Origin: Candidatus Brocadia pituitae
GTDB lineage: Bacteria > Planctomycetota > Brocadiia > Brocadiales > Brocadiaceae
DNA: 64,000 nt
Reading direction: 5' to 3'
Assembly (NCBI GenBank): GCA_017347445.1
Contig: AP021856.1
Coordinates: forward strand, 814,613-878,612
Shown here: piece after piece, positions 1 through 64,000 of the stretch
Numbering within the stretch: the stretch's first letter is position 1
Layout: each line of letters begins with the position of its first letter
Translations under genes and position numbers: made by a program
Notes under the pieces: generated by a model
What the model was told of the DNA's origin: nothing
The model's input: the letters and a program-made list of their open reading frames with translations, nothing else
Database searches by the model: none

Positions 1-2117
1 ATGCTTCCGGTGATCGTGACCGGCAGGACCATGCGGTTCTCGGGATTCAGGAGGGCATTGAGCGGTTCCGCCTTTTTTGCTAACCTCGCAGAATATTCCT
101 GCGAAAGAATCAACTTACCCTTAAGGTCTAAGGTGTCGGCAGGATAGTCTATCAACCCATTGAAGATGGCGTCGGAACTCGTTATTTCGACGGTATGAAT
201 ATTATATAAGGCAACCTTCTTTAGCTTGATTTTGTTGCTGGACAGGGAAAAATCGCCGTCCATGGAATCGAATCGCGTAATCTTTTGATCGGCCAATTTC
301 TTGCCTTCTTTTTTCAGAACCGCGGATACCCCCTTAATCCCGAAAAGAGACTCCATGACCGTATCCACAAGGTTAACATTCATGATTTCGCCCTGATCGA
401 TCTGGAACGACCCGCTGGCATTCAGGTCGCCCGTCTTTTTGTCAGTCCCCGAATTGCTTGCGGTAAAAGACCCGGAAAATGTCCCTTTGAATAGCCCCGC
501 ATATTGGGTAAAGGTATCAAGAGCATCTGCCATATTGATATTTTTGACGACCGGTTTCACGTTCCACTGCATATCAGTGGTCTCCACGGTTCCGCTCATG
601 GAGACATCTCCCTCCATGATGTGCACCTGAAACCCCTGAATGCCGAGGATCTCGTTCTGATAGTCAAACTGTGCCTGCATCTTTTCAAAAGCAGCGGATT
701 GAATCTCTCCCTTTGTGACCCCGAAGCTGCCGGTGCCCTTGATATCATCATGCTTTTTCACTGCCTGAACTTTCATATCCATGGATTCAAAGAAACTTTT
801 TGCGGTTGATGCCCTCTGACTTTCACCTGCTGACTGAGGGAGCTTGAATACGAGCCGCGGAGATGAGAACTGTACATCTGCAACGGTATCAGCCATCGTT
901 CCTTTTACGGCAGTCCGAAGAACAAAGCTTCCCTCAGGTTCGTATTCCTTCAGGGCAGGAATCAATGATTCCCAGCCCTTCAGGGAGGTTTCACCGGTCT
1001 CAACCGAAAGATCGAAATAGGGATTGTTAAAGCCATGAACTTTTCCTGATGCCGAAAGTGACAAGGTGTGCATGGTGATATTGCCTGGATCGAGTTGAAT
1101 ATTCTCGCCGGTTTTCCTGGCCTTGATAGAAATCTGGCACGGGACAAGCCGCGGCTTGCGGAAAATTTCCCCATACACAATATCAATGTCCTTCAAATCC
1201 ATGGCACAACGGACATCGAGATTGTCGATATTCCCCTTTGAAATCATCTCCATACCCAATAAACCTGAAAAGCTTGCATCCTTTGGCAATGACTCTTTGA
1301 TGGAAGGGCATAAGGCAACGATACGGTCTAAGCTGAGATCGTTTATGCGGAGGGTGATGTCCGCAAAAAGCCGTTTTATATCCATGGTTTTACCCAGGGG
1401 GCCCAAAGCGCCTTCAATTACGAAATTTTGCTTTGTTCCGGCTGGCAGACGGGCAGCCATAGAGAGGTGGATTGGATTGTTCAGGGATACATCGGTAAGC
1501 TTCATGTCTAGCAGGTCGATCGTGGTGGCAGTAGAAGTTCCCTGCTGAGTAAATTCATCGATAAAATCGATTTTGCCCTGATGTAACGTAAAGGTGGACA
1601 CCGCCAATCCTGCAAAAAGGGCGTCTTCGCTCTTTCCTGTGCTTTTTTCATCGCTATCTCTATCCTTTCTGTCTTCTTTTTGAGCGCTTCCCGCACCTTC
1701 AGGTTCTTCAGAGGTATTTTCGTCCTGCGAACCCATCAAATCATGAAAATTGAATTCCCCTTTTGCATTTTTTATCACTTGAACGACCGGCTTATCCAGG
1801 ATTAGTTCCTTGATCTGAATTTCCTTTCTTAAGAGAGGTAGGAGTTTTACTTTTACCCGCAGGCGCCCCAGGTTTAGGAAATCGCCCTCCCCAAATTCCG
1901 GGTTTTCTGCAATTCTAAGCCCGTCAATCTCTGCCCCCAATCCTTTCAGGATGGTAAGTTTTATGCCGGAAAAATCAAAATCTCTCGCTAGATACGGCTT
2001 TGCAAGCTTGATGATGTTTTCCTTCTGTTTGTTTAAATCGATAACGAATGGTGCAACTGCGATGCCTGCGAAAAGAACGAAAATTACGCACAAAACAATG
2101 ATGACGATTTTTTTCAT
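1..2117 (-). CDS. AsmA-family protein (3' end beyond window)
   Basis: An open frame of 705 codons runs from ATG at 2117 to the window edge; I checked the frame at its start, near 1200 and at base 3. The N-terminus (MKKIVIIVLCVIFVLFAGIA) is one membrane anchor. The rest is the low-complexity beta-rich sequence typical of AsmA/DUF748-like proteins, with phrases such as LKGKLILSQEYS and PVTITGS near the edge, where AsmA C-terminal domains usually lie. About residues 140-165 are a charged Glu/Lys/Asp/Ser linker. AsmA-like proteins are thought to bridge the envelope and move or organise phospholipid; that role is family knowledge. It is transcribed divergently from the protease at 2359, and 2118-2358 holds the AT-rich divergent promoter region. 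The last residues are outside the window. Confidence 0.75.
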   Translation of the reverse strand, partial: MKKIVIIVLCVIFVLFAGIAVAPFVIDLNKQKENIIKLAKPYLARDFDFSGIKLTILKGLGAEIDGLRIAENPEFGEGDFLNLGRLRVKVKLLPLLRKEIQIKELILDKPVVQVIKNAKGEFNFHDLMGSQDENTSEEPEGAGSAQKEDRKDRDSDEKSTGKSEDALFAGLAVSTFTLHQGKIDFIDEFTQQGTSTATTIDLLDMKLTDVSLNNPIHLSMAARLPAGTKQNFVIEGALGPLGKTMDIKRLFADITLRINDLSLDRIVALCPSIKESLPKDASFSGLLGMEMISKGNIDNLDVRCAMDLKDIDIVYGEIFRKPRLVPCQISIKARKTGENIQLDPGNITMHTLSLSASGKVHGFNNPYFDLSVETGETSLKGWESLIPALKEYEPEGSFVLRTAVKGTMADTVADVQFSSPRLVFKLPQSAGESQRASTAKSFFESMDMKVQAVKKHDDIKGTGSFGVTKGEIQSAAFEKMQAQFDYQNEILGIQGFQVHIMEGDVSMSGTVETTDMQWNVKPVVKNINMADALDTFTQYAGLFKGTFSGSFTASNSGTDKKTGDLNASGSFQIDQGEIMNVNLVDTVMESLFGIKGVSAVLKKEGKKLADQKITRFDSMDGDFSLSSNKIKLKKVALYNIHTVEITSSDAIFNGLIDYPADTLDLKGKLILSQEYSARLAKKAEPLNALLNPENRMVLPVTITGS

Positions 2118-2358
2118 GCCGTGTACCCTTTATAGATCTTCATACCCACAATGTTTTCTCTCTCGTATTACGAAAGACAGAGATGTACTATAGCAGACGA
2201 AGTGTATTTTATCAAGAAAAACGGCAAAACGTGATGTTGCACTGAAACATTTTACCATCGTAATACCATGCTCACGACTATTTCCTTGATAAATATTTCC
2301 TATCTTTTTATACTTATATTCTCATTCTAAATTCATTTTAAATCAAAAGGGATGACGC

Positions 2359-5300
2359 ATGAAATTAAAATTTCCAATGAGCTGTTTGAGAATGTTACTC
2401 TTTGCCTTACTTTCCCTTTCCTTCTTTTTTCCTGGCCTTACGGAAACCTTTGGACTGGAACCCCGCTTTGAAAAACGGACCGAAAAAGAAGACCGCGCTT
2501 ATAAGTTTCGTCTGCCAGGGATTGTTAGTTCTTATGTCAACAGGCTGTACGTGGATCCCGAACGCATCAAATCGGCAGAAATGCTGAAAGAGGCGCTCGC
2601 ATGGGAAGAAAGGATCGTTCCCGAGGTCCTGGCAGACTTTCCGGAACATACCAGTATCGGAAAGATCTCGGTGGATGATATTGCGAAAACGTATGATCTG
2701 TCAAAAATTCACCGGACAAAGGATATGGTTGAGATGCTCCACGATGCCCTGACGTTTATTAATGCAAATCGTCCGCCATCCGAGATCACTACGGCCAGTG
2801 ATCTCGAATACACCGCAATCAACGGCATGCTTACTCAACTGGACCCTCACTCGATTATTTTACCACCGAAGGAATTTGATGAATTCAAGATCGGCACCAC
2901 GGGCAAGTTTGGCGGACTCGGTATGGTCGTTGGCTTGCGGGATGGAGTGCTTACCGTCATATCGCCGATTGACGGCACCCCTGCTGCCCGGGCGGGCATG
3001 AAGGCGGGGGACAAGATTGTTGAGATTGACGGGGAATCTACCGTTAACATGAATCTTACGGAATCCGTTGGAAAACTGCGGGGAGATCCGGGTACTTCGG
3101 TAACGCTTTCTGTTCTGACGGAAAAGGCAGCCCAATCCAATCTGGTCACGCTCAAACGTGAGATTATTGTTATTCCAACGGTAGAATCCGCACCGCTGGA
3201 TGATAACTTTGGTTACATAAAAATCAGAAACTTCCAGGACGACACCTCACAATGTCTCAACGATCACCTGAAACGTCTCAAGCCATCCGATGAGAAACTC
3301 AAGGGATTGATTATTGATTTACGAAATAACTCTGGTGGTCTGCTGGATCAGGCCATAGAGGTTGCAGATAAATTTCTCGAAAGAGGCGCAATTGTTATCA
3401 CCGTTGGTCCCAGCGGCCATCCAAGAGAGGTGGCAGAAGCCAGGAAGTCCGATACCGACGAACCTCTGTGTCCGGTTGTCGTGCTTGTCGATGCGGGAAG
3501 CGCTTCCGGGGCAGAAATTGTCGCCGGTGCGCTTAAAGAAAATGACCGGGCTGTTATTGTGGGAGACAGAAGCTTTGGCAAGGGTTCTGTGCAACAACTC
3601 ATTGAGCTGATGGATGGTTCGGCATTAAAATTGACTATTGCCAAGTATCTTACCCCCTTATCAACGGACATCCAGTCGGTTGGCATTACCCCTGATATTA
3701 AGCTTGTTCCTGTAACCGTTGCCAGTGATCATATCAATCTCTACCGCGGAATCGTTGCCCTGCGTGAAGAGGATCTCAAGCAACACCTTGATGAACACCG
3801 CAAAGATGAAGCCCCGTTTGCCACCCTTAAATATTATTTAGAAACGAAGGAAAAGGAAAAAGACAAAGAGAATAATAAAACGGCAGAGCCGGAAGAAGAG
3901 CCAGAGGATCCCTATAAATTACCGGATTTTAATACCGACTTTCATATTATCTTCGCTAAACAATTACTTACCAGAGCAACTGCATGGCAACGGGATGAGT
4001 TTTTACAAAATTCTTCTCACGTTATAGAAGAAACCGCAAGGAATGAAGAAAAGAAAATCGCCCAGGCGCTTCAAAAACTGAATATTGATTGGTCATCTGG
4101 CGACAGCACCGGAAAGGTAAAGACAAATATTTCTTTTTCCACAACCCCTGCAAACGGACGGGTAAGGGCGGGTGAGAAGATTACCCTTACCGTAACTGCT
4201 GCGAATATTGGTGAAGCGCCGGTATACCAGTTACGGGGGATCTCATCGGGTAAGAACGGACTGTTTGATAAACTTGAATTTATCCTGGGTAAAATAGAGG
4301 CAGGTAGCACAAAATCGTATTCCACAACCGTAGAAATTCCAAGGAGTGCGCTTGACAGAGAAGATGAGGTTACTATTAAGTTTGAAGAACTGAACCAGCG
4401 CAATCCAAAGGACATTAGATTGAATATCGTCACGGAGGCGCTGCCACGCCCGCTGTTTGCCTATTCATACCAGGTACTGGATGCCGTAAAGGGCTCATCA
4501 AAAAACAATGGAGACGGCCTGATACAGCGTGGAGAGGATATTGAGGTGCTTGTATCCATAAAAAATATTGGAGAGGGTGCTGCCGAAAAAAATGTCATCT
4601 CTGTAAGGGATCTTAGTAATAAAGAAATTTTTGTAAAAAATGGCAGGGCAGAAATAGGAACCCTTAATCCGGGAGAAACGAAAGAGGCGACCATTTCATT
4701 TTCTGTAAAAGAAACGGTGTCATTGGACAAGTTTAGTATGGATATGATTATTTCCGATATGGTCTTCGGAACGTTATTAACCAGCAAGCTGACCTTTCCT
4801 GTTGCTGCTGGCAAGCCGAAAATTGTACCAGCTTCCGGCCTCTTGAAGGTAGGCAGAAATTACGCGCCACTGTATGGAGGAATGTCAGTTGATTCGCCGG
4901 TGTTGTCCATGATGAAAGCGGGCTCGGTTTTAATGGCAAATGCAAAAAGTTCCGATTGGTTCCGCATAACGCTTCCGGATAACCGGTTTGGCTGGGTATC
5001 GGCAAAGGATGTTATGGAATTGCATGAATCACGGGGTGAACCGAGTGCGTTTGAGCCTCTTATACAGCGGACCCCTCCAACGATTACCCTGAACCAAGCT
5101 GTGTCAAAGGTGTTGCTGGGAAACGATCAGTTGCCATTTTCTGCTGTTATAGAAGACGATATCCGGGTAAAGCATGCATATATCCTGATCAACAACGATA
5201 AGGTCTTTTTTAAATCCAATAAGATCCCAACCCTGAAAGAATTGAACAAATTTGAAATTCATACCAACCTCCCTTTGAAAGAAGGGCCTAACGTGGTGAC

Positions 5301-5385
5301 GATCGTTGCGCGTGACGATCACGACCTTGTTACCACGAAATCATTTGTTGCAACCAGAGGAATTGCCGTTGCAAAGGGACCATAA
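2359..5385 (+). CDS. Carboxy-terminal processing protease (S41, PDZ) with long C-terminal extension
   Basis: An exported serine protease of 1008 residues. Residues 1-32 are a signal peptide. A PDZ domain lies at about 190-270 (GGLGMVVG, AGMKAGDKIVEIDG) and the S41 domain at about 315-455 (LIIDLRNNSGGLLDQA). The serine motif GSASGAEIVAGAL begins near residue 380 and the general-base lysine is in SFGKGSVQ (K408), so the Ser/Lys dyad looks intact. Typical CtpA/Prc proteins have 400-700 residues. Here a Lys/Glu-rich linker (about 500-525) leads to two CARDB/DUF11-like beta domains (about 595-815), an SH3-like domain (about 825-885, FGWVSAKDVMEL) and a last Ig-like domain. CtpA-type enzymes trim or degrade envelope proteins; the extra modules suggest docking to the wall or a partner. 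ATG 2359 follows AAAGGGATGACGC. It has its own transcription unit. Confidence 0.9.
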   Translation: MKLKFPMSCLRMLLFALLSLSFFFPGLTETFGLEPRFEKRTEKEDRAYKFRLPGIVSSYVNRLYVDPERIKSAEMLKEALAWEERIVPEVLADFPEHTSIGKISVDDIAKTYDLSKIHRTKDMVEMLHDALTFINANRPPSEITTASDLEYTAINGMLTQLDPHSIILPPKEFDEFKIGTTGKFGGLGMVVGLRDGVLTVISPIDGTPAARAGMKAGDKIVEIDGESTVNMNLTESVGKLRGDPGTSVTLSVLTEKAAQSNLVTLKREIIVIPTVESAPLDDNFGYIKIRNFQDDTSQCLNDHLKRLKPSDEKLKGLIIDLRNNSGGLLDQAIEVADKFLERGAIVITVGPSGHPREVAEARKSDTDEPLCPVVVLVDAGSASGAEIVAGALKENDRAVIVGDRSFGKGSVQQLIELMDGSALKLTIAKYLTPLSTDIQSVGITPDIKLVPVTVASDHINLYRGIVALREEDLKQHLDEHRKDEAPFATLKYYLETKEKEKDKENNKTAEPEEEPEDPYKLPDFNTDFHIIFAKQLLTRATAWQRDEFLQNSSHVIEETARNEEKKIAQALQKLNIDWSSGDSTGKVKTNISFSTTPANGRVRAGEKITLTVTAANIGEAPVYQLRGISSGKNGLFDKLEFILGKIEAGSTKSYSTTVEIPRSALDREDEVTIKFEELNQRNPKDIRLNIVTEALPRPLFAYSYQVLDAVKGSSKNNGDGLIQRGEDIEVLVSIKNIGEGAAEKNVISVRDLSNKEIFVKNGRAEIGTLNPGETKEATISFSVKETVSLDKFSMDMIISDMVFGTLLTSKLTFPVAAGKPKIVPASGLLKVGRNYAPLYGGMSVDSPVLSMMKAGSVLMANAKSSDWFRITLPDNRFGWVSAKDVMELHESRGEPSAFEPLIQRTPPTITLNQAVSKVLLGNDQLPFSAVIEDDIRVKHAYILINNDKVFFKSNKIPTLKELNKFEIHTNLPLKEGPNVVTIVARDDHDLVTTKSFVATRGIAVAKGP

Positions 5386-5444
5386 AAAACCCCGCCTGCC
5401 CTCCTGGAGCTTTTCATGAGAGCAGAGGGATGCAGTTTGTTATA

Positions 5445-5552
5445 TGAATTAGGCCTTTGGCAACCTATAGCACTGTAGTGGCAATTCATGAATTGCCACT
5501 ACATGGTCGGTTTGAAATTCCTTAACATTGAATTAGGCCTTCGGCGGCTTAT
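5445..5552. repeat. Dispersed repeat, hairpin-core type 1
   Basis: A perfect 28-bp palindrome occupies 5475-5502 (half-site GTAGTGGCAATTCA). It is framed on the left by ATTAGGCCTTTGGCAACCT and on the right by GGTTTGAAATTCCTTAACATT, then another ATTAGGCCTTCGGC. The same frame and core recur at 21308-21395 and, inverted, at 10845-10935. It lies between the convergent protease and sat genes and may also help transcription stop. Confidence 0.8.
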
Positions 5553-5587
5553 TTAAAGAGAAGATCGAACCGCAGAACAAAGAATTT

Positions 5588-5617
5588 AGTAGGGACACGG
5601 TGCTCCGTGTCCCTACT
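5588..5617. terminator. Hairpin between convergent genes
   Basis: A 13-bp perfect stem (AGTAGGGACACGG) with a TGCT loop lies 14 bp beyond the sat stop codon. There is no long U tract, so it may be a repeat-derived hairpin rather than a classical intrinsic terminator. Its position between two converging genes suggests bidirectional stopping. Confidence 0.5.
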
Positions 5618-5630
5618 TCATCATTCAACA

Positions 5631-6800
5631 TTATTTTAATTTCTGATAATATTCACTCAATACCTTTGCGATCTCCGGCCGTGTGAATGTTGGAGGCGGA
5701 GCTTGTCCTGCACCAAGCATCTTCCTGACTTCTGTACCGCTCAGGATGACGTGGTTGGATGAATCGTGAGGGCACGTCTTGTATGAGGCCATGCCGTTGC
5801 AAGCTTTACAGTAGAAGGTATGATCAAAAAATAGTGGGGTAATTCCTATCTCCTGTGGATCAAATTCATCAAAGATATAATGGGCGTCAAATGTCCCGTA
5901 ATAACTACCGACACCCGCATGGTCACGCCCCACAATGAAATGAGTGCAGCCATAATTTTTTCTCACAATTGCGTGGAAGATGGCCTCTCTCGGTCCGGCG
6001 TACCGCATTGCAGCCGGGAAAACAGACAGCATAGCCCTGTCTTTCGGGTAATAGTTCTCTAAAAGGACTTCGTAACTCCTGATCCTGACGTCTGCCGGCA
6101 CATCATCACTTTTTGTTTCCCCTACGAGCGGGTGCAGCAGGATGGCGTCCACGATCTCCAGAGCGCATTTCTGGATGTATTCATGGGCGCGATGGACGGG
6201 ATTCCGCGTTTGGAAGCCAACCACGCGTCTCCATCCTCTTTTTACAAAGGTGTCTCTTGTTTCCTGCGGATCCAGCCGGTATGATAAAAAGTCTGAAGGT
6301 TTTGTCCGGTTAATCACACTCACTTTACCGCCCAGCAGGTATTCTCCCATGTTACAGACATAATCCACACCGGGGTGTTTTCTGTCGTCAACACCGTAAA
6401 CCTCCAGCGATTCCTTGTGTTTGTCGTGGTGAAAGATCTCTTCCAGGTGTATAATTGCAAGCACCTCGTTTGCCTGATCAACCAGGGCGACGTCTTTGCC
6501 CGGCTTGAGCCCTTCGACCTCTTCTTTTGTTGCTGAGAGGACGATTGGGATTGACCAGGGCAACCCATTCGACAATCTCATATTGTCTACGACGTTGTCG
6601 TAATCTGCTTTACCCATAAATCCTTCGAGGGGGCTCATCGCTCCAACGGCAATCATGTCAAGGTCTGACATCTCACGGGAATTTAGCTGGATTCTTTTCA
6701 TGTCATAATGAGTAGCCTTATCCAGCAACATTTCCCGTTCTTCCATGGATACCATCCTGTGAACAAGTTTTCCCCCATGTGGCGCAATATTTTTTACCAT
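5631..6800 (-). CDS. sat: Sulfate adenylyltransferase (ATP sulfurylase)
   Basis: 389 residues, the usual length of homo-oligomeric dissimilatory-type ATP sulfurylase without an APS kinase domain. It interconverts ATP plus sulfate and APS plus pyrophosphate. Visible motifs are the ATP/sulfate-binding [11 protein letters not shown] (about residue 197), GRDHAGVGS (about 293) and a zinc knuckle [17 protein letters not shown] near the C-terminus, as found in dissimilatory and archaeal enzymes. It is the last gene of the minus-strand set aprA-aprB-sat, 6 bp after aprB. Direction in vivo is open: with AprAB it could make sulfite, or run in reverse to recover ATP from sulfite oxidation. No dsr or qmo gene is in the window. 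Confidence 0.95.
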
Positions 6801-6806
6801 CTTTCC

Positions 6807-7142
6807 TTAATCTCCTTTCAAACATCTAGCCTGAATAATAAATTCCTCCTGATGCCTTTCGGCATCCCAGATCGTCCAAATCGTTTTGTCGTGCTTTAAC
6901 CGTGCCTTCAGGGAAGATCCGTTACTGCAGATCTGAAAAGGAAGCCTCAGCTCGATTGCCTGTACCGGGCATTCCTTCACGCAACAGGCGCATGTCCAGC
7001 AAGCCGACTGATCACGAATTGCTGCCTTCGTGTTTTCTTTGCGGTAGCACAGATCACCCGGGCAGATACGTTCACACCGCGCCTCGGGTAATCCTTTGCA
7101 ACCGTTACAGATGGTTTCGTCAATAAAGATGCTCATGGGCAC
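6807..7142 (-). CDS. aprB: APS reductase beta subunit (ferredoxin-like), short form
   Basis: 111 residues with eight cysteines in two [4Fe-4S] patterns: C12, C15, C23, C27 (split by an insertion as is typical of AprB) and C48-W-T-C51-A-C-C54-V-K-E-C58-P. It passes electrons to the FAD of AprA for reversible reduction of APS to sulfite and AMP in the cytoplasm. Classical sulfate-reducer AprB has about 150-165 residues with a C-terminal tail embracing AprA; most of that tail is missing here. The start overlaps the aprA stop by 10 bp, so the two are probably translationally coupled. A generic 2[4Fe-4S] ferredoxin is the alternative, but the aprA neighbour makes AprB far more likely. Confidence 0.88.
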   Translation of the reverse strand: MPMSIFIDETICNGCKGLPEARCERICPGDLCYRKENTKAAIRDQSACWTCACCVKECPVQAIELRLPFQICSNGSSLKARLKHDKTIWTIWDAERHQEEFIIQARCLKGD

Positions 7143-8809
7143 AATGGTCTTTCTATCATGAGCGTCTCATCCGTCTTTGGATTATAGACAGAATTTACAA
7201 AGGTAAGCCAGCGGCTGTTATCTTTCTCCGGATAATCCAGGCGGGTCTGGTAGCACGCCCATCTCGTTTCCTTGCGATAGATCAGATGCTCTACCAATAC
7301 CCGTGCGACATCAAGCCGGTCAATGCATTCCAATGCCTCAACCAGAGCATAATGATTCATGGCCGACAGGTCTCTCATGCGATCCCTGAGGCATTTGAGC
7401 AATCGTCTTGCCTCCAGCAACCTTTCTTCATGCAGTTCGTAATTCATGGAGATTCCTCCGGCGTATTCGTCCATAATCTTTTGTAATCGTTCCCGTGCTT
7501 CTGCAGGCGATATGCCTGTCTTTATCGATAAAGGTCGCAGCACCCTCGCCTTTTCCCGCCGGATTATATCTTCGTCCGGATGTCTTAGGGACACGTCTTT
7601 TATGTCCTCCAGTGCCGTTGTTGCCGCGATACGCGCCTCGACCCAGCTTCCGCTTACGTATTTTTTCGGCGCACCGCCTGCCACCTCTCCGGCAGCATAC
7701 AGACCGGGGATCGTTGTCCTTCTGTCTTTATCGATCCAATACCCCGCCTGGCAATGGCCGCCCACAAGGAAAGGTTCCGTGCCATAGATTTCCACCGGTT
7801 TCTTCCGGGGGTTCCTCTCTTTCGTTGCCCACAAAAGGACGATCTGGGGGTTCATATTTAAGAAATCTTCCTTTAATCTTCTTTCATCTCCCTCATTCAA
7901 CGTGGTTGTGTCCAGATAGCAGGGTCCCCGGCCGTTCTTCTTTTCCTCGATGGTTGCTAAAAGCCGGTGGTGTGTCAGACACCGGTTTCCACCCCAATGT
8001 TTATAGTAGCGTTCGAGGTAGTCTTCTCCGCGCGCGTTGATCTGCTTCGAATGCGCACCCACGGCGATGGTGCCCGTTGGAGCATTTACATCCTTTACCC
8101 GCAAGGCAATAAACCGGTTCTCAAAGCTCGTCATTTCCGCCCCGATCCGTATTCCCATGGCGTACCCGGTTCCTGCATTCCAGGGGCAGTACCACAGGAG
8201 ATTCCTCGCCTCCCCGGTATTATGCGGTCTGTAAATGCCCGAAGCCCCTCCGGTAGCAACAATAACCGCCTTTGCCCTGACAACATAAAAGACACCATCG
8301 CGGACTCCGAAACCAAATGCCCCACACACACGGGTGTTGTCATAAATAAAATTGGTTGCCACGACACGATTAAGAACCCGGGCGGGTGTTTTTTGCACGG
8401 CCTCTGCAAGGATGGGCTTTAACCGTTCACCAAAAATACGAATACTGCGTTTTCCGCGCATTTTATAAGTACCATCGGCATTCTTTTCGATAGGAAGCCC
8501 CATCTTTTCTACGTCTTTGACCGCATCATTGAGCCCCTGGACAATGCTGTAAACAAGGTCCCTTCTGATAATGCCCTCAAACTGCCGTTCCACATACGCA
8601 ACGTATGAATCAGGTGTCTGTCCCGTATGCAAATATGCATTGATGGCATTCAGTCCCATGGCCAGACATCCGCTGCGCTCGATGTGCGCCTTTTCCATAA
8701 TAACCACCCGACAACCGGGAGATTTTTTATAAATCTCCACGGCGGCAAAACACCCCGCCGCACCGCCGCCAATGATTAAGATGTCAGCATCTATCGGTAC
8801 TATGCTCAT
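7133..8809 (-). CDS. aprA: APS reductase alpha subunit (FAD flavoprotein)
   Basis: 558 residues of the fumarate reductase/succinate dehydrogenase flavoprotein fold. The N-terminal dinucleotide motif ILIIGGGAAGCFAAVEI binds FAD; further AprA-like stretches are ERSGCLAMGLNAINAYL (about 43-59), GGASGIYRPHNTGEARN (about 188) and GLYAAGEVAGGAPKKYVSGSW (about 372). It carries the active site for APS + 2e- giving sulfite + AMP. It is shorter than the roughly 620-665 residues of sulfate-reducer AprA, matching the short AprB. First gene of an aprA-aprB-sat unit; the 302-bp region upstream holds a dispersed repeat and an AT-rich stretch where a promoter may lie. Whether the pathway works for sulfite oxidation or sulfate assimilation cannot be decided from sequence. 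Confidence 0.9.
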   Translation of the reverse strand: MSIVPIDADILIIGGGAAGCFAAVEIYKKSPGCRVVIMEKAHIERSGCLAMGLNAINAYLHTGQTPDSYVAYVERQFEGIIRRDLVYSIVQGLNDAVKDVEKMGLPIEKNADGTYKMRGKRSIRIFGERLKPILAEAVQKTPARVLNRVVATNFIYDNTRVCGAFGFGVRDGVFYVVRAKAVIVATGGASGIYRPHNTGEARNLLWYCPWNAGTGYAMGIRIGAEMTSFENRFIALRVKDVNAPTGTIAVGAHSKQINARGEDYLERYYKHWGGNRCLTHHRLLATIEEKKNGRGPCYLDTTTLNEGDERRLKEDFLNMNPQIVLLWATKERNPRKKPVEIYGTEPFLVGGHCQAGYWIDKDRRTTIPGLYAAGEVAGGAPKKYVSGSWVEARIAATTALEDIKDVSLRHPDEDIIRREKARVLRPLSIKTGISPAEARERLQKIMDEYAGGISMNYELHEERLLEARRLLKCLRDRMRDLSAMNHYALVEALECIDRLDVARVLVEHLIYRKETRWACYQTRLDYPEKDNSRWLTFVNSVYNPKTDETLMIERPLCP

Positions 8810-8831
8810 AACATGGAGAATGCGATTAATT

Positions 8832-8918
8832 ATGCCTTCGGCAACATTTCCCCCTGTTTCCCCCAGTTTACGGGGGGATTATGGGGGGTAGTTGAAATTC
8901 CTAAACATTAAATTTATA
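8832..8918. repeat. Dispersed repeat, hairpin-core type 2 (C/G-rich)
   Basis: A frame beginning ATGCCTTCGGCAACA and ending GTTGAAATTCCTAAACATT encloses an imperfect inverted repeat of C and G runs (TTTCCCCCAGTTTACGGGGG and TTATGGGGGG). The same frame and core recur at 22925-23005 and, inverted, at 10763-10840. The frame resembles the type 1 repeats at 5445 and 21308, but the hairpin core differs. The rest of the aprA upstream gap (8919-9111) shows nothing I recognise. Confidence 0.75.
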
Positions 8919-9111
8919 AAAAAAGTAATACTACTTATATTTTATTCCTATGTCAAATTCAAAACAAATTTCAAGCGCAGTGAAGAGGAATGCCCAGCGG
9001 ACCCTTCCGCACGGGACTGTATAAAGAAGGATTTTCTGCCATAAAAAGGATGTGGGAGGATGTTGCAAATTGCATGAACGAGACTCATAAAAAATGTTGA
9101 ATGATATGCGG

Positions 9112-10737
9112 TTACCTGTCCTTGTTCGAAATCAAGAGGACGTCTCTGTGCCCAACAGAATCTTTTGCCAGCACAAAGACAGGTATTTCAGGAAATTTTG
9201 AAACTTCCCTGAAATCTTTCTCCTGGATAAAAAGAAACACCCGTTCTTGTGCCTTCAGAAATTGCATCAAGTCGTCTCCTCCCCGGATGATCTCCAGGTA
9301 ATTTCTGCCGGTATAGAATAGATAAGGATCCCGAAAGAAATTGTACAGGGCCAGCCGTTCTCCGGGTTTTATCATGGAATTGGCTTTGTCACAAATTTCT
9401 TTTGCGGATTTATACTGATTCAGGACCGGAATCACCTTTAGGGTACTCAGATTAAATATAATCAGGATCATAAAGATGAAGGTAAAAAGAAAGGGGATTA
9501 TCCTGGCATGCTTTATAAATCGTGACAGCAAAATACCACCCGTAACAAGAATTATGGCAAAGGGTATGGACAACGATGCGTACTGGGGATACATCTTATA
9601 GACGACAACCGGCAAAAAAACGCCTGATACCAGTGCTACTCCACAGAGAACAGAGCACGGATAGTACCCCGTTTTTTTAAACGACCGTTCCCTGAATTGC
9701 TCTATAAATTCATTCAAAAACCAGGCGGTAAGCAGGGATGCCGCGGGATATAACGGAAGGACATAGATATCTCTCTTGCCCGATACTATGGAAAAGAAGA
9801 TGAAAACAACCACAAACCACACAAGAGGCAACAAGATCTCCCCTATCTTCCTGCGTCCTTTGCGGGAAACCAGAAATATTACGATGCTCGGAATGAAGAT
9901 GCTCCAGGGTGAAAAATTGACCGGAAAATATATGAAATAATAATAAAATGGCCGTTGATGGGCAAAAGAATTGGAGAACCTTCCCACATTCTGGTTAAAA
10001 AGGATCTGATAGGTATATTCTTTGCCGCCGTAAACACCTGCCAGAAAGACCCAGGTAAATACCATGAAAACAAACAGCGTTCCCCCTATCCAGGGCCGGG
10101 TGTCCTTGAATGCCCTGGCATCCTTTTTCAAGGCGAGATAGGTTAACACAACGCAAAACGGAAGAATAAAGCCAACTGGTCCTTTTGTAAGTACCCCCAA
10201 AGCCATAAAGGTATAAAATAAGGTGTAGTACCGGCCTTTATTTTTTTGTCCTGCATAACCTTTCTGAAAACAGATGATTGCCATGGTCACAAAAAACGTG
10301 AGGAGGACGTCAAATGCCGCACGATGCGCCATCCAGAGGAACTTTGCACTGGTGGCAAGGATAAGCGCCGACAGAAGCCCTATTCGCGTATTTCGGTACA
10401 GACGTTTGCCAAAATAAAATAGGGCCAGGCAGCAGCCGATTCCTGCAAATGCAGAGGGCAATCGGGACGACAATGCGGTAATTTTTCCAAATGAAAGGGA
10501 AAACAGATTGATAAGCCAGAACAGGAGCGGTGGTTTATCGGGATACGGGGCGCTGTTCAGGTGCGGAACAACAAAATTGCCGGTATCCCGCATCTCTTTT
10601 GAGACCTGTGCATAACGGGGTTCGTCGGGCGCCCACAAGTCCCGTTTCCCTGTATTAAACAGGAAGAGAAAGCCGGTAAACAGAATAATACAGATGGCTA
10701 TTACGCGGGTGTTGTTAACAGGGGCTGGAGCATTCAT
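9112..10737 (-). CDS. Membrane glycosyltransferase, GT-C fold (ArnT/PMT family)
   Basis: 541 residues, strongly hydrophobic with about 11-12 membrane segments and a short soluble C-terminal part. The first periplasmic loop has RDLWAPDEPRYAQVSKEMRD (about residues 32-51) followed by PDKPPLLFWLI, the acidic loop and substrate-site signature of ArnT-like 4-amino-arabinose and other lipid-linked sugar transferases. Members move a sugar from a polyprenyl phosphate donor to a lipid or protein at the outer face of the inner membrane. The acceptor here is unknown. It reads in the same direction as the GT87-type gene 293 bp upstream; a compound dispersed repeat fills the space between, so they are probably not one tight operon. 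Confidence 0.85.
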   Translation of the reverse strand: MNAPAPVNNTRVIAICIILFTGFLFLFNTGKRDLWAPDEPRYAQVSKEMRDTGNFVVPHLNSAPYPDKPPLLFWLINLFSLSFGKITALSSRLPSAFAGIGCCLALFYFGKRLYRNTRIGLLSALILATSAKFLWMAHRAAFDVLLTFFVTMAIICFQKGYAGQKNKGRYYTLFYTFMALGVLTKGPVGFILPFCVVLTYLALKKDARAFKDTRPWIGGTLFVFMVFTWVFLAGVYGGKEYTYQILFNQNVGRFSNSFAHQRPFYYYFIYFPVNFSPWSIFIPSIVIFLVSRKGRRKIGEILLPLVWFVVVFIFFSIVSGKRDIYVLPLYPAASLLTAWFLNEFIEQFRERSFKKTGYYPCSVLCGVALVSGVFLPVVVYKMYPQYASLSIPFAIILVTGGILLSRFIKHARIIPFLFTFIFMILIIFNLSTLKVIPVLNQYKSAKEICDKANSMIKPGERLALYNFFRDPYLFYTGRNYLEIIRGGDDLMQFLKAQERVFLFIQEKDFREVSKFPEIPVFVLAKDSVGHRDVLLISNKDR

Positions 10738-10762
10738 TTTTTTCAGTAACCACAGATTTAGT

Positions 10763-10935
10763 ATTCAGGAGTTTCAATTACCCCCCCCATAATCCCCCCG
10801 TAAACTGGGGGAAAACAGGGGTGGAAGTCGCTAAAGGTCTAAATTTATGTTCAGGAATTTTAAACCGTCCCTGTAGTGGCAATGCATGAATTACCACTAC
10901 ACTGTTAAAAGTTGCCGGAGGTCTAAATTTTTCAT
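10763..10935. repeat. Compound repeat: type 2 plus type 1 modules in tandem (inverted)
   Basis: Read on the minus strand, a type 1 unit (palindrome 10873-10900 with three mismatches from the 5475 copy, frame AGACCTCCGGCAACTTTTAA) is followed directly by a type 2 unit (CCCCCAGTTTACGGGGGGATT and GTAATTGAAACTCCTGAAT). The GAAATTCCT-like tail of one module runs into the TAGACCTTTAGC head of the next, so both share the same junction. This fills most of the gap 10738-11029; nothing else is evident in it. Confidence 0.75.
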
Positions 10936-11029
10936 ATTTTTGCTAAAACTTGTTCCTGCATGTTTTGAGCAGGGAATATCAAAGTATTTTTGAGAAGATA
11001 CTACGCTCAGGTAATCCGGATACAGGATT

Positions 11030-12280
11030 TCACGATTGGCGCAGCTTCCAACCAAGCCCTCCCAGTAATAACACGCACGCACCCAGAGTGCTACCGATTG
11101 CCGCTAGCCAGCGAAATCCTGGTATCGGTAACATGAAACTAAGGAGGAGCAGGCATATCGCAAACCAGATGAAGGCCAGATTTCTTAACCGGGATGGGTA
11201 TGTCATGGACAACAGGGCATTGACAGCTACCATAAGCGGATATAAAAGCCAGACATAAAAGTACGTAAATGACAACGGCGTAAAGATCAAGATCAATATC
11301 AGCAGCATGGCATATTCAATCGAATCGGTGTGCAGGGTTCGCTGTGCAGGGCGTGGCATTGAGCTGATATAAAAGAGGCAAAGACCCATGGCCGTGGCAA
11401 TGATAATGATGTTAAGGTGTTTAAATTCGAGACTTGCAATATTTACGTAAACAGGGTTGCTTTTTGAGTGAAAGGCATCTACCGGGCGTAACAACCGGTT
11501 TGCAACGGCAATGAGAGACTGGTTCTTCCAACTGTACCCGCGTCCGGTGCGTTGGGAAAGTGAATCGGTATCATAGCACAAAATCATGCCTTTGGTCCAG
11601 GTTTTAATATCCTGAAGGTTGCGTTGAAAGCCACGAAACGGGACGGGTACTACAACGAGAAAAACGACCAGAAATACCACGGTAGACAATGCCGCTTTCC
11701 AGCGCCGCCGATAGAGCAGATATACCAGAGAAAGGATGGGGAATGCCTTAAGAGACGCCGCAAAAGCGATGAAAACGCCAGCATGCCACTCCTTTTTCCA
11801 TTGAAGGCAAACAAATGCGCCAAGCATGCATGCCAGCAGCAATAAATTCGGCTGTCCCAATTGAAAAATATCCCAGACAAACGGGATACAGCATGCGGTT
11901 GGCACCAGATAAAGCAGAGGATGTTGTCTCAATACCTTTCCGGTAGTCAGATACACGGACAAGAAAATACTCGCAATCCATAATGCTACATTTGTCATGA
12001 CAGAAATGATAATCATGGGCAGTAACCCAAACATGCTCATAAGGGCATAAAGAATGGCAGCGGTGGGTGGATACAGGAACTGGAATGTTTGCCCCCCCTT
12101 GACATAAATATCTCCCCCGGAAAGCACACTCTGTCCTGCCCGGTAGAGTCTGCCGTAGTCCTTGGTGCTACCCCGGAAATAGTTACAAACCGGCAAGATG
12201 CAAAACGCCAGGATAATAACGGCAAATATGATAATAAGGAGTTTATAGGTGCGATTCTGCGGATTTGTTTTTAGGTTCAT
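11030..12280 (-). CDS. Glycosyltransferase family 87 (DUF2029) membrane protein
   Basis: 416 residues with about 9-10 membrane spans, matching the size of DUF2029/GT87 GT-C enzymes (alpha-mannosyltransferase-like). The family-typical early loop is GLYRAGQSVLSGGDIYVKGG followed by FQFLYPPTAA (about residues 39-72); Asp and Tyr in this loop are usual near the donor site. Likely role: transfer of a sugar from a polyprenyl-phosphate donor in the envelope. Substrate unknown. The start ATG overlaps by 4 bp the stop of a decayed transposase fragment upstream (12277-12729), so native upstream signals may have been replaced by insertion. Confidence 0.8.
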   Translation of the reverse strand: MNLKTNPQNRTYKLLIIIFAVIILAFCILPVCNYFRGSTKDYGRLYRAGQSVLSGGDIYVKGGQTFQFLYPPTAAILYALMSMFGLLPMIIISVMTNVALWIASIFLSVYLTTGKVLRQHPLLYLVPTACCIPFVWDIFQLGQPNLLLLACMLGAFVCLQWKKEWHAGVFIAFAASLKAFPILSLVYLLYRRRWKAALSTVVFLVVFLVVVPVPFRGFQRNLQDIKTWTKGMILCYDTDSLSQRTGRGYSWKNQSLIAVANRLLRPVDAFHSKSNPVYVNIASLEFKHLNIIIIATAMGLCLFYISSMPRPAQRTLHTDSIEYAMLLILILIFTPLSFTYFYVWLLYPLMVAVNALLSMTYPSRLRNLAFIWFAICLLLLSFMLPIPGFRWLAAIGSTLGACVLLLGGLGWKLRQS

Positions 12281-12729
12281 CTCATCGTTTCTCCGTTTTG
12301 CTTTTTTCCCGAATGGTCAGGAATAGATTTGTAGCATATTTTGTTTGTTGTTGCAAATATTTCCTTTGTCTCGTTGTCATCGGCATTGGTAACAATTGCC
12401 TCGTACTGATAAACTGTGGGAAACTCAAACGATGTCTTTTGGCTGGTGTTCCTCGGTTTTATAGGAATTGTCTTTCGGATTACCATGAACCTTCGTTCCT
12501 TTTGCCAGGACCCCGGACGATAGTAGGTGGCGGCTAAATCAAAGGGCGTTCCCTCGATATGGGTTGAATCCTCTTCGGGAATTTGTGCAAAATGAGATTG
12601 CAGAGCAGGGTTAACAACTCCCTTGAGATAGTAGGTAATGGTTTCTTTTGCTTCGAGAAATAAACAGGTTTCTTCCGAGAAAAAACCTCTGTCTAACCGT
12701 GCACGACTCAGCCAGCATCCTTTAGGCAA
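12277..12729 (-). pseudogene. IS1380-like transposase remnant
   Basis: A 150-codon frame resembling the middle of IS1380-type DDE transposases: LDRGFFSEETCLFLE aligns with the usual RADSGFF(S/N)EE block holding the second catalytic Asp, followed by ITYYLKGVV, then YYRPGSWQKERRFMVIRKTI and YQYEAIVTN. The N-terminal part (first Asp) and the C-terminal Glu region are missing; the last 30 residues look unrelated. Its stop codon overlaps the start of the downstream glycosyltransferase. I cannot see insertion sequence ends, so this is an old fragment rather than a mobile copy. Confidence 0.6.
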
Positions 12730-12847
12730 TGAGGACTCTGTCTGTTCAAAGAAGGATTGAAGATCTGTTTTCGAGGTGCTTTTCCCGCCGCAAAGCTGGA
12801 AGTTATACTCAAAATGCTTATAGAAAGCGAGTTTTAAATTGGCAACA

Positions 12848-13014
12848 GGGTGGCACAGACAAACTCCGTTTGTCCGTGTTAGACTCGCACGACATTGTTT
12901 TGCGCAGTATTCACTTTAACCTTTTGGATAGACAACACAAGGTGGGCCAAGCAAGCACAGGGCATTAAGCAGTATTGCAAAAACACGGACAAGCATAGCT
13001 TGTCCGTGCCACCC
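12848..13014. repeat. MITE-like element with hairpin-forming ends
   Basis: The left end (12848-12880) reads GGGTGGCACAGACAAACTCC then GTTTGTCCGTGTT; the right end (12981-13014) is its near inverted repeat, AACACGGACAAGC then GCTTGTCCGTGCCACCCC. Each end is itself a short hairpin. The roughly 100 bp between show no coding potential. The whole behaves like a non-autonomous element of about 167 bp. Confidence 0.6.
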
Positions 13015-13297
13015 CGTTAGATATGGCGAATCTGTATTAAGCCTATAATTCACATATTATGAGCCGTTTGAGTATAATTAACCACCCCTTGTCATGAAGA
13101 AAGGCAACCTTGGATTGGAAGCTGGGGCGACCGTGTTTTTTGGGGATCATATCCCACTTCAACTCTTTCCGGTTGTCCGTCGACGGTTGTCACGTGAGTG
13201 TCGCTTAAGAGGGTAACTTCCTGTGGCCCAACAATATCTTGATTGTATAGGAATTTTCATTTTGTTTAAGCGGGTTTTGGGGAGGTAGAAGCAAAAA

Positions 13298-13384
13298 ATC
13301 CCCCTTAGAAAAGGGGGCGCGGGGGTTGTAAAGTTTCCAGAAAAAGAACAACCCCCTGAATCCCCCTTTATTAAGGGGGACTTA
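13298..13384. repeat. C/G-rich inverted repeat
   Basis: AATCCCCCTTAGAAAAGGGG then GGGGGTTGT on the left faces ACAACCCCCTGAATCCCCC then a TTTATTAAGGGGGACTT arm on the right, giving nested inverted repeats. It is a different family from the type 1 and type 2 repeats. The surrounding 13015-13497 contains no gene that I can support. Confidence 0.6.
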
Positions 13385-13499
13385 AACGGAATACCCCGAT
13401 GCATAGGAAAAATTACGCAGTGCGGTGTTCCCGTGTGTAAAGCAGGATACGAGACGGATGTCCCTTTATACCCCGCTTGCAAGAGACTTACCGCTGATC

Positions 13500-13610
13500 T
13501 CAACTTTTTTTCAGCCAATCCAGCCCTACCTTCAATTGCCCTATCTGCTGGTACAATGACGTACGCAATTCATCCGCCTCTTCGATAAACTCAGGACATG
13601 TTTTTTGGCG
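13500..13610 (-). pseudogene. IS3-family OrfA C-terminal remnant
   Basis: Reading the minus strand gives EFIEEADELRTSLYQQIGQL then KVGLDWLKKS and a stop. This is the typical OrfA end of IS3-type elements (QIGQLxVELDWLKKKL). Neither the HTH part of OrfA nor a credible OrfB is present, so only a scar remains. Confidence 0.55.
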
Positions 13611-13660
13611 TCTTGTACTTTCTTCATTGAAAATATCCTCGGTATCTCTTCCATTTTACA

Positions 13661-14905
13661 TTATTCTTTGCCGGCACTTGCCATTTTCGGCTGATAGATG
13701 CAATAGGGCTCTTCGGCCAGATAGTTGCCCGTATCATAAAAGGCCCGAGCCCTGCAACCCTCGCAAACTTTCTTATATTCGCACGCACCGCATTTGCCTT
13801 CCAATAAATCAGGATCGCGTAATTTCTGAAAGACCGGGGAATCATTCCAGATATCCACAAATTTTTGTTTCTTTACGTGACCTGCCTCGACCGGCAGATA
13901 ACCGCAGGGGAAGACTTCTCCTTTGTGGGAAACGAAGCATACGCCCGTACCTGCCAGACATCCTTTCGTCATGGCTGCCATGCCGTGTGTTTTGGGAGAG
14001 ATCGTGATGCCTTCCTCTTTCGCCCGTTCACGCATGATGCGGAAATAGTGGGGGGCGCAGGTGGCCTTGGTTTGAATCTTTGCTTCTTTCGAGAGGTCGT
14101 AGAAGTGGTTCAGCACCTCTTCGTACTTCTTGGGATGAAGCATCTGATCATCGGCGATCTGAACTCCGCACCCAACCGGTACCAGCATGAAGATGTGCAA
14201 TGCATCAGCTCCCAGGTTCAAGGCCAGGTTGTAAAGGTCGTCGACCTGGTGCACGTTGTGTTTTGCAATGGTACAGTTGATTTGCATGCTCATGCCCAGG
14301 TTTTTTAATCGTTTAAACCCGGCAATGGATCGTTCAAACGAGCCGGGGATTTTCCTGAATTCATCATGGGTCTTGGCGTCGGCGCCATCAAAGCTGATGG
14401 AAACCCTTGCAATACCCGCGTCAACGATATTCTTTGCCGTCTGGTCATCAACGAGGGTGCCATTCGTTGCCAGCGCAACGCTCAGCCCCTTGCTTACGGC
14501 GTACTTTGCAATCTCGAAGATATCCGGTCTGAAGAGCGGTTCACCTCCACTGAGCACCAGGATAGGTCTTCCTGCCTCAACAATGGCGTCAACGAGGGCA
14601 AGCGCCTCTTTTGTAGTCATATCATCCTTGGCAAGGGTGGTGCTTACATCTAAACGGCGGCAATGGACGCATTCCAGATTGCACCCCACGGTAGTCTCCC
14701 AAAAAACCAGGCGGAGCTGGTTTTTCATGTTTTTCATGTATTCTATGGCAGACTTGCCGGAAGTCTCGTCTTTTATGCGAGTATAGGTTTCTCTTATCGT
14801 TTCAGGATGGCTGCCATGTTCATGTGATGCAGGATGGCCGCTATGCATGTGTGACGTAGGATGGCTGTCTGGATGTTTGCCGTGTGGATGATGCGGGTGC
14901 GACAT
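13661..14905 (-). CDS. ahbD: Radical SAM/SPASM protein, AhbD/NirJ-like, with His-rich N-terminus
   Basis: 414 residues. The radical SAM cluster motif is CNLECVHCRRLD (about residue 76), followed by SGGEPL and LATNGTL, and the C-terminal SPASM region has GCLAGTGVCFVSHKGEVFPC and CGACEYKKVCEGCRARAF then GNYLAEEPYC. That ending is characteristic of AhbD (decarboxylation of the two propionates of iron-coproporphyrin III to haem b) and its relative NirJ (haem d1). Either fits an organism full of haem proteins; AhbD is favoured by the CRARAF/GNYLAEEPYCIY ending. The first 35 residues are a His/Pro/Ser/Gly stretch with 13 His, absent from typical family members and probably metal-binding. It appears to be a single gene; the promoter is probably in the 14906-15100 AT-rich region. 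Confidence 0.75.
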   Translation of the reverse strand: MSHPHHPHGKHPDSHPTSHMHSGHPASHEHGSHPETIRETYTRIKDETSGKSAIEYMKNMKNQLRLVFWETTVGCNLECVHCRRLDVSTTLAKDDMTTKEALALVDAIVEAGRPILVLSGGEPLFRPDIFEIAKYAVSKGLSVALATNGTLVDDQTAKNIVDAGIARVSISFDGADAKTHDEFRKIPGSFERSIAGFKRLKNLGMSMQINCTIAKHNVHQVDDLYNLALNLGADALHIFMLVPVGCGVQIADDQMLHPKKYEEVLNHFYDLSKEAKIQTKATCAPHYFRIMRERAKEEGITISPKTHGMAAMTKGCLAGTGVCFVSHKGEVFPCGYLPVEAGHVKKQKFVDIWNDSPVFQKLRDPDLLEGKCGACEYKKVCEGCRARAFYDTGNYLAEEPYCIYQPKMASAGKE

Positions 14906-15467
14906 GTTCTCCTCCGATTTTCATTGATTTAAGGCAACTACAGAGGTTTCTGGAAAAACAGGGAAAGTTTTTCATGGTCTCTCTGATCTCTATCCTCTGC
15001 AGCAAAAAGTAGTCAAAATTTTACATGATAATATTATAAATGAACATTCATTGTTTGGTCAATTAATAAAACAATCTTTTCTGAAGGCCATTGTGCTTGC
15101 ATGGGCAATGGTCGCCCCGTAGTGTGAAGATGATTTGAAAAACTGCTTTTGCGTGGTCGAACCGTATAGATATCGCTTACGTCATGTTAACAGATAATTG
15201 TCTAATGTCGCAATACAGCGAATCTGTAATCAAACACACAATAGGAACATTAGGTAGGGGGCAAGAGTCAGAAATCCGGCATCAGATTCTCCACCCCCTG
15301 CACCCCCGCCAGCGGGGGACAATCTGCCCCATCCTGTCCAGACAGAAGGGCTTTTGCAGGAAATGTTACCGACAAAAGAATGCCATACATCACAAAGTAC
15401 CAAATCTGCCGTGTACAAGGCCGAATACGCCGTTTCTCACATGCTTACCCTTTTCCTTTTTTAAAAA

Positions 15468-15629
15468 GTGAAAATAGCATCTGAAAAATTGCAGGGAGCA
15501 ACGGTCACCGTAGTCAAGGCAATCGCCGCACAGCGTAAAAAAACGTTGAGAACCCATGAAAGCATAAAGTTTTTCTTAGCACAAATTGCAAAAAAACGAA
15601 TGAACGGTATGGCTGAGTACATCTTATAA
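15468..15629 (+). CDS. Small open frame, unknown (possible gene fragment)
   Basis: A GTG-started frame of 53 codons (VKIASEKLQGATVTVVKAIA ... NGMAEYIL) directly follows an in-frame TAA. Composition is protein-like: Ala/Lys-rich and amphipathic. No clear ribosome binding site is visible. I do not recognise the family; it may be the tail of a decayed gene. The rest of 14906-15781 shows a short GC-rich hairpin near 15304-15319 and an inverted repeat at 15663, but no other gene. Confidence 0.25.
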   Translation: MKIASEKLQGATVTVVKAIAAQRKKTLRTHESIKFFLAQIAKKRMNGMAEYIL

Positions 15630-15662
15630 AATTGTAGTGGTGAGGCGTGCCGCGCCATCGTA

Positions 15663-15739
15663 GTAGGGTGGGCATCGCCCACCAAAAAATAGGTAATGTG
15701 AGCGAGTGCGTGATGTTTGGTGGGCGATGCCCACCCTAC
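15663..15739. repeat. 24-bp perfect inverted repeat element
   Basis: Left arm 15663-15686 (begins GTAGGGTGGGCATCGCCCAC) and right arm 15716-15739 are perfect reverse complements around a 29-bp spacer. This type of GTGGGC-rich inverted repeat behaves like a miniature element. It lies just downstream of the 1594-codon minus-strand gene and may act as its terminator. Confidence 0.65.
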
Positions 15740-15781
15740 CCGGTTAACCCGATTTACATAAATCGGGAATGCACCCCTGTC

Positions 15782-18700
15782 TTATTTACGCACCTTTACG
15801 GGCACGTTATCTCTCAAACCATCTGCAGCATTGAAGCTGACCTTTGCATTACCAGTCTTCTCCCTGGCTGTGATTGTGAACATTGCCTGACCGTTGGTAT
15901 CTGTTACAGCGCTTGACGGCGAGACCGATATGCGTTTCTTACCATTCCTAACGGTAGCAGTTACCAGTATTCCGGCCTTTGGTTCGCCATTCCCGCATGT
16001 TACCGTTACCGTTTCGTCAGCGCTCCTTCCTCTCAGGAGTTTCAGCGGTTCTGGTTTTGCATCCAGATTGGCTGCCTTGCAGGTTGGAGTTGGCGTCGGT
16101 GTTGGTATTACCGTGGATGTTAGTGCAAAATTAAAGATATTCTTTCCCGTCTGCGGATTCGGTTTACCTTCTACTACAATTACTGTCTGCGAAGACGTTG
16201 CAAAGTTTGATGCAGACGCCGTTATTGTGTGTTGCCCAACAGATATTCCTGCTATAGAATAAACACCATCTTGTCCTTGAACTGAACCGGACGTAGCCGA
16301 TTCGCCGGTATCTAACGTTACTGTTGCACCATTAATACCGGCACCAGTTATTGAGTCTGTTACCTGACCTGCAATATTACCCGTCGCTCCGGGTGTTGGC
16401 GTTGGTATAGGGGTGGAAAACGTCGTATACACTGCCATCATGGTGTAGTTGGCGTTCATCGTTACATTAGCAGTCTGACTCGTTGTCAAATCAACCCCAT
16501 TGCGTTGCCACTTCTGGAAGCTATTGCCTTCTGCGGTTAATGGTGCAGTAAGTGTTACCGATGTGTTGTTGTTATAGGTGCGCGTGAATTGGGTCGCATC
16601 ATTACCCAGGCCGTTGTTGTCATTTGGACTGACCGTTATTGGCACGCCACTATTTGGATTGGAAGATGCCACTGTCAGAGTGGAAATTGGCTTAATTGTT
16701 CCAGTCCCTGTCACAGACTTGGTATTCGTCCCGCTGGTCGCATCAGAAGTAACTGTTACATTCCCACTATATGTTTTCTGATCGGTAGGAGAGAAGGTCA
16801 CCGGTACTGGCTGCGAGCTTTCCGCCCCGATTGTCCCTCTCCAATTCCCACTAAAACCAGGCGGATAACTGATGGAATCCACTGTTAATGTTGAATTCCC
16901 GTCATTGTAGATCGTCATCGTCCGTTGAACGCTGCCCCCTATCTGAACCTCAGCAAAGTTGAGATCTCCCTCCAAACGAATAATGCGAGTGGGAGTCGGT
17001 GTTGGTGTGACAGTCGGTATGGGTGTTGGACCAGACTGGGTTACCGTGAAGATCAGTTCTTCGATGGTCATGGTTCCTGTGCGGGTGCTTGTGCCTGTAT
17101 AGGCCGATACCGAATAGGAAACCGTCCCACTTCCAGTCCCACTGCTGCCTGAGGTGATCGTTATCCAGCCTGCATTACTCGTAGCTGTCCAACTGCAACT
17201 GCTTGACGATGCCGTTACGTCTACCTTATCGCTCCCCCCATTTGAACTGAAGGACTGACTCGTTGATGAGATGGTAGGTGTGCAATTAGAATTAATCATA
17301 AGCGGATTCCCAGACCATGGAATCTCAAAAGACCATGTGTCGTCACTGCATTGAACTTTGAAATATATGCTATGGGAGCCTGCTGATAAATTGTCTTTGC
17401 CAAAACTGGCACTCGTACCTATTATCCCGTCAACGCTTGAACGCCAACTATAGGCCGTTATAGAATGTCCTAAACTATCAGTACCCGTCCCGTCGAAATT
17501 AACCGTTGTTCCTTGAGTGGCAGGATTCGGAGATATGGAGTATATGGTGGCAGTAACATCGTCGGGGTTAATATTGGTGTTAATAACGGTTACGCTCTTT
17601 TGAGCGTTTTTCGTGATTCCGCCGGTCATGTAGCTGGCGGAAACCGTCACCGATGTATCACTCGTTACTTCTCCCGCACTGAATAACCCAAAGTCAGAGA
17701 TGGAAATAGTTGTCACTGCCGAATCCTCGCTCCATGTCGGAGTCACGGTTTGCGACGTGCCATCGCTAAAAAATGCGGTTGCCGAATATTGTGCCGTGCT
17801 GTTTTCGTTCACCGAGCTTGCGCCGTTGATGACGAGAGATATGAGCGTTGGCGGAGTTGGAATGTTCACAATGAGAACATTCTGACTCGCATTCTGGGTG
17901 ATACTGCCAATGGTGTGGATCGCCGAAACCGTCACCGTTGTATCACTGACTACATCGTCCGCAGTGAGCAACCCGCCGTTGGAAATTCTGGTCGCGGTCG
18001 AATTTTCAGACCAACTTGGCGTAACCACTTGCGAGGAGCCGTCACTGAAAATAGCCGTCGCCGTGAACTGACCGGAACTGTTTTCATTCATGGAACTTGG
18101 CCCGCTAATGGCGAGATAGCTGAACGTCGCCGATTGATTGATCACTGTCACGTCCTTGTAAGCCTCGCGGGTGACGCCGCTGTAAGTGTACGAGGCATAC
18201 AACGTCACGGTTGTATCGGCGCCGACTTGTCCCGCCATCAGCTGCCCGCTGCTGGAAATGGTCGTGGCAGACGAGGTCTCGTCCCAAGTGTTAGGGCTCA
18301 CTTCCCGCATCGAGCCGTCGCTGAATACCGCAGTGGCGAAGTATTGCGCCGTATTGCCCTCTGTGACCGAGCTTGGCCCTTTTATGGCCAGTGATGAAAG
18401 CGTGACCGGTAGTGGCACAACCGCTTGCACGCTGACGTCATCAATCCGAAATATTGTGTATTTCGCTGAATTCGTATCAACATAGAACTGGAGAATTACA
18501 TCCTGGTCTTTGTAAGCCGCCAAATCCGCAGTCATATCAATTGTGACCAGACTGTAAATGCCGGACGTGTTGGCACCCTTATCGGCCTCGGAAAAAGTCC
18601 TCAGCTTCTTAATCAGAACGTCGGAAGCATTCCTCAGATTTACATCCATCTTGTCGTATGGGCCCACAGTCGTTTCTTCGGTCTTGACGTTGAGGTAGAA

Positions 18701-20566
18701 ATTCAGCACTATGGAGGTTGCATTTGCCGGAATATGAATACGTTGGTGGAGCGAACCCAGGGCGTTTGACGAAGTGGGGGTGCGATCGCCTACGTACGCA
18801 TACCAGGTGCCTCCGGGGCGCGGGTAAGAGAGTTGCACTATGTCTGCGCTCTCGCTGGCTCCTCCGGAAAGTGTATTTGCACTCCAAATGATTTTGCCGA
18901 ATTCAAATCCCCCATTGAAAATCAACTCCTGCTCCTGTGTTCCACCGCCGCCAGTGTTTACAATCATAACATTTGCATTCGCCGGGCGCGTTATGCTACC
19001 CGCCGTGTAACTGGCCGACACCGTAACGAGCGTGTCGCTGCTCACGCTTCCGGCAGTCAATAGGCCAGGAGATGGAAAATTAGTCGCGCTGGAATTTTCG
19101 CTCCAGCTTGTGCTCGAAGTGACCATTGACGACGAGCCATCGCTGAAATACGCCGTTGCCGTAAACTGGCCGCTACTATTCTCTGCGATAGCTGTCGGCC
19201 CGGAAATGGAAAGTCCCGTCAGTTGGACGCTACTTGACGTCACCGTAAACGAGAATGGTAAGGATTCAACTGTGCCGTTCACAACTTTTACTTTCCATGT
19301 CCCCGTCGCTGACTGAACGGTAATGTTGTAACGCAACTCGCCGGAATTAATGTAAGTGGGAGTGCGGGGGTATGAATTGTTCTCCGGGTCATAGAAAATC
19401 AGCGTAGAGGCGTTCGGATCGTTGGACGGTAAAAAGTTTGAGCCGTAGATCGTAATGGGTTGCGGCGAGGAAGATGTCTGAAGCGTCGGAGGATAAATGC
19501 CAGTAATGGTAGCACGCAACTGTTGTTCTTTATAAAAGATACTCTTCTTCCAGCCGATGTTGTTGAGATCAAAATCTCCATTTTCAAGGCCTCCTGAAGA
19601 CAAATAGCTGTCAGCAGAATTGATTGTATCAGCGTAAAATTGAATTGGTCCTGAGTGACAATCATACCAGGCCGATAACCCAGGTATTGGTATTCCAAAA
19701 AAGTCCAAAACCACACCCCAATCAACCTGCAAGTTTAAATCATTCGTTCGCCAAGTAAACGGTTCTCCCGGTGTGCTTATTGTTCCAAACACTGTGCATG
19801 CAGAAAAAAAATCATCAGCGTAGTAATTTTCAAGTTGCTGAATACGACTGTTTCCCGGAAGCCCTTTGGTAGCGCTCATCTTCTTATTGTCTAAGCCAGT
19901 TTCTGTTTTCACGAGCTTACTATGGTCAGGAATGAACGGGTCTAGCAAGGTCATCTGACAAACCACGTTAGGATTGGCATTAAGCAAAAGCTCCATCGCT
20001 TCTCGCGCCGCCCAAGAACCGGCGCTGTGGGCTATAAAGTGAACCCGAAGCAGCCCCGGCGCTTGATTTTTCAAAAGAGTAAAAAGGTTTGTTCCTTGTA
20101 GCTCTGCATAGACCGCCGCTTCTGTGGCATTCCCGTAACCAAAAAAATCGGATTTATCTTTTGTAACTGGACCCGTGTTTGCGCCAAACTCCTCTTTTTC
20201 CCAATGATACGTGATTAATTTCCAGCCAGAGCCTTTCAGCTTCGTTTTGAGGGCGGTCACCATTGAGAACCATCCGTGGTTGTTGGAGTTGTATTGATCG
20301 TCAGCTTCCTCTGGATTCCATCCATGAATCAGCACGATCACTTTTTTTGTGGTTTCGCTATCAATCGTTTGTTCCTCGATTTCGTCTCGCAGGGATGTGG
20401 TTTTATAAGCTTGGCAGAGGGGCGACGATATTAACAACAACAAGAAAGACGCCATTAACATGAAGGGGAAATCGCGGCGATACGCTCTAGAAAATGCCCG
20501 CATCCATTTTGAGCGCATAGTGCATTGATGACCTGTCTGTCCTCGGCAAGTTTGATGATTATTCAT
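15782..20566 (-). CDS. Giant secreted lipase-like / Ig-repeat protein
   Basis: 1594 residues. An N-terminal signal or anchor (about 33-52, FMLMASFLLLLISSPLCQA) precedes an alpha/beta-hydrolase domain with VIVLIHGW (oxyanion loop), a nucleophile elbow HFIAHSAGSWA (AHSAG instead of GHSxG) and LLDPFIPDHS. Then come an IPT/TIG-like domain (about 350-445), Big_2-like repeats (LxISGPSSxxENSSGQFTAT ... FSDGSS, at least five), a carbohydrate-binding-like insert (about 545-715), a PKD-like part, a BACON domain (CSWTATSNAGWITITSG), Pro/Thr linkers PTPTPT, an ASH-like and a carboxypeptidase-regulatory-like domain, and a last Ig-like domain. It is probably a surface enzyme or adhesin. Some Ig repeats are more GC-rich than the rest. 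It lies downstream of a c-di-GMP-I-like riboswitch (20923-21100), with one small frame between, so cyclic di-GMP control of a surface protein is inferred. Confidence 0.75.
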   Translation of the reverse strand: MNNHQTCRGQTGHQCTMRSKWMRAFSRAYRRDFPFMLMASFLLLLISSPLCQAYKTTSLRDEIEEQTIDSETTKKVIVLIHGWNPEEADDQYNSNNHGWFSMVTALKTKLKGSGWKLITYHWEKEEFGANTGPVTKDKSDFFGYGNATEAAVYAELQGTNLFTLLKNQAPGLLRVHFIAHSAGSWAAREAMELLLNANPNVVCQMTLLDPFIPDHSKLVKTETGLDNKKMSATKGLPGNSRIQQLENYYADDFFSACTVFGTISTPGEPFTWRTNDLNLQVDWGVVLDFFGIPIPGLSAWYDCHSGPIQFYADTINSADSYLSSGGLENGDFDLNNIGWKKSIFYKEQQLRATITGIYPPTLQTSSSPQPITIYGSNFLPSNDPNASTLIFYDPENNSYPRTPTYINSGELRYNITVQSATGTWKVKVVNGTVESLPFSFTVTSSSVQLTGLSISGPTAIAENSSGQFTATAYFSDGSSSMVTSSTSWSENSSATNFPSPGLLTAGSVSSDTLVTVSASYTAGSITRPANANVMIVNTGGGGTQEQELIFNGGFEFGKIIWSANTLSGGASESADIVQLSYPRPGGTWYAYVGDRTPTSSNALGSLHQRIHIPANATSIVLNFYLNVKTEETTVGPYDKMDVNLRNASDVLIKKLRTFSEADKGANTSGIYSLVTIDMTADLAAYKDQDVILQFYVDTNSAKYTIFRIDDVSVQAVVPLPVTLSSLAIKGPSSVTEGNTAQYFATAVFSDGSMREVSPNTWDETSSATTISSSGQLMAGQVGADTTVTLYASYTYSGVTREAYKDVTVINQSATFSYLAISGPSSMNENSSGQFTATAIFSDGSSQVVTPSWSENSTATRISNGGLLTADDVVSDTTVTVSAIHTIGSITQNASQNVLIVNIPTPPTLISLVINGASSVNENSTAQYSATAFFSDGTSQTVTPTWSEDSAVTTISISDFGLFSAGEVTSDTSVTVSASYMTGGITKNAQKSVTVINTNINPDDVTATIYSISPNPATQGTTVNFDGTGTDSLGHSITAYSWRSSVDGIIGTSASFGKDNLSAGSHSIYFKVQCSDDTWSFEIPWSGNPLMINSNCTPTISSTSQSFSSNGGSDKVDVTASSSSCSWTATSNAGWITITSGSSGTGSGTVSYSVSAYTGTSTRTGTMTIEELIFTVTQSGPTPIPTVTPTPTPTRIIRLEGDLNFAEVQIGGSVQRTMTIYNDGNSTLTVDSISYPPGFSGNWRGTIGAESSQPVPVTFSPTDQKTYSGNVTVTSDATSGTNTKSVTGTGTIKPISTLTVASSNPNSGVPITVSPNDNNGLGNDATQFTRTYNNNTSVTLTAPLTAEGNSFQKWQRNGVDLTTSQTANVTMNANYTMMAVYTTFSTPIPTPTPGATGNIAGQVTDSITGAGINGATVTLDTGESATSGSVQGQDGVYSIAGISVGQHTITASASNFATSSQTVIVVEGKPNPQTGKNIFNFALTSTVIPTPTPTPTCKAANLDAKPEPLKLLRGRSADETVTVTCGNGEPKAGILVTATVRNGKKRISVSPSSAVTDTNGQAMFTITAREKTGNAKVSFNAADGLRDNVPVKVRK

Positions 20567-20638
20567 GATGTTTTCCTCAGGTGATTGTGTTAGGCGTATG
20601 TCACTGCAAGAGCAGGAACAGCAGAATATCTGCTGTTT

Positions 20639-20857
20639 TCATAAATCTTTCCTGAATAGCTTGTCCAAAATAAAGGGGCGTATCTTACTCGCGCCCCAAC
20701 ACAGGCACTGATTTGTCTTCGCAGAAACGCTTTCGGGCACGCCCAATGTGGGCGTGTCTCGAACCGTATCCAGTGAGTCAAAATTACCAGTTTTGTGTCG
20801 GACAGCTGCTGAAACCGCAAAGCTGTGATGCAAAAAGCCTGACAATTTGTTCATCAT
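20639..20857 (-). CDS. Small frame directly downstream of the riboswitch
   Basis: 72 codons, ATGATG start at 20857, preceded by a good ribosome binding site (TAAGGAGACC) and by the terminator of the 20923-21100 riboswitch. The product starts MMNKLSGFLHHSFAVSAAV and ends KIRPFILDKLFRKDL; no family recognised, and no clear signal peptide. It ends 72 bp before the start of the giant gene. It may be a genuine first gene of that unit, a leader peptide, or chance. Confidence 0.35.
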   Translation of the reverse strand: MMNKLSGFLHHSFAVSAAVRHKTGNFDSLDTVRDTPTLGVPESVSAKTNQCLCWGASKIRPFILDKLFRKDL

Positions 20858-20922
20858 GACCTACGGTCTCCTTAATTTATTTTGTAAGGCTCGGTAAGAG
20901 AAATTTTTCTTTCTTTTAAAAC

Positions 20923-21100
20923 AAAAAAAGCCCTACTACCAAATGTTTGTAGAAAACATCTTCGGCAGTAAGGCTGTCTTTTCAGCAGATTCCTTATGGT
21001 ATACTCAAAAGGCTTTTCAGCCTTTCCGGACTTCCATGTCCGTTTTAAAGACCCTTTCCTTTGCGTCCCTTGATCGCTCAGGGTTTGCCCTTATCGTGTA
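20923..21100 (-). ncRNA. c-di-GMP-I (GEMM-I)-like riboswitch with terminator, copy A
   Basis: Read on the minus strand from 21098: CACGATAAGGGCAAACC, a short stem closed by GCGATC, GGGACGCAAAG, a variable arm, then ACAGCCTTACTGCCGAAG. These are the conserved GGCAAACC, GACGCAAAG and GCCGAAG blocks of the GEMM-I fold. The last block is also the 5' side of a hairpin (20930-20975) whose 3' side ACATTTGGTAGTAGGGC runs into a U tract (20923-20929), so ligand binding and termination can compete. A promoter lies just upstream (21133-21161). Downstream are the small frame at 20857 and the giant secreted gene. A cGAMP-type variant cannot be excluded. Confidence 0.75.
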
Positions 21101-21132
21101 TCTTTCTTTCGTTGTCGTTTAAATTGTTGGGC

Positions 21133-21161
21133 ATTCTGTCAAATTCGCGGGTAAGTGTCAA
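21133..21161 (-). promoter_or_regulatory. Sigma-70-like promoter for riboswitch copy A
   Basis: On the minus strand TTGACA (21156-21161), 17 bp, CAGAAT (21133-21138), about 30 bp before the aptamer. Copy B has a weaker match at the same place (TTGACG, 18 bp, GAGAAT). Confidence 0.55.
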
Positions 21162-21307
21162 GTAAAATATGCAATGTTTCAAGGCAGATTCAACCAGCCC
21201 AGTATATTCAAACAGATATTTCTTGACAAAAGACATCATATTCATTAGAAATAGTGGACATGAAAATTTGTTATGAAAAATTTACTATTTGTGTATAAAG
21301 GTTATAA

Positions 21308-21395
21308 ATTAGGCCTTCGGCAACTTTTAGCAGTGTAGTGGCAATTCATGAATTGCTACTACAGGGTCGGTTTGAAATTCCTTAACATAGAACTT
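21308..21395. repeat. Dispersed repeat, hairpin-core type 1
   Basis: Same frame as the copy at 5445: TTAGGCCTTCGGCAACTTTT, palindrome 21335-21362 (one mismatch), then GGTCGGTTTGAAATTCCTTA and ACATAG. Its right end runs directly into a truncated MITE-like element. Confidence 0.8.
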
Positions 21396-21493
21396 AAGCA
21401 TCAGAAAAAGGTAAGAAGACAAGCATTATAACTTCCCATTCTCTTAAGTTCCAACTTCCCGATTTTCTTTGTGACCTTAGCGTCTTTGCGGTG
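21391..21493. repeat. Truncated CACCGCA-type MITE-like element
   Basis: From CTTAAGCATCAG to CTTAGCGTCTTTGCGGTG it matches the right three quarters of the complete element at 23791-23921. The left terminal repeat is missing and is replaced by the type 1 repeat. Confidence 0.65.
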
Positions 21494-21504
21494 TTCTGCA
21501 AAAG

Positions 21505-21552
21505 ACCCTTTCCTTTGCGTCCCCGGATCACTCCGGGTTTGCCCTTATCGGT
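21505..21552 (-). ncRNA. Riboswitch remnant, copy D (5' half only)
   Basis: The minus strand reads CCGATAAGGGCAAACCCGGA then GTGATCCGGGGACGCAAAGG, a sound first half of the GEMM-I aptamer. The GCCGAAG half and terminator are absent; the sequence breaks into the truncated MITE-like element. It is probably non-functional. Confidence 0.6.
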
Positions 21553-21666
21553 TGTTTTCTCTTATAATAGCAGTTATTTAACTTTTCGGCCGAACTTTCC
21601 CTCTGCTTTTTGATATTGGTAATTTCATTCAGATATTCCAAAATCGTTTCTTTTTTGCCCCTCTTT

Positions 21667-22155
21667 TCAATCCTCACCGGCGATTCTCAAAATTTCTGAA
21701 ATCAGATTGCCAGTAAGGTAAAAACCTATATCTTTCATTTTGTTCAGAAAAGGGTTAATCTCTGTTATATGATTTTCAGCCTTTGCTTTAAGGAAAACCC
21801 CGGCGGTTCCCGTGAGTCTTAATCCACGTAGTTTTGCTATCCTGCGTGCTAAAGCGTCATCTACAATAACAAGCGCGTCTCTTTCCTCACATGCTAATGC
21901 CAAAACTTCTGCCTCTCCATGTCCAAGATCGGTAATAATGTTGATAAAGGCATGCACATTCACTTCTTTAACAGTCATCCATTCGTATTTCCTTATTTCA
22001 GGAACATCTTCTCCGACTCTTTTTCCTGCTTCAAGCTCATTTACCACTGCTTGAGGAATAATAATTTTTCCATACAATTTTTTAAGGATATCGAGACAAT
22101 CCAGTCTATGAAGATAATAGATTGGTGATGTATTTACTATTACGATTTCAGGCAT
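21667..22155 (-). CDS. PIN-domain toxin (DUF3368-type)
   Basis: About 162 residues. It begins MPEIVIVNTSPIYYLHRL (first PIN acidic residue position, N/D-TSP type), with DLGHGEAEVLALACE in the middle and ALVIVDDALARRIAKLRGL toward the end (the acidic pair of the PIN fold), followed by GTAGVFLKAK. This is the DUF3368 group of VapC-like nucleases, which usually cleave tRNA or mRNA when the antitoxin is lost. ATG 22155 is preferred over the in-frame TTG at 22161. It overlaps the last codons of the upstream UPF0175 antitoxin gene (ATGCCTGA), so the pair is translationally coupled. Confidence 0.8.
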   Translation of the reverse strand: MPEIVIVNTSPIYYLHRLDCLDILKKLYGKIIIPQAVVNELEAGKRVGEDVPEIRKYEWMTVKEVNVHAFINIITDLGHGEAEVLALACEERDALVIVDDALARRIAKLRGLRLTGTAGVFLKAKAENHITEINPFLNKMKDIGFYLTGNLISEILRIAGED

Positions 22156-22399
22156 TCTCAAAGTCTTTTTGCAGTTCTTTGGCAGTCAAATCAAATATTG
22201 GCACCCCATATCGGGCAAGAGACCGTAGAAAGCTCACCTTCGGAACTCCAGCAAGCTGAGATGCTCTGCCTGAAGATAACTTGCCCATCTGGTAAAGCTT
22301 AACAGCCGTCAACATGAGTATATCCCTTGAAAATTCCTCAGCTGTCTCTTTTAGAGAAATTAATACCTCTTCAGGGATTTCCAATACTATCTTTTCCAC
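22148..22399 (-). CDS. UPF0175-family antitoxin
   Basis: 83 residues: MEKIVLEIPEEVLISLKETA, then a predicted ribbon/helix DNA-binding part RDILMLTAVKLYQMGKLSSG and RASQLAGVPKVSFLRSLARYGV. UPF0175 proteins are the usual partners of DUF3368 PIN toxins and probably bind the toxin and their own promoter. Overlaps the toxin by 8 bp. Riboswitch copy B lies upstream on the same strand, so read-through from it would enter this pair. Confidence 0.8.
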   Translation of the reverse strand: MEKIVLEIPEEVLISLKETAEEFSRDILMLTAVKLYQMGKLSSGRASQLAGVPKVSFLRSLARYGVPIFDLTAKELQKDFENA

Positions 22400-22548
22400 A
22401 AAAAAATCTCCCTGTTAATGAATTGAAATTATTTTCCCGTTTGGATTTTTCTAATGAATCTATTTGACCATAGGAATCTGTAAACTGGTTAGACAAATCT
22501 TTTGAAATACTGCCTACTCCTTATTTATCCGTGTTCGCACATCTAAAC

Positions 22549-22735
22549 AAAAAAGCCCTACTGCAAAGGCATTCACTGAAACATCTTCGGCAGCAAGGCT
22601 ATCTTGTTCCTACAGTGTCAGTTATACGTGTCAGTGTCTGTTGGCCTATACTCACACTGTCAACTGGCACTGTACACTGTCACGAGACCCTTTGCTTTGC
22701 GTCCCCTGATCACTCAGGGTTTGCCCTTATCGTGT
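22549..22735 (-). ncRNA. c-di-GMP-I-like riboswitch with terminator, copy B
   Basis: Minus strand from 22734: CACGATAAGGGCAAACCCTG, GTGATCAGGGGACGCAAAGC, a long variable arm with several CAGTGT/ACACTG complementary stretches, then GATAGCCTTGCTGCCGAAG and the terminator hairpin 22555-22600 with a U tract at 22549-22554. The core is intact. The next minus-strand genes are the UPF0175/PIN pair, 150 bp downstream. Confidence 0.72.
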
Positions 22736-22924
22736 GTCTTTCTTTCGCTGTTGTTTAAATTATTTGGCATTCTCTCAAATTCGTTAGGCGTGCGTCAAGG
22801 AAAATATGCAATGTTTCAAGGCAGATGAAACCAGCTCAGTATATTCAAACAGATATTTCTTGACAAAGGACAGCACATTCATTAGAAATAGTGAATATGA
22901 AAAATTTACTATTTGTGTATAAAG

Positions 22925-23005
22925 GTTATAAATTAGGCATTCGGCGACTTTCCCCCCTGTTTCCCCCAGTAAACGGGGGGGATTATGGGGGGTAATTGAA
23001 AATCC
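22925..23005. repeat. Dispersed repeat, hairpin-core type 2
   Basis: AAATTAGGCATTCGGCGACT, then TTTCCCCCAGTAAACGGGGG and TTATGGGGGG, then TAATTGAAAATCCTATACAT. Same organisation as 8832-8918. It ends 13 bp before the DUF104 antitoxin start, so it lies in that gene's upstream region. Confidence 0.75.
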
Positions 23006-23018
23006 TATACATCAAGTT

Positions 23019-23270
23019 ATGTCCAAAACAATAGATGCTATTTTCGAAAACGGTGTCTTTAAACCGCTTCAGCATGTTGAGGTAAAAGAACACGAAAAGG
23101 TTTCAATAAAGATAATCTCTCTAGATGAATGGCAGAATCGTTTTAACCACATTATAGAGAAAATACACGAAAAAGCCGTACATTATAGCCCAGAAGAGAT
23201 AGAAACTGACATAGCCCATACCATAAAAGAGGTCAGAAAACAAAAACGTGGTCGTAAAGGCTGTTATTGA
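23019..23270 (+). CDS. DUF104 (AF2212-like) antitoxin
   Basis: 83 residues. The first 33, MSKTIDAIFENGVFKPLQHV then EVKEHEKVSIKII, are the small beta domain of DUF104 antitoxins; the C-terminal half is a charged helix likely to wrap the toxin. It overlaps the PIN gene by 23 bp. No ribosome binding site is obvious because a dispersed repeat abuts the start. Confidence 0.75.
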   Translation: MSKTIDAIFENGVFKPLQHVEVKEHEKVSIKIISLDEWQNRFNHIIEKIHEKAVHYSPEEIETDIAHTIKEVRKQKRGRKGCY

Positions 23271-23685
23271 TACCAATGTCTGGGTGTCTTCTTTACTCAA
23301 TCCTTTCGGATTTCCCGCCACATTAAGAAAATACTTCGAAAAAGGCTCTTTCCAGGCCATCGTTTCAGAACCAATACTTGAAGAACTTGCAGAAGTTCTT
23401 ACTCGCCCAAAAATAAAAAACAGATATGGAATTTCTGAAAACGATATAAGCGAACTGCTTGTGCTCTTAGAAGAACGGGCGGAATCTGTTTTACTTTCAG
23501 GAGACGTTGCTGTCTGTCGTGACAAAGACGATAACCTCATTATTGAAACGGCAATTAAGGGAAAAGCTGCATTTCTTGTAACAAGAGACGACGACATTAA
23601 GTTTGACAGGGAAGTTTCTGTATTCTTATTACCGCATGGGGTATCGGTCATTTCATTAGCAAAATTTTTGTCTACCCTGTCGTAG
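23248..23685 (+). CDS. PIN-domain toxin (COG1569 type)
   Basis: 145 residues from a GTG start inside the antitoxin gene. VVKAVIDTNVWVSSLL supplies the first Asp; EPILEELAEVLTRPKI is the family's conserved helix; DKDDNLIIETAI and LVTRDDDI give the other acidic residues. This COG1569 group pairs with DUF104 antitoxins, as here. A separate lineage from the PIN protein at 21667 on the other strand. Confidence 0.82.
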   Translation: MVVKAVIDTNVWVSSLLNPFGFPATLRKYFEKGSFQAIVSEPILEELAEVLTRPKIKNRYGISENDISELLVLLEERAESVLLSGDVAVCRDKDDNLIIETAIKGKAAFLVTRDDDIKFDREVSVFLLPHGVSVISLAKFLSTLS

Positions 23686-23723
23686 GCATCCACCGTTGCT
23701 CCTTTTTTCGAAAATCTTTGTCT

Positions 23724-23980
23724 AAAAAAACCTCACTGCAAAGATATTCACAGAAACATCTTCGGCAGCAAGGCTATCTTTTATTTAGCTCACCGCAGAG
23801 CACGCAAAGAACGCAGAGAAAAACCTTAAGCATAAAAGTGAAAAGCCGAGCATCATAACCTCCCAACCTCGCACATTCCAAACTTCCCGATTTTCTTTAC
23901 GACCTTAGCGTCTTTGCGGTGGTTTGTAAAGACCCTTTGCGTTGCATCCCCTGATCACTATGGGTTTGCCCTTATCGTGT
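23724..23980 (-). ncRNA. c-di-GMP-I-like riboswitch copy C, interrupted and degenerate
   Basis: Minus strand from 23979: CACGATAAGGGCAAACCCAT, GTGATCAGGGGATGCAACGC, then a 131-bp MITE-like insertion, then GATAGCCTTGCTGCCGAAG and a terminator-like hairpin with a U tract (23724-23730). The conserved GACGCAAAG block reads GATGCAACG. No minus-strand gene follows before the convergent PIN gene. It is probably a dead copy. Confidence 0.62.
23791..23921. repeat. MITE-like element inserted in riboswitch copy C
   Basis: About 131 bp bounded by CACCGCAGAG and CTTTGCGGTG (imperfect terminal inverted repeats), with CACGCAAAGAACGCAGAG inside the left end and GACCTTAGCGTC inside the right end. No coding capacity. 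It sits in the variable arm of the riboswitch. Confidence 0.65.
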
Positions 23981-24201
23981 GTCTTTCTTTCGTTTTCGTT
24001 TAAATTGTCGGGCAATCTCTCAAATTCGTCAGGCATGCGACAAGGAAAATATGCAATGTTTCAAGGCAGATGAAACCAGCCCAGTATATTCAGCATGATT
24101 CTTTAGGCTTGACAAGATATTCTGCCGTTGCTAACATCAAACATTCATCAATTCTGAACAATTTTTCTCAGTGACTTGAATTACTTTCAAATTATCCAGA
24201 A

Positions 24202-25776
24202 ATGAACAGGGTCTTTATTTACGATACAACACTACGGGACGGTAGCCAGGGCGAGGGAATTTCCTTTTCTTTGCAGGACAAACTCGCCATTACCTTGAAA
24301 TTAGACGATCTTGGTGTAGATTATGTGGAAGGCGGTTATCCGATAGCGAATCCCAAGGACGAATCCTACTTCAAGGAGGTAAAATCCCTGAAGCTTCGGC
24401 ATGCCAGGATTGCTGCTTTTGGAAGTACGCGGCGGGCGGGGAAGCGGGTGGAAGAAGATAACAATGTAAAAGCGCTCTTGCAGGCAGAGACACCCGTGGT
24501 GACCATTGTTGGGAAAAGCTGGGATTTTCAGGTAAGAAACGTACTAAAGGTCTCGCTCGATGAAAACCTGAGGATGGTTGCCGATACCATTATCTATCTT
24601 AAATCAAAGGGAAAGGAGGTCTTTTTTGATGCAGAACATTTTTTTGACGGGTATAAGAAAAACAATGAATACGCAATAAAGGTGCTGCAGGCAGCTCAGG
24701 AATCAGGCGCCGATGCCCTGGTGCTTTGTGATACGAATGGGGGGAGTTTGCCTGCGGAAATAGCTGAGATTGTCGGAGTTGTCAGGGAAAAGATACAGGG
24801 AATGCTCAGTGTCCATGTCCACAACGATGGAGACCTTGCCGTAGCGAATACCCTTGCTGCCGTGAATCATGGGGTCAGGCAAGTGCAGGGCACGATCAAT
24901 GGCATTGGTGAGCGATGCGGGAACGCAGACCTCTGCTCCATTATTCCCAATCTTGTCTTAAAGATGGGATATCACTGTTTAGAAGACGGGGGGCTGAGGA
25001 AGCTGACCGAAGTGTCGAGGTACGTTTATGAGACTGCCAATTTACTCTTGCGTTCCAATCAGCCCTTTGTGGGGGTCAGTGCCTTTGCCCACAAGGGTGG
25101 ATTACACATAAATGCCATTCAGAAAGATAAAGGCACCTATGAGCATATTCCGCCGGAATCGGTGGGAAATGAGAGAAAGATCCTCATATCCGAGCTTTCC
25201 GGTAGTTCTACGATCCTTGCCAAGGTAGAAAAATTTCATCTGACACAGGATAGCAAGTTCATGAAGGAAATTCTTGAAGAGGTGCAACATCTGGAGAATG
25301 AAGGGTATCAGTTTGAATCAGCCGAGGCTTCCTTCGAATTACTGGTGAGAAAGAAGATCGGCAGGTACAACACCTTCTTCGATCTGGAAGGGTTTCGGGT
25401 GATTGTAGAGAAAAGGGAAAACGGATTACCGGTGACGGAGGCAACGGTTAAGGTTAAAGTGAACGAGATTCAGGAACTTTCTGCAAGTGAGGGGGCGGGT
25501 CCTGTGAATGCCCTTGATTCCGCGCTCCGCAAGGCGCTGGAGCGGTTCTATCCTTCATTAAAAGACATGAAGCTGGTAGATTATAAAGTGCGCGTGATTA
25601 ATCCCCGTTCGGGGACGGCGGCCAAGGTCAGGGTGATTATTGAGTCCCAGGATAAAGAAAATATCTGGAATACGGTTGGGGTGTCAGAAAATGTTATTGA
25701 AGCAAGCTGGTATGCCCTTGTAGATAGTATTGAGTATAAATTGTTAAAAGAACAGGAAGTTGAGGCGAAAGGCTAA
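24202..25776 (+). CDS. cimA: (R)-citramalate synthase / 2-isopropylmalate synthase family
   Basis: 524 residues. HMGL-like TIM barrel with YDTTLRDGSQGEGISFS (substrate and metal Asp), HVHNDGDLAVANTLAAV (metal His pair), GTINGIGERCGNADL, and a C-terminal LeuA-type allosteric domain (about 390-515). Length and the GSQGEGISFSLQDKL variant match the CimA branch that condenses pyruvate with acetyl-CoA to citramalate, the threonine-independent route to isoleucine; a LeuA role is the alternative. A single gene; the long gap upstream is riboswitch copy C plus its AT-rich leader. Confidence 0.85.
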   Translation: MNRVFIYDTTLRDGSQGEGISFSLQDKLAITLKLDDLGVDYVEGGYPIANPKDESYFKEVKSLKLRHARIAAFGSTRRAGKRVEEDNNVKALLQAETPVVTIVGKSWDFQVRNVLKVSLDENLRMVADTIIYLKSKGKEVFFDAEHFFDGYKKNNEYAIKVLQAAQESGADALVLCDTNGGSLPAEIAEIVGVVREKIQGMLSVHVHNDGDLAVANTLAAVNHGVRQVQGTINGIGERCGNADLCSIIPNLVLKMGYHCLEDGGLRKLTEVSRYVYETANLLLRSNQPFVGVSAFAHKGGLHINAIQKDKGTYEHIPPESVGNERKILISELSGSSTILAKVEKFHLTQDSKFMKEILEEVQHLENEGYQFESAEASFELLVRKKIGRYNTFFDLEGFRVIVEKRENGLPVTEATVKVKVNEIQELSASEGAGPVNALDSALRKALERFYPSLKDMKLVDYKVRVINPRSGTAAKVRVIIESQDKENIWNTVGVSENVIEASWYALVDSIEYKLLKEQEVEAKG

Positions 25777-26009
25777 AGCTCGGATATTAAAGAGATAAAC
25801 CGCATCCCATAAAAACTGATAAAGTTTTTTGGCCTTGAAATTACCAATCTTTTTTATGATGCAATACCTTATGGTTATAAGGGGAACAACGTTTTTTCTC
25901 CACGACCTCTTCTTGAGAAAATTCTTGACCCTGGAAACAATTTATCATAAAATTCCGTTTTATAGAAACAAGAGCGAATATCTCTCTGTAATATTAAGGA
26001 GATTATCCT

Positions 26010-26333
26010 ATGAGTAAGGTAAAATGCCCAGGCAGTATACGAAATGCAACCCCTACGCCAATAGATCGCAAATGCCATAACTGCGGCGTTATGGTGGAGA
26101 TGTGGAGCGATGAAGAAAAGACGGATTGCCATAAGTGTGGCACAACTATTTTTAAAGACAAGGTTCCAACCTGTGTAGAGTGGTGTAAATCCGCGGAGGA
26201 ATGCATGGGTGATATCCTGGATGTGAAAAAGATTCAGGCAGAGGCAAAAAAGCGGGCCGAGGCAGATGGGAATCCAAGATTTTTTGAGAATGTGACAGAG
26301 ATGATTAAAAAAAAGAAAGAAGGGGCGTTATAA
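26010..26333 (+). CDS. Small cysteine-rich (zinc ribbon-like) protein
   Basis: 107 residues with CxxC pairs KCHNCGVMVE and DCHKCGTTIF (about residues 28-50), likely a zinc ribbon, then TCVEWCKSAEECMGD and a Lys/Glu helix. No signal peptide, so probably cytoplasmic. A good ribosome binding site (AAGGAGATT) precedes ATG 26010. I do not know its function; similar small ribbon proteins are common in strict anaerobes. Confidence 0.7.
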   Translation: MSKVKCPGSIRNATPTPIDRKCHNCGVMVEMWSDEEKTDCHKCGTTIFKDKVPTCVEWCKSAEECMGDILDVKKIQAEAKKRAEADGNPRFFENVTEMIKKKKEGAL

Positions 26334-26410
26334 CAAGTCTTTCATTTGTGCAGATACATAATCAAATCTAACCCTCCTGACAACCCATTCTACAAGCACC
26401 GTTCAAATGT

Positions 26411-27409
26411 AAATCCACAGTAAAACGTATCTTAATTATACGTCCGGGAGCCCTTGGTGATCTGATTGTCACCTTGCCTACCCTCGGTGCAATTCGTGAG
26501 CATTTCTCCAATGCCTTTATTGAAGTCATGGGTTACCCCATGCATCTAGAGCTTATTAAAGGGCGCTATTATGCGGACGTGGCCAGTCGGTTTGATCAAC
26601 CGGATATTGCCCACCTCTTTGTGAAAGATGCTGAGATACCGGGGCCTTTGCGGGAAAGACTGGGCCATATGGATTTGATTCTTTCATATGTTTCTGACAG
26701 TGACCGGATTTTCTCTCATAATTTAAATACTTCAAAAGCCCGGTGTATTGTTCATTACGACCCTTTTCCCGCTGACGATGAAGGTGCTCATATGGTTGAT
26801 CATTTTTTGCAATCGTTGGATTCCCTGGGGATCGCATCCAACGATAATATCCCAAAAATATTTTTAAACGAAGAGGACATCAGATGTGGTGGGGATTTTG
26901 TAAAAGACCGCATTGCTGGTTCAAAGAGAATGCTGGTTGCCATTCACCCCGGCAGTGGCAGCAGACAAAAATGCTGGTCTGTCGAAAGATTTGCTGCATT
27001 AATAAACTGGCTCAACCTGGAATTGCAAGCGCGCGTTGTTATGGTTTCCGGCCCTGCTGACCAGGGGATTCTTGAACGATTAAAGTCGGGTGGGAATGAT
27101 GATTTCATCATAGCTGATCACCTTCCCCTATCTAAACTGGCTGCGGTAATAAAACGATGTAATCTTTTTATCGGAAACGATTCGGGCGTCACGCATTTAG
27201 CCGCGGCTCTTGGTATCCATACCATTGCCCTCTTTGGCCCTACGGACCCGAAAGTTTGGGGGCCTCGGGGCGAGTCGGTAAAAATTCTTTATCAAAAAGC
27301 GCATTGCAGTCCATGCAGGGCAGAGGTGAGAAGGGATTGCTTAACACAAAGATGTTTGGAAAATATACCTATTGAAGATGTCATGCGTGAAGTACGGCTG
27401 AAGAATTGA
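26411..27409 (+). CDS. Glycosyltransferase family 9 (heptosyltransferase-like); start codon apparently broken
   Basis: The frame gives KRILIIRPGALGDLIVTLP at its beginning, the acceptor-domain signature of ADP-heptose:LPS heptosyltransferases, and later IHPGSGSRQKCWSVERFAAL, GNDSGVTHLAAALGI and ALFGPTDPKVWGP of the nucleotide-sugar domain. It adds a sugar to the lipopolysaccharide core or a related glycolipid. No ATG, GTG or TTG is in frame before RPGALGD. An ATG at 26407 is out of frame by one base (ATGTAAATCC), and removing one T would give ATG AAA TCC and the expected N-terminus. I place the feature at the first codon after it. A downstream TTG at 26474 would delete the Rossmann loop and is unlikely. 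Confidence 0.8.
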   Translation, partial: KSTVKRILIIRPGALGDLIVTLPTLGAIREHFSNAFIEVMGYPMHLELIKGRYYADVASRFDQPDIAHLFVKDAEIPGPLRERLGHMDLILSYVSDSDRIFSHNLNTSKARCIVHYDPFPADDEGAHMVDHFLQSLDSLGIASNDNIPKIFLNEEDIRCGGDFVKDRIAGSKRMLVAIHPGSGSRQKCWSVERFAALINWLNLELQARVVMVSGPADQGILERLKSGGNDDFIIADHLPLSKLAAVIKRCNLFIGNDSGVTHLAAALGIHTIALFGPTDPKVWGPRGESVKILYQKAHCSPCRAEVRRDCLTQRCLENIPIEDVMREVRLKN

Positions 27410-27534
27410 GAAAAGTATTGCGGAAATTCCACGAGGTTGTTCTTTTTCCATTGACTGGTTTATCGCAGTTTTATATACTTTGACTCCTTTTGTTTAGTGT
27501 TTATCAATACGTGTATTCATGTAAGGAAACATAA

Positions 27535-28623
27535 ATGGCCATGTCCAAAAAATCGAAACAGTGTCAGCTACAGCATAAATATCTCTGTAAGCCTCGTATA
27601 ACTCCTCAAGTCTTGAAGAAGGGTATGAAGGTTAAGGACCTTGTTGATGAATATAGTCGTTCCGGGGCATTTAACGCAGGACGCTTGGCAGAGTCATGTA
27701 AACTCTATGCCCATATGATCGATGATGATGCTACGATAGGCCTTACCCTATCGGGAGCTATGACGCCCACCGGGATGGGAGGGATTCTTATTGCCCTTCT
27801 TGAAAATGGGTTTGTGGATTTTATCATTTCGACAGGTGCTAATCTGTATCATGACCTCCACTTTGCTTTGGAACTGCCGATCCATCAGGGTGATTTTCGG
27901 GTTGACGATACAAAACTTTACGAAGCGGGCATTGAACGTATCTATGATATCTTTATTACTGATGAGTTGTTATTTAAGACGGATAAATTTATTCAGGATG
28001 TAGCAAAAAAAAATTCCATTACTCAGCCCGTCTCTACCGCTGATTTCCATTATATGTTAGGTAAAGCGGTTCTTTCAGATACCCCATCACCTCATTTAAG
28101 CTTTGTTGCCCAGGCGGCACGGTATAATGTGCCCGTTTTTGTCTCTTCCCCCGGTGATTCTTCGATTGGAATGAATCTGTCGTATCTTAAAATACAGGAT
28201 AAGGGCATTACGATTGATACCGACCTGGATGTCCTTCAAACCACGGCTATTGTTTTCAATAGCGAAAAGAACGGTGTTGTAAGTATCGGTGGTGGCTCTC
28301 CAAAAAATTTCTATATGCAGACACAGCCCACCCTTGCACAAATACTTGATATTCATAAGGGTGGTCATGATTACTTTATCCAGATTACCACAGATGCACC
28401 ACAGTGGGGCGGGCTTTCAGGGGCAACACCAACAGAGGCGATATCATGGGGTAAGATACGCAGCGAAGAGGTGAAAAACCATGTGGTTGTTTACAGCGAT
28501 GCGACAATAGCTATGCCGATCATTGCAGGATATATTATATCAGAAAAAAAGCCACGGAAGAAAAAATATTTATACCGGAATCTGCCTGCCTACATAGCAG
28601 AGTTAAAGAGCCATGTGAAGTAA
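27535..28623 (+). CDS. Deoxyhypusine synthase-like protein
   Basis: 362 residues of the deoxyhypusine synthase fold: TGMGGILIALLENGFVDFII, STGANLYHDLHFAL (NAD site), GGGSPKNFYMQTQPTL, and TPTEAISWGKI, whose Lys corresponds to the catalytic lysine forming the imine with the aminobutyl group. Bacterial homologues act on polyamines (for example homospermidine or carboxyspermidine-linked chemistry) or remain uncharacterised, since bacteria lack eIF5A. NAD binding residues look intact, so an NAD/spermidine-dependent aminobutyl transfer is likely; the acceptor is unknown. Single gene, next to the candidate origin. Confidence 0.82.
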   Translation: MAMSKKSKQCQLQHKYLCKPRITPQVLKKGMKVKDLVDEYSRSGAFNAGRLAESCKLYAHMIDDDATIGLTLSGAMTPTGMGGILIALLENGFVDFIISTGANLYHDLHFALELPIHQGDFRVDDTKLYEAGIERIYDIFITDELLFKTDKFIQDVAKKNSITQPVSTADFHYMLGKAVLSDTPSPHLSFVAQAARYNVPVFVSSPGDSSIGMNLSYLKIQDKGITIDTDLDVLQTTAIVFNSEKNGVVSIGGGSPKNFYMQTQPTLAQILDIHKGGHDYFIQITTDAPQWGGLSGATPTEAISWGKIRSEEVKNHVVVYSDATIAMPIIAGYIISEKKPRKKKYLYRNLPAYIAELKSHVK

Positions 28624-28829
28624 CTCTCTTGTTTGAAGGTGATGGCCTTGTGATAGAATAAGAACATCCGTAGAGCATTATATTTATTATGGATGTTAAC
28701 AGTTCAAATCGAATTTCAATTCGCGTGGCATTCATCCCTACGCTTCTCCCAAACATCTTTTTCTTATCTGAAATACCGGTTGCGATACATTAAAATCTGT
28801 TGGTATTTTCAAGAAATGTATTCCTATTA

Positions 28830-29340
28830 AAAGACGGTAAAAAATTTACATTTTTTTTGAGAGGCATCTGGAGATAATTCTACTATTGCTAACATCTGGG
28901 TATGTGTTACATTAAGATGAGGAAAAGATGGTGTATGTTGCTTGTGTTGAAGATGTTGTGTGTTGTTGTATTTATTGTTGTTGACTAATAATCCACAAGT
29001 TATCAACAATTTGTTTTCATGGTATAAATGAGTTCATGGTAGAGGGGCTGAATTATGTGCAAACAAATTACTATCGCATACAAGCAGTGGGAAAAATATA
29101 AGTTGCTAAGTTTCAATTTAATATGATATTACAAAACATGATATTTTTTTTGATAGATGGTATGAACGTAAATATTTTTAAAATAAATTTATTTATCGCA
29201 TTGATACAGGTTTTATAATTTTTTTAATTATTTTATTTTTAAAGGTGTTATGGACGACATGTATATATGCCAAAAAAATTTTAAAAATACGAACACCTTT
29301 TTATTTTGACACATATAAATCCTTCTGCTAATATCGGTCT
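28830..29340. other. Candidate chromosomal origin (oriC) upstream of dnaA
   Basis: The 785-bp gap before dnaA has no gene. It holds a T/G-rich tract with repeated TGTTG (28936-28984), two close DnaA-box-like 9-mers, TAATCCACA (28989-28997) and TTATCAACA (29000-29008), each one mismatch from TTATCCACA, and then a very AT-rich stretch (29100-29300) suited to unwinding. Position next to dnaA supports the call; only two boxes were seen by eye. Confidence 0.55.
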
Positions 29341-29408
29341 CCTTCATAAATGTGAATCTTACTTCATTTCCGTAACAGCGTACTTCTTAACTCATAAAGG
29401 ACTATATA

Positions 29409-30761
29409 ATGGAGTTTTACACAAAAGTCTGGGATGACGTTCTTCAGGATATTCGGGAAAGAGTGGGTCCTTTGCGATTTAACCTCTGGTTTAAAAATAC
29501 CCGGCTTGAATCTTTCGATGATAATTGTGTAAATATTGTCGTGCCAAATGTATTTACCCAGGTATGGTTGCAAGAAAATTTTTCCAATATCTTGAGGGAT
29601 GGTATCGGAAAACTCGTTGACAGTAAGGATTTGAATATAAGATTTTCCATATTAAATAACGGTAAAGGTGAACAAGTTTTGCCGGTTGGCGACGCTCCCC
29701 TGGAAAAGAAGACGGATGGTAACGGTAACAAATCTGTTTTGTCTTTGAATAGGCATCTGAAGCTGGAAGATTTTGTCGTAGGCCCTAATAATAGAATGGC
29801 ATATACCGCATCCCTTGAAATTATTAAGGACACATACCCCGCATTTAATCCTCTTTTTATTCATGGTCCTGTTGGTGTTGGAAAAACCCATATCCTTCAA
29901 GGGGTTTGGAATCGGATTCGGGAAGAGAAAAATATCAACAGTATCTATATGCCGGCAGAGAAGTGGACAAATGAGTTCATTTATTCATTGCAAAAAGGAA
30001 AAATGGAAGCATTTAGGCAGAAATTCAGAAATGTGGATCTATTTCTTATAGATGATGTACATTTTCTTTCCAATAAGCAGGGAGTTCAAGAAGAGTTTTT
30101 GCATACCTTCAATGCATTGTATGAGATGTCAAAAAGAATTATATTCGCAAGTGATGCGCATCCGAAGATGATTGGTCAGATAAAAGAAACTCTTGCAAGT
30201 CGGTTTATGTCAGGCATGATTGTTAAGATAGATAAGCCAGATTATGCGACAAGGCTTTTAATCCTGAGGTCAAAGGCAGCAAATTTTGATGTGCATTTTC
30301 CTGAAGAAGTATTGGAGTTTATTGCAGAGAGATTTGATGATAACGTAAGAGAAGTTGAAAGTGCATTGACAACGCTCTCTGCCCATGCCAAGTTTAATGA
30401 AAAAAATATAGATATCCAATTAGCGGGTGATGCTCTGGGAGAATTTTTTCTGTCGGAAGGAAAAATCGTTAAAATCAATGAGATTGAAGCCACGATATTA
30501 AGTTATTTTAATATCTCACGCAATGAGCTTCACTCGAATAAAAAAATAAAATCTGTCTCCTTTCCACGTCAAATATGCATGTACCTAATCAAGACCCTCC
30601 TTAATTGGTCTTACCAGCAAATCGGGAATTATTTTGCCAGCAAGAAACATTCAACCGTTATGTTTGCCATAAAGAAGGTGAAAGAACAGATTGATAGTGA
30701 CAAACAATTTAAGATGTTTATTGATACGTTAATAGAAAAGATTAAAAAAGAAAAGAAGTAG
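29409..30761 (+). CDS. dnaA: Chromosomal replication initiator DnaA
   Basis: 450 residues, normal length. Domain I (FYTKVWDDVLQDIRERVGPL), AAA+ domain III with Walker A GPVGVGKT (about residue 152), Walker B LFLIDDVHFLSN and SRFMSGMIVKI, and the domain IV signature SYQQIGNYFASKKHSTVMFA (GxKKHSTV rather than the usual GxRDHSTV). It binds DnaA boxes and opens the origin. The candidate oriC lies immediately upstream. Followed at 35 bp by an M24 peptidase. Confidence 0.95.
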   Translation: MEFYTKVWDDVLQDIRERVGPLRFNLWFKNTRLESFDDNCVNIVVPNVFTQVWLQENFSNILRDGIGKLVDSKDLNIRFSILNNGKGEQVLPVGDAPLEKKTDGNGNKSVLSLNRHLKLEDFVVGPNNRMAYTASLEIIKDTYPAFNPLFIHGPVGVGKTHILQGVWNRIREEKNINSIYMPAEKWTNEFIYSLQKGKMEAFRQKFRNVDLFLIDDVHFLSNKQGVQEEFLHTFNALYEMSKRIIFASDAHPKMIGQIKETLASRFMSGMIVKIDKPDYATRLLILRSKAANFDVHFPEEVLEFIAERFDDNVREVESALTTLSAHAKFNEKNIDIQLAGDALGEFFLSEGKIVKINEIEATILSYFNISRNELHSNKKIKSVSFPRQICMYLIKTLLNWSYQQIGNYFASKKHSTVMFAIKKVKEQIDSDKQFKMFIDTLIEKIKKEKK

Positions 30762-30795
30762 TGTAACAGAATGCTTTGTTGCAGTACGCATTGCT

Positions 30796-31866
30796 ATGGA
30801 TTGTTTAAAGGAAATAAAACAAACATTAACGGAAGAGAACATAGGTGGATTTTTAATCACAAATGCAGTAAATATTCATTATATTACGAACTTTACGGGG
30901 AGTGAGAGCATTCTTTTGATCACCCCGGATAGAGATTACTTGTTCACAGATTTTCGATACATTGAGCAGGCCCAGCAAGATATTCCCTGGATTAAGGTCG
31001 TTGAAAAAAAAGTATCTTTGGAGAGGACAATTTGTGGGAAACTCAAGCGTCTCAAAATCAAAAAGCTCTATATCGAATCTCTCCATCTTACCGTTTATCA
31101 GTACCATGAAATTATAGACGGCAACAGCGGTATTCATCTCATACCGACAAAGGGAATCGTAGAGAAATACCGAAAATATAAAACAGATCAGGAGTTGGAG
31201 AAGCTTCGCACGGCCATTTCTATTGCTGAGAATGCATATGAGGGCGTGAGGAAAAAGATACAGGCAGGTTTCTCAGAAAAAAGAATTGCAGATTTTTTGG
31301 AGTACGAAATTAGAAACCGGGGCGGTCAAAGAAGCTCTTTTGAAATAATTTGCGCTGCCGGTAAACGGGCTTCACTACCACATGCGCGGGCAACAGAGAG
31401 AATAATAGAGGGAAAAGAAGCGGTATTAGTTGATTGGGGTGCGTCTTTTCAGTTTTATAATTCCGACTTGACAAGGGTTTGTTTCATAGATAAAATATCC
31501 CCCGATTATAAGAAGATATATCAGATAGTGTTAGATGCACAAGACCTCGCTATTGATAGTATAAAACCTGGCAGGAAGGCAAGGGAAGTTGATGGTGCAG
31601 CAAGAAGTTATATTGAAAAAAAAGGATTCGCAAAGTGCTTTGGCCATGGATTAGGGCATGGCATTGGGCTTGAGGTTCATGAAGGTCCAATAATTAATAG
31701 CAGGAGTAAGGAAATATTAGAAGAGAATATGGTATTTACCGTAGAACCTGGCATTTATATTCCAGGGTGGGGTGGTGTACGTATAGAAGATATGGTGTTA
31801 GTTACTCCCAGCGGTTGTGAGGTTTTAAGTCGGGCGCCAAAAAAGCTTGAAGAAATAGCAGGATAA
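30796..31866 (+). CDS. M24 aminopeptidase (Xaa-Pro aminopeptidase type)
   Basis: 356 residues: creatinase/prolidase N-domain (GGFLITNAVNIHYITNFTGS) and pita-bread catalytic domain. Metal ligands are visible in VLVDWGASFQFYNSDLTRVC (two Asp), GHGLGHGIGLEVHE (His), VFTVEPGIYI (Glu) and GGVRIEDMVLV (Glu). It releases N-terminal residues before proline. It precedes accB-accC as in many bacteria, where efp usually lies between; efp is absent here and 31867-32074 is empty. Confidence 0.88.
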   Translation: MDCLKEIKQTLTEENIGGFLITNAVNIHYITNFTGSESILLITPDRDYLFTDFRYIEQAQQDIPWIKVVEKKVSLERTICGKLKRLKIKKLYIESLHLTVYQYHEIIDGNSGIHLIPTKGIVEKYRKYKTDQELEKLRTAISIAENAYEGVRKKIQAGFSEKRIADFLEYEIRNRGGQRSSFEIICAAGKRASLPHARATERIIEGKEAVLVDWGASFQFYNSDLTRVCFIDKISPDYKKIYQIVLDAQDLAIDSIKPGRKAREVDGAARSYIEKKGFAKCFGHGLGHGIGLEVHEGPIINSRSKEILEENMVFTVEPGIYIPGWGGVRIEDMVLVTPSGCEVLSRAPKKLEEIAG

Positions 31867-32074
31867 ATTAACCAAGAGAAGATGCCGTTGCCTGTTACAT
31901 AAAGTATAATACAAAAGAATCTATACAATAACCCTTCATTTTTCACCAGATTATCGTTTCGTATTTCTCCGCGTAGTTCTTAAACAAAGGTATTCTTCAA
32001 TACGGATTACCAAAAGATTTTGTTGGCTTTCCTGTTTCATAATTAAAAAGAAACTCCACATTAAGGAATGAAAA

Positions 32075-32539
32075 ATGAGTATTATAGACAAGGTAAAGCA
32101 ATTAATTTCAATTATGAATGAAAATGAGCTGTCTGAAATTGAAATTCAGGAAGACGTTACAAAGATAAGGCTTAAAAAGAGCGAAGTTGGTTATACTCAT
32201 ACCGTTGCTTCAGCAGTTGCCGTGCCCCCCCTCTATCCTCCATTACTAGAGCACAAACATCAGGTACCTGTGTTGTCGAAAGAAGGTGAAAATGTCAAAG
32301 AGATAATTTCGCCTATGGTGGGTACATTTTATCGGGCCAATGCCCCTGGTGCTGATCCGTGTGTGAACATGGGAGATGTTGTGAACGAAGAAACTGTCGT
32401 TTGTATCATCGAAGCAATGAAAATAATGAACGAAGTAAAAGCTGAGATGGTAGGCGAAGTTGTTGAAATTTATGTTAATGATGGCGAGGCAGTAGAATTT
32501 GGCCAGCCACTCTTTCGCGTTAGGCCATCAGCAAAATGA
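32075..32539 (+). CDS. accB: Biotin carboxyl carrier protein of acetyl-CoA carboxylase
   Basis: 154 residues. Charged N-terminal helix (MSIIDKVKQLISIMNENELS), a flexible Pro/Val linker (about 50-75) and a biotinyl domain with CIIEAMKIMNEVKAE, whose Lys is the biotin attachment site. Carries CO2 for malonyl-CoA formation. A 47-bp gap to accC suggests one operon. A ribosome binding site (AAGGAATG) precedes the ATG. Confidence 0.95.
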   Translation: MSIIDKVKQLISIMNENELSEIEIQEDVTKIRLKKSEVGYTHTVASAVAVPPLYPPLLEHKHQVPVLSKEGENVKEIISPMVGTFYRANAPGADPCVNMGDVVNEETVVCIIEAMKIMNEVKAEMVGEVVEIYVNDGEAVEFGQPLFRVRPSAK

Positions 32540-32586
32540 CAGAGATGCTGGTCGACTTCATAAAAATTAATGACTGAAGGATAACT

Positions 32587-33948
32587 ATGGGTATGTTTTC
32601 CAGGATAATGATTGCGAATCGGGGAGAGATTGCTTTAAGAATTATTCGGGCATGTCGAGAAATGGGTATCGAAACTGTGGCGATATGTTCGAAGGCGGAC
32701 AAAAACGCCATGTACTTAAGGCAGGCAGATATCACCGTATGTGTTGGTCCTTCAGAAGCTGATGGTAGTTATCTCAATATCCCCAGCATTATCAGTGCAG
32801 CTGAGATAACCGATATTGAAGCAATACATCCGGGGTATGGTTTTTTATCCGAGGTCAGTCATTTTGCCGAGGTGTGTGAATCTTCCAAAATAGTATTTAT
32901 CGGTCCAAAATCGGAGGTATTGAAGAAACTAGGAAATAAGACTGAGGCAAGAAAAATTGCGGTAGCGTGCAAAGTCCCTGTAGTGCCAGGCAGTGAATCG
33001 GTTATCAAAAGTCAGCAGCAGGCACTTGATGTTGCACATAAGATTGGATATCCAGTTATTATTAAAGCATCTTCAGGTGGTGGAGGCCGGGGAATGCGCG
33101 TTGCACACAATGATATAAGCCTTGTGAATTCTCTTGCAATTGCTCAACGGGAAGCAGAGTCGGCTTTTAAGGATCCATCGATTTATATTGAGAAATACAT
33201 TGAAGACACGCGTCATGTGGAGGTGCAAATATTCGGGGATAATTATGGCAACATCATTCACTTAGGGGAAAGAGACTGTACCTTACAGCGAAAACATCAA
33301 AAACTTGTTGAAGAGTCTCCCTCTCCCAATATTTCCGATCGTTTACGTGAGGAAATATGCAAGGCGGCAATTAAAATAGCAAAGGCGGTGAATTACACAA
33401 ATGCAGGTACGGTAGAATTTTTAGTAAACAAAGAAGGCGATTTTTATTTTATAGAAGTAAATACCCGCCTTCAGGTGGAACACCCCGTAACTGAGATGGT
33501 TACTGGTATTGATCTGGTGAAACAGCAGATCAGGATAGCGTCGGGTGAACGGTTAAATATAAAACAGAAACGTGTGAGGCCTCGGGGCGTTGCAATAGAG
33601 TGCCGTATTAATGCTGAAGACCCAAACAATGGGTTTCGGCCTCAGCCAGGAAAAATTACGATGTATAACCCGCCAGGTGGCAGAGGGGTAAGGGTGGACT
33701 CTCACGTGCATGGGGGTTATGAAGTGCCTCCCTATTATGATTCCATGATTTCAAAGCTAATTGTTTATCAAAAAACAAGGGAAGAGGCAATTGCCTGTAT
33801 GAAAAGAGCGCTCAGTGAATACGTAATCGAAGGTATTAAAACGACCATTCCGTTAAATCTGGAGCTGATAGCGCATCCGCAATTTGCAAATGGAAATATT
33901 AATACGAATTTCGTGGAAAATCTGTTGTCAAAAAGCCAGCATTCATGA
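32587..33948 (+). CDS. accC: Biotin carboxylase subunit of acetyl-CoA carboxylase
   Basis: 453 residues, the usual length. ATP-grasp enzyme: [32 protein letters not shown], the glycine-rich loop [13 protein letters not shown], and [20 protein letters not shown] with the catalytic Glu/Arg residues. It carboxylates the biotin on AccB with bicarbonate and ATP. Ends 25 bp before the promoter of the cytochrome operon. Confidence 0.96.
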
Positions 33949-33963
33949 TACCTGAATTTTTTC

Positions 33964-33992
33964 TTGACACTATTTAGAAAGCATGCTAATCT
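33964..33992 (+). promoter_or_regulatory. Promoter of the cytochrome operon
   Basis: TTGACA (33964-33969), 17-bp spacer, TAATCT (33987-33992). A leader of about 180 nt follows, containing a 9-bp stem hairpin GTTGGTTTC/GAAACCAAC (34086-34113) and two short frames starting at 34021 and 34037. Confidence 0.6.
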
Positions 33993-34179
33993 AGCCTTCT
34001 CGAATTATAACATCTTTTTTATGAAACGTTTCAGAGATGCCTTTATACTGGGCGTATCACCAGAAGGATGGTAAGCCTAAGCCGAGTTGGTTTCATTCCG
34101 AAAAGAAACCAACCTGAGAAGTATGGTGAATAAAGGGGCGGTTTTGTAATTTTTACTTGTTATAGGAAAGGAGATCTTA

Positions 34180-34890
34180 ATGTTTGGTAGTAAGAAAGCT
34201 CTGTGTTTGATGGGTGGCGTGGTGGTGTCCGTATGGAGTCTGGCCGTTTCTCTCCCTTCGATATCCAACGGTGCAGATTATGTTGGCAATAGCGGTTGTA
34301 AGTGTCACATGGGAAAGGGTTGTTTCGAAGGTGAAGAGTATAAAGAAAGATTACATTCAAATACATGGGAAAAAAGGCTGAAGGGAACTCCGGATGCTGA
34401 GAATCCTGATTGCTTGAAATGTCATGCAACTGCATACGGTGAAAAGATCGCTGAGGCTGGCAAGAAATATTTGCCAAATGTGCAATGTGAGGCCTGTCAT
34501 GGCGCTGGTTCTGACTATAAAAAATTAAAGGAGAATTTTCAGGGTAAGGGGAAAGACGCATTTAAAGAGCTATTAAAGAAGGATCCTTTTGAGGCCAGAA
34601 AGGTGCAATACGATGCCGGTTTAATTGTTGCTGGAATTAATGGGCCTGCAACGGTAAAAGAACAATGTTTGAAGTGTCATTGGGAAAGTAAAGATGATAA
34701 GAATAAATGTCCAAAAACCGACAAGGTTATGGATTATAAAGATTATTTCAAGAAGGATGATCATCGTGATGAGGATGAAATTGATGTATTGATTAAAAAG
34801 CTTTCTCCGGAGGATAAGAAGAAGTGGGCAGCTCTTTTACCAAAAGATGAGATTCTTAATACACCATTAAAACCAAAGAAAAAGGAATAA
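34180..34890 (+). CDS. Small periplasmic multihaem cytochrome c (hydrazine synthase electron-transfer module type)
   Basis: 236 residues with a signal peptide (cleavage near SNGAD). Three canonical haem motifs are CLKCH, CEACH and CLKCH. The first site of the cytochrome c554-like family, expected after YVG, reads NSGCKCHMG, a CxCH with one residue fewer. Three ordinary haems and position in front of the hydrazine synthase genes match the trihaem electron-transfer module kuste2854 of Kuenenia (from memory), proposed to deliver electrons for NO reduction. The Lys/Asp-rich C-terminus is highly charged. First gene of an operon with the next two; clear ribosome binding site GGAAAGGAGATC. Confidence 0.8.
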   Translation: MFGSKKALCLMGGVVVSVWSLAVSLPSISNGADYVGNSGCKCHMGKGCFEGEEYKERLHSNTWEKRLKGTPDAENPDCLKCHATAYGEKIAEAGKKYLPNVQCEACHGAGSDYKKLKENFQGKGKDAFKELLKKDPFEARKVQYDAGLIVAGINGPATVKEQCLKCHWESKDDKNKCPKTDKVMDYKDYFKKDDHRDEDEIDVLIKKLSPEDKKKWAALLPKDEILNTPLKPKKKE

Positions 34891-34933
34891 CTCTTTGGGC
34901 TCAAGAGTTATCTCGCTGAGGAGGATTCCGTAG

Positions 34934-35986
34934 ATGGTTTATAAGTCAGAAAAAAGCTTGATAAGGGAAAATTTATCAGGTTTTAAGAAGTTTACGTTGG
35001 GCGCATTTGTTACCTTGAGTGCAGCTATTATTGGCCTGTCGCCTGCAGTTTTAACTGCAGGCGATAATGGCCCATGCATTGAATGCCATACCAAGCCAGA
35101 CAAGCTAAAGACTGCTGAAAAGGCTAAAATCAATCCCGTTACCGGTGAAATTAAGGTGGTTTCGATGGTGATTGACGAAGTAACATTCAAGGCTTCAGCT
35201 CATGGGGGTGAGGATTTCTTTTGTATAGATTGTCATCAGGACCTCGATGGGGTGGATTTGACGGATGGCCACAAGCCAAATCTGAAGCCGGTTGATTGTA
35301 TAACCTTTTGTCATGATGATCCTGCTGATGAATATTTACAAAGCAGTCATGTGAAATTAATGAAGGAAAAAAATAAAGATGTTCCAACGTGCAAAGATTG
35401 TCATGCAGGTGTAACGTACCACTATACTTCGCTTGGAGAAAAATCTCCCCGTGATGTGCCAAGAGGAACAGACCCCCTTCATAGAAAATTAACGATCGAC
35501 TCCTGCGGGGAATGTCATCAGGAGTATCTCGATAGCTACAGAAATAATGCCCATGGTCAGGTTACTGCCCTTGGCCACACAGATACCGATGTCCCTGTGT
35601 GTTTTGATTGTCACGGTAAGCATAAAATTTTAAACTCGGCTGATCCGGAATCAAAAGTTGGAAAAGAGAGGATTTTGGAAACTTGCGGTAGTTGTCATGC
35701 AAATGCCAATGCGAGTTTTGTAAAGCATGTGGAGCACCCGCAGATTAAGAATTTGAATTATTACAAAAAGTTACTTGCGGCAGTTAAAAATGCGCGCAGT
35801 AACCCTGCAGATCTAAAAACACTTCTGAAGAATCCACAGACGATCTTATGTGTTGTATTTGTCATGTATATAGGAATACTAGCGTTTACATTTTCGGCTT
35901 TTGGGCTTCATTCATTGCTAAGTTGGTTTGCAGTTGCACGAGATGAGCTTAAAAGAAAGGGGCATGCAGATGAAGAGCAGCATTAA
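34934..35986 (+). CDS. Membrane-anchored multihaem cytochrome c (seven haem-binding sites)
   Basis: 350 residues. An N-terminal membrane segment (about 19-42), then haem sites CIECH, CIDCH, CITFCH (a CX3CH), CKDCH, CGECH, CFDCH and CGSCH, and a second membrane segment near the C-terminus (ILCVVFVMYIGILAFTFSAF, about 303-325). The final cytoplasmic tail is charged. The soluble cytochrome part would face the anammoxosome lumen or periplasm. It overlaps the cytochrome b gene by 17 bp, so the two likely form a quinol-oxidising membrane complex that feeds the small cytochrome encoded upstream. Ribosome binding site GAGGAGG. Confidence 0.85.
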   Translation: MVYKSEKSLIRENLSGFKKFTLGAFVTLSAAIIGLSPAVLTAGDNGPCIECHTKPDKLKTAEKAKINPVTGEIKVVSMVIDEVTFKASAHGGEDFFCIDCHQDLDGVDLTDGHKPNLKPVDCITFCHDDPADEYLQSSHVKLMKEKNKDVPTCKDCHAGVTYHYTSLGEKSPRDVPRGTDPLHRKLTIDSCGECHQEYLDSYRNNAHGQVTALGHTDTDVPVCFDCHGKHKILNSADPESKVGKERILETCGSCHANANASFVKHVEHPQIKNLNYYKKLLAAVKNARSNPADLKTLLKNPQTILCVVFVMYIGILAFTFSAFGLHSLLSWFAVARDELKRKGHADEEQH

Positions 35987-36815
35987 TTATGTAAGGTTTA
36001 GTCTGTTTCACAGATTTTGCCACTTTTTGATTATAATAAGTTTTTTTGGCCTTGTTTTAACGGGGATGCCTCTGGCGTTTCGCAGTTATGGATGGGCGAG
36101 ATGGCTGTATGAGTTATTCGGTGGGTACCCGACTGCTGGGTTTATTCATCGCATTTGTGCCCTAATAACTTTTTTTGCAGCTTTTATTCATTTCCTCTTC
36201 TTGTTTATTTGTGTTTCTGTGCAAAAAAGGAAAGGATTTTTTTGGGGGCCTGGTTCACTACTTATTCAACCCAGGGATATTTTCGATATCGTGGGTGACA
36301 TTAAATGGTTTCTGGGTATTGGGAAGCGCCCTGACTTTGACCAATGGATTTATTGGGAAAAGTTTGAATATTTATCGCTGATGTGGGGGACTTTGGTAAT
36401 GGCAGTTACCGGGTTAATCCTTTGGTTTCCCGTGCAATTCACAAAAATTATCCCTGTATCTGTTGCTAGTGTTGTTGATCTTCCTGGTATTGCCTTAATT
36501 ATCCATCGATATGAGGCAATTCTCGCTGCTGGTTTTATATTTACCATTCACTTTTTTCACACCCACTTGCTCCCGGAAAAAATGCCGGTTGATGAGGCAA
36601 TTTTCACTGGGAAAATAACCGAGGCAGAATTTCGGCATGAGCGGCTCAATCAGTTTAAAAGGCTAGAAAGTCAGCGGCAATTAGAAAATTATAAAGTTGC
36701 CCCACCATCGTTGTTCGTGAGTTTTTTAACCAGATTGTTTGCTGTTCCCATCTTGATTACCGGGTTACTAATGGTAGGATTCATGTTTTCTGCACTTCTC
36801 GTTTGGGCTATTTGA
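35970..36815 (+). CDS. Cytochrome b (FdnI/formate dehydrogenase gamma-like)
   Basis: About 281 residues with four to five membrane spans. Candidate haem b histidines lie in SLFHRFCHFLIII, FIHRICALITFFAAFIHFL and FIFTIHFFHTHLL, the pattern of di-haem b subunits of formate dehydrogenase/hydrogenase type. It probably oxidises quinol and hands electrons to the multihaem partner. ATG 35970 is preferred because AAAGGGG lies 7 bp upstream; the longer frame from TTG 35928 has no such site. Followed after 80 bp by a sigma-54-type regulator. Confidence 0.82.
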   Translation: MKSSINYVRFSLFHRFCHFLIIISFFGLVLTGMPLAFRSYGWARWLYELFGGYPTAGFIHRICALITFFAAFIHFLFLFICVSVQKRKGFFWGPGSLLIQPRDIFDIVGDIKWFLGIGKRPDFDQWIYWEKFEYLSLMWGTLVMAVTGLILWFPVQFTKIIPVSVASVVDLPGIALIIHRYEAILAAGFIFTIHFFHTHLLPEKMPVDEAIFTGKITEAEFRHERLNQFKRLESQRQLENYKVAPPSLFVSFLTRLFAVPILITGLLMVGFMFSALLVWAI

Positions 36816-36895
36816 GTGTGAGAACGCCAATTCGATAAGAGACAGCCAGGCCTTTTAAGAGTTCGATAGTGTGATAACGACAAAATGGGTGCGGG

Positions 36896-38287
36896 ATGGT
36901 TTACAGAGTTCTAATTGCAGATGATGAAGAACGTATGCGAAGAGTGCTTGCCATGGTCTTTGAGGATATGGACGATGTTAAGGTGGTTACGAAAAGCTGC
37001 TGTCTGTCAACTTTAGATTGCCTTGAACGCGAGCGCTTCCATCTTCTTATTACCGATTTGAATGTGCAGGAAATGGGAAGACTTGAATTTCTTAAAGCAA
37101 TTAAAGAAAAAGTTCCCGATCTTCCCATTATTGTACTTACTGCATACGGGTCAGTTGGTTCTGCAATAGATGTCATGAAAGAGGGGGTCTTTGATTACCT
37201 TACCACTCCTTTCGAGAAAAGCATTCTTGAATTAGCGGTAAAAAGGGCGCTGAAGATGAGCTCTCTCGCTACCGAAAATAAATATTTGCGTCAGGAACTT
37301 GAGTTACAATACGACTTCAAAAACATCATCGGCAATTCCCCTCAGGTAATCGAAGTATTACGATTAGTTGGAGAGGTATCGAAAACAGATTCAACCGTAC
37401 TGATAACGGGTGAAAGTGGTACGGGGAAAGAATTAATTGCACGTGCCATTCATTTTAATAGCAACAGGGCTTGTGGTCCGCTTATAGTGTTAAACTGTGC
37501 AGCAATTCCTGAAAATTTGTTAGAAAGTGAACTTTTTGGCTATGAACGAGGTGCTTTTACCAATGCAGAAAAAACGAAGAAGGGTCGTTTCGAGTTAGCA
37601 TCTGGCGGTACTTTTTTCATGGATGAAATATCAGAAATGAGCACCGCTGTACAGGCAAAAGTTTTGCGGGTAATTGAGGCCAAAGAGATGGAGCGCCTTG
37701 GTGGTACTGAAACAATTAAGGCGGACAGCAGGATTATTTGTGCAACAAATAAAAACCTTGAGGAGTTGGTAAAAACTGGAAAATTTAGAGAAGATTTATA
37801 TTACAGAATAAGTGTTTTCCCCATTACCTTAATTCCCTTGAGGGAAAGAAAAGAAGATATTATTCCGTTAAGTAAGCACTTTTTAAAGCGTTTTTCGACT
37901 AAGATGGGAAAATCTCCGGTTTCGCTTAGTAAGGAAGCTGAAAAGTTACTTCTCGTGCATAGATGGGAGGGTAATATAAGAGAGTTGCAAAATGTTATTG
38001 AGCGAGCGGTTATCCTTTGTAAAACAAACGTAATCACATCTGAGCATTTACCAGTATCAATTGTTAAAGGCGCTCAGATAAGCAGCAATGAAAAAATACA
38101 ACCGTTAGACAGATTGGTTTCATTTGATATCCCTCCCCATGGTCTATCGTTAGACGATCTAGAGAAGCAGTTAGTTACGCAAGCACTTGAAAAAAGCAAA
38201 AATAATAAGACGAAAGCAGCTAAGTTGTTAGGTCTAACAAGGGGTACTTTTCGGTATCGATTACAAAAGTATGGTTTGGCGAATTGA
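36896..38287 (+). CDS. Sigma-54-dependent response regulator (NtrC family), atypical
   Basis: 463 residues: receiver (1-120), AAA+ sigma-54 activation domain (about 140-375) and a Fis-type HTH at the end (KTKAAKLLGLTRGTFRYRLQ). The receiver keeps D9/D10, the phosphorylation-site D54 and T82, but the normally invariant Lys is Thr (YLTTPF, T104). Walker A is GESGTGKE and Walker B TFFMDEISEM. The sigma-54-contact loop GAFTGA reads GAFTNA. No partner kinase gene is in the window. It lies between the electron-transfer genes and the hydrazine synthase unit, so it may control them, though the promoters I find nearby look like sigma-70 types. Confidence 0.9.
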   Translation: MVYRVLIADDEERMRRVLAMVFEDMDDVKVVTKSCCLSTLDCLERERFHLLITDLNVQEMGRLEFLKAIKEKVPDLPIIVLTAYGSVGSAIDVMKEGVFDYLTTPFEKSILELAVKRALKMSSLATENKYLRQELELQYDFKNIIGNSPQVIEVLRLVGEVSKTDSTVLITGESGTGKELIARAIHFNSNRACGPLIVLNCAAIPENLLESELFGYERGAFTNAEKTKKGRFELASGGTFFMDEISEMSTAVQAKVLRVIEAKEMERLGGTETIKADSRIICATNKNLEELVKTGKFREDLYYRISVFPITLIPLRERKEDIIPLSKHFLKRFSTKMGKSPVSLSKEAEKLLLVHRWEGNIRELQNVIERAVILCKTNVITSEHLPVSIVKGAQISSNEKIQPLDRLVSFDIPPHGLSLDDLEKQLVTQALEKSKNNKTKAAKLLGLTRGTFRYRLQKYGLAN

Positions 38288-38440
38288 TGAATATCAGGCG
38301 TAAATATATTTTCACTAAAATGAGTTAATGGCTGAATATGGCCAAAGTTTACGACGCAATTTGCAAAGATTAAAAGTGCATTTTTTTGTAATATTAGGTG
38401 TATAGGAATGTTAGAGAATTTTTTGTGCAAATATCATTTT

Positions 38441-38449
38441 TGGTATAAT
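38441..38449 (+). promoter_or_regulatory. Extended -10 promoter of the hydrazine synthase unit
   Basis: TGGTATAAT: a perfect TATAAT (38444-38449) with an upstream TG dinucleotide, the extended -10 form. No good -35 (TTTTGT/TTGTGC nearby). Transcription would start near 38456, leaving a leader of about 80 nt that carries GAAAGGGGGTG (38519-38529). Confidence 0.55.
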
Positions 38450-38538
38450 TTATGCTGTATTAACGCCGGGGTAAGTTTTGTGGCTATATTTCAAAAAAGT
38501 ATTAAATGAAAAATTTATGAAAGGGGGTGAGTAGCATT

Positions 38539-39081
38539 ATGAAAAGGACGATTTTTCTTGCAGCAGGTTTAGTGAGTATTTTTGTTTCTTTGAGTCATTC
38601 AGTTTTTGCCGCATGGGATAAACCATGTGATAAGCGACAGATCTTGGAAGCATATTGGTGCGATGCCTGCAAAGATGTTAGGGAGTTTAATGAATGTTCT
38701 GAAATAGGGTATATTTGGGATTTTGCAAAACATCGTGCGGCTGGTGACAAGACTCATACGGATTTGCCTACATGTTGGGCATGTCAGAAAATTGCTTATA
38801 GTTGTGTAAATAACAACTGTAAGAAATATGGCGTGTGTTTGCCAGCTCCTGGTGCCTGTGATGAATGTGGTGACGATATCACAAGCAAAAAAATTTGGTC
38901 AAGGGCGATGTTTAAATGTTCTAAGTGTGGCAAGGAGACCCCTGAGCCAGGAAAAGGATTTACCACGATGAAGGGAAGGTATGCGCCACAAATTGAAAAA
39001 GCCGGGGATTGTGAGACGTGCGGAGTGGCTTTGGAAATAATCTGTACGAAATCAGGCACTTGTCCTCACGTTTCAAAATAG
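38539..39081 (+). CDS. Exported cysteine-rich protein preceding hydrazine synthase
   Basis: 180 residues with a signal peptide (MKRTIFLAAGLVSIFVSLSH, cleaved near FAA). The mature part has 17 cysteines, including five CxxC pairs (CDAC, CWAC, CDEC, CSKC, CETC) and none followed by His, so they are not haem sites; zinc or Fe-S binding or disulfides are possible. ATG 38539 fits the strong site AAGGGGGTG better than GTG 38527. It is the first gene of the hydrazine synthase unit, 53 bp before the beta subunit, and corresponds in position to kuste2858. No function is established to my knowledge; a maturation or metal-delivery role is inference. Confidence 0.8.
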   Translation: MKRTIFLAAGLVSIFVSLSHSVFAAWDKPCDKRQILEAYWCDACKDVREFNECSEIGYIWDFAKHRAAGDKTHTDLPTCWACQKIAYSCVNNNCKKYGVCLPAPGACDECGDDITSKKIWSRAMFKCSKCGKETPEPGKGFTTMKGRYAPQIEKAGDCETCGVALEIICTKSGTCPHVSK

Positions 39082-39134
39082 TTGTGCTTTATTTTGCATG
39101 GTAGGTTAATTGTTTTAGGAGGGAAGGAAGAGCG

Positions 39135-40265
39135 ATGAAAGGAAGAGTATGGCTAGGGGCTGCGGTAGTAGGAGCGGTGCTGTCGGTAGGGGGAGTGTCG
39201 GGCGCTGGATTTATCCAGGGCACGCATGTGAAGACGGATCTGCCTGGTCCGTTTCACATCACGACGTCACCGGATGGAGGTACGTTGTATATATGTAATC
39301 AGTCGGGGCATAGCGTGACGTTTGTGGATGCCCGGACGCAGAAGGTGACGGGTGAGGTGTCGGTAGGAGTGCAGCCTGAGGCATCTGCAATGACACCAGA
39401 CAATGCGTTTTTGTTTGTTTGTAATGCGGAGAGCGACAGTGTGTCGGTGATCGATATAGCGCGCAAGCAGGTAGTCAAGGAGATCAAGGTAGGTGACTGG
39501 CCGAGCGGGATAAGGATCACGAAGGACGGTAGGACGGCATATGTGGCATGTTCTGGGTGCATGTGGAATACGATCGACGTGATAGATACGGGGAAGATGG
39601 AGAAGACGAGGTCGATCTACACGAGTGATTACGGTCCAAGGACATTGGACATATCGCCGGATGGCAAGACGCTTGCGGTGATAAATGACACGGTCGGTTC
39701 GATCAACCGGAGCGTGAACTTTATTGACGTAGATACAGGCAGGGTAACCGAGAAGCGGGTAATTCGTGAGAGTGCGAATTTGAGGGATGTGATATATACG
39801 CCTGATGGGCAGTATGTGGTAGTGACGTATGAGACCCCAAAGAATTGGTTGCCGGTGTGTGAGGCAGAGAACGGGCAGGTATTTACGAACAACATCGCAG
39901 TGTTGGAGACGAAGGCTGGCGGTAAGGTGGCACGGTTGCCGTTAGACGAGCTCAATAACTATGATGGTAATCCGTATGGATTGGCGATGGATCCGAAGGG
40001 GAGGTATTTGTATATTGGAATAAGAGGGATGCATCGGGTAACGATCCTTGACATGGGCAAGGTGCTGAATGTTGTCCGTGGGAACTCACAGTCGGAGCTG
40101 GATTATCTCAGGGATGATCTTGGGTTTGTGAGGGAGTATCTGGTGGCCAGGGTGACTACGGGTCTTGGGCCAAGTTCGGTGTGTTTATCGCCGGATGGCA
40201 AGTATTGTTATGCAGCCAATTACTTTTCCAACAACGTGTCTGTGATAAGGACGCCGGTGGATTAA
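39135..40265 (+). CDS. hzsB: Hydrazine synthase beta subunit (seven-bladed propeller)
   Basis: 376 residues with a signal peptide (cleaved near VSGAG). Repeats of the YVTN type are evident (TLYICNQSGHSVTFVDARTQ, FLFVCNAESDSVSVIDIARK, YCYAANYFSNNVSVI), forming a beta-propeller. No haem motif. In the Kuenenia structure this subunit (kuste2859) packs against the alpha and gamma subunits of the (alpha-beta-gamma)2 complex. Some papers use hzsC for this gene; I follow the subunit letters. The coding sequence is markedly G-rich compared with genes before 39100. Strong site AGGAGGGAAGGAAG before the ATG. Confidence 0.95.
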   Translation: MKGRVWLGAAVVGAVLSVGGVSGAGFIQGTHVKTDLPGPFHITTSPDGGTLYICNQSGHSVTFVDARTQKVTGEVSVGVQPEASAMTPDNAFLFVCNAESDSVSVIDIARKQVVKEIKVGDWPSGIRITKDGRTAYVACSGCMWNTIDVIDTGKMEKTRSIYTSDYGPRTLDISPDGKTLAVINDTVGSINRSVNFIDVDTGRVTEKRVIRESANLRDVIYTPDGQYVVVTYETPKNWLPVCEAENGQVFTNNIAVLETKAGGKVARLPLDELNNYDGNPYGLAMDPKGRYLYIGIRGMHRVTILDMGKVLNVVRGNSQSELDYLRDDLGFVREYLVARVTTGLGPSSVCLSPDGKYCYAANYFSNNVSVIRTPVD

Positions 40266-40349
40266 CGGAGTTGGTGGTGAAGTGAGGTAAGCGTAGGAAA
40301 CGGTAAGAATTCGGAAACAGAGCAATTCATTAAGGAGGAGACAAGAATT

Positions 40350-41375
40350 ATGAGAAGTGGAATAAAAAAGATCGGTTTGGTAGCTGCCCTTGGGTTGTTT
40401 GGGGTAGTGACGACTGGTCAGTTAATGGCGGGGACGCCGCAAGTGGTTGCGACGATCCAGACGGGACCTGAGTGGGAGCCGCTGCCGAGGGCGGAGCCAC
40501 TGACGGTGCCGGAGGTGCATTACCGGGTAAAGCACTCACCGTACAAGAGTGAGTTGGTAAGGTACGGGCAGTTTCAGTTCAATGATGCATCGTGGAATTT
40601 GCAGGGTGAGTATTCCTGCGCGAGCTGTCATTACGAGAGGGGGCAGACAACGGGGTTGATTTGGGACCTTGGAGATGAGGGATGGGGAAGCTGGAAGAAC
40701 ACGAAGTATATCCGAGGCGGGAGGTATTTGCCGCCGTTCAGGCATGAGGGGTTTACCGGCCATCCGGATGAGATAGTAGGAGCAACGAGTTCATTGGACA
40801 GGGTGTGCGGAAGAGACCCTGGGTTTGTGTTCCGGAGTGAGAACTTTTCTCCGTTGAGGTTAGAGGCGCTGATCTGCTACATCAGGGCATTGGAGTTCAC
40901 GGGAAGTCCGTTCAGGAATGCGGATGGTTCGCTGTCGGATGCGCAGAAGAGGGGCGAGAAGATATTCAATGATCCGAATGTTGGATGTGCGGAGTGCCAT
41001 CCTGGTGATGTGAGTGATCCGAAGGCGCTGTTTAGCGATGCGCAGACCCATGACGTAGGGACGGGCCGTGTAGGGGTGAAGGGTTTCCGTTCAACGCCGG
41101 GGAAGGTGTTTAATCTGAAGGCGCTGGAGGCTGGTGAGGATCCATATGGTGAGGAGAGTGACACGCCGATCATTGGGTTGGACCTGGTGAAGGAGTTTGA
41201 CACGCCGACCTTGAGGGACATCTATGCATCGGGGACGTATTTCCATGACGGGAGCGCCAGGCTGTTGATAGACACGATCAACAACACGGTGAATGACAAG
41301 GACATGCATGGAAGGACGTCGCATTTGACAGCACAGGAGATGCAGGACCTGGTTGAGTTCCTGAAGGCATTATAA
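40350..41375 (+). CDS. hzsC: Hydrazine synthase gamma subunit (dihaem, cytochrome c peroxidase-like)
   Basis: 341 residues with a signal peptide (cleaved near LMAGT). Two haem c sites, CASCHYERG and CAECHPGD, in a fold related to dihaem cytochrome c peroxidase/MauG; FDTPTLRDIYASGTYFHDGS is the typical peroxidase-family stretch. In the published mechanism this subunit reduces NO by three electrons to hydroxylamine, which then passes through a tunnel to the alpha subunit. Corresponds to kuste2860. It is separate from the beta subunit (85-bp gap), unlike anammox lineages with a fused gene. G-rich codon use as in hzsB. Confidence 0.95.
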   Translation: MRSGIKKIGLVAALGLFGVVTTGQLMAGTPQVVATIQTGPEWEPLPRAEPLTVPEVHYRVKHSPYKSELVRYGQFQFNDASWNLQGEYSCASCHYERGQTTGLIWDLGDEGWGSWKNTKYIRGGRYLPPFRHEGFTGHPDEIVGATSSLDRVCGRDPGFVFRSENFSPLRLEALICYIRALEFTGSPFRNADGSLSDAQKRGEKIFNDPNVGCAECHPGDVSDPKALFSDAQTHDVGTGRVGVKGFRSTPGKVFNLKALEAGEDPYGEESDTPIIGLDLVKEFDTPTLRDIYASGTYFHDGSARLLIDTINNTVNDKDMHGRTSHLTAQEMQDLVEFLKAL

Positions 41376-41467
41376 GGGATAAAAGAGGGGCAGTTGGTAC
41401 GTTTGCCCGTTGAAACTGAAGAATATTTGTGAGTATTACGAAAACAGTGAAAGGAGAAGGCCAACAG

Positions 41468-43900
41468 ATGAGTAAGAGGAAAATAGGAGGAGTGGTTGCG
41501 TCTGCGATCATGGCAGGAGCGTTGGTCTGTGGGAGCGTCTTTGCATCGGGCAACCAGGTAATGGTAGGTGGTTCGAAGCAGGGAAAGGCCTTATGGACTG
41601 ATTATAGCGGGATGTCGAAGGAAGTGCAGGGTCCGGTGGATGCGCTGTTGTTCACGCAGTCACCGAGGACGGCGAAGGGCGATCCGTATCAGAATTATCC
41701 GCACTATGTGTCAGAGGGTAGCCGGATCGTGTTGTACAATTTAAATACGAAGGAATTGAAGGTGTTGACGAATGATTTTGCGACGGCCTTTGATCCTTGC
41801 ACGTATTGGGACGGTAAGAAGTTTGCGTTTGCTGGAGTACACAAGAAGGGCGGCGGATGCCAGATATGGGAGATGAACATAGACGGCAGTGGTCTGAGGC
41901 AGATGACTGATTATAAGGGGACATGCCGGTCGCCGATCTATTATGCAGCAGGCAGTATTGAGGAAGGACAGGGTCGCATCATATGGCGTGACCGGTATTT
42001 TGAAGGAGACTGGAAGGAACGTGGCACGGTAGAGAAGACCGGGTTCATCATCTTTGCTGGTTCTCCGGACGGCGTCATGGATGAGCTTCATAATCCGTAT
42101 GCGTATAACCTGTTCAGGTTGGATACCCAGGGCGGTCACGTGACGGAGAGAATTACGGGTCATGTGCTGTCGGGTATAGAGTTTCCGAGCATAAACACGA
42201 CGATAGACCAGATTACCTACAACATCAGTTCCAACTTTGATCCGACGACGACGCCGGATGGGAACATCCTGTTCTCCAGCACGCAGGCCAATGGCAGCAG
42301 GGCAGGCGGAAAGGGCAGGGTAATGCTGTGTGTGGATAACTGGGACGGTGCGTATCCGAGACCGATCTATGGAAACTGTGATGATGAGATTGGCGGTGCA
42401 TGTGGCAAGTCACAGGCCAAGATCACGTTTGGAGAAAGGAAGCTGGTGTATGTAGAGTCTCCGTATATGAATTGGGGAGTAGGTCAGCTGGCATCAGTCA
42501 GTTGGGATGCGCCGTATAACAAGACCTATGAGAGACTGACGAAGGATGATGGTGGATTGTACCGGAGTCCGTATCCGCTTCCGGACGACAGGATGTTGGT
42601 GTCGTATGCGGAGCGTGGTGATTTTGGGATTTATTGGTTTGATTGCAAGAATGGTAAGGCAGGGGAATTGGTGCACAATGATCCTGAGTGGAACGATCAT
42701 CAGCCGGCGCCGATTTATGTGAAGTACAAGCCGAGGTGGATAAACACCTTTACGGCGGGAAAGAACTTTGGGGTAACGACGGTGACGTATCAGCCGTTTG
42801 ATCAGGTGAAGGTGGAAGGGTATCCGCATTCGTGGGCTACGTGGATTTGTTTTGACACGACGCTGACGGATCTTCCGGTAGGACCGTATCCGCATCAGAA
42901 GGCGAAGGATACGAAGCGTGGTGATGTGAAGGCGGTAAGAATTGTGCAGGGAGTGCAGGCGGTAGAGCCGGATGCATCCCGGTTTAAGGTTGGTGCAGGC
43001 AGTCATCTTTTGGGTGGATGCCGGTCGAGCAGTAACTCAGGAACGGCGTTCCAGCAGAGGCGGATCATCGGTTATCAGTATGTGGAGGATGATGGTTCTG
43101 TGGTAACGTCTCAGACGGCAGACACGTCATACTACATCCAGAACCTTGATGAGAGGGGAATGGCAGTGCAGACAGCGCTGACATGGGCGTATTTAAGGCC
43201 GTATCATGGCAGGATATGCAGTGGATGTCATGATGGGTCATACCGTGGCAGGGCATTCCAGAATCAGCATACGAAGGCGTTGTACAATTGGTGGTATGAT
43301 GACCGGAGTCACTATGATTCACCTTTTGCGTTTGGATACCTGAAGTTTGACAGGAGTGGTATCTATCAGGGGGTAAAGCATGGGGATGACGTGGTGGTGC
43401 CTTCGGACGTGTATTATGGAGGTCCGTCAGGAACGACGTCTCAGCCGGTGGAAGGTTTAACGGATGAGAAGAGGAGGACGGTGGATTTCCGCAGGGATCT
43501 TCAGCCGATCATCGATGTGAAGTGTGCAAGCTGCCATAATGCAGGCAGTCCGCTGGACTTATCGGGTGGAGCGGAGTTAGTGGGTGTGGATGGAGTGTCG
43601 GCATTCAGCCGTGCATACAACAGTTTACTTGCGCCGCAGAGGGGCAAGGACACGAATCTTGGAGGGAAGTATGTTAATCCTTCCTCTGCCATCAACAGCT
43701 TGTTAATCTGGAGGCTGTATGAGACGGCATTGAGTCAGTTTAGTCCGAGAGACGGTGTATTCCCGGTTGAGGGAAGGGTAATGCATGACAAGTTCCTCAC
43801 GCAGGACGAGAGGTATTTGTTTGTCGAGTGGATTGATATTGGTGCACAGTGGGATAACATCCAGGGTCCTGATTTGTATCCGGGGTATCAAGCAAGATAA
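41468..43900 (+). CDS. hzsA: Hydrazine synthase alpha subunit (dihaem catalytic subunit)
   Basis: 810 residues from ATG 41468, chosen because AAAGGAGAAGG precedes it and the length equals the known protein within one residue; the longer GTG frame from 41429 is unlikely. Signal peptide cleaved near FASG. The active-site haem motif is C584-S-G-C587-H-D-G-S-Y592: in the Kuenenia structure the equivalent tyrosine ligates the catalytic haem. The second haem site is C686-A-S-C-H. This subunit condenses hydroxylamine with ammonia to hydrazine. Equivalent to kuste2861. A terminator hairpin follows at 43969. Same G-rich codon use as the other two genes. Confidence 0.96.
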   Translation: MSKRKIGGVVASAIMAGALVCGSVFASGNQVMVGGSKQGKALWTDYSGMSKEVQGPVDALLFTQSPRTAKGDPYQNYPHYVSEGSRIVLYNLNTKELKVLTNDFATAFDPCTYWDGKKFAFAGVHKKGGGCQIWEMNIDGSGLRQMTDYKGTCRSPIYYAAGSIEEGQGRIIWRDRYFEGDWKERGTVEKTGFIIFAGSPDGVMDELHNPYAYNLFRLDTQGGHVTERITGHVLSGIEFPSINTTIDQITYNISSNFDPTTTPDGNILFSSTQANGSRAGGKGRVMLCVDNWDGAYPRPIYGNCDDEIGGACGKSQAKITFGERKLVYVESPYMNWGVGQLASVSWDAPYNKTYERLTKDDGGLYRSPYPLPDDRMLVSYAERGDFGIYWFDCKNGKAGELVHNDPEWNDHQPAPIYVKYKPRWINTFTAGKNFGVTTVTYQPFDQVKVEGYPHSWATWICFDTTLTDLPVGPYPHQKAKDTKRGDVKAVRIVQGVQAVEPDASRFKVGAGSHLLGGCRSSSNSGTAFQQRRIIGYQYVEDDGSVVTSQTADTSYYIQNLDERGMAVQTALTWAYLRPYHGRICSGCHDGSYRGRAFQNQHTKALYNWWYDDRSHYDSPFAFGYLKFDRSGIYQGVKHGDDVVVPSDVYYGGPSGTTSQPVEGLTDEKRRTVDFRRDLQPIIDVKCASCHNAGSPLDLSGGAELVGVDGVSAFSRAYNSLLAPQRGKDTNLGGKYVNPSSAINSLLIWRLYETALSQFSPRDGVFPVEGRVMHDKFLTQDERYLFVEWIDIGAQWDNIQGPDLYPGYQAR

Positions 43901-43968
43901 TACCGGAGCGAAGACCCTGAGCCGGTTGTGTCAGGGTGAAAAACTCAGGAACACGGAAGGGTAACTAT

Positions 43969-44013
43969 GAAGAGCTGGGTTCGGTGGGGTATACCCCCGC
44001 TGCCCAGCTCTTC
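43969..44013 (+). terminator. Terminator-like hairpin after hzsA
   Basis: An 11-bp perfect stem GAAGAGCTGGG/CCCAGCTCTTC, extended by GGGG/CCCC in the loop, followed by GTGTTTGATATTTT. It lies 69 bp after the stop codon. Confidence 0.7.
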
Positions 44014-44086
44014 GTGTTTGATATTTTGAGGGCTAAAATTACAGAATTTTTGGTGCTTTTTCATGCAAATATGCATAAAAATCTCC

Positions 44087-44114
44087 TTGACAACATTGAT
44101 TCTGAAAGTATAAT
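44087..44114 (+). promoter_or_regulatory. Promoter of hydrazine dehydrogenase
   Basis: TTGACA (44087-44092), 16-bp spacer, TATAAT (44109-44114): both boxes match consensus. The expected start near 44121 gives a leader of about 190 nt. Confidence 0.8.
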
Positions 44115-44182
44115 GAAAAAGCTTTGTACTCTTGCTGTATTATATGCTGTTTTCAATGATATTTCGTGAAAAGCAGAAAATG

Positions 44183-44259
44183 GGAAGGGGGTGGTTGCGC
44201 CAGGCAAATAGATGTTGTTGTGTCTACGGTTGCCTGATGCTTCTGGAGAAAGCGTCAGG
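44183..44259 (+). promoter_or_regulatory. Structured leader of hdh
   Basis: A purine-rich motif GGAAGGGGGTGGTT (44183-44196) is followed by two hairpins that cannot form together: CAGGCAA (44201-44207) pairs with TTGCCTG (44230-44236), while CCTGATGCTT (44233-44242) pairs with AAGCGTCAGG (44250-44259). The shared CCTG makes them alternatives. No U tract follows, so control of translation or mRNA stability is more likely than termination. Confidence 0.45.
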
Positions 44260-44310
44260 TAATAACGGTAGTTTATAAGGTATAGGTTAAGAAAGAAAGG
44301 AGAGGTTGTA

Positions 44311-45918
44311 ATGCTTGATATTTTGAAGAAGCCATTGTCCAGGATTACTCTTGCTGTTGCGGGAGTATCGCTGTTGGCGTGTACGATGGGTAGCGGTATT
44401 GCAAAGGCAGAAGGGCCTACGTTTCAAGATGTAGCGTCGCAGGTGTTTGGTCAGGCAGTTGGTCCGGACAACGATGGGACGTTGTATGTGTTTGGATTAA
44501 CGGCAAAATACACTAAGCCGGAATATGTTGATGGGAGAGGCCCCTATAAGTCATTCTTGAAGTTTTTGCCTTCAATCCGTTGGTATGACCCAGAGCATTA
44601 TTGGACACCGGGAAGTCAGAATGAAGGTGCCTTTAAGAACGAAGAATGTGTACTTTGCCACACCGTCCAGACTCCTACGATTGTTAAGGACTGGAAGAAG
44701 AGTGCTCATGGAAATTTGGAAATGAGAAGAGGTCTTGGTGTAAAAGGGAAAGATGGAAAGCCTGTAGAAGGCACCGTTGGTTGTGATGTGTGTCATGGCA
44801 ATGATCATCAGAAGCTTTTTATGCCAACCTATAAGAATTGCGGAGAGTGTCATCCAAGAGAGACTTCCGAGCACAGGTCTGGTGGTTTAGGGTCGCACAC
44901 GCATGCTTATACGGTGAACGTATTGGAATTTTCATGGCATGTAGGAAAGCCTGCGGAAGAAGTTGCTGGCTGCGCAGAGTGTCATGCTATTGTAGAAAAC
45001 CGTTGCGATGGTTGTCATACAAGGCATGTGTTTAGCCCGGCTGAGGCAAGGAAGCCGACTGCCTGCAGATACTGCCATATGGGTATAGATCACGATGAAT
45101 GGGCGATGTACAACACGTCTGTTCACGGTTGTCTCTATGAAGCTGAATCCGCAACCATGGACTGGAGCAAGCCTTCCAAGAAAGGCAATTACAGAGTTCC
45201 GACGTGCGCATACTGCCATATGCAGGATGGAAATCATAACCCGCAACAATTTGGAACCATCTATAGCGATATGGGCATGTTCCAGGTTGATCGTGGAGCG
45301 CCAAAGCACAAGGCAAAGAGGGATGCATGGATAAAGAAGTGTCAGGACTGTCATTCTCCAAGGTTTGCTGCTGATAAACTGAAGGAGATGGATGCCGGTG
45401 TTAATTTGAGCTTCACGAAGTGGAGAGAGGCAGCTGCGGTCATCGTAGGTTGTTTCCTGGATGGTGTTGTTGATCCGATGCCAGAAGGTTCACCACCTGA
45501 TTGGTATGGACATTACACGTTCAGCTTGTTGCCAGGCGGAGATCCGAGGTTCTATGCTACATCGAACCTGGAACGTTTAGGTCTTGAAATGATTTGCTAT
45601 CTTACCGGTAACGTTTACAAGGCTTACGCTCATATGTCAATGTATAACCAGACATACGGAAACGGAAGCGCCTTTGAACAGGATAGAAAGCTGGTTGAGA
45701 TCAAGACTGAAGCTGCTAAGCTGAGAAGGTTTGCAGCAATTGAGAAGAAGATCGGTTTAGAGCACAAATCAGAAGCGTTCTGGCAGCATGGCGAATACCT
45801 CGATTTACTCCCTGGTTGGATAAGAAAACCCGGCGATGTAGATGTTGAATGGTTCAAGAGGACTGATATTCCTCACCGTGCAAATGCAGATACTGGTGTT
45901 GAGGTGCATCATCACTAA
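44311..45918 (+). CDS. hdh: Hydrazine dehydrogenase (octahaem HAO-like)
   Basis: 535 residues with a signal peptide (cleaved near AKAEG). Eight haem sites: CVLCH, CDVCH, CGECH, CAECH, CDGCH, CRYCH, CAYCH and CQDCH. The C-terminal YNQTYGNGSAFEQDRKL contains the tyrosine region that crosslinks to the P460 haem of the neighbouring subunit in oxidative HAO-type enzymes. The sequence closely follows Kuenenia kustc0694 as I remember it (for example PTFQDVASQVFGQ, LERLGLEMICYLTGN). It oxidises hydrazine to N2 and four electrons in the anammoxosome. Monocistronic: own promoter at 44087, strong ribosome binding site AAAGGAGAGG, terminator at 45972. It ends with HHH. Confidence 0.96.
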   Translation: MLDILKKPLSRITLAVAGVSLLACTMGSGIAKAEGPTFQDVASQVFGQAVGPDNDGTLYVFGLTAKYTKPEYVDGRGPYKSFLKFLPSIRWYDPEHYWTPGSQNEGAFKNEECVLCHTVQTPTIVKDWKKSAHGNLEMRRGLGVKGKDGKPVEGTVGCDVCHGNDHQKLFMPTYKNCGECHPRETSEHRSGGLGSHTHAYTVNVLEFSWHVGKPAEEVAGCAECHAIVENRCDGCHTRHVFSPAEARKPTACRYCHMGIDHDEWAMYNTSVHGCLYEAESATMDWSKPSKKGNYRVPTCAYCHMQDGNHNPQQFGTIYSDMGMFQVDRGAPKHKAKRDAWIKKCQDCHSPRFAADKLKEMDAGVNLSFTKWREAAAVIVGCFLDGVVDPMPEGSPPDWYGHYTFSLLPGGDPRFYATSNLERLGLEMICYLTGNVYKAYAHMSMYNQTYGNGSAFEQDRKLVEIKTEAAKLRRFAAIEKKIGLEHKSEAFWQHGEYLDLLPGWIRKPGDVDVEWFKRTDIPHRANADTGVEVHHH

Positions 45919-45971
45919 GTGATAATCTGGTAAGAAACCGGATTGAGTAGTACGTAGACAAGTTTTAAGCG

Positions 45972-46005
45972 ATGAGGGTAGCAGAAAGTAATTTGCTACC
46001 CTCAT
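45972..46005 (+). terminator. Terminator-like hairpin after hdh
   Basis: A 12-bp perfect stem ATGAGGGTAGCA/TGCTACCCTCAT with a 10-nt loop, followed by TGTGTTTATAA. 54 bp after the stop codon. Confidence 0.7.
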
Positions 46006-46094
46006 TGTGTTTATAAATTCGAATATGGTGTGATTAGGGAAATATGGTAAACGGAGTTAAAAGTATCCATGCAAGTTATCATTGAAAGGGCGGT

Positions 46095-46187
46095 ATGCCG
46101 AAGCAACCCCTGAGGTCCTGGTTCCTTCGTTTGATCGCAGCGACAATGTTTTTTTGTGTTCACTATGGATTTAATAAAAGGTGGTGA
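46095..46187 (+). CDS. Candidate trp leader peptide
   Basis: A 30-codon frame with its own site (GAAAGGGCGG) begins [16 protein letters not shown] and ends GFNKRW. The last sense codon is Trp (TGG 46182-46184), directly before TGA (46185-46187), and the codons AAA AGG TGG TGA are also the ribosome binding site of trpB (start 46195). Another Trp is residue 9. A ribosome waiting for charged tRNA-Trp at the end would cover the trpB site. Both the peptide and this mechanism are inference. Confidence 0.4.
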
Positions 46188-46194
46188 TGTTTAT

Positions 46195-47442
46195 ATGATG
46201 AAGACTATAGCACAATCGAAAACACCGGAAGGTAAGGGTATGTCCGAAGGGGTGCATTTGCCTGATAAAACCGGGCATTTCGGGTGTTTTGGCGGGAGAT
46301 TTGTTCCTGAAACCATAATGCCGGCTTTGGACCAGCTAGAAAAGGCATATTTAGAGGCAAAAGAAGATCCATCTTTTCATGCGGAACTGGAGTATTATTT
46401 ACGAGAATATGTAGGGCGTCCCTCAACACTCTATTATGCTGAAAGATTGACAAAAAAGCTGGGCGGCGCAAAGATCTATTTAAAAAGAGAAGACCTGAAT
46501 CATACAGGTGCACACAAGATTAATAATACCATTGGGCAGGTTTTGCTTGCTCTGAGGATGGGAAAAAAACGTATTATTGCTGAAACAGGAGCTGGGCAGC
46601 ACGGTGTTGCTACCGCAACCGCTGCGGCTATGTTTGGGATTGAGTGTGAAGTATATATGGGAGAGGAAGATATACGGCGGCAGGCGCTGAATGTCTTTAG
46701 AATGAAGCTTCTGGGGGCAAAGGTTATACCGGTGACCAGTGGTTCAAGGACATTGAAAGACGCAACCAATGAGGCGCTGCGGGATTGGATGTCTTCAGTA
46801 AGAAACACTCATTACATCATAGGGTCGGTAGTTGGTCCGCATCCGTACCCCATGATGGTGCGTGATTTTCAGCTGGTAATTGGCAAAGAGGTCAGGAAAC
46901 AGATACTGGAAAAAGAGCAGAGATTGCCCGATTATTTAATCGCCTGTGTCGGCGGCGGGAGTAATTCGATGGGATTATTTCATCCCTTTCTTGAAGACAA
47001 AGAGGTAAAGATGATTGGGGTTGAGGCGGGCGGGCTTGGCACAGAGATTGGCCAGCACGCATCAACTCTGACGAGCGGGAAAATAGGTATTTTGCATGGG
47101 AGCGCGAGTTATGTACTACAGGATGAGGATGGGCAAACCTTGCCGGTGCATTCCATATCCGCCGGTTTGGACTATCCCGGTGTTGGCCCGGAACATAGTT
47201 ATTTAAGAGATATCGGCAGGGCGGAGTATGTTTCGATTACCGATGACGAAGCCGTCAACGCCTTTCAGGAATGCGCAAGGCTGGAGGGGATCATTCCCGC
47301 GCTGGAAGCCGCTCATGCCATTGCTTACACGATGAAGTTTGCGCCGAAAATAAGCAAGGATAAGATAATTGTGGTATGTCTTTCGGGGAGCGGCGATAAA
47401 GATTCGTTTGAGGTAGCTGAAAAACTGGGATACAAGATTTAA
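46195..47442 (+). CDS. trpB: Tryptophan synthase beta chain
   Basis: 416 residues from ATG 46195 (site AAAGGTGGTGA 8 bp upstream); the frame is open 13 codons further up but without a site. PLP enzyme: [19 protein letters not shown], the Lys-bearing [30 protein letters not shown], and the phosphate-binding VGGGSNSMG. It joins indole and serine. Followed at 58 bp by trpA. Typical TrpB1 type by length and motifs. The pair sits between two catabolic cytochrome genes, away from any other trp gene in this window. Confidence 0.96.
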
Positions 47443-47500
47443 GAATAGCAAGCGTGAGCACCGTGATACTTTAAAAAACCTTTTCAAGTAATGGATTTCC

Positions 47501-48304
47501 ATGAACCGGATTGATAGAAAGTTTCAAGAATTACAAGCCAGGAAGAAACCCGCCTTTATACCATTTATTACTGCCGGAGACCCGGATCTGCAAACGACAA
47601 AGGATTTAATCCTGGAATTTGAAAAAAGGGGTGCCGATATTATTGAACTTGGCATCCCTTTTTCCGACCCGATTGCAGATGGCCCTGTTATTCAAGCGTC
47701 GTATTACCGGGCTTTAATGAGAGGCACCAAGGTTGCGCATGTCCTGGACATGGTTTCTGAGGTTCGCAGGAGGTCGGAAATTCCTATTGTTTCGATGGTA
47801 TCATATAGCACGGTGTTTAAAAAAGGGTATCAGGTTTTTATTGAAAATGCCCTTGTTGCAGGCTTAGATGGCTTGACGATCCCGGATCTGCCGGTTGAAG
47901 AAAATCATGATTTGTTTGAGATGGCAAAGAAGAATGATTTTAAGATCGTCTGTTTTATCGCGCCGACCACAACCGACCATCGGATGGCTATAATTGCAGA
48001 AAATGCCCAGGGTTTTTTGTATTATATTTCTGTGGTAGGAATAACGGGGGTGCGGGATGCGTTACCGGAGGATATTGTTCAAAATATCAGGAAGCTGAAA
48101 CAGATGACAAAGATACCGGTTGCTGTTGGTTTTGGCGTGTCAACATCAGATCATGCAAAAATGATCGGCACGGTTGCAGATGGAGTAATCGTGGGAAGCG
48201 CTATCATGCGGGAAATTGAAAAACACGCGAAAGACCCTGCTGAGAAGTTGATACGGTACGTGGGCGAATTTGTGGGACAGATGATTTCAGGGGCAAAGGG
48301 ATGA
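47501..48304 (+). CDS. trpA: Tryptophan synthase alpha chain
   Basis: 267 residues, usual length. TIM barrel with PAFIPFITAGDPDLQTT, the catalytic Glu in DIIELGIPFSDPIADGPVIQ, IPDLPVEE (second catalytic Asp) and VGFGVSTSDHAK with GVIVGSAIMREIEK at the phosphate site. It cleaves indole-glycerol phosphate and channels indole to TrpB. No strong terminator is seen before the hox promoter at 48384. Confidence 0.96.
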   Translation: MNRIDRKFQELQARKKPAFIPFITAGDPDLQTTKDLILEFEKRGADIIELGIPFSDPIADGPVIQASYYRALMRGTKVAHVLDMVSEVRRRSEIPIVSMVSYSTVFKKGYQVFIENALVAGLDGLTIPDLPVEENHDLFEMAKKNDFKIVCFIAPTTTDHRMAIIAENAQGFLYYISVVGITGVRDALPEDIVQNIRKLKQMTKIPVAVGFGVSTSDHAKMIGTVADGVIVGSAIMREIEKHAKDPAEKLIRYVGEFVGQMISGAKG

Positions 48305-48383
48305 TTCAGATGCGGCATCTGGATAAGCTTTTATAAAGGATAAAAATCAAAAAATTTGAATCGAAAATTATTAACTTTTTATA

Positions 48384-48411
48384 TTGACTTAACTATGAGA
48401 TTAAGTATAAT
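48384..48411 (+). promoter_or_regulatory. Promoter of hydroxylamine oxidase
   Basis: TTGACT (48384-48389), 16-bp spacer, TATAAT (48406-48411), the same arrangement as the hdh promoter. The leader of about 190 nt contains GAAAGGGGGTGGTT (48494-48507), also present in the hdh leader, and a hairpin ACGCAATCG/CGATTGTGGCGT (about 48545-48573). Confidence 0.75.
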
Positions 48412-48605
48412 TGATTGACTAAAAATTGCGCCCAGGAATCCATGAAAATGAAAAGATATTATAACAACTGAGATTATACGTTAAATACATTCTGAAAGGG
48501 GGTGGTTTCAAGTAGCAGGGTGTGAGAATAGACGTATTTAAGTAACGCAATCGAATGACGATTGTGGCGTATGTATAATGAGAAAGGAGGAGAATTTAAA
48601 GTATC

Positions 48606-50348
48606 ATGCATAAATTTTTAAGAGTAACATTAGCGTCGGTTATAGGTTTTGGTGCCATGGGTGTGGCAGCCAACCTGATGACGAAAGAGGCAAAGGCAGT
48701 AGAAATTATCACCCATTGGGTACCGCACGAAGTATATGGACAGATAGGCGAACCGGATAACAACGGTAAGGTGTTTTTCTCTGGTTTAGGTGCAAAATAT
48801 ATGGGATATCCTAAGGACTCAGGTGCACCGCCTTATCCAGGGAAATACAGCAAATTCTGGAAGACGTTGCCTGCATACCGTTATTACATTCCTGACTATA
48901 TGTACAACAGGGATGAGGTAAGGCCTTCGAATCCGATTAAGGGTACGTTCCAGTTAGAGCAGTGTATTGCCTGTCACTCAGTTATGACCCCTGGCATTGT
49001 AAGGGATTATAAGAAGAGTGCGCATTCAAGGGCAGAACCGAGCCCAACGGGTTGTGATACCTGCCATGGCAACAATCACCAGAAGTTGACCATGCCGTCA
49101 TCGAAGGCTTGCGGTACAAGCGAGTGCCACGAGACGCAGTATTCGGAGCAGGGTCAGGGAGGTATCGGTTCACATGCATCCTGTTCAAGCTTTGCGCAGG
49201 TAGAATGTGCATGGTCAATTGAAAGACCGCCGGGAGACACGGCTGGTTGTACGTTCTGTCACACCAGTCCGGAAGAAAGGTGCAGCACTTGTCACCAGAG
49301 GCATCAGTTTGATCCGAAGGTTGCAAGGAAGTCAGAACAGTGCAAGACATGTCACTGGGGTAAAGACCATAGGGATTGGGAGGCATATGATATTGGTCTC
49401 CATGGTACGGTATACCAGGTGAACAAGTGGGACCCCAAGCAGTTTGACTGGGACAAGAAGTTGGCCGATGCAGATTATGTAGGCCCTACCTGCCAGTATT
49501 GCCACATGAGGGGCGGTCATCATAACGTGCAGAGGTTTAGCACGGTGTATGCCAGTATGGGTATGTCGATGGCCGATCGTGGAGCGCCGATATGGAAAGA
49601 GAAGAGAGATCGTTGGGCATCGGTGTGCGATGATTGTCATTCACCAAGATTTGCGAAGGAGAACCTGCAGGCAATGGATGAATCGGTTAAGGATGCCGGT
49701 TTGAAGTATCGTGAGACATTCAAGATTGCCGCAGACCTTGTTAAGGATGGTGTTGCTGATCCCATGCCAAAAGATTTGTGTCCTGACTGGTCAGGTCAGC
49801 ATATCTGGAGTTTGAAGATAGGCGCATATCATGATGATCCGGCATTTGGTGGTAAGGCTGGTGAGTCGGGTGAGTTCAGGATGTCGAACTGCACGGATAT
49901 TGAAAGGTTGTGCTTTGAGAGCGTTGGATATTTCCAGACATACATCTACAAAGGTATGGCGCATGGTTCATGGAACGATGCTACGTACTCTGACGGTTCG
50001 TTCGGTATGGATCGTTGGTTGGTCAACGTGAAGCAGGACGCTTCTCAGGCAAGGAGACTTGCTGCCCTTGAGAAGAAGGTTGGCATTACCTGGGTTCCGG
50101 AGAGTTTCTGGAAGACGGGTGAATGGCTTGATCAGTTGACGGGACCGTACATCGTGAAGAATCACCCTGGCAAGACGATATTCGATCTGTGTCCTGATCC
50201 AGGTTGGTTAGATACGCATCATGCACCTGCTGAGGAAGTTGAGTACATCAACAGGAAGATAAAAGAACTCGGCTGGGCGACTGGGCATGATGCTCATCAC
50301 GGTGATACACATGATGAAGCTTCAAGATCAATGGGGAAGACGCATTAA
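48606..50348 (+). CDS. hox: Hydroxylamine oxidase, octahaem (kustc1061 type)
   Basis: 580 residues with a signal peptide (cleaved near AKAVE). Haem sites: CIACH, CDTCH, CGTSECH (a CX4CH), CTFCH, CSTCH, CKTCH, CQYCH and CDDCH. The tyrosine stretch for the P460 crosslink is ATYSDGSFGMDRWLVNVKQ. The protein is nearly the same as kustc1061 as I recall it (IITHWVPHEVYG, MYNRDEVRPSNPIKGTF, EERCSTCHQRHQFDP), including the CX4CH haem. It oxidises hydroxylamine to NO with three electrons and so recovers hydroxylamine lost by hydrazine synthase. Own promoter, site GAAAGGAGGAG, and terminator. His-rich C-terminus. Confidence 0.96.
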   Translation: MHKFLRVTLASVIGFGAMGVAANLMTKEAKAVEIITHWVPHEVYGQIGEPDNNGKVFFSGLGAKYMGYPKDSGAPPYPGKYSKFWKTLPAYRYYIPDYMYNRDEVRPSNPIKGTFQLEQCIACHSVMTPGIVRDYKKSAHSRAEPSPTGCDTCHGNNHQKLTMPSSKACGTSECHETQYSEQGQGGIGSHASCSSFAQVECAWSIERPPGDTAGCTFCHTSPEERCSTCHQRHQFDPKVARKSEQCKTCHWGKDHRDWEAYDIGLHGTVYQVNKWDPKQFDWDKKLADADYVGPTCQYCHMRGGHHNVQRFSTVYASMGMSMADRGAPIWKEKRDRWASVCDDCHSPRFAKENLQAMDESVKDAGLKYRETFKIAADLVKDGVADPMPKDLCPDWSGQHIWSLKIGAYHDDPAFGGKAGESGEFRMSNCTDIERLCFESVGYFQTYIYKGMAHGSWNDATYSDGSFGMDRWLVNVKQDASQARRLAALEKKVGITWVPESFWKTGEWLDQLTGPYIVKNHPGKTIFDLCPDPGWLDTHHAPAEEVEYINRKIKELGWATGHDAHHGDTHDEASRSMGKTH

Positions 50349-50386
50349 TTTGTAATCTTTTTTTCCCTGTAGGTAGTAGTGAATGA

Positions 50387-50424
50387 AAGGAAGCTGTGCT
50401 ATATCTGCACAGCTTCCTTTTTTT
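50387..50424 (+). terminator. Intrinsic terminator after hox
   Basis: Stem AAGGAAGCTGTGC/GCACAGCTTCCTT (13 bp) with a 7-nt loop, followed by a run of T. Confidence 0.88.
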
Positions 50425-50518
50425 ATTATAAAAGGATTGAAATCAGAGAAGTTTTAAATATACTTAGAAAGCTAATCCTAGTTAATTGAATCTTTATTAT
50501 ACTTGAGTGGAGAAGGAT

Positions 50519-51733
50519 ATGAAATTGTTCAAGCGCGTATTTTGTTTGCTATCTTTGACGATGTTTTGCTTGCCTCTCGCTTGCGAGAAGGGGAAAACCC
50601 ATCTGGAGGTTGCCAATAGCCTGGTGAGGGAGAATAAATTAGATGAGGCATTGGCCGAATATTCAAAGGCCATAGATGCCAACGCTGATATGGCAACGGC
50701 CTATTATGGCAGAGGAGTTGTATATTTTGAACAGGGCAAGCTTGATGAGGCAGCGACTGATTTCAGAAGGGCAATTGATATTAAACCGAATTACCTTGAG
50801 GCACACAAGAAATTGGCAGAGACGTTTGATAAGATTGGGGCACCAGACGATGAGTTTCAGAAACGATATAAGGCGATTGATAGTGATCCCGATAATCCAC
50901 TGACTTATGTAGATCTCGGTGTTTTTTTGCACAAACTTGAAAAGGATATTGATGCCATTGCTCAATACAAAAAGGCATTGGAACTCGATCCGAAAAACCC
51001 TTATATTATTTTTAATCTTGGAGTCGGCTATCTGGACATGGGTTTATATGAGGATGCAGAAACCATGTTTAAGAAGGCAGCAGAAATCAATCCTTCCTAC
51101 GATAATGCACACTATAATCTGGCGGTAGCGCTTCATAAGCAGGGAAAGGTTGATGAGGCTAAAAAAGAACTCAACAAAACGCTTGAGGTAAATCCTCAAT
51201 ACTCGAATGTCTATGTTGTCTTTGGTTTGATAAGTCTTACAGAAAAGAAGTTTGAAGAAGCTATTGCTCATTATAATAAAGCGATGGAGATAAATCCGGA
51301 GAATCTTGACGCCCGTTATCAAAGAGCAATCGTCTTTGCGTTGCAGCAAAGATATGATGAGGCATTGGCGGATAATTTGGCAGTGCTGGAAAAAAACCCT
51401 AAATATGTGAATGCAGCATATAATGTTGGAGTGATCTATCACAGGACGGACCGCCTTGACAAGGCAATGGAATGGTATGACAAGATAACGAAGAAGATCG
51501 ACCCGCTTTATGAAGATGCCTATTACAACCGGGCACAACTCTATTCAATGAAAGGGGATCACAGCAAGGCCTACAGCGATTACCTCTCATATGCGTATAT
51601 TACAAAGTGGAGGACGGGAAAAGATCCCGCGGTGGTCTATAAACAGGATGAGATTAAGGAGATGTTCCAGTCCTCGGTTCCCGCCTTAAAGGGTCAGATA
51701 AAAGATCAGGAATTGGAACTAAAATCGAATTGA
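50519..51733 (+). CDS. TPR-repeat exported protein (possible lipoprotein)
   Basis: 404 residues from ATG 50519, with GGAGAAGG just upstream (the GTG at 50507 is less likely). Signal peptide with a weak lipobox (LPLAC). At least nine TPR units follow, many with the AxYxxxxALxxxPxxxxAxxNLG pattern (for example EAIAHYNKAMEINPENLDAR). TPR proteins assemble complexes, and in anammox bacteria several accompany cytochrome loci. Followed one base later by another TPR gene, so both are in one operon. Partner unknown; the neighbouring hydroxylamine oxidase is a candidate only by position. Confidence 0.8.
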   Translation: MKLFKRVFCLLSLTMFCLPLACEKGKTHLEVANSLVRENKLDEALAEYSKAIDANADMATAYYGRGVVYFEQGKLDEAATDFRRAIDIKPNYLEAHKKLAETFDKIGAPDDEFQKRYKAIDSDPDNPLTYVDLGVFLHKLEKDIDAIAQYKKALELDPKNPYIIFNLGVGYLDMGLYEDAETMFKKAAEINPSYDNAHYNLAVALHKQGKVDEAKKELNKTLEVNPQYSNVYVVFGLISLTEKKFEEAIAHYNKAMEINPENLDARYQRAIVFALQQRYDEALADNLAVLEKNPKYVNAAYNVGVIYHRTDRLDKAMEWYDKITKKIDPLYEDAYYNRAQLYSMKGDHSKAYSDYLSYAYITKWRTGKDPAVVYKQDEIKEMFQSSVPALKGQIKDQELELKSN

Positions 51734-51734
51734 C

Positions 51735-52880
51735 ATGGTAAAAAGGATCCCGATTGCAGGAATTATTACTCTGGTGCTTTTCCAGCCCTGCGGATTTGCA
51801 AAAGGAGTCTCCCTGTCCGGGGATAGACATCTTGATGATGGGCGCGTGGATGAGGCTATTCATGAGTACGAAAAGTTGCTACAAAAAAACAAGAAGCAAC
51901 CAGAGGTCTATTTTAAACTGGGAAATGCTTATTGTAAAAAAGGGAATCTGGAAAAGGCGTTAGAGGCGTTTACGATAGCAACCCAACTGAAACCGGATTA
52001 TGCTGAGGCTTATCAAAGGATGTCTGAGGTAAGCATACAGATCGGGGTACCGGAGGACGAGCTTAAGGTTTGCCTGAAAGCGGTACAAAGAGACCCGAAT
52101 AATGCAGATGCGCATCTTCAATTAGGCATGATGTATTATAAACGAAATCATGCTGATGAAGCAAAGAGGGAATACGAAACAGCAATAGGACTCGATCCGA
52201 AGAAGGCAGAGGCATATTTTAACCTCGGTGTTTTGTACCAGGATGTTAACACCCACGATAAGGCGCTTGAAATGTATAAAAAAGCGATTGCGGTATCACC
52301 AAATTATGACAAGGCGCACTTTAACCTGGGAATTGCTTACTATCATACAGGGCATATTGAGGAGTCAATTTCTGCGTATAAGCGAGTTCTTGAAATAAAT
52401 CCGAAGTATGCCGATGCCTATGTGAATTTGGGAATTGCATGTTTTGTAAATGGTGGGTATCGTGATGCCATCGAAGCGCTGATGAAGGCGTTATCGCAGG
52501 GTTCAAACATTGCCAAGATTCATTATTATCTCGGTAATGTTTATCATAAGATGGACGAAACGGACACGGCGATCGTTGAATACAAAAAGGCAGTAGCGGC
52601 CAATGCTAAGTTGATTGCCCCGCATTATAATTTAGGTATTATTTATCTGAAAAAGCAAATGGCCGATCAGGCCATAGACGAATTTACCAAGGTGATCATC
52701 CTTGACCACGATTACGCCAATGCATATTTAGGCAGGAGTAAGGCACACGAGTTAAAGGGTGATAGGGTGAACGCGCAGAACGATTACAATTCCTACCAGC
52801 ATGCCAGGTCGGCCTTTGCCAGGGTTTACAAAGAAGAAAACCTGTCCGCCTATTATGAAGGTTCAAATCCTGATAGATAA
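51735..52880 (+). CDS. TPR-repeat exported protein
   Basis: 381 residues. N-terminal signal-like segment (MVKRIPIAGIITLVLFQPCG) and about nine TPRs (AYFNLGVLYQDVNTHDKALE, AHFNLGIAYYHTGHIEESIS, AYVNLGIACFVNGGYRDAIE). Clearly a paralogue of the preceding protein: both contain a GVPEDE/GAPDDE insertion between the second and third repeats. Probably a tandem duplication. Convergent with the FGE-fold gene at 52905. Confidence 0.8.
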   Translation: MVKRIPIAGIITLVLFQPCGFAKGVSLSGDRHLDDGRVDEAIHEYEKLLQKNKKQPEVYFKLGNAYCKKGNLEKALEAFTIATQLKPDYAEAYQRMSEVSIQIGVPEDELKVCLKAVQRDPNNADAHLQLGMMYYKRNHADEAKREYETAIGLDPKKAEAYFNLGVLYQDVNTHDKALEMYKKAIAVSPNYDKAHFNLGIAYYHTGHIEESISAYKRVLEINPKYADAYVNLGIACFVNGGYRDAIEALMKALSQGSNIAKIHYYLGNVYHKMDETDTAIVEYKKAVAANAKLIAPHYNLGIIYLKKQMADQAIDEFTKVIILDHDYANAYLGRSKAHELKGDRVNAQNDYNSYQHARSAFARVYKEENLSAYYEGSNPDR

Positions 52881-52904
52881 ATAGGGCTGTATATATCGTA
52901 ACTC

Positions 52905-54491
52905 TTAGGGTATGGCCTTGTCCTTCGGTTTACTAGCTTCTTTTGCCGTTTTCTCGGTTTCTGCTGTCTGATCTTTTGCGCATCGGAAGCCAATGCTTTT
53001 GTTTCGGTCATCTGGTTTTCCAAATATCCTTACCGCACAGCGCATTTTATATGCGTAGGGGGCAAATAAAGACGCCCCTTTTATTATGCGCATGCCAGTG
53101 CTAGTTTCCGGTCCTTTTGGATTTATGCTTGGGCTTGTATGGTAATATTCCGGATGATACCAATCGTTGCACCATTCTGAGACGCTGCCGATTAGATCGA
53201 GGCAGCCATAGACGCTTGCTCCATATTCAAAACTTCCAACAGACAATGGCGCATCAGGGCCGACATTGCTTCGTTTGGCATCCCACACATTGCCCCAGGG
53301 AAATCGGCGCCCGTCCGTTCCCCTGGCGGCCTTCTCCCATTCAGCCTCCGTTGGCAAACGTTTCCCTGCCCATGCAGCATAAGCATAAGCATCATACCAA
53401 TCGACACGCGTGACCGGATAATCAGGATAATCGTAATAGGGATAGTCCCATCCTGTATGGGGTGTTCCCGGGGTATGGTCTTTGTTTCTGGGTTCACCCG
53501 GGAAACACTTGCTGTGGTCACCGGTGCTTTTTATTGATTGTAAAAAAGCCCAGTACTGGGCATTGGTGACCTCATATTTGTCAATAAAGTATGAATTTAA
53601 ATAAACTTCATGTTGAGGCGTTTCCTCAGGAATAAACTCATCTTCTGGCGTACCCATAATAAATTTTCCTGCAGGAATTAATACCATTTCGCTCCATTTC
53701 TCGTTATTCTCCAACAGGGCTTTTTTCATTCTTTCGTCCCGCTCAGACATCGTTAACTCTTTGCGTTGGGTCTTTTCTGATGGTTTTAGCCCTTTTTCTA
53801 ATTTGTTGATGTAAACTTTCACGTCCTGCAATGTCTTTTTGTAATTTTCATCTGCCTTCGCCTCAGGTGGTTGTGCCTCCAATAATGTCTTGCATTTGTC
53901 AAGATGGGCTAAGGCTTCCCGATGCTTTCCTAGTTTCCAATAAATTCCCCCCATTTGAAAATGGATGGCTGGAAGTTCAGGATTTATCTTCTCTGCTTTT
54001 TTGTACTCTCCTAAAGCTCCTTCAAAATCATTCAGCTCTTCACGCAGTCGGTTTCCTTCCAGGATGTAATACATGGCGGCCTTCGTCTTATCTTCTTGTG
54101 TGGCGTTTGGTGGGAGCTTGATTTCAATTTTTTTATCAGGTACGGAAGTCTTTTTGTCGGGTAAAGAGGGAGAAACAAGCTGCGTCCCGTCTTTTTTACA
54201 GAATTTTTCTCCGGGGTTTGCCTTTTGTTTGCAGGTTGGACATATCAGTTCTTCTTCCGTGAAATCCACCAGCTCTTTGCCTTCGATGCTACAAAAGTTT
54301 ACATCTCCAGGGTATATTCTGCCGCATTCAGGACAAAGCTTGTTTTTCGAAATATTTTCTTTTGTCTTTGAGAGGGATTCTCTTTTTGGGGAAAGATTTT
54401 GTGTTTCTTGTTTAGTTGACTCTGCATGAAGCAAATTGAAGTATGTGATCGGAAACAGCACCGGGAGAATAAGTATAATTACCAGCCTCAC
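52905..54491 (-). CDS. FGE-sulfatase-fold protein with double zinc ribbon and TPR
   Basis: 528 residues. Signal peptide (1-23), two zinc ribbons (CPECGRIYPGDVNFCSIEG at about 51; CPTCKQKANPGEKFCKKDG at about 84), TPR (about 135-225), then the formylglycine-generating-enzyme fold from about 270 (MVLIPAGKFIMGTPEDE, DKYEVTNAQYWAFL, GKRLPTEAEWEKAARGTDGR, GSVSEWCNDWY, SIGFRCAK). True FGE needs two active-site cysteines (CxxxxC before R); here the region reads APYAYKMRCAVR, with only one. It is therefore probably not an oxidase and may bind or scaffold. Minus strand; the next minus gene (54549-55097) lies 57 bp upstream, probably the same unit. Confidence 0.78.
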   Translation of the reverse strand: MRLVIILILPVLFPITYFNLLHAESTKQETQNLSPKRESLSKTKENISKNKLCPECGRIYPGDVNFCSIEGKELVDFTEEELICPTCKQKANPGEKFCKKDGTQLVSPSLPDKKTSVPDKKIEIKLPPNATQEDKTKAAMYYILEGNRLREELNDFEGALGEYKKAEKINPELPAIHFQMGGIYWKLGKHREALAHLDKCKTLLEAQPPEAKADENYKKTLQDVKVYINKLEKGLKPSEKTQRKELTMSERDERMKKALLENNEKWSEMVLIPAGKFIMGTPEDEFIPEETPQHEVYLNSYFIDKYEVTNAQYWAFLQSIKSTGDHSKCFPGEPRNKDHTPGTPHTGWDYPYYDYPDYPVTRVDWYDAYAYAAWAGKRLPTEAEWEKAARGTDGRRFPWGNVWDAKRSNVGPDAPLSVGSFEYGASVYGCLDLIGSVSEWCNDWYHPEYYHTSPSINPKGPETSTGMRIIKGASLFAPYAYKMRCAVRIFGKPDDRNKSIGFRCAKDQTAETEKTAKEASKPKDKAIP

Positions 54492-54548
54492 CCAAAACCT
54501 CCTTAATGATGATGTAATAAAATGCTAAAAAGTAAATAGCCTGGACAG

Positions 54549-55097
54549 CTAAGGATTTTTTTTTGCCATTTCAACTTCTTGTGCTTCCTTTTCAACCTTC
54601 CAGTTCGACCATGCCCCCCATTCAACATATTTTTTGCCATCTGACAGCCAGTATTGTGTGCCATCCCTCTCTCTTGTACAGGTTAGGTATTCTACTGTGC
54701 GTATCTGTGTCTGTTTTATCGTTTTAAAAAAAAGGCAATCAACCTGGTGAAAGTTGATTTCGGTATTGTCCTTTACTTCCTTTAACTCAAGGTCTTCAAT
54801 GGTTAATTTCTTTTCATTAAATTTTTTTTCATCCACGGGAATTTCATAGGTGATTGTTTCCGTTATTTTCACAGAAAAAGGGTTAGGTTTTTCATCAATC
54901 CAGGGGATTTGCATGGTATCACCATACGGAGCAAATGACTGATGATAGCTTGGTGTTGATGTGCCAGGTTGTTTGGACGTATCAATAATTCCACCGCCGG
55001 CATGTTGTCCCTGCGCTGATTTTTCCATAAAAAAAGAAAAAGAAAAAAGAATAACGATAGAGCCAAAAATCAGGTGTTTTGTAGTGTAATCCTTCAT
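54549..55097 (-). CDS. Secreted protein of unknown function
   Basis: 182 residues with an N-terminal hydrophobic segment (HLIFGSIVILFSFSFFM). The mature part is polar, with ITETITYEIPVDEKKFNEKK and a two-Cys segment (VDCLFF, YLTCTRERDGTQYWLSDGKK). I do not recognise a family. It is the first gene of a minus-strand pair with the FGE-fold protein; the divergent promoter region 55098-55431 serves it and the fused cytochrome at 55432. Confidence 0.65.
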   Translation of the reverse strand: MKDYTTKHLIFGSIVILFSFSFFMEKSAQGQHAGGGIIDTSKQPGTSTPSYHQSFAPYGDTMQIPWIDEKPNPFSVKITETITYEIPVDEKKFNEKKLTIEDLELKEVKDNTEINFHQVDCLFFKTIKQTQIRTVEYLTCTRERDGTQYWLSDGKKYVEWGAWSNWKVEKEAQEVEMAKKNP

Positions 55098-55254
55098 GTA
55101 TGAGATTCCTCTGTTAAGGTCTTCTGTTTAAAGTCTAAAACAAAAATTTTACAGAAGAGCAATGTCTTTGTCAATGTATTTAGAGAACGCTATCGTTTCG
55201 ATTGCTGTGTCTTTTCCTTACAGAGTGCGATTTTTTTACCAATTAAAAAATAAC

Positions 55255-55283
55255 TTGAACATGGAAAAACTTTATGGTAGGAT
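55255..55283 (+). promoter_or_regulatory. Promoter of the fused multihaem cytochrome
   Basis: TTGAAC (55255-55260), 17 bp, TAGGAT (55278-55283); leader of about 140 nt. The rest of the gap 55098-55431 is AT-rich with no gene. Confidence 0.5.
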
Positions 55284-55431
55284 TTGAAGACTTTGTGTCA
55301 TTTTAAATTTAATTTATATAGATAGATGATGTTTTATCCTGGTACAAACGTCAATATTTGTTAGCAATCAATCAAATATCTGAACTAGATAACGAAGGTT
55401 AACTGCCGTCAAAGAAATTGAGGAGGGGTGT

Positions 55432-56658
55432 ATGGAGCGGTTGAAGCAGGTGTTGGAATTTATCCGGAAAAGAAAAAAGCTGGTGGGCTTTTTTGCAATA
55501 ATAGCGCTAGCAGTTTTTTTCGTTACGATGCATAAGGTATATCATTATTCTGAAAAAAGTGAGTTTTGTGCCAGCTGCCATGAAATGAAAATTCATTATG
55601 ATTCCTTTAAGGCATCAAAACACCATAATGAGCATGTTGAAAATTGTCACGCCTGCCACGTTGGTCCCGGACTCAAGGGTTATGCACATGCAAAACTCAG
55701 TGACGGAACACATGATTCATTCATGCATTCATTTCAGGCATATAGTGATGGAGCATTCATTGAGATTGCTGAAGATAGCCTTGAAATTCTCAACGGAAAT
55801 TGCATCCGTTGCCATTCGGAAGGATTTACCAAAGACAAATCCCACATTGAGTTTGTTTTAAAAAGTAATAAACACCGCACCGAGGTTTCCCATGGCATAG
55901 CGCTTGAAAAATTGACCTGTACGGATTGCCATCTTGGAGTAGTTCATCCGCACATGCCGGGAGACTTGTTCAAGGCTTATGCAGCAAAGAAGATCAAACC
56001 ATACGGTACCTACGAAGAAACCGATTGTCTGGCTTGCCACAAAATGGCCACGCCTGATGTGGTCAAAGAGTGGACGAAGGGCGTGCATGCGGTGAAGGGG
56101 GTAACATGTAGTACGTGTCATGGAAACGACCATAGGTCAATTGCAAAGAAACATGGTTATGTTCCAGCAAGTACCTGTGGCGAATGTCATCAGAATCAAT
56201 ATGTTGATTTCAGGGAAAGCAAACATCTGCAGGGCCATCCTGTGGCAGTTCCCAGCAAATTTGATGTGATCAGTACAAGGCTGTTAAATATCAAGGATTG
56301 TAAAGGGTGCCATAAATTAAGCCTGAGTTATGAGTTTGACAGAATCGGCGGAAGTTGTGATGCCTGCCATCCAAGCCACAGATTTTCTGTGGCGGAGGCA
56401 CGGGCGTCTGATGCCTGCGAAAAGTGCCATATTGGCGGACCGGAGCATGCGCAATTAAACATAGCCAAGGGGTCTATTTTTGGCAAGGTAGTGGAATTGC
56501 GCAGTCAGGGGTTAATTTCTAAGGATTTGGTCACATGTCAATCGTGTCATGGGCCAAATAAATCACATAACTTCAGTAAAAGCTATATACCAAAAGAAAT
56601 TGATGTGTTGCTGTTCGGAGGCTATGGGTATTTCAAACCTCAGCTAACTCATCAATAG
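55432..56658 (+). CDS. Fused NrfH/NapC-type and HAO-like undecahaem cytochrome c
   Basis: 408 residues. One N-terminal membrane segment (about 19-37), then four haem sites in NrfH/NapC style (CASCHEM at residue 46, CHACH, CIRCH, CTDCH), then seven more that follow the HAO order: CLACH, CSTCH, CGECH, CKGCH, CDACH, CEKCH, CQSCH. The segments CLACHKMATPDVVKEWTKGV and TCSTCHGNDH match the haem 1-2 region of hydroxylamine oxidase. The eighth HAO haem and the crosslinking tyrosine region are missing, so an oxidative P460 site is unlikely. It probably takes electrons from quinol and passes them to a soluble partner or reduces a nitrogen species itself. Site GAGGAGGGG. A terminator follows. Confidence 0.85.
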   Translation: MERLKQVLEFIRKRKKLVGFFAIIALAVFFVTMHKVYHYSEKSEFCASCHEMKIHYDSFKASKHHNEHVENCHACHVGPGLKGYAHAKLSDGTHDSFMHSFQAYSDGAFIEIAEDSLEILNGNCIRCHSEGFTKDKSHIEFVLKSNKHRTEVSHGIALEKLTCTDCHLGVVHPHMPGDLFKAYAAKKIKPYGTYEETDCLACHKMATPDVVKEWTKGVHAVKGVTCSTCHGNDHRSIAKKHGYVPASTCGECHQNQYVDFRESKHLQGHPVAVPSKFDVISTRLLNIKDCKGCHKLSLSYEFDRIGGSCDACHPSHRFSVAEARASDACEKCHIGGPEHAQLNIAKGSIFGKVVELRSQGLISKDLVTCQSCHGPNKSHNFSKSYIPKEIDVLLFGGYGYFKPQLTHQ

Positions 56659-56697
56659 CTTATTTGATGTGAAAGATTAGTTACCTGTTTTACAATA

Positions 56698-56731
56698 AAT
56701 CCCACCGTATCAAAACGGTGGGATTTTTTTT
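56698..56731 (+). terminator. Intrinsic terminator after the fused cytochrome
   Basis: 11-bp stem AATCCCACCGT/ACGGTGGGATT followed by eight T. Confidence 0.9.
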
Positions 56732-56823
56732 CTGTTTCCTCATGGTTGATTTTGAAAATCAGGTATGTGCTGTAGTTAATGCATCGGCTATGACTATGGT
56801 AATTTATAAATGAAAGGGCAAAG

Positions 56824-58752
56824 ATGGGAAAGAATCTGGTGCAAAAGATTTTAAGTTTGCATCTTGTATCCGGCAATCTGAAAAGCGGGGAGGAGATTGC
56901 TTTTACGATTGATCAAACCCTTACACAAGATGCCACCGGTACCATGGCGTATCTTCAGTTTGAGGCTATGGGCATTCCAAAGGTAAGGACGAAACTGTCC
57001 GTAAGTTATGTTGATCATAATATGCTCCAGACAGGGTTTGAAAATTTTGACGATCATCTCTTCCTTCAGAGCATAGCAGAAAAATATGGTATCTATTTCT
57101 CTAAACCAGGGAATGGTATCTGTCATCAGGTGCATCTTGAACGTTTTGCCGTACCGGGAGAAACCCTGTTGGGTTCTGATAGTCATACCCCTACATGCGG
57201 CGGGTTGGGCATGATTGCTATTGGCGCAGGCGGGCTCGATGTGGCTATTGCTATGGCTGGTGGACCATTTTATGTTTCCATGCCAAAGGTAGTGCTGGTA
57301 AAACTCAGCGGGACATTACAGCCATGGGTGACTGCAAAGGATGTGATTTTGGAATTATTAAGAAGGGTAACGGTAAAAGGTGGGGTCGGTAAAGTATTTG
57401 AATATGGAGGTGATGGGGTAAAAACCCTTACCGTGACAGAACGGGCGACCATTACCAATATGGGCGCAGAACTGGGGGCGCTTACCTCGATTTTTCCTAG
57501 TGATGCTCAAACAAAAAAGTATCTCAGGATGCAAGGACGGGAGGGTGTATGGAAACCGTGTAAGGCGGATGCCAGCGCACAGTATGATGAGGTTATTGCG
57601 ATTGACCTTTCCGCATTAGAACCGCTGATTGCCAGACCACATAGTCCCGATAATGTCTGTAGCATACGTGAAGTAAAAGGGAAAAAAGTTGAGCAGGTGT
57701 GTATTGGAAGTTGTACGAACTCATCGTACCACGACCTTATGGTAGCGGCAACCATGTTAAGGGGAAGAAAGGTGCATCCGGAGGTCAGCCTGACCATTTC
57801 TCCCGGTTCAAGGCAGGTGTTGGAGATGATAGCAAAAAATGGAGCACTGACGGATATGATTCTTGCCGGAGCACGTGTGATTGAGGTCGCTTGCGGACCC
57901 TGTATTGGAATGGGACAAGCACCGCCGTCGGGCGGTGTTTCGGTAAGATCATTTAATAGAAACTTTGAGGGGAGAAGCGGGACGGCAGATGCACAGGTGT
58001 ACCTGGTAAGCCCGGAAACAGCTATAGCTACTGCGATCAACGGTGCTATCAGTGATCCCAGGGAGTTTGGAGAGCCCATTGCTATTAAAGATCCTAAGAA
58101 AATTACCATCGATGATACGATGATTGTTCCGCCTTCATCTAAACCGGAGGAGATAACTATCCGGAGAGGTCCTAACATAAAGCCTCTGCCAAAAAAAGAA
58201 CCCATGCCAGAGACTTTAACAGGGGAAGTTCTTTTAAAGGCAGGGGACAATATTACCACGGATCATATCATGCCGGCAGGGGCGAAGGTTTTGCCGCTAC
58301 GGTCGAATATTCCCGCCATCTCAGAGTTTGTGTTTGAAAAGGTGGATAAAGAATTTGTGAAACGTGCAAAGGAAAAGGGCGGGGGCTTCCTGATCGGTGG
58401 AATAAACTACGGGCAGGGTTCAAGCAGAGAACATGCCGCACTGGCGCCTATGTATTTAGGAGTAAAAGCAGTTATTGCCAGGTCGTTTGCCAGAATTCAT
58501 AGGGCAAATCTGGTAAATTTTGGAATCTTGCCATTGACCTTTGAGGACGAGAATGACTATAATTCAATAGACCAGGGGGATACCATTGAACTGCCCGATG
58601 TAAAAAATAGATTAAAATCAGGTGGCAACGTGGTTATACATAACCTGACAAAAAATAACACAATAAAGGTAGTCCATGCGTTGACTTCCCGTGAAATTGA
58701 TATTCTTTGTGTTGGCGGCTTGTTAAATTTTCAAGCACGGGGTACGAATTAA
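56824..58752 (+). CDS. Aconitate hydratase
   Basis: 642 residues, the size of the compact bacterial/archaeal aconitase class. The [4Fe-4S] ligands are C296 (GSCTNSSYHDL) and C357/C360 (VACGPCIGMG). LGSDSHTPTCGGLGMIAIGAGG and the swivel domain GGINYGQGSSREHAALAP are present. It isomerises citrate and isocitrate in the citric acid cycle. A homoaconitase or isopropylmalate isomerase is less likely because both large and swivel domains are in one chain. Own unit; the terminator before it is at 56698. Confidence 0.92.
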   Translation: MGKNLVQKILSLHLVSGNLKSGEEIAFTIDQTLTQDATGTMAYLQFEAMGIPKVRTKLSVSYVDHNMLQTGFENFDDHLFLQSIAEKYGIYFSKPGNGICHQVHLERFAVPGETLLGSDSHTPTCGGLGMIAIGAGGLDVAIAMAGGPFYVSMPKVVLVKLSGTLQPWVTAKDVILELLRRVTVKGGVGKVFEYGGDGVKTLTVTERATITNMGAELGALTSIFPSDAQTKKYLRMQGREGVWKPCKADASAQYDEVIAIDLSALEPLIARPHSPDNVCSIREVKGKKVEQVCIGSCTNSSYHDLMVAATMLRGRKVHPEVSLTISPGSRQVLEMIAKNGALTDMILAGARVIEVACGPCIGMGQAPPSGGVSVRSFNRNFEGRSGTADAQVYLVSPETAIATAINGAISDPREFGEPIAIKDPKKITIDDTMIVPPSSKPEEITIRRGPNIKPLPKKEPMPETLTGEVLLKAGDNITTDHIMPAGAKVLPLRSNIPAISEFVFEKVDKEFVKRAKEKGGGFLIGGINYGQGSSREHAALAPMYLGVKAVIARSFARIHRANLVNFGILPLTFEDENDYNSIDQGDTIELPDVKNRLKSGGNVVIHNLTKNNTIKVVHALTSREIDILCVGGLLNFQARGTN

Positions 58753-58990
58753 CGATGTGAAAGTTTGCGGGCTATACGAAGATTGAATTACCCCTTCAGG
58801 CATCCCCCCCGTATGTGGCGTCAAAATACGTCATCTTACCCAGGCCCGCTCCCGCAAGGGACGAGGGAAGTTATCCTTCCCGGATTGGGGAATATGGGAC
58901 GATGATATATTCCCATGCCATTTGTGAGCCTTCAGCTCGTGATTATTTACAGGTTTTATTATGCCATTTTTAAAAAGGTGAGGTTTGGTT

Positions 58991-59680
58991 ATGAAAAAAA
59001 AATTTATTGCCACAGTAATTTTTTTTATAGGTTTATTCTTAGTAAGTTATGCTCATGCACAGCAGGGTCAAAAGATTACCGGCTCTGAAATCCTTGGAGA
59101 AAGAAAGGAGTCTTACTTCGACGATGATAAGGACGGTGAACCGCCTCGGGGTTTTCAGAGTGCCTTTACGGGAAAGGGAGAGTCGGGGCACTGGGTAGTT
59201 AAAAAGATTGAACATGCCCCTTCTGCTGATAATGTGGTTGTGCAAACCAAGCTGGATGATACCGGTTACCGGTTTCCCTTGCTGATCATGGATGGGGTGG
59301 CTTATAGGGATGCCATGGCGTTCGTTAAGTTCAGGGCTATCAGTGGAGATGTAGATCAGGCTGGCGGGTTGGTTTTTAGATACAAAGACAGTAATAACTA
59401 CTATGTGTTTAGGGCAAATGCCAAGGAAAATAATGTCAGATTATACAAAGTGGTTGATGGAAACCGCAGTCAGATTAGCGGTAAAGATCTGAAGGTCAAA
59501 TTGAATGAGTGGCATCTTTTAAAAGTAGTTTATAGGGGAGATAAGGTGCAGTGTTTCTTTAATAACGCAAAAGTGATAGAAACGGCGGATGATACCTTTG
59601 ATAGTGGAAGCGTAGGTCTTTGGACAAAGGCGGATTCATACACATTTTTTGATGATTTTGTGGTTCAGGAGTCAAAATAA
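58991..59680 (+). CDS. Secreted LamG/DUF1080-like beta-sandwich protein
   Basis: 229 residues from ATG 58991 (site AAAGGTGAGG); TTG 58985 is also in frame. Signal peptide ends near AHAQQ. The mature protein looks like a concanavalin-type jelly roll: GLVFRYKDSNNYYVFRANAK, LNEWHLLKVVYRGDKVQCFF and SGSVGLWTKADSYTFFDDF are the family's usual strands. Such domains bind glycans or accompany glycoside hydrolases; no catalytic residues can be named. The gap 58753-58990 has no other gene. Confidence 0.72.
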   Translation: MKKKFIATVIFFIGLFLVSYAHAQQGQKITGSEILGERKESYFDDDKDGEPPRGFQSAFTGKGESGHWVVKKIEHAPSADNVVVQTKLDDTGYRFPLLIMDGVAYRDAMAFVKFRAISGDVDQAGGLVFRYKDSNNYYVFRANAKENNVRLYKVVDGNRSQISGKDLKVKLNEWHLLKVVYRGDKVQCFFNNAKVIETADDTFDSGSVGLWTKADSYTFFDDFVVQESK

Positions 59681-59816
59681 ACCAGACCATCCCTCACAAA
59701 GGATGTGAGAACTTCTCCGCCTTGATGAGACGAAGGGTAGTGAAGAATGTTTATGACCTATGTAAAGGGTCTCTCCTGGGGTGTGGGTAATATTTAGTGC
59801 CAAATCGAGTACTTTC

Positions 59817-60233
59817 ATGGAAGCCTTTTTTCTTGCCTTACTGACGGCCTTTATCTGGGGATTTGTGCCATTTTTAGAAAAGATCGGGCTCTCGTCCGTT
59901 GAGCCAACAGCCGCATACCTGGTACGATGCACGGGTGTCTTGCTGGGTGTCGTAATTCTTATCGCCTTTACCCCTCAATTTCCATCTTTTGGGAAGATGG
60001 GGATCAAGGCCATTTTTTTCCTTGTCCTTGCCGGTATTCTGGCGGGGGTTGTGGCACAATTGGTATTTTACAAGGCGCTCAAGACGGGTGAGATATCAAA
60101 GATTATCCCTGTTACCAGCTGTTATCCGCTCTTTTCATTTATCCTGGGTTGGATCTTCCTGGGTGAGGAAATTACCCTATCCAAGGTGGCAGGGATGCTC
60201 CTTATTTTGGGTGGGATATTGCTCTTAAAATAG
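59817..60233 (+). CDS. EamA-type small membrane transporter
   Basis: 138 residues with four to five membrane segments. LLTAFIWGFVPFLEKIGLSS and the C-terminal SFILGWIFLGEEITLSKVAG are one EamA repeat of the drug/metabolite transporter group; full members have two repeats, so this half-size form probably dimerises. ATG 59817 is chosen over GTG 59781 because the hydrophobic domain starts here; no good ribosome binding site is seen. Substrate unknown. Confidence 0.75.
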   Translation: MEAFFLALLTAFIWGFVPFLEKIGLSSVEPTAAYLVRCTGVLLGVVILIAFTPQFPSFGKMGIKAIFFLVLAGILAGVVAQLVFYKALKTGEISKIIPVTSCYPLFSFILGWIFLGEEITLSKVAGMLLILGGILLLK

Positions 60234-60289
60234 GTTTTCAAATTTGTTTTTTGAAAAATTCAATGAATGGTGATGTCTTGCTGCGAAGT

Positions 60290-60361
60290 GTAGGGGCGAA
60301 GCATTTGCTGGCTTGTGTACGAATGTTTGTATATCAACGATGGCAAATGCTTCGCCCCTAC
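60290..60361. repeat. 19-bp perfect inverted repeat element
   Basis: GTAGGGGCGAAGCATTTGC (60290-60308) and its exact reverse complement (60343-60361) enclose 34 bp. It lies between convergent genes, so it may also form a terminator hairpin. Confidence 0.65.
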
Positions 60362-60386
60362 TTTTTCTTTGGAATCATCCTCTCGG

Positions 60387-63204
60387 TTATGAAATATTCT
60401 TGTCAAGTACTGCCAAATTGAACATCAATTCCTCAGCGGCTTCTCCGGGAAAAGGAATCCGTGAAGCAAGTTTTTCTGTCGTTTTTGCATCCAGTTTGTA
60501 TTTCTCCCCCATAACAACTTTAAACCAGCGTTCCCGATCCATAACCACACGATACATCTTCTCGTCCTGGGTTTCTGAAATGAAGGGATAATATATGTGA
60601 ATTGGTTTGCCGCATTTTTCTACTTTAGCGCCGATCCGATCAACGCGTCCGGTTCTTTGTTCTAACATGCTGGGATTCCAGCAAAGATCGTGGTGAATAA
60701 CATAGCGACAATTAAGGTGCAGATCGACGCCCTCCGCCATGACACTGCTGGCAATTAAAACATCCGGATAAAAAGGCGTATTAAAAGTCAGCATAATTTT
60801 CTGGCGGGTTTCCTGTTTTGTGGTTCCATTTATCAATCTCACGTTAGGCAAAAGTCGCTCGCTTTTTCCTCCCTGCAATTCGTCTTCGCTATATGCTTTA
60901 GCCATATCCGCACCCATGAAACTTCCGGTCTGTATAGACAACAAGGCCTCAACAAAACTCCTTCTTTTCGGCTTCCCCACAATGATCTTGTAAAAAGTCG
61001 AAGAAATGAACAAGTAATTCCTGAAGCGAAAGACCGCTATCATCTTTTGCAAGAAAAATGGCCTCAAAATCATTTTTCTCTAATTTGGTTTTTTCAAGCG
61101 GAAAATAGCGAACGAGGAATGTGGGAGTGCGCAAATACCTCCGTACAATATCCAGAATTTTCGCCTCATACGTTTGTAGTAAATGATATGACAGAATCAT
61201 ACCTTTAACTTTCTCATCCATCGTCAACCGTAGCCTTGATTCCTGGTCAAAGAATCTTGCACCCACATTTTCCAGTCTGCCCATAACTTCGTCCGGTGAA
61301 CATCCAATCCTTTCGGCGCCCAGCTTTCGAATCTTGATGCGCATGGTTTCTGAGATGTATTGCCGTAATACTCTACCCGTTGCGACATAATGACAAAAAA
61401 CCAAGACTTTTTCACCGCGATGCCACAGGTCGATCACTTTGTCAACGGTGGCTTTTACTTTTGGATGCTGTATATAATGTAGAGGCAATGATTTCTCCAA
61501 GTGGTGGAGATACCATTCAACGGCTGGATTATCTTCTGGGTTGGAGAAGGTACCATTGTTATCGTCATTATCCGTAGGTCTTATGTTTTGCCGGAGTTTT
61601 CTCGTGTTCAGGAATGCTTGATAACTGGATGACAGACCCTCTGAGAAAAAGGGTCTTGACTCAGGATTAAGCGCGGCAAGTCTGGCTGATAGGAGAAACG
61701 GCAAAAGCGACGAACCTGCGATTTCGAGTCCCTCTGTGTGGCATTCGTTGTCTTCACTTATCATGGATTTTCCCACAAAGCACTTGCGTCGTTCAATTAA
61801 ATCTCCGTTGAACGATACAGATTTTTGACGCATGTGTCGTATGACCCATTTTTTCAATAATGCCTCAGCGTCTTTCATGCGTTGTTTCGTTTGTCCGTAA
61901 GATTTAACCACCAGCGCGGCAGCAGGTGCCAATCCAGCCTGATTAGAGTGAACAATGGGCCACCATTCGTTGACAGCGGCTAATTTTTGTCCATTTATCA
62001 CTAAATCATCCTCGTCCAAGCGTTCCCAATCATGGTCAAGCCTTACAGCCGCCTCCTGAGCCTGGTCGAGTTTGGTTTTCAATTCGTCCAATTCTACTTT
62101 AAACTGGGCTAACCCACCAGCAGGAGCCGTAGAATTCTTCCACGATATTCCCTGAAATCGCTCAAGGACTAAACATAATTCGTAATGTCCTAACTGAAAT
62201 GGCGTTGCGGTAAGAAAAATCATACGTTCAAACATACCAGCAAGGGGTACTTTTAGTTCCTCCGCATCCTCTTCGGCATCCTTTGATTGAAACAGTGACG
62301 CAAGATTTGTATCAGGATTTTTGAGATGGTGCGCTTCATCCAGAATCAATAAGGGTAATTGAACCTGTAAATTGGCCAGACATTTTACCCAAACTTTCCG
62401 GATTTCGTTATTCAGGATACAACGTGTCTCACGAATTCTCTCGTCAAGATATTTTGACTCTTTCTGAGGTATTTTCTGTATCTCATTGTAAAGGGATTGA
62501 ACCTCTATCTTTCTCAGCGCATCTATCATGCCCTTTGGCACAGGGTCATCTTTTTCATCAATGTTAAACTTCTTCAAAATATCTAGCCATTTTTCGGTAT
62601 CCGAATCCAGCAATTTTTCCCAAAGCTCTTCGCCAAAACAATCAAATATTTTAACTCTCAAAAGTCTGCTAAGCACACGATACAATGCACTCTTAAGGTT
62701 GTTTGTATCCCAACGGCGATAAAGGGCCCGCTGGATCAATGCCAACTTGATCCAAACACCAGAGTCATCCGTTAATCCACGACTCATCGCACCGTGCGTC
62801 AGAAAAATAATAGACTTGCTGTTTTTTTTCTTGTCATCAAGGAGTTTCAGAAAATCAACCCCTGTTTCAGCGCGATCATAACGTATAGATGATGATAAAG
62901 GCCCCGGCAAGCATTTTTCTTTAAAATCTTTAAAATCAAGAGGCCACTTTTCTTTCAGTGTCGAAGGAACCATGACAACGACCGGCCTTTTCAGTTTGTC
63001 GCTTGTGGCAACTGACAGGGCAACTGCCAGGGCTACAAACGTCTTACCCATACCAACTTCATCCGCAAGGATCAACCCCGGTTGATTCTCCAATCGACGT
63101 AATATCTCTTTTGCGGTGCATTCCTGGCGTAAGGCATCGTTTTCCGATATACGCCCCTTAACGAAGAGATTGATCGCGTCGTTGTAAGGATAGATATAAC
63201 TCAT
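60387..63204 (-). pseudogene. SNF2/RapA-type helicase, frameshifted
   Basis: The first frame (63204-60949) gives 751 residues with Walker A ADEVGMGKTFVALAVALS, the DEAH box LILDEAHHLKNP and motif III FLTATPFQLG, ending early as GEAEKKEFC. The second (within 61073-60387) continues with GKPKRRSFVEALLSIQTGSF and carries motif V VLIASSVMAEGVDL and motif VI LEQRTGRVDRIG. A single-base shift in the A/G-rich stretch near 60960-60972 would join them into one protein of about 940 residues. The product as read lacks motifs V-VI and would be inactive. It could be a real mutation or a sequencing error. Such helicases often belong to defence systems. Overlaps the upstream gene by 4 bp. Confidence 0.75.
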
Positions 63205-64000
63205 TTCAAAGACTCCCGGAATGCCTTCGATACGTATGTTTTAATTAGGTCATCCGATATCTGAATGGATGGTAAAATCACCTTTTTAATTTCATGGATG
63301 ACGCTACGGAGTTCTTCCTCGACAACCTCGCGCTTCAGGCTTCGGGGAGTATCCTCTTTAGGTTTGATCCGTCCCAATTCAAGTACGATTTCGGCGACTA
63401 AGAACGCCTTCTCATCTTCAGACTTGCCTTCCCTCATAATGGTCTTGGCAAGGGTAAGAACACCAATAGGGCCGCGAAGCCTCCAGTGGAGAGATTCTTT
63501 CGTGTGAAATGGCCTTTCCAACCGCTCCCTTAGCGTACGGAGAACCCATGATAACTGACGGGTACGCTGAAACAAAAACTTTGTCGTGTCTACCTTTTTG
63601 TGAGGATCTACAGGAGGTTTACCATTGCTACCTTGTTTCTTCTTTAACCATGCAACTATAACCTGATGAAGGGGACGGGCAGATGTAAGAATAGACATCA
63701 AGACTTCCAGCGGCAAATCTTTGAGTTCTGGCGGCGGTGGAAGGGCTGAAGCGCTTTCAATGTTCACAGGCCACCAGGCTGAATTCTTTACGCCATCCCA
63801 CATCACATGAAATCCAGACGGCGGCAAATCGGACTTCCATTCAAGACTAACTTCCAGCGGTTTACCATCCTCCACCCATTTCCTTTCACCGTAGAACACT
63901 TCCTTTCCATCTTCCTGCGATAGAGAAAAGCCCTTCGGCAGGTCTTGAGAAGTGAAACACAAACGGACGAATGCTCGCATTTGCTCATTTCGACCGTAAA
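63201..64000 (-). CDS. Helicase partner of unknown function (5' end beyond window)
   Basis: The frame stays open to the window edge (the residues before MRAFVRL are YGRNEQ), so ATG 63980 may be internal. About 266 residues are visible: a beta-rich part (VFYGERKWVEDGKPLEVSLE) and a helical C-terminal half rich in Lys/Glu/Arg. No family is recognised. It overlaps the SNF2 gene by 4 bp (ATGA), so the two are coupled and probably act together, perhaps in DNA restriction or defence; that is a guess from gene type. Confidence 0.6.
   Translation of the reverse strand, partial: YGRNEQMRAFVRLCFTSQDLPKGFSLSQEDGKEVFYGERKWVEDGKPLEVSLEWKSDLPPSGFHVMWDGVKNSAWWPVNIESASALPPPPELKDLPLEVLMSILTSARPLHQVIVAWLKKKQGSNGKPPVDPHKKVDTTKFLFQRTRQLSWVLRTLRERLERPFHTKESLHWRLRGPIGVLTLAKTIMREGKSEDEKAFLVAEIVLELGRIKPKEDTPRSLKREVVEEELRSVIHEIKKVILPSIQISDDLIKTYVSKAFRESLK

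Follow-up and report, generated by a model that had tools for sequence, protein, structure and literature searches.

Genes and features of the hydrazine synthase locus

The window, a stretch of 64,000 nucleotides from the closed 4.08 Mb genome of Candidatus Brocadia pituitae, carries the genes of hydrazine synthase (HZS) in the order hzsB-hzsC-hzsA, preceded by a small gene for a cysteine-rich protein. The following features were found, all of them on the plus strand:

34180..36815, plus strand: multihaem cytochromes and a cytochrome b561-like membrane protein, orthologues of kuste2854-2856 and conserved upstream neighbours
36896..38287, plus strand: sigma-54 dependent response regulator, kuste2857 orthologue and likely operon activator (Response_reg, Sigma54_activat and HTH_8 domains)
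38328..38345, plus strand: candidate enhancer palindrome ATGGCTGAATATGGCCAA for the sigma-54 activator (11 of 14 matches to TTGGCTG-N4-CAGCCAA)
38441..38455, plus strand: sigma-54 type -24/-12 element TGGTATAATTTATGC (TGG-N9-TGC)
38522..38529, plus strand: ribosome-binding site GGGGGTGA, read from the sequence; most orthologues have a similar one
38539..39081, plus strand: kuste2858-family gene for an exported 17-cysteine protein, predicted to be a multi-zinc-ribbon protein (sequence, alignment and models)
39135..40265, plus strand: hzsB, HZS beta subunit (NF052340, 756 bits)
40350..41375, plus strand: hzsC, HZS gamma subunit (NF052341, 735 bits)
41471..43900, plus strand: hzsA, HZS alpha subunit (NF052339, 1579 bits)
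39115..44023, plus strand: hzsBCA unit with a second copy elsewhere in the genome (99.9% identity over 4909 bp)

The three hzs scores are all far over the NCBIfam cut-offs. The small gene starts with the ATG at 38539 and its stop codon ends at 39081, giving a product of 180 amino acids with a Sec-type signal peptide MKRTIFLAAGLVSIFVSLSHSVFA at its N-terminus. There are 17 cysteines (positions 30, 41, 44, 53, 79, 82, 89, 94, 100, 107, 110, 127, 130, 158, 161, 169 and 175), five CxxC pairs (CDAC, CWAC, CDEC, CSKC and CETC) and four histidines. The 180 residues contain no CxxCH haem motif, which sets the protein apart from c-type cytochromes. The original prediction of an exported 17-cysteine protein with five CxxC pairs that are not haem sites is thus confirmed. 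The reading frame is not a product of chance, since 51 distinct homologues align with it and 12 cysteines and H177 are invariant among them. Full-length homology, the 12 invariant cysteines, the C-terminal CPH and the position directly before hzsB place the gene in the kuste2858 family.

The gene order of the window matches the kuste2854-2861 cluster of Candidatus Kuenenia stuttgartiensis, and by position and family the gene is the orthologue of kuste2858 (KsCSTR_28180). There too the gene has the sigma-54 regulator kuste2857 on one side and the hzs genes (kuste2859-2861) on the other; Kuenenia-type genomes have the orthologue in this position, and nothing essential sets the two genes apart. 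The locus had been taken as undescribed, which does not hold: kuste2858 has been listed as 'Unknown protein' (PMC6423088) and as 'uncharacterized' (PMC12053348). That it has no described function does hold, as both publications name it only as unknown, uncharacterized or hypothetical (PMC6423088, PMC12053348).

The hzsBCA unit is duplicated. The second copy is at G000:C1 3028749-3031166 (locus L093); the sigma-54 regulator upstream of it is another one, and a kuste2858-type gene is missing. The same arrangement was seen at the second hzsBCA of five related genomes (G003, G004, G018, G021 and G022). The duplicated stretch starts 34 nt past the stop codon of the kuste2858-type gene, which therefore lies outside it, and a profile search found no paralogue of the protein in the source genome. 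A published Kuenenia genome has two complete hzs clusters and a third hzsB/hzsC (PMC12607021). On these comparisons the gene is present once per genome and not once per hzs operon, so a product that serves both copies would have to act in trans. Among related genomes the HAO-trpBA downstream flank adjoins one hzsBCA copy in some and the second in others, a pattern suggestive of recombination or inversion between the two. Elsewhere in the window, the minus strand of 6810-7136 holds a 109-amino-acid ORF with 12 cysteines that, judged by their spacing, is probably ferredoxin-like.

A putative sigma-54 operon

The stop codon of the kuste2858-type gene is separated from hzsB by 53 bp, and no terminator-like site was found in this gap. 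Among the loci that keep the regulator gene, 38 of 40 carry TGG-N9-TGC at 65-103 bp upstream of the kuste2858-type gene; shuffles over the same 40 loci gave a mean of 1.9 and a maximum of 6, figures that overstate the evidence because orthologous loci are not independent. Its varying distance and its diverged surroundings nevertheless speak for an element that has been kept. It was present at one of nine loci in the f2 and f5 families, which have no regulator gene there, and at none of the four sites between tandem copies of the kuste2858-type gene. The best match to the TTGGCTG-N4-CAGCCAA palindrome falls at -177 to -215 in most Brocadiaceae and many Scalinduaceae loci, and in most loci this is about 100-120 bp upstream of the -24/-12 element. 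Palindrome scores at single loci often do not exceed those of shuffles, and the case for this site rests on its constant position. Regulator gene, candidate palindrome and -24/-12 element are absent together in the f2 and f5 families. All 38 good genomes have an rpoN gene. Of the six second hzsBCA copies tested, four have their own TGG-N9-TGC, placed at -212 to -261 relative to hzsB; that of the window genome has a near match starting with CGG.

The simplest reading is a single sigma-54 operon with the kuste2858-type gene first, followed by hzsBCA, so that hydrazine synthase itself is predicted to be under sigma-54 control. Co-transcription, which the original prediction had stated as such, is likely because the regulator-keeping loci share the upstream element; the short gap and the lack of a terminator-like site agree with it, and the claim now stands with this support as a probable one. 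Published expression data show that kuste2858 is downregulated together with the hzs genes under hydrazine (PMC12053348). This co-regulation and the adjacent regulator gene would also fit a sensor for NO, hydrazine or metals in the anammoxosome lumen that feeds back on the sigma-54 regulator. However, the f2 and f5 families keep the gene at loci that have no regulator gene, and no transmembrane link was seen, which leaves the sensor very improbable.

Distribution in anammox bacteria and relatives in other Planctomycetota

Of 62 Brocadiales genomes, 49 encode a kuste2858-type protein, and all five families sampled are represented among these. Wherever the contig continues, the next gene is hzsB or an hzsBC fusion, and all five families keep this place, even where the regulator gene has been lost or the locus rearranged. 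The predicted linkage to hzsBCA therefore holds in five of five families. Where a genome has the gene and no visible hzs genes, the contig stops in or just before hzsB, as is expected because hzsBCA is a repeat. Among the 13 genomes apparently without the gene, those with hzs sequence are mostly cut inside or before hzsB. Absences from genomes that bear hzsA fall in fragmented assemblies. G014 (99% complete) is a case apart, with hzsA and no detectable kuste2858-type copy; its hzs contig is without hzsB too. At this locus (L098, G014:C179) hzsC and hzsA have no hzsB before them and a permease-like gene lies upstream, so it may be either a recombinant copy or a misassembly. In one Scalinduaceae contig (L063 7104-11849, G046:C26), hzsB, hzsC and hzsA are split into many frames, through either decay or assembly errors.

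Homologues outside anammox bacteria were also searched for. With the 180-residue protein as query, 36 genomes outside Brocadiales gave nothing convincing (best E 0.0025), and in a single-motif scan of 84,980 species, which made up the search beyond Planctomycetota, all 33 loci look like Brocadiales. The family profile matched 5 of 356 other Planctomycetota genomes, and 15 of the 356 (about 4%) once it was widened with the first five. These relatives (L136-L141 and L188-L206) have in common an export signal, many cysteines and an ending of the form C-x3-SG-x2-PH. They share C30, C41, C44, C53, C82, C89, C107, C127, C169, G173, P176 and H177, all of which are present in the window protein; in the wider set C41, C82 and C127 are invariant and the other positions near-invariant. 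No Pfam or NCBIfam model covers this superfamily. Copies occur in tandem, with three in L137, and fusions to other domains were seen in L189 and L204, the latter with a DUF6288/squalene-cyclase-like part. The relatives outside anammox have no common neighbour, no hydrazine synthase genes nearby in the stretches read and no linkage to cytochromes. In these searches, the close HZS-linked subfamily appears confined to Brocadiales and anammox, and the distant superfamily occurs sporadically in other Planctomycetota; the expected restriction to anammox bacteria thus applies to the former and not to the latter. Homologues outside anammox, which the original prediction had named as a finding against it, accordingly exist in a weak form only.

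The middle domain of HZS alpha (PF18582) is found in many large proteins of other Planctomycetota (e.g. in G110, G213 and G333), and some of these genomes have 12 or more matches. No relative of the cysteine-rich protein was seen in the short flanks of a set of loci with HZS_alpha domains, which come mostly from other Planctomycetota.

Since the non-anammox relatives have no HZS partner, the fold is not itself a fold for HZS assembly. The wider family, sporadic, multi-copy, partner-free and fused to other domains, would suit a protein that buffers metals in general, or an extracytoplasmic zinc protein, co-regulated with HZS and making no contact with it. We regard this as unlikely, as it does not account for the strict place before hzsB in the five families despite regulator loss and rearrangement.

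Cysteine chemistry and a possible role in HZS assembly

The model of the window protein was of moderate quality (pLDDT 78) and matched local zinc ribbons only, with Foldseek E values of 1.2 and worse and Z below 5. A model of a distant relative, built from a broader alignment, reached a pLDDT of 84.7. Its middle part superposed on the heavy-metal-binding domain (HMBD) of LpCopA (PDB 8ovl), with 29 residues aligned at an rmsd of 0.9 A (Foldseek probability 1.00, E 0.2, Z 2.2). Its N-terminal part matched the zinc-knuckle region of methionyl-tRNA synthetase, with 35-37 residues at 0.8-1.0 A (Z about 2). Such folds are short and common, the Z scores all lie below 5, and the matches do not establish a function. 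The distant relative also shares the Y-x-C-x2-HP ... AG-x-C-x2-C pattern of the HMBD, whereas the window protein is without the C-x2-H-P part. Against the HMBD profile (PF19335, cut-off 23.6 bits) the window protein gave no match and the best relative 21.5 bits. Zinc-ribbon profiles (PF21344, PF12760 and PF07191 tested) likewise stayed below the curated cut-offs, both for the relatives and for the window protein (15.8 of 27 and 14.8 of 25.4 bits). No PDB entry was found by sequence (best E 1.3), and a match to the Penaeidin profile was rejected as most likely an artefact of cysteine spacing. The protein is like known zinc ribbons and knuckles (Zn_ribbon_LysW PF21344, Zn_ribbon_6 PF07191, methionyl-tRNA synthetase) in its CxxC pairs on beta hairpins, but differs in being exported, in having at least three modules in a row and in the extra invariant C30, C82, C169 and H177.

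Substitutions among the homologues bear on what the cysteines do. C161 is replaced by Asp in four Brocadiales sequences and by His in one relative outside, C110 by Asp or Gly in three Brocadiales sequences, and in each of the seven f2 sequences a stretch containing GH stands in place of C130; none of these replacements is coupled to loss of the partner cysteine. Metal ligands are therefore favoured over disulfides. Alignment and models together strongly suggest a tandem array of zinc-ribbon-like modules, with cysteines as ligands of a metal, most probably zinc, and not of haem.

The original prediction offered a dedicated maturation or redox factor, possibly one for the unusual haem ligation of the enzyme. 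In such a role the CxxC pairs would keep cysteines of HzsA or HzsC reduced, or would help to form the third cysteine bond of haem gamma-I, which is bound by three cysteines (PMC12607021), and the operon position and the five CxxC pairs are in keeping with this. The CxxC positions 110, 130 and 161, however, are changed to Asp, His or Gly in whole families, and the beta-rich models look zinc-ribbon-like with no thioredoxin-fold match among those listed, an absence that need not mean that the fold is missing. With the non-anammox relatives not lying beside cytochromes either, a thiol-redox or haem-attachment factor is improbable. The redox half of the prediction is thus disfavoured by models and substitutions that point to zinc ribbons, and haem ligation has no support beyond position; the maturation half survives as the best reading, and haem-specific or redox roles are less likely than a role in assembly. 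Paired CxxC knuckles also resemble rubredoxin sites, and a rubredoxin-like electron carrier to HZS might be imagined. The Rubredoxin-like profile NF045720 gives only 11.9 bits against a cut-off of 45, knuckle cysteines are replaced by Asp or His, and electron exchange with HZS is already a role of Kuste2854, a multihaem cytochrome from this gene cluster (PMC8388095), so that such a carrier has very little probability.

Three kinds of subunit, alpha, beta and gamma, make up the published HZS (PMC12607021, PMC12758564). Label-free values for kuste2858 were 144,710 and 178,908 against 27.0 and 36.9 million for HzsA, or about 0.5%, and the protein was undetected in one of three reactors (PMC6423088); a low label-free signal may also come from a small protein with few peptides. 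These figures make a stoichiometric subunit unlikely. A structural subunit or linker, bound loosely to HZS in the anammoxosome and lost during purification, would share operon and export signal with the enzyme; against the same abundance and a single gene copy beside two or three hzs copies, we consider it quite improbable.

Operon position, low abundance and absence from the mature enzyme mark the small secreted assembly factors whose genes accompany those of complex metalloenzymes. The kuste2858-type protein is like them in the first two and, going by the published subunit composition, in the third, and no sequence relation was found between its family and any described assembly factor. An exported zinc-ribbon protein that is made with HZS, scarce, and encoded once for two operons fits best with an assembly factor acting in trans. 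We tentatively propose, with a confidence not quite reaching even, that it is an exported, sub-stoichiometric zinc-ribbon accessory factor of HZS; against this stand profile matches that are all below cut-offs, structural Z scores under 5, relatives outside anammox that have no HZS partner, and G014 with its hzsA and no copy found. That it acts on HZS at all is judged somewhat less than evenly probable. In the proposed sequence of events, the gene would be transcribed from the sigma-54 element together with hzsBCA, and Sec export would take the protein to the anammoxosome or periplasm. There, small amounts may act on the HZS polypeptides that the two identical hzsBCA copies encode, keeping them, or their metal and haem sites, competent for assembly, and the mature alpha-beta-gamma enzyme would then release the factor.

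Two concrete options are aid to beta-gamma pairing and aid to the zinc of the alpha subunit, which sits on His587 of a CxxCH motif (PMC12607021). The Scalinduaceae bear on the first. In this family the gene is duplicated into types a and b, of which b adjoins hzsB. Genomes with separate hzsB and hzsC (G044, G046, G048, G054, G055 and G061) have b, with or without a, and those with fused hzsBC (G041, G052, G053, G057 and G060) have type a only. The pattern, seen in one clade and probably the outcome of one event, hints that b would help beta and gamma to pair where they are made as separate chains.

Hydrazine synthase defines anammox. It has one haem that is linked, unusually, to zinc and one that is held by three attachments, and to our knowledge its route of assembly is not known. 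A more specific proposal, which we hold as doubtful, is that the protein is a dedicated HZS assembly factor from an undescribed exported zinc-ribbon superfamily of Planctomycetota, giving zinc to the alpha subunit or pairing beta and gamma, and needed for active enzyme outside anammox bacteria. The conserved, putative accessory protein is a concrete candidate to add when HZS is made in another host, and the locus also offers a candidate regulator, together with a putative promoter, through which the anammox pathway might be controlled.
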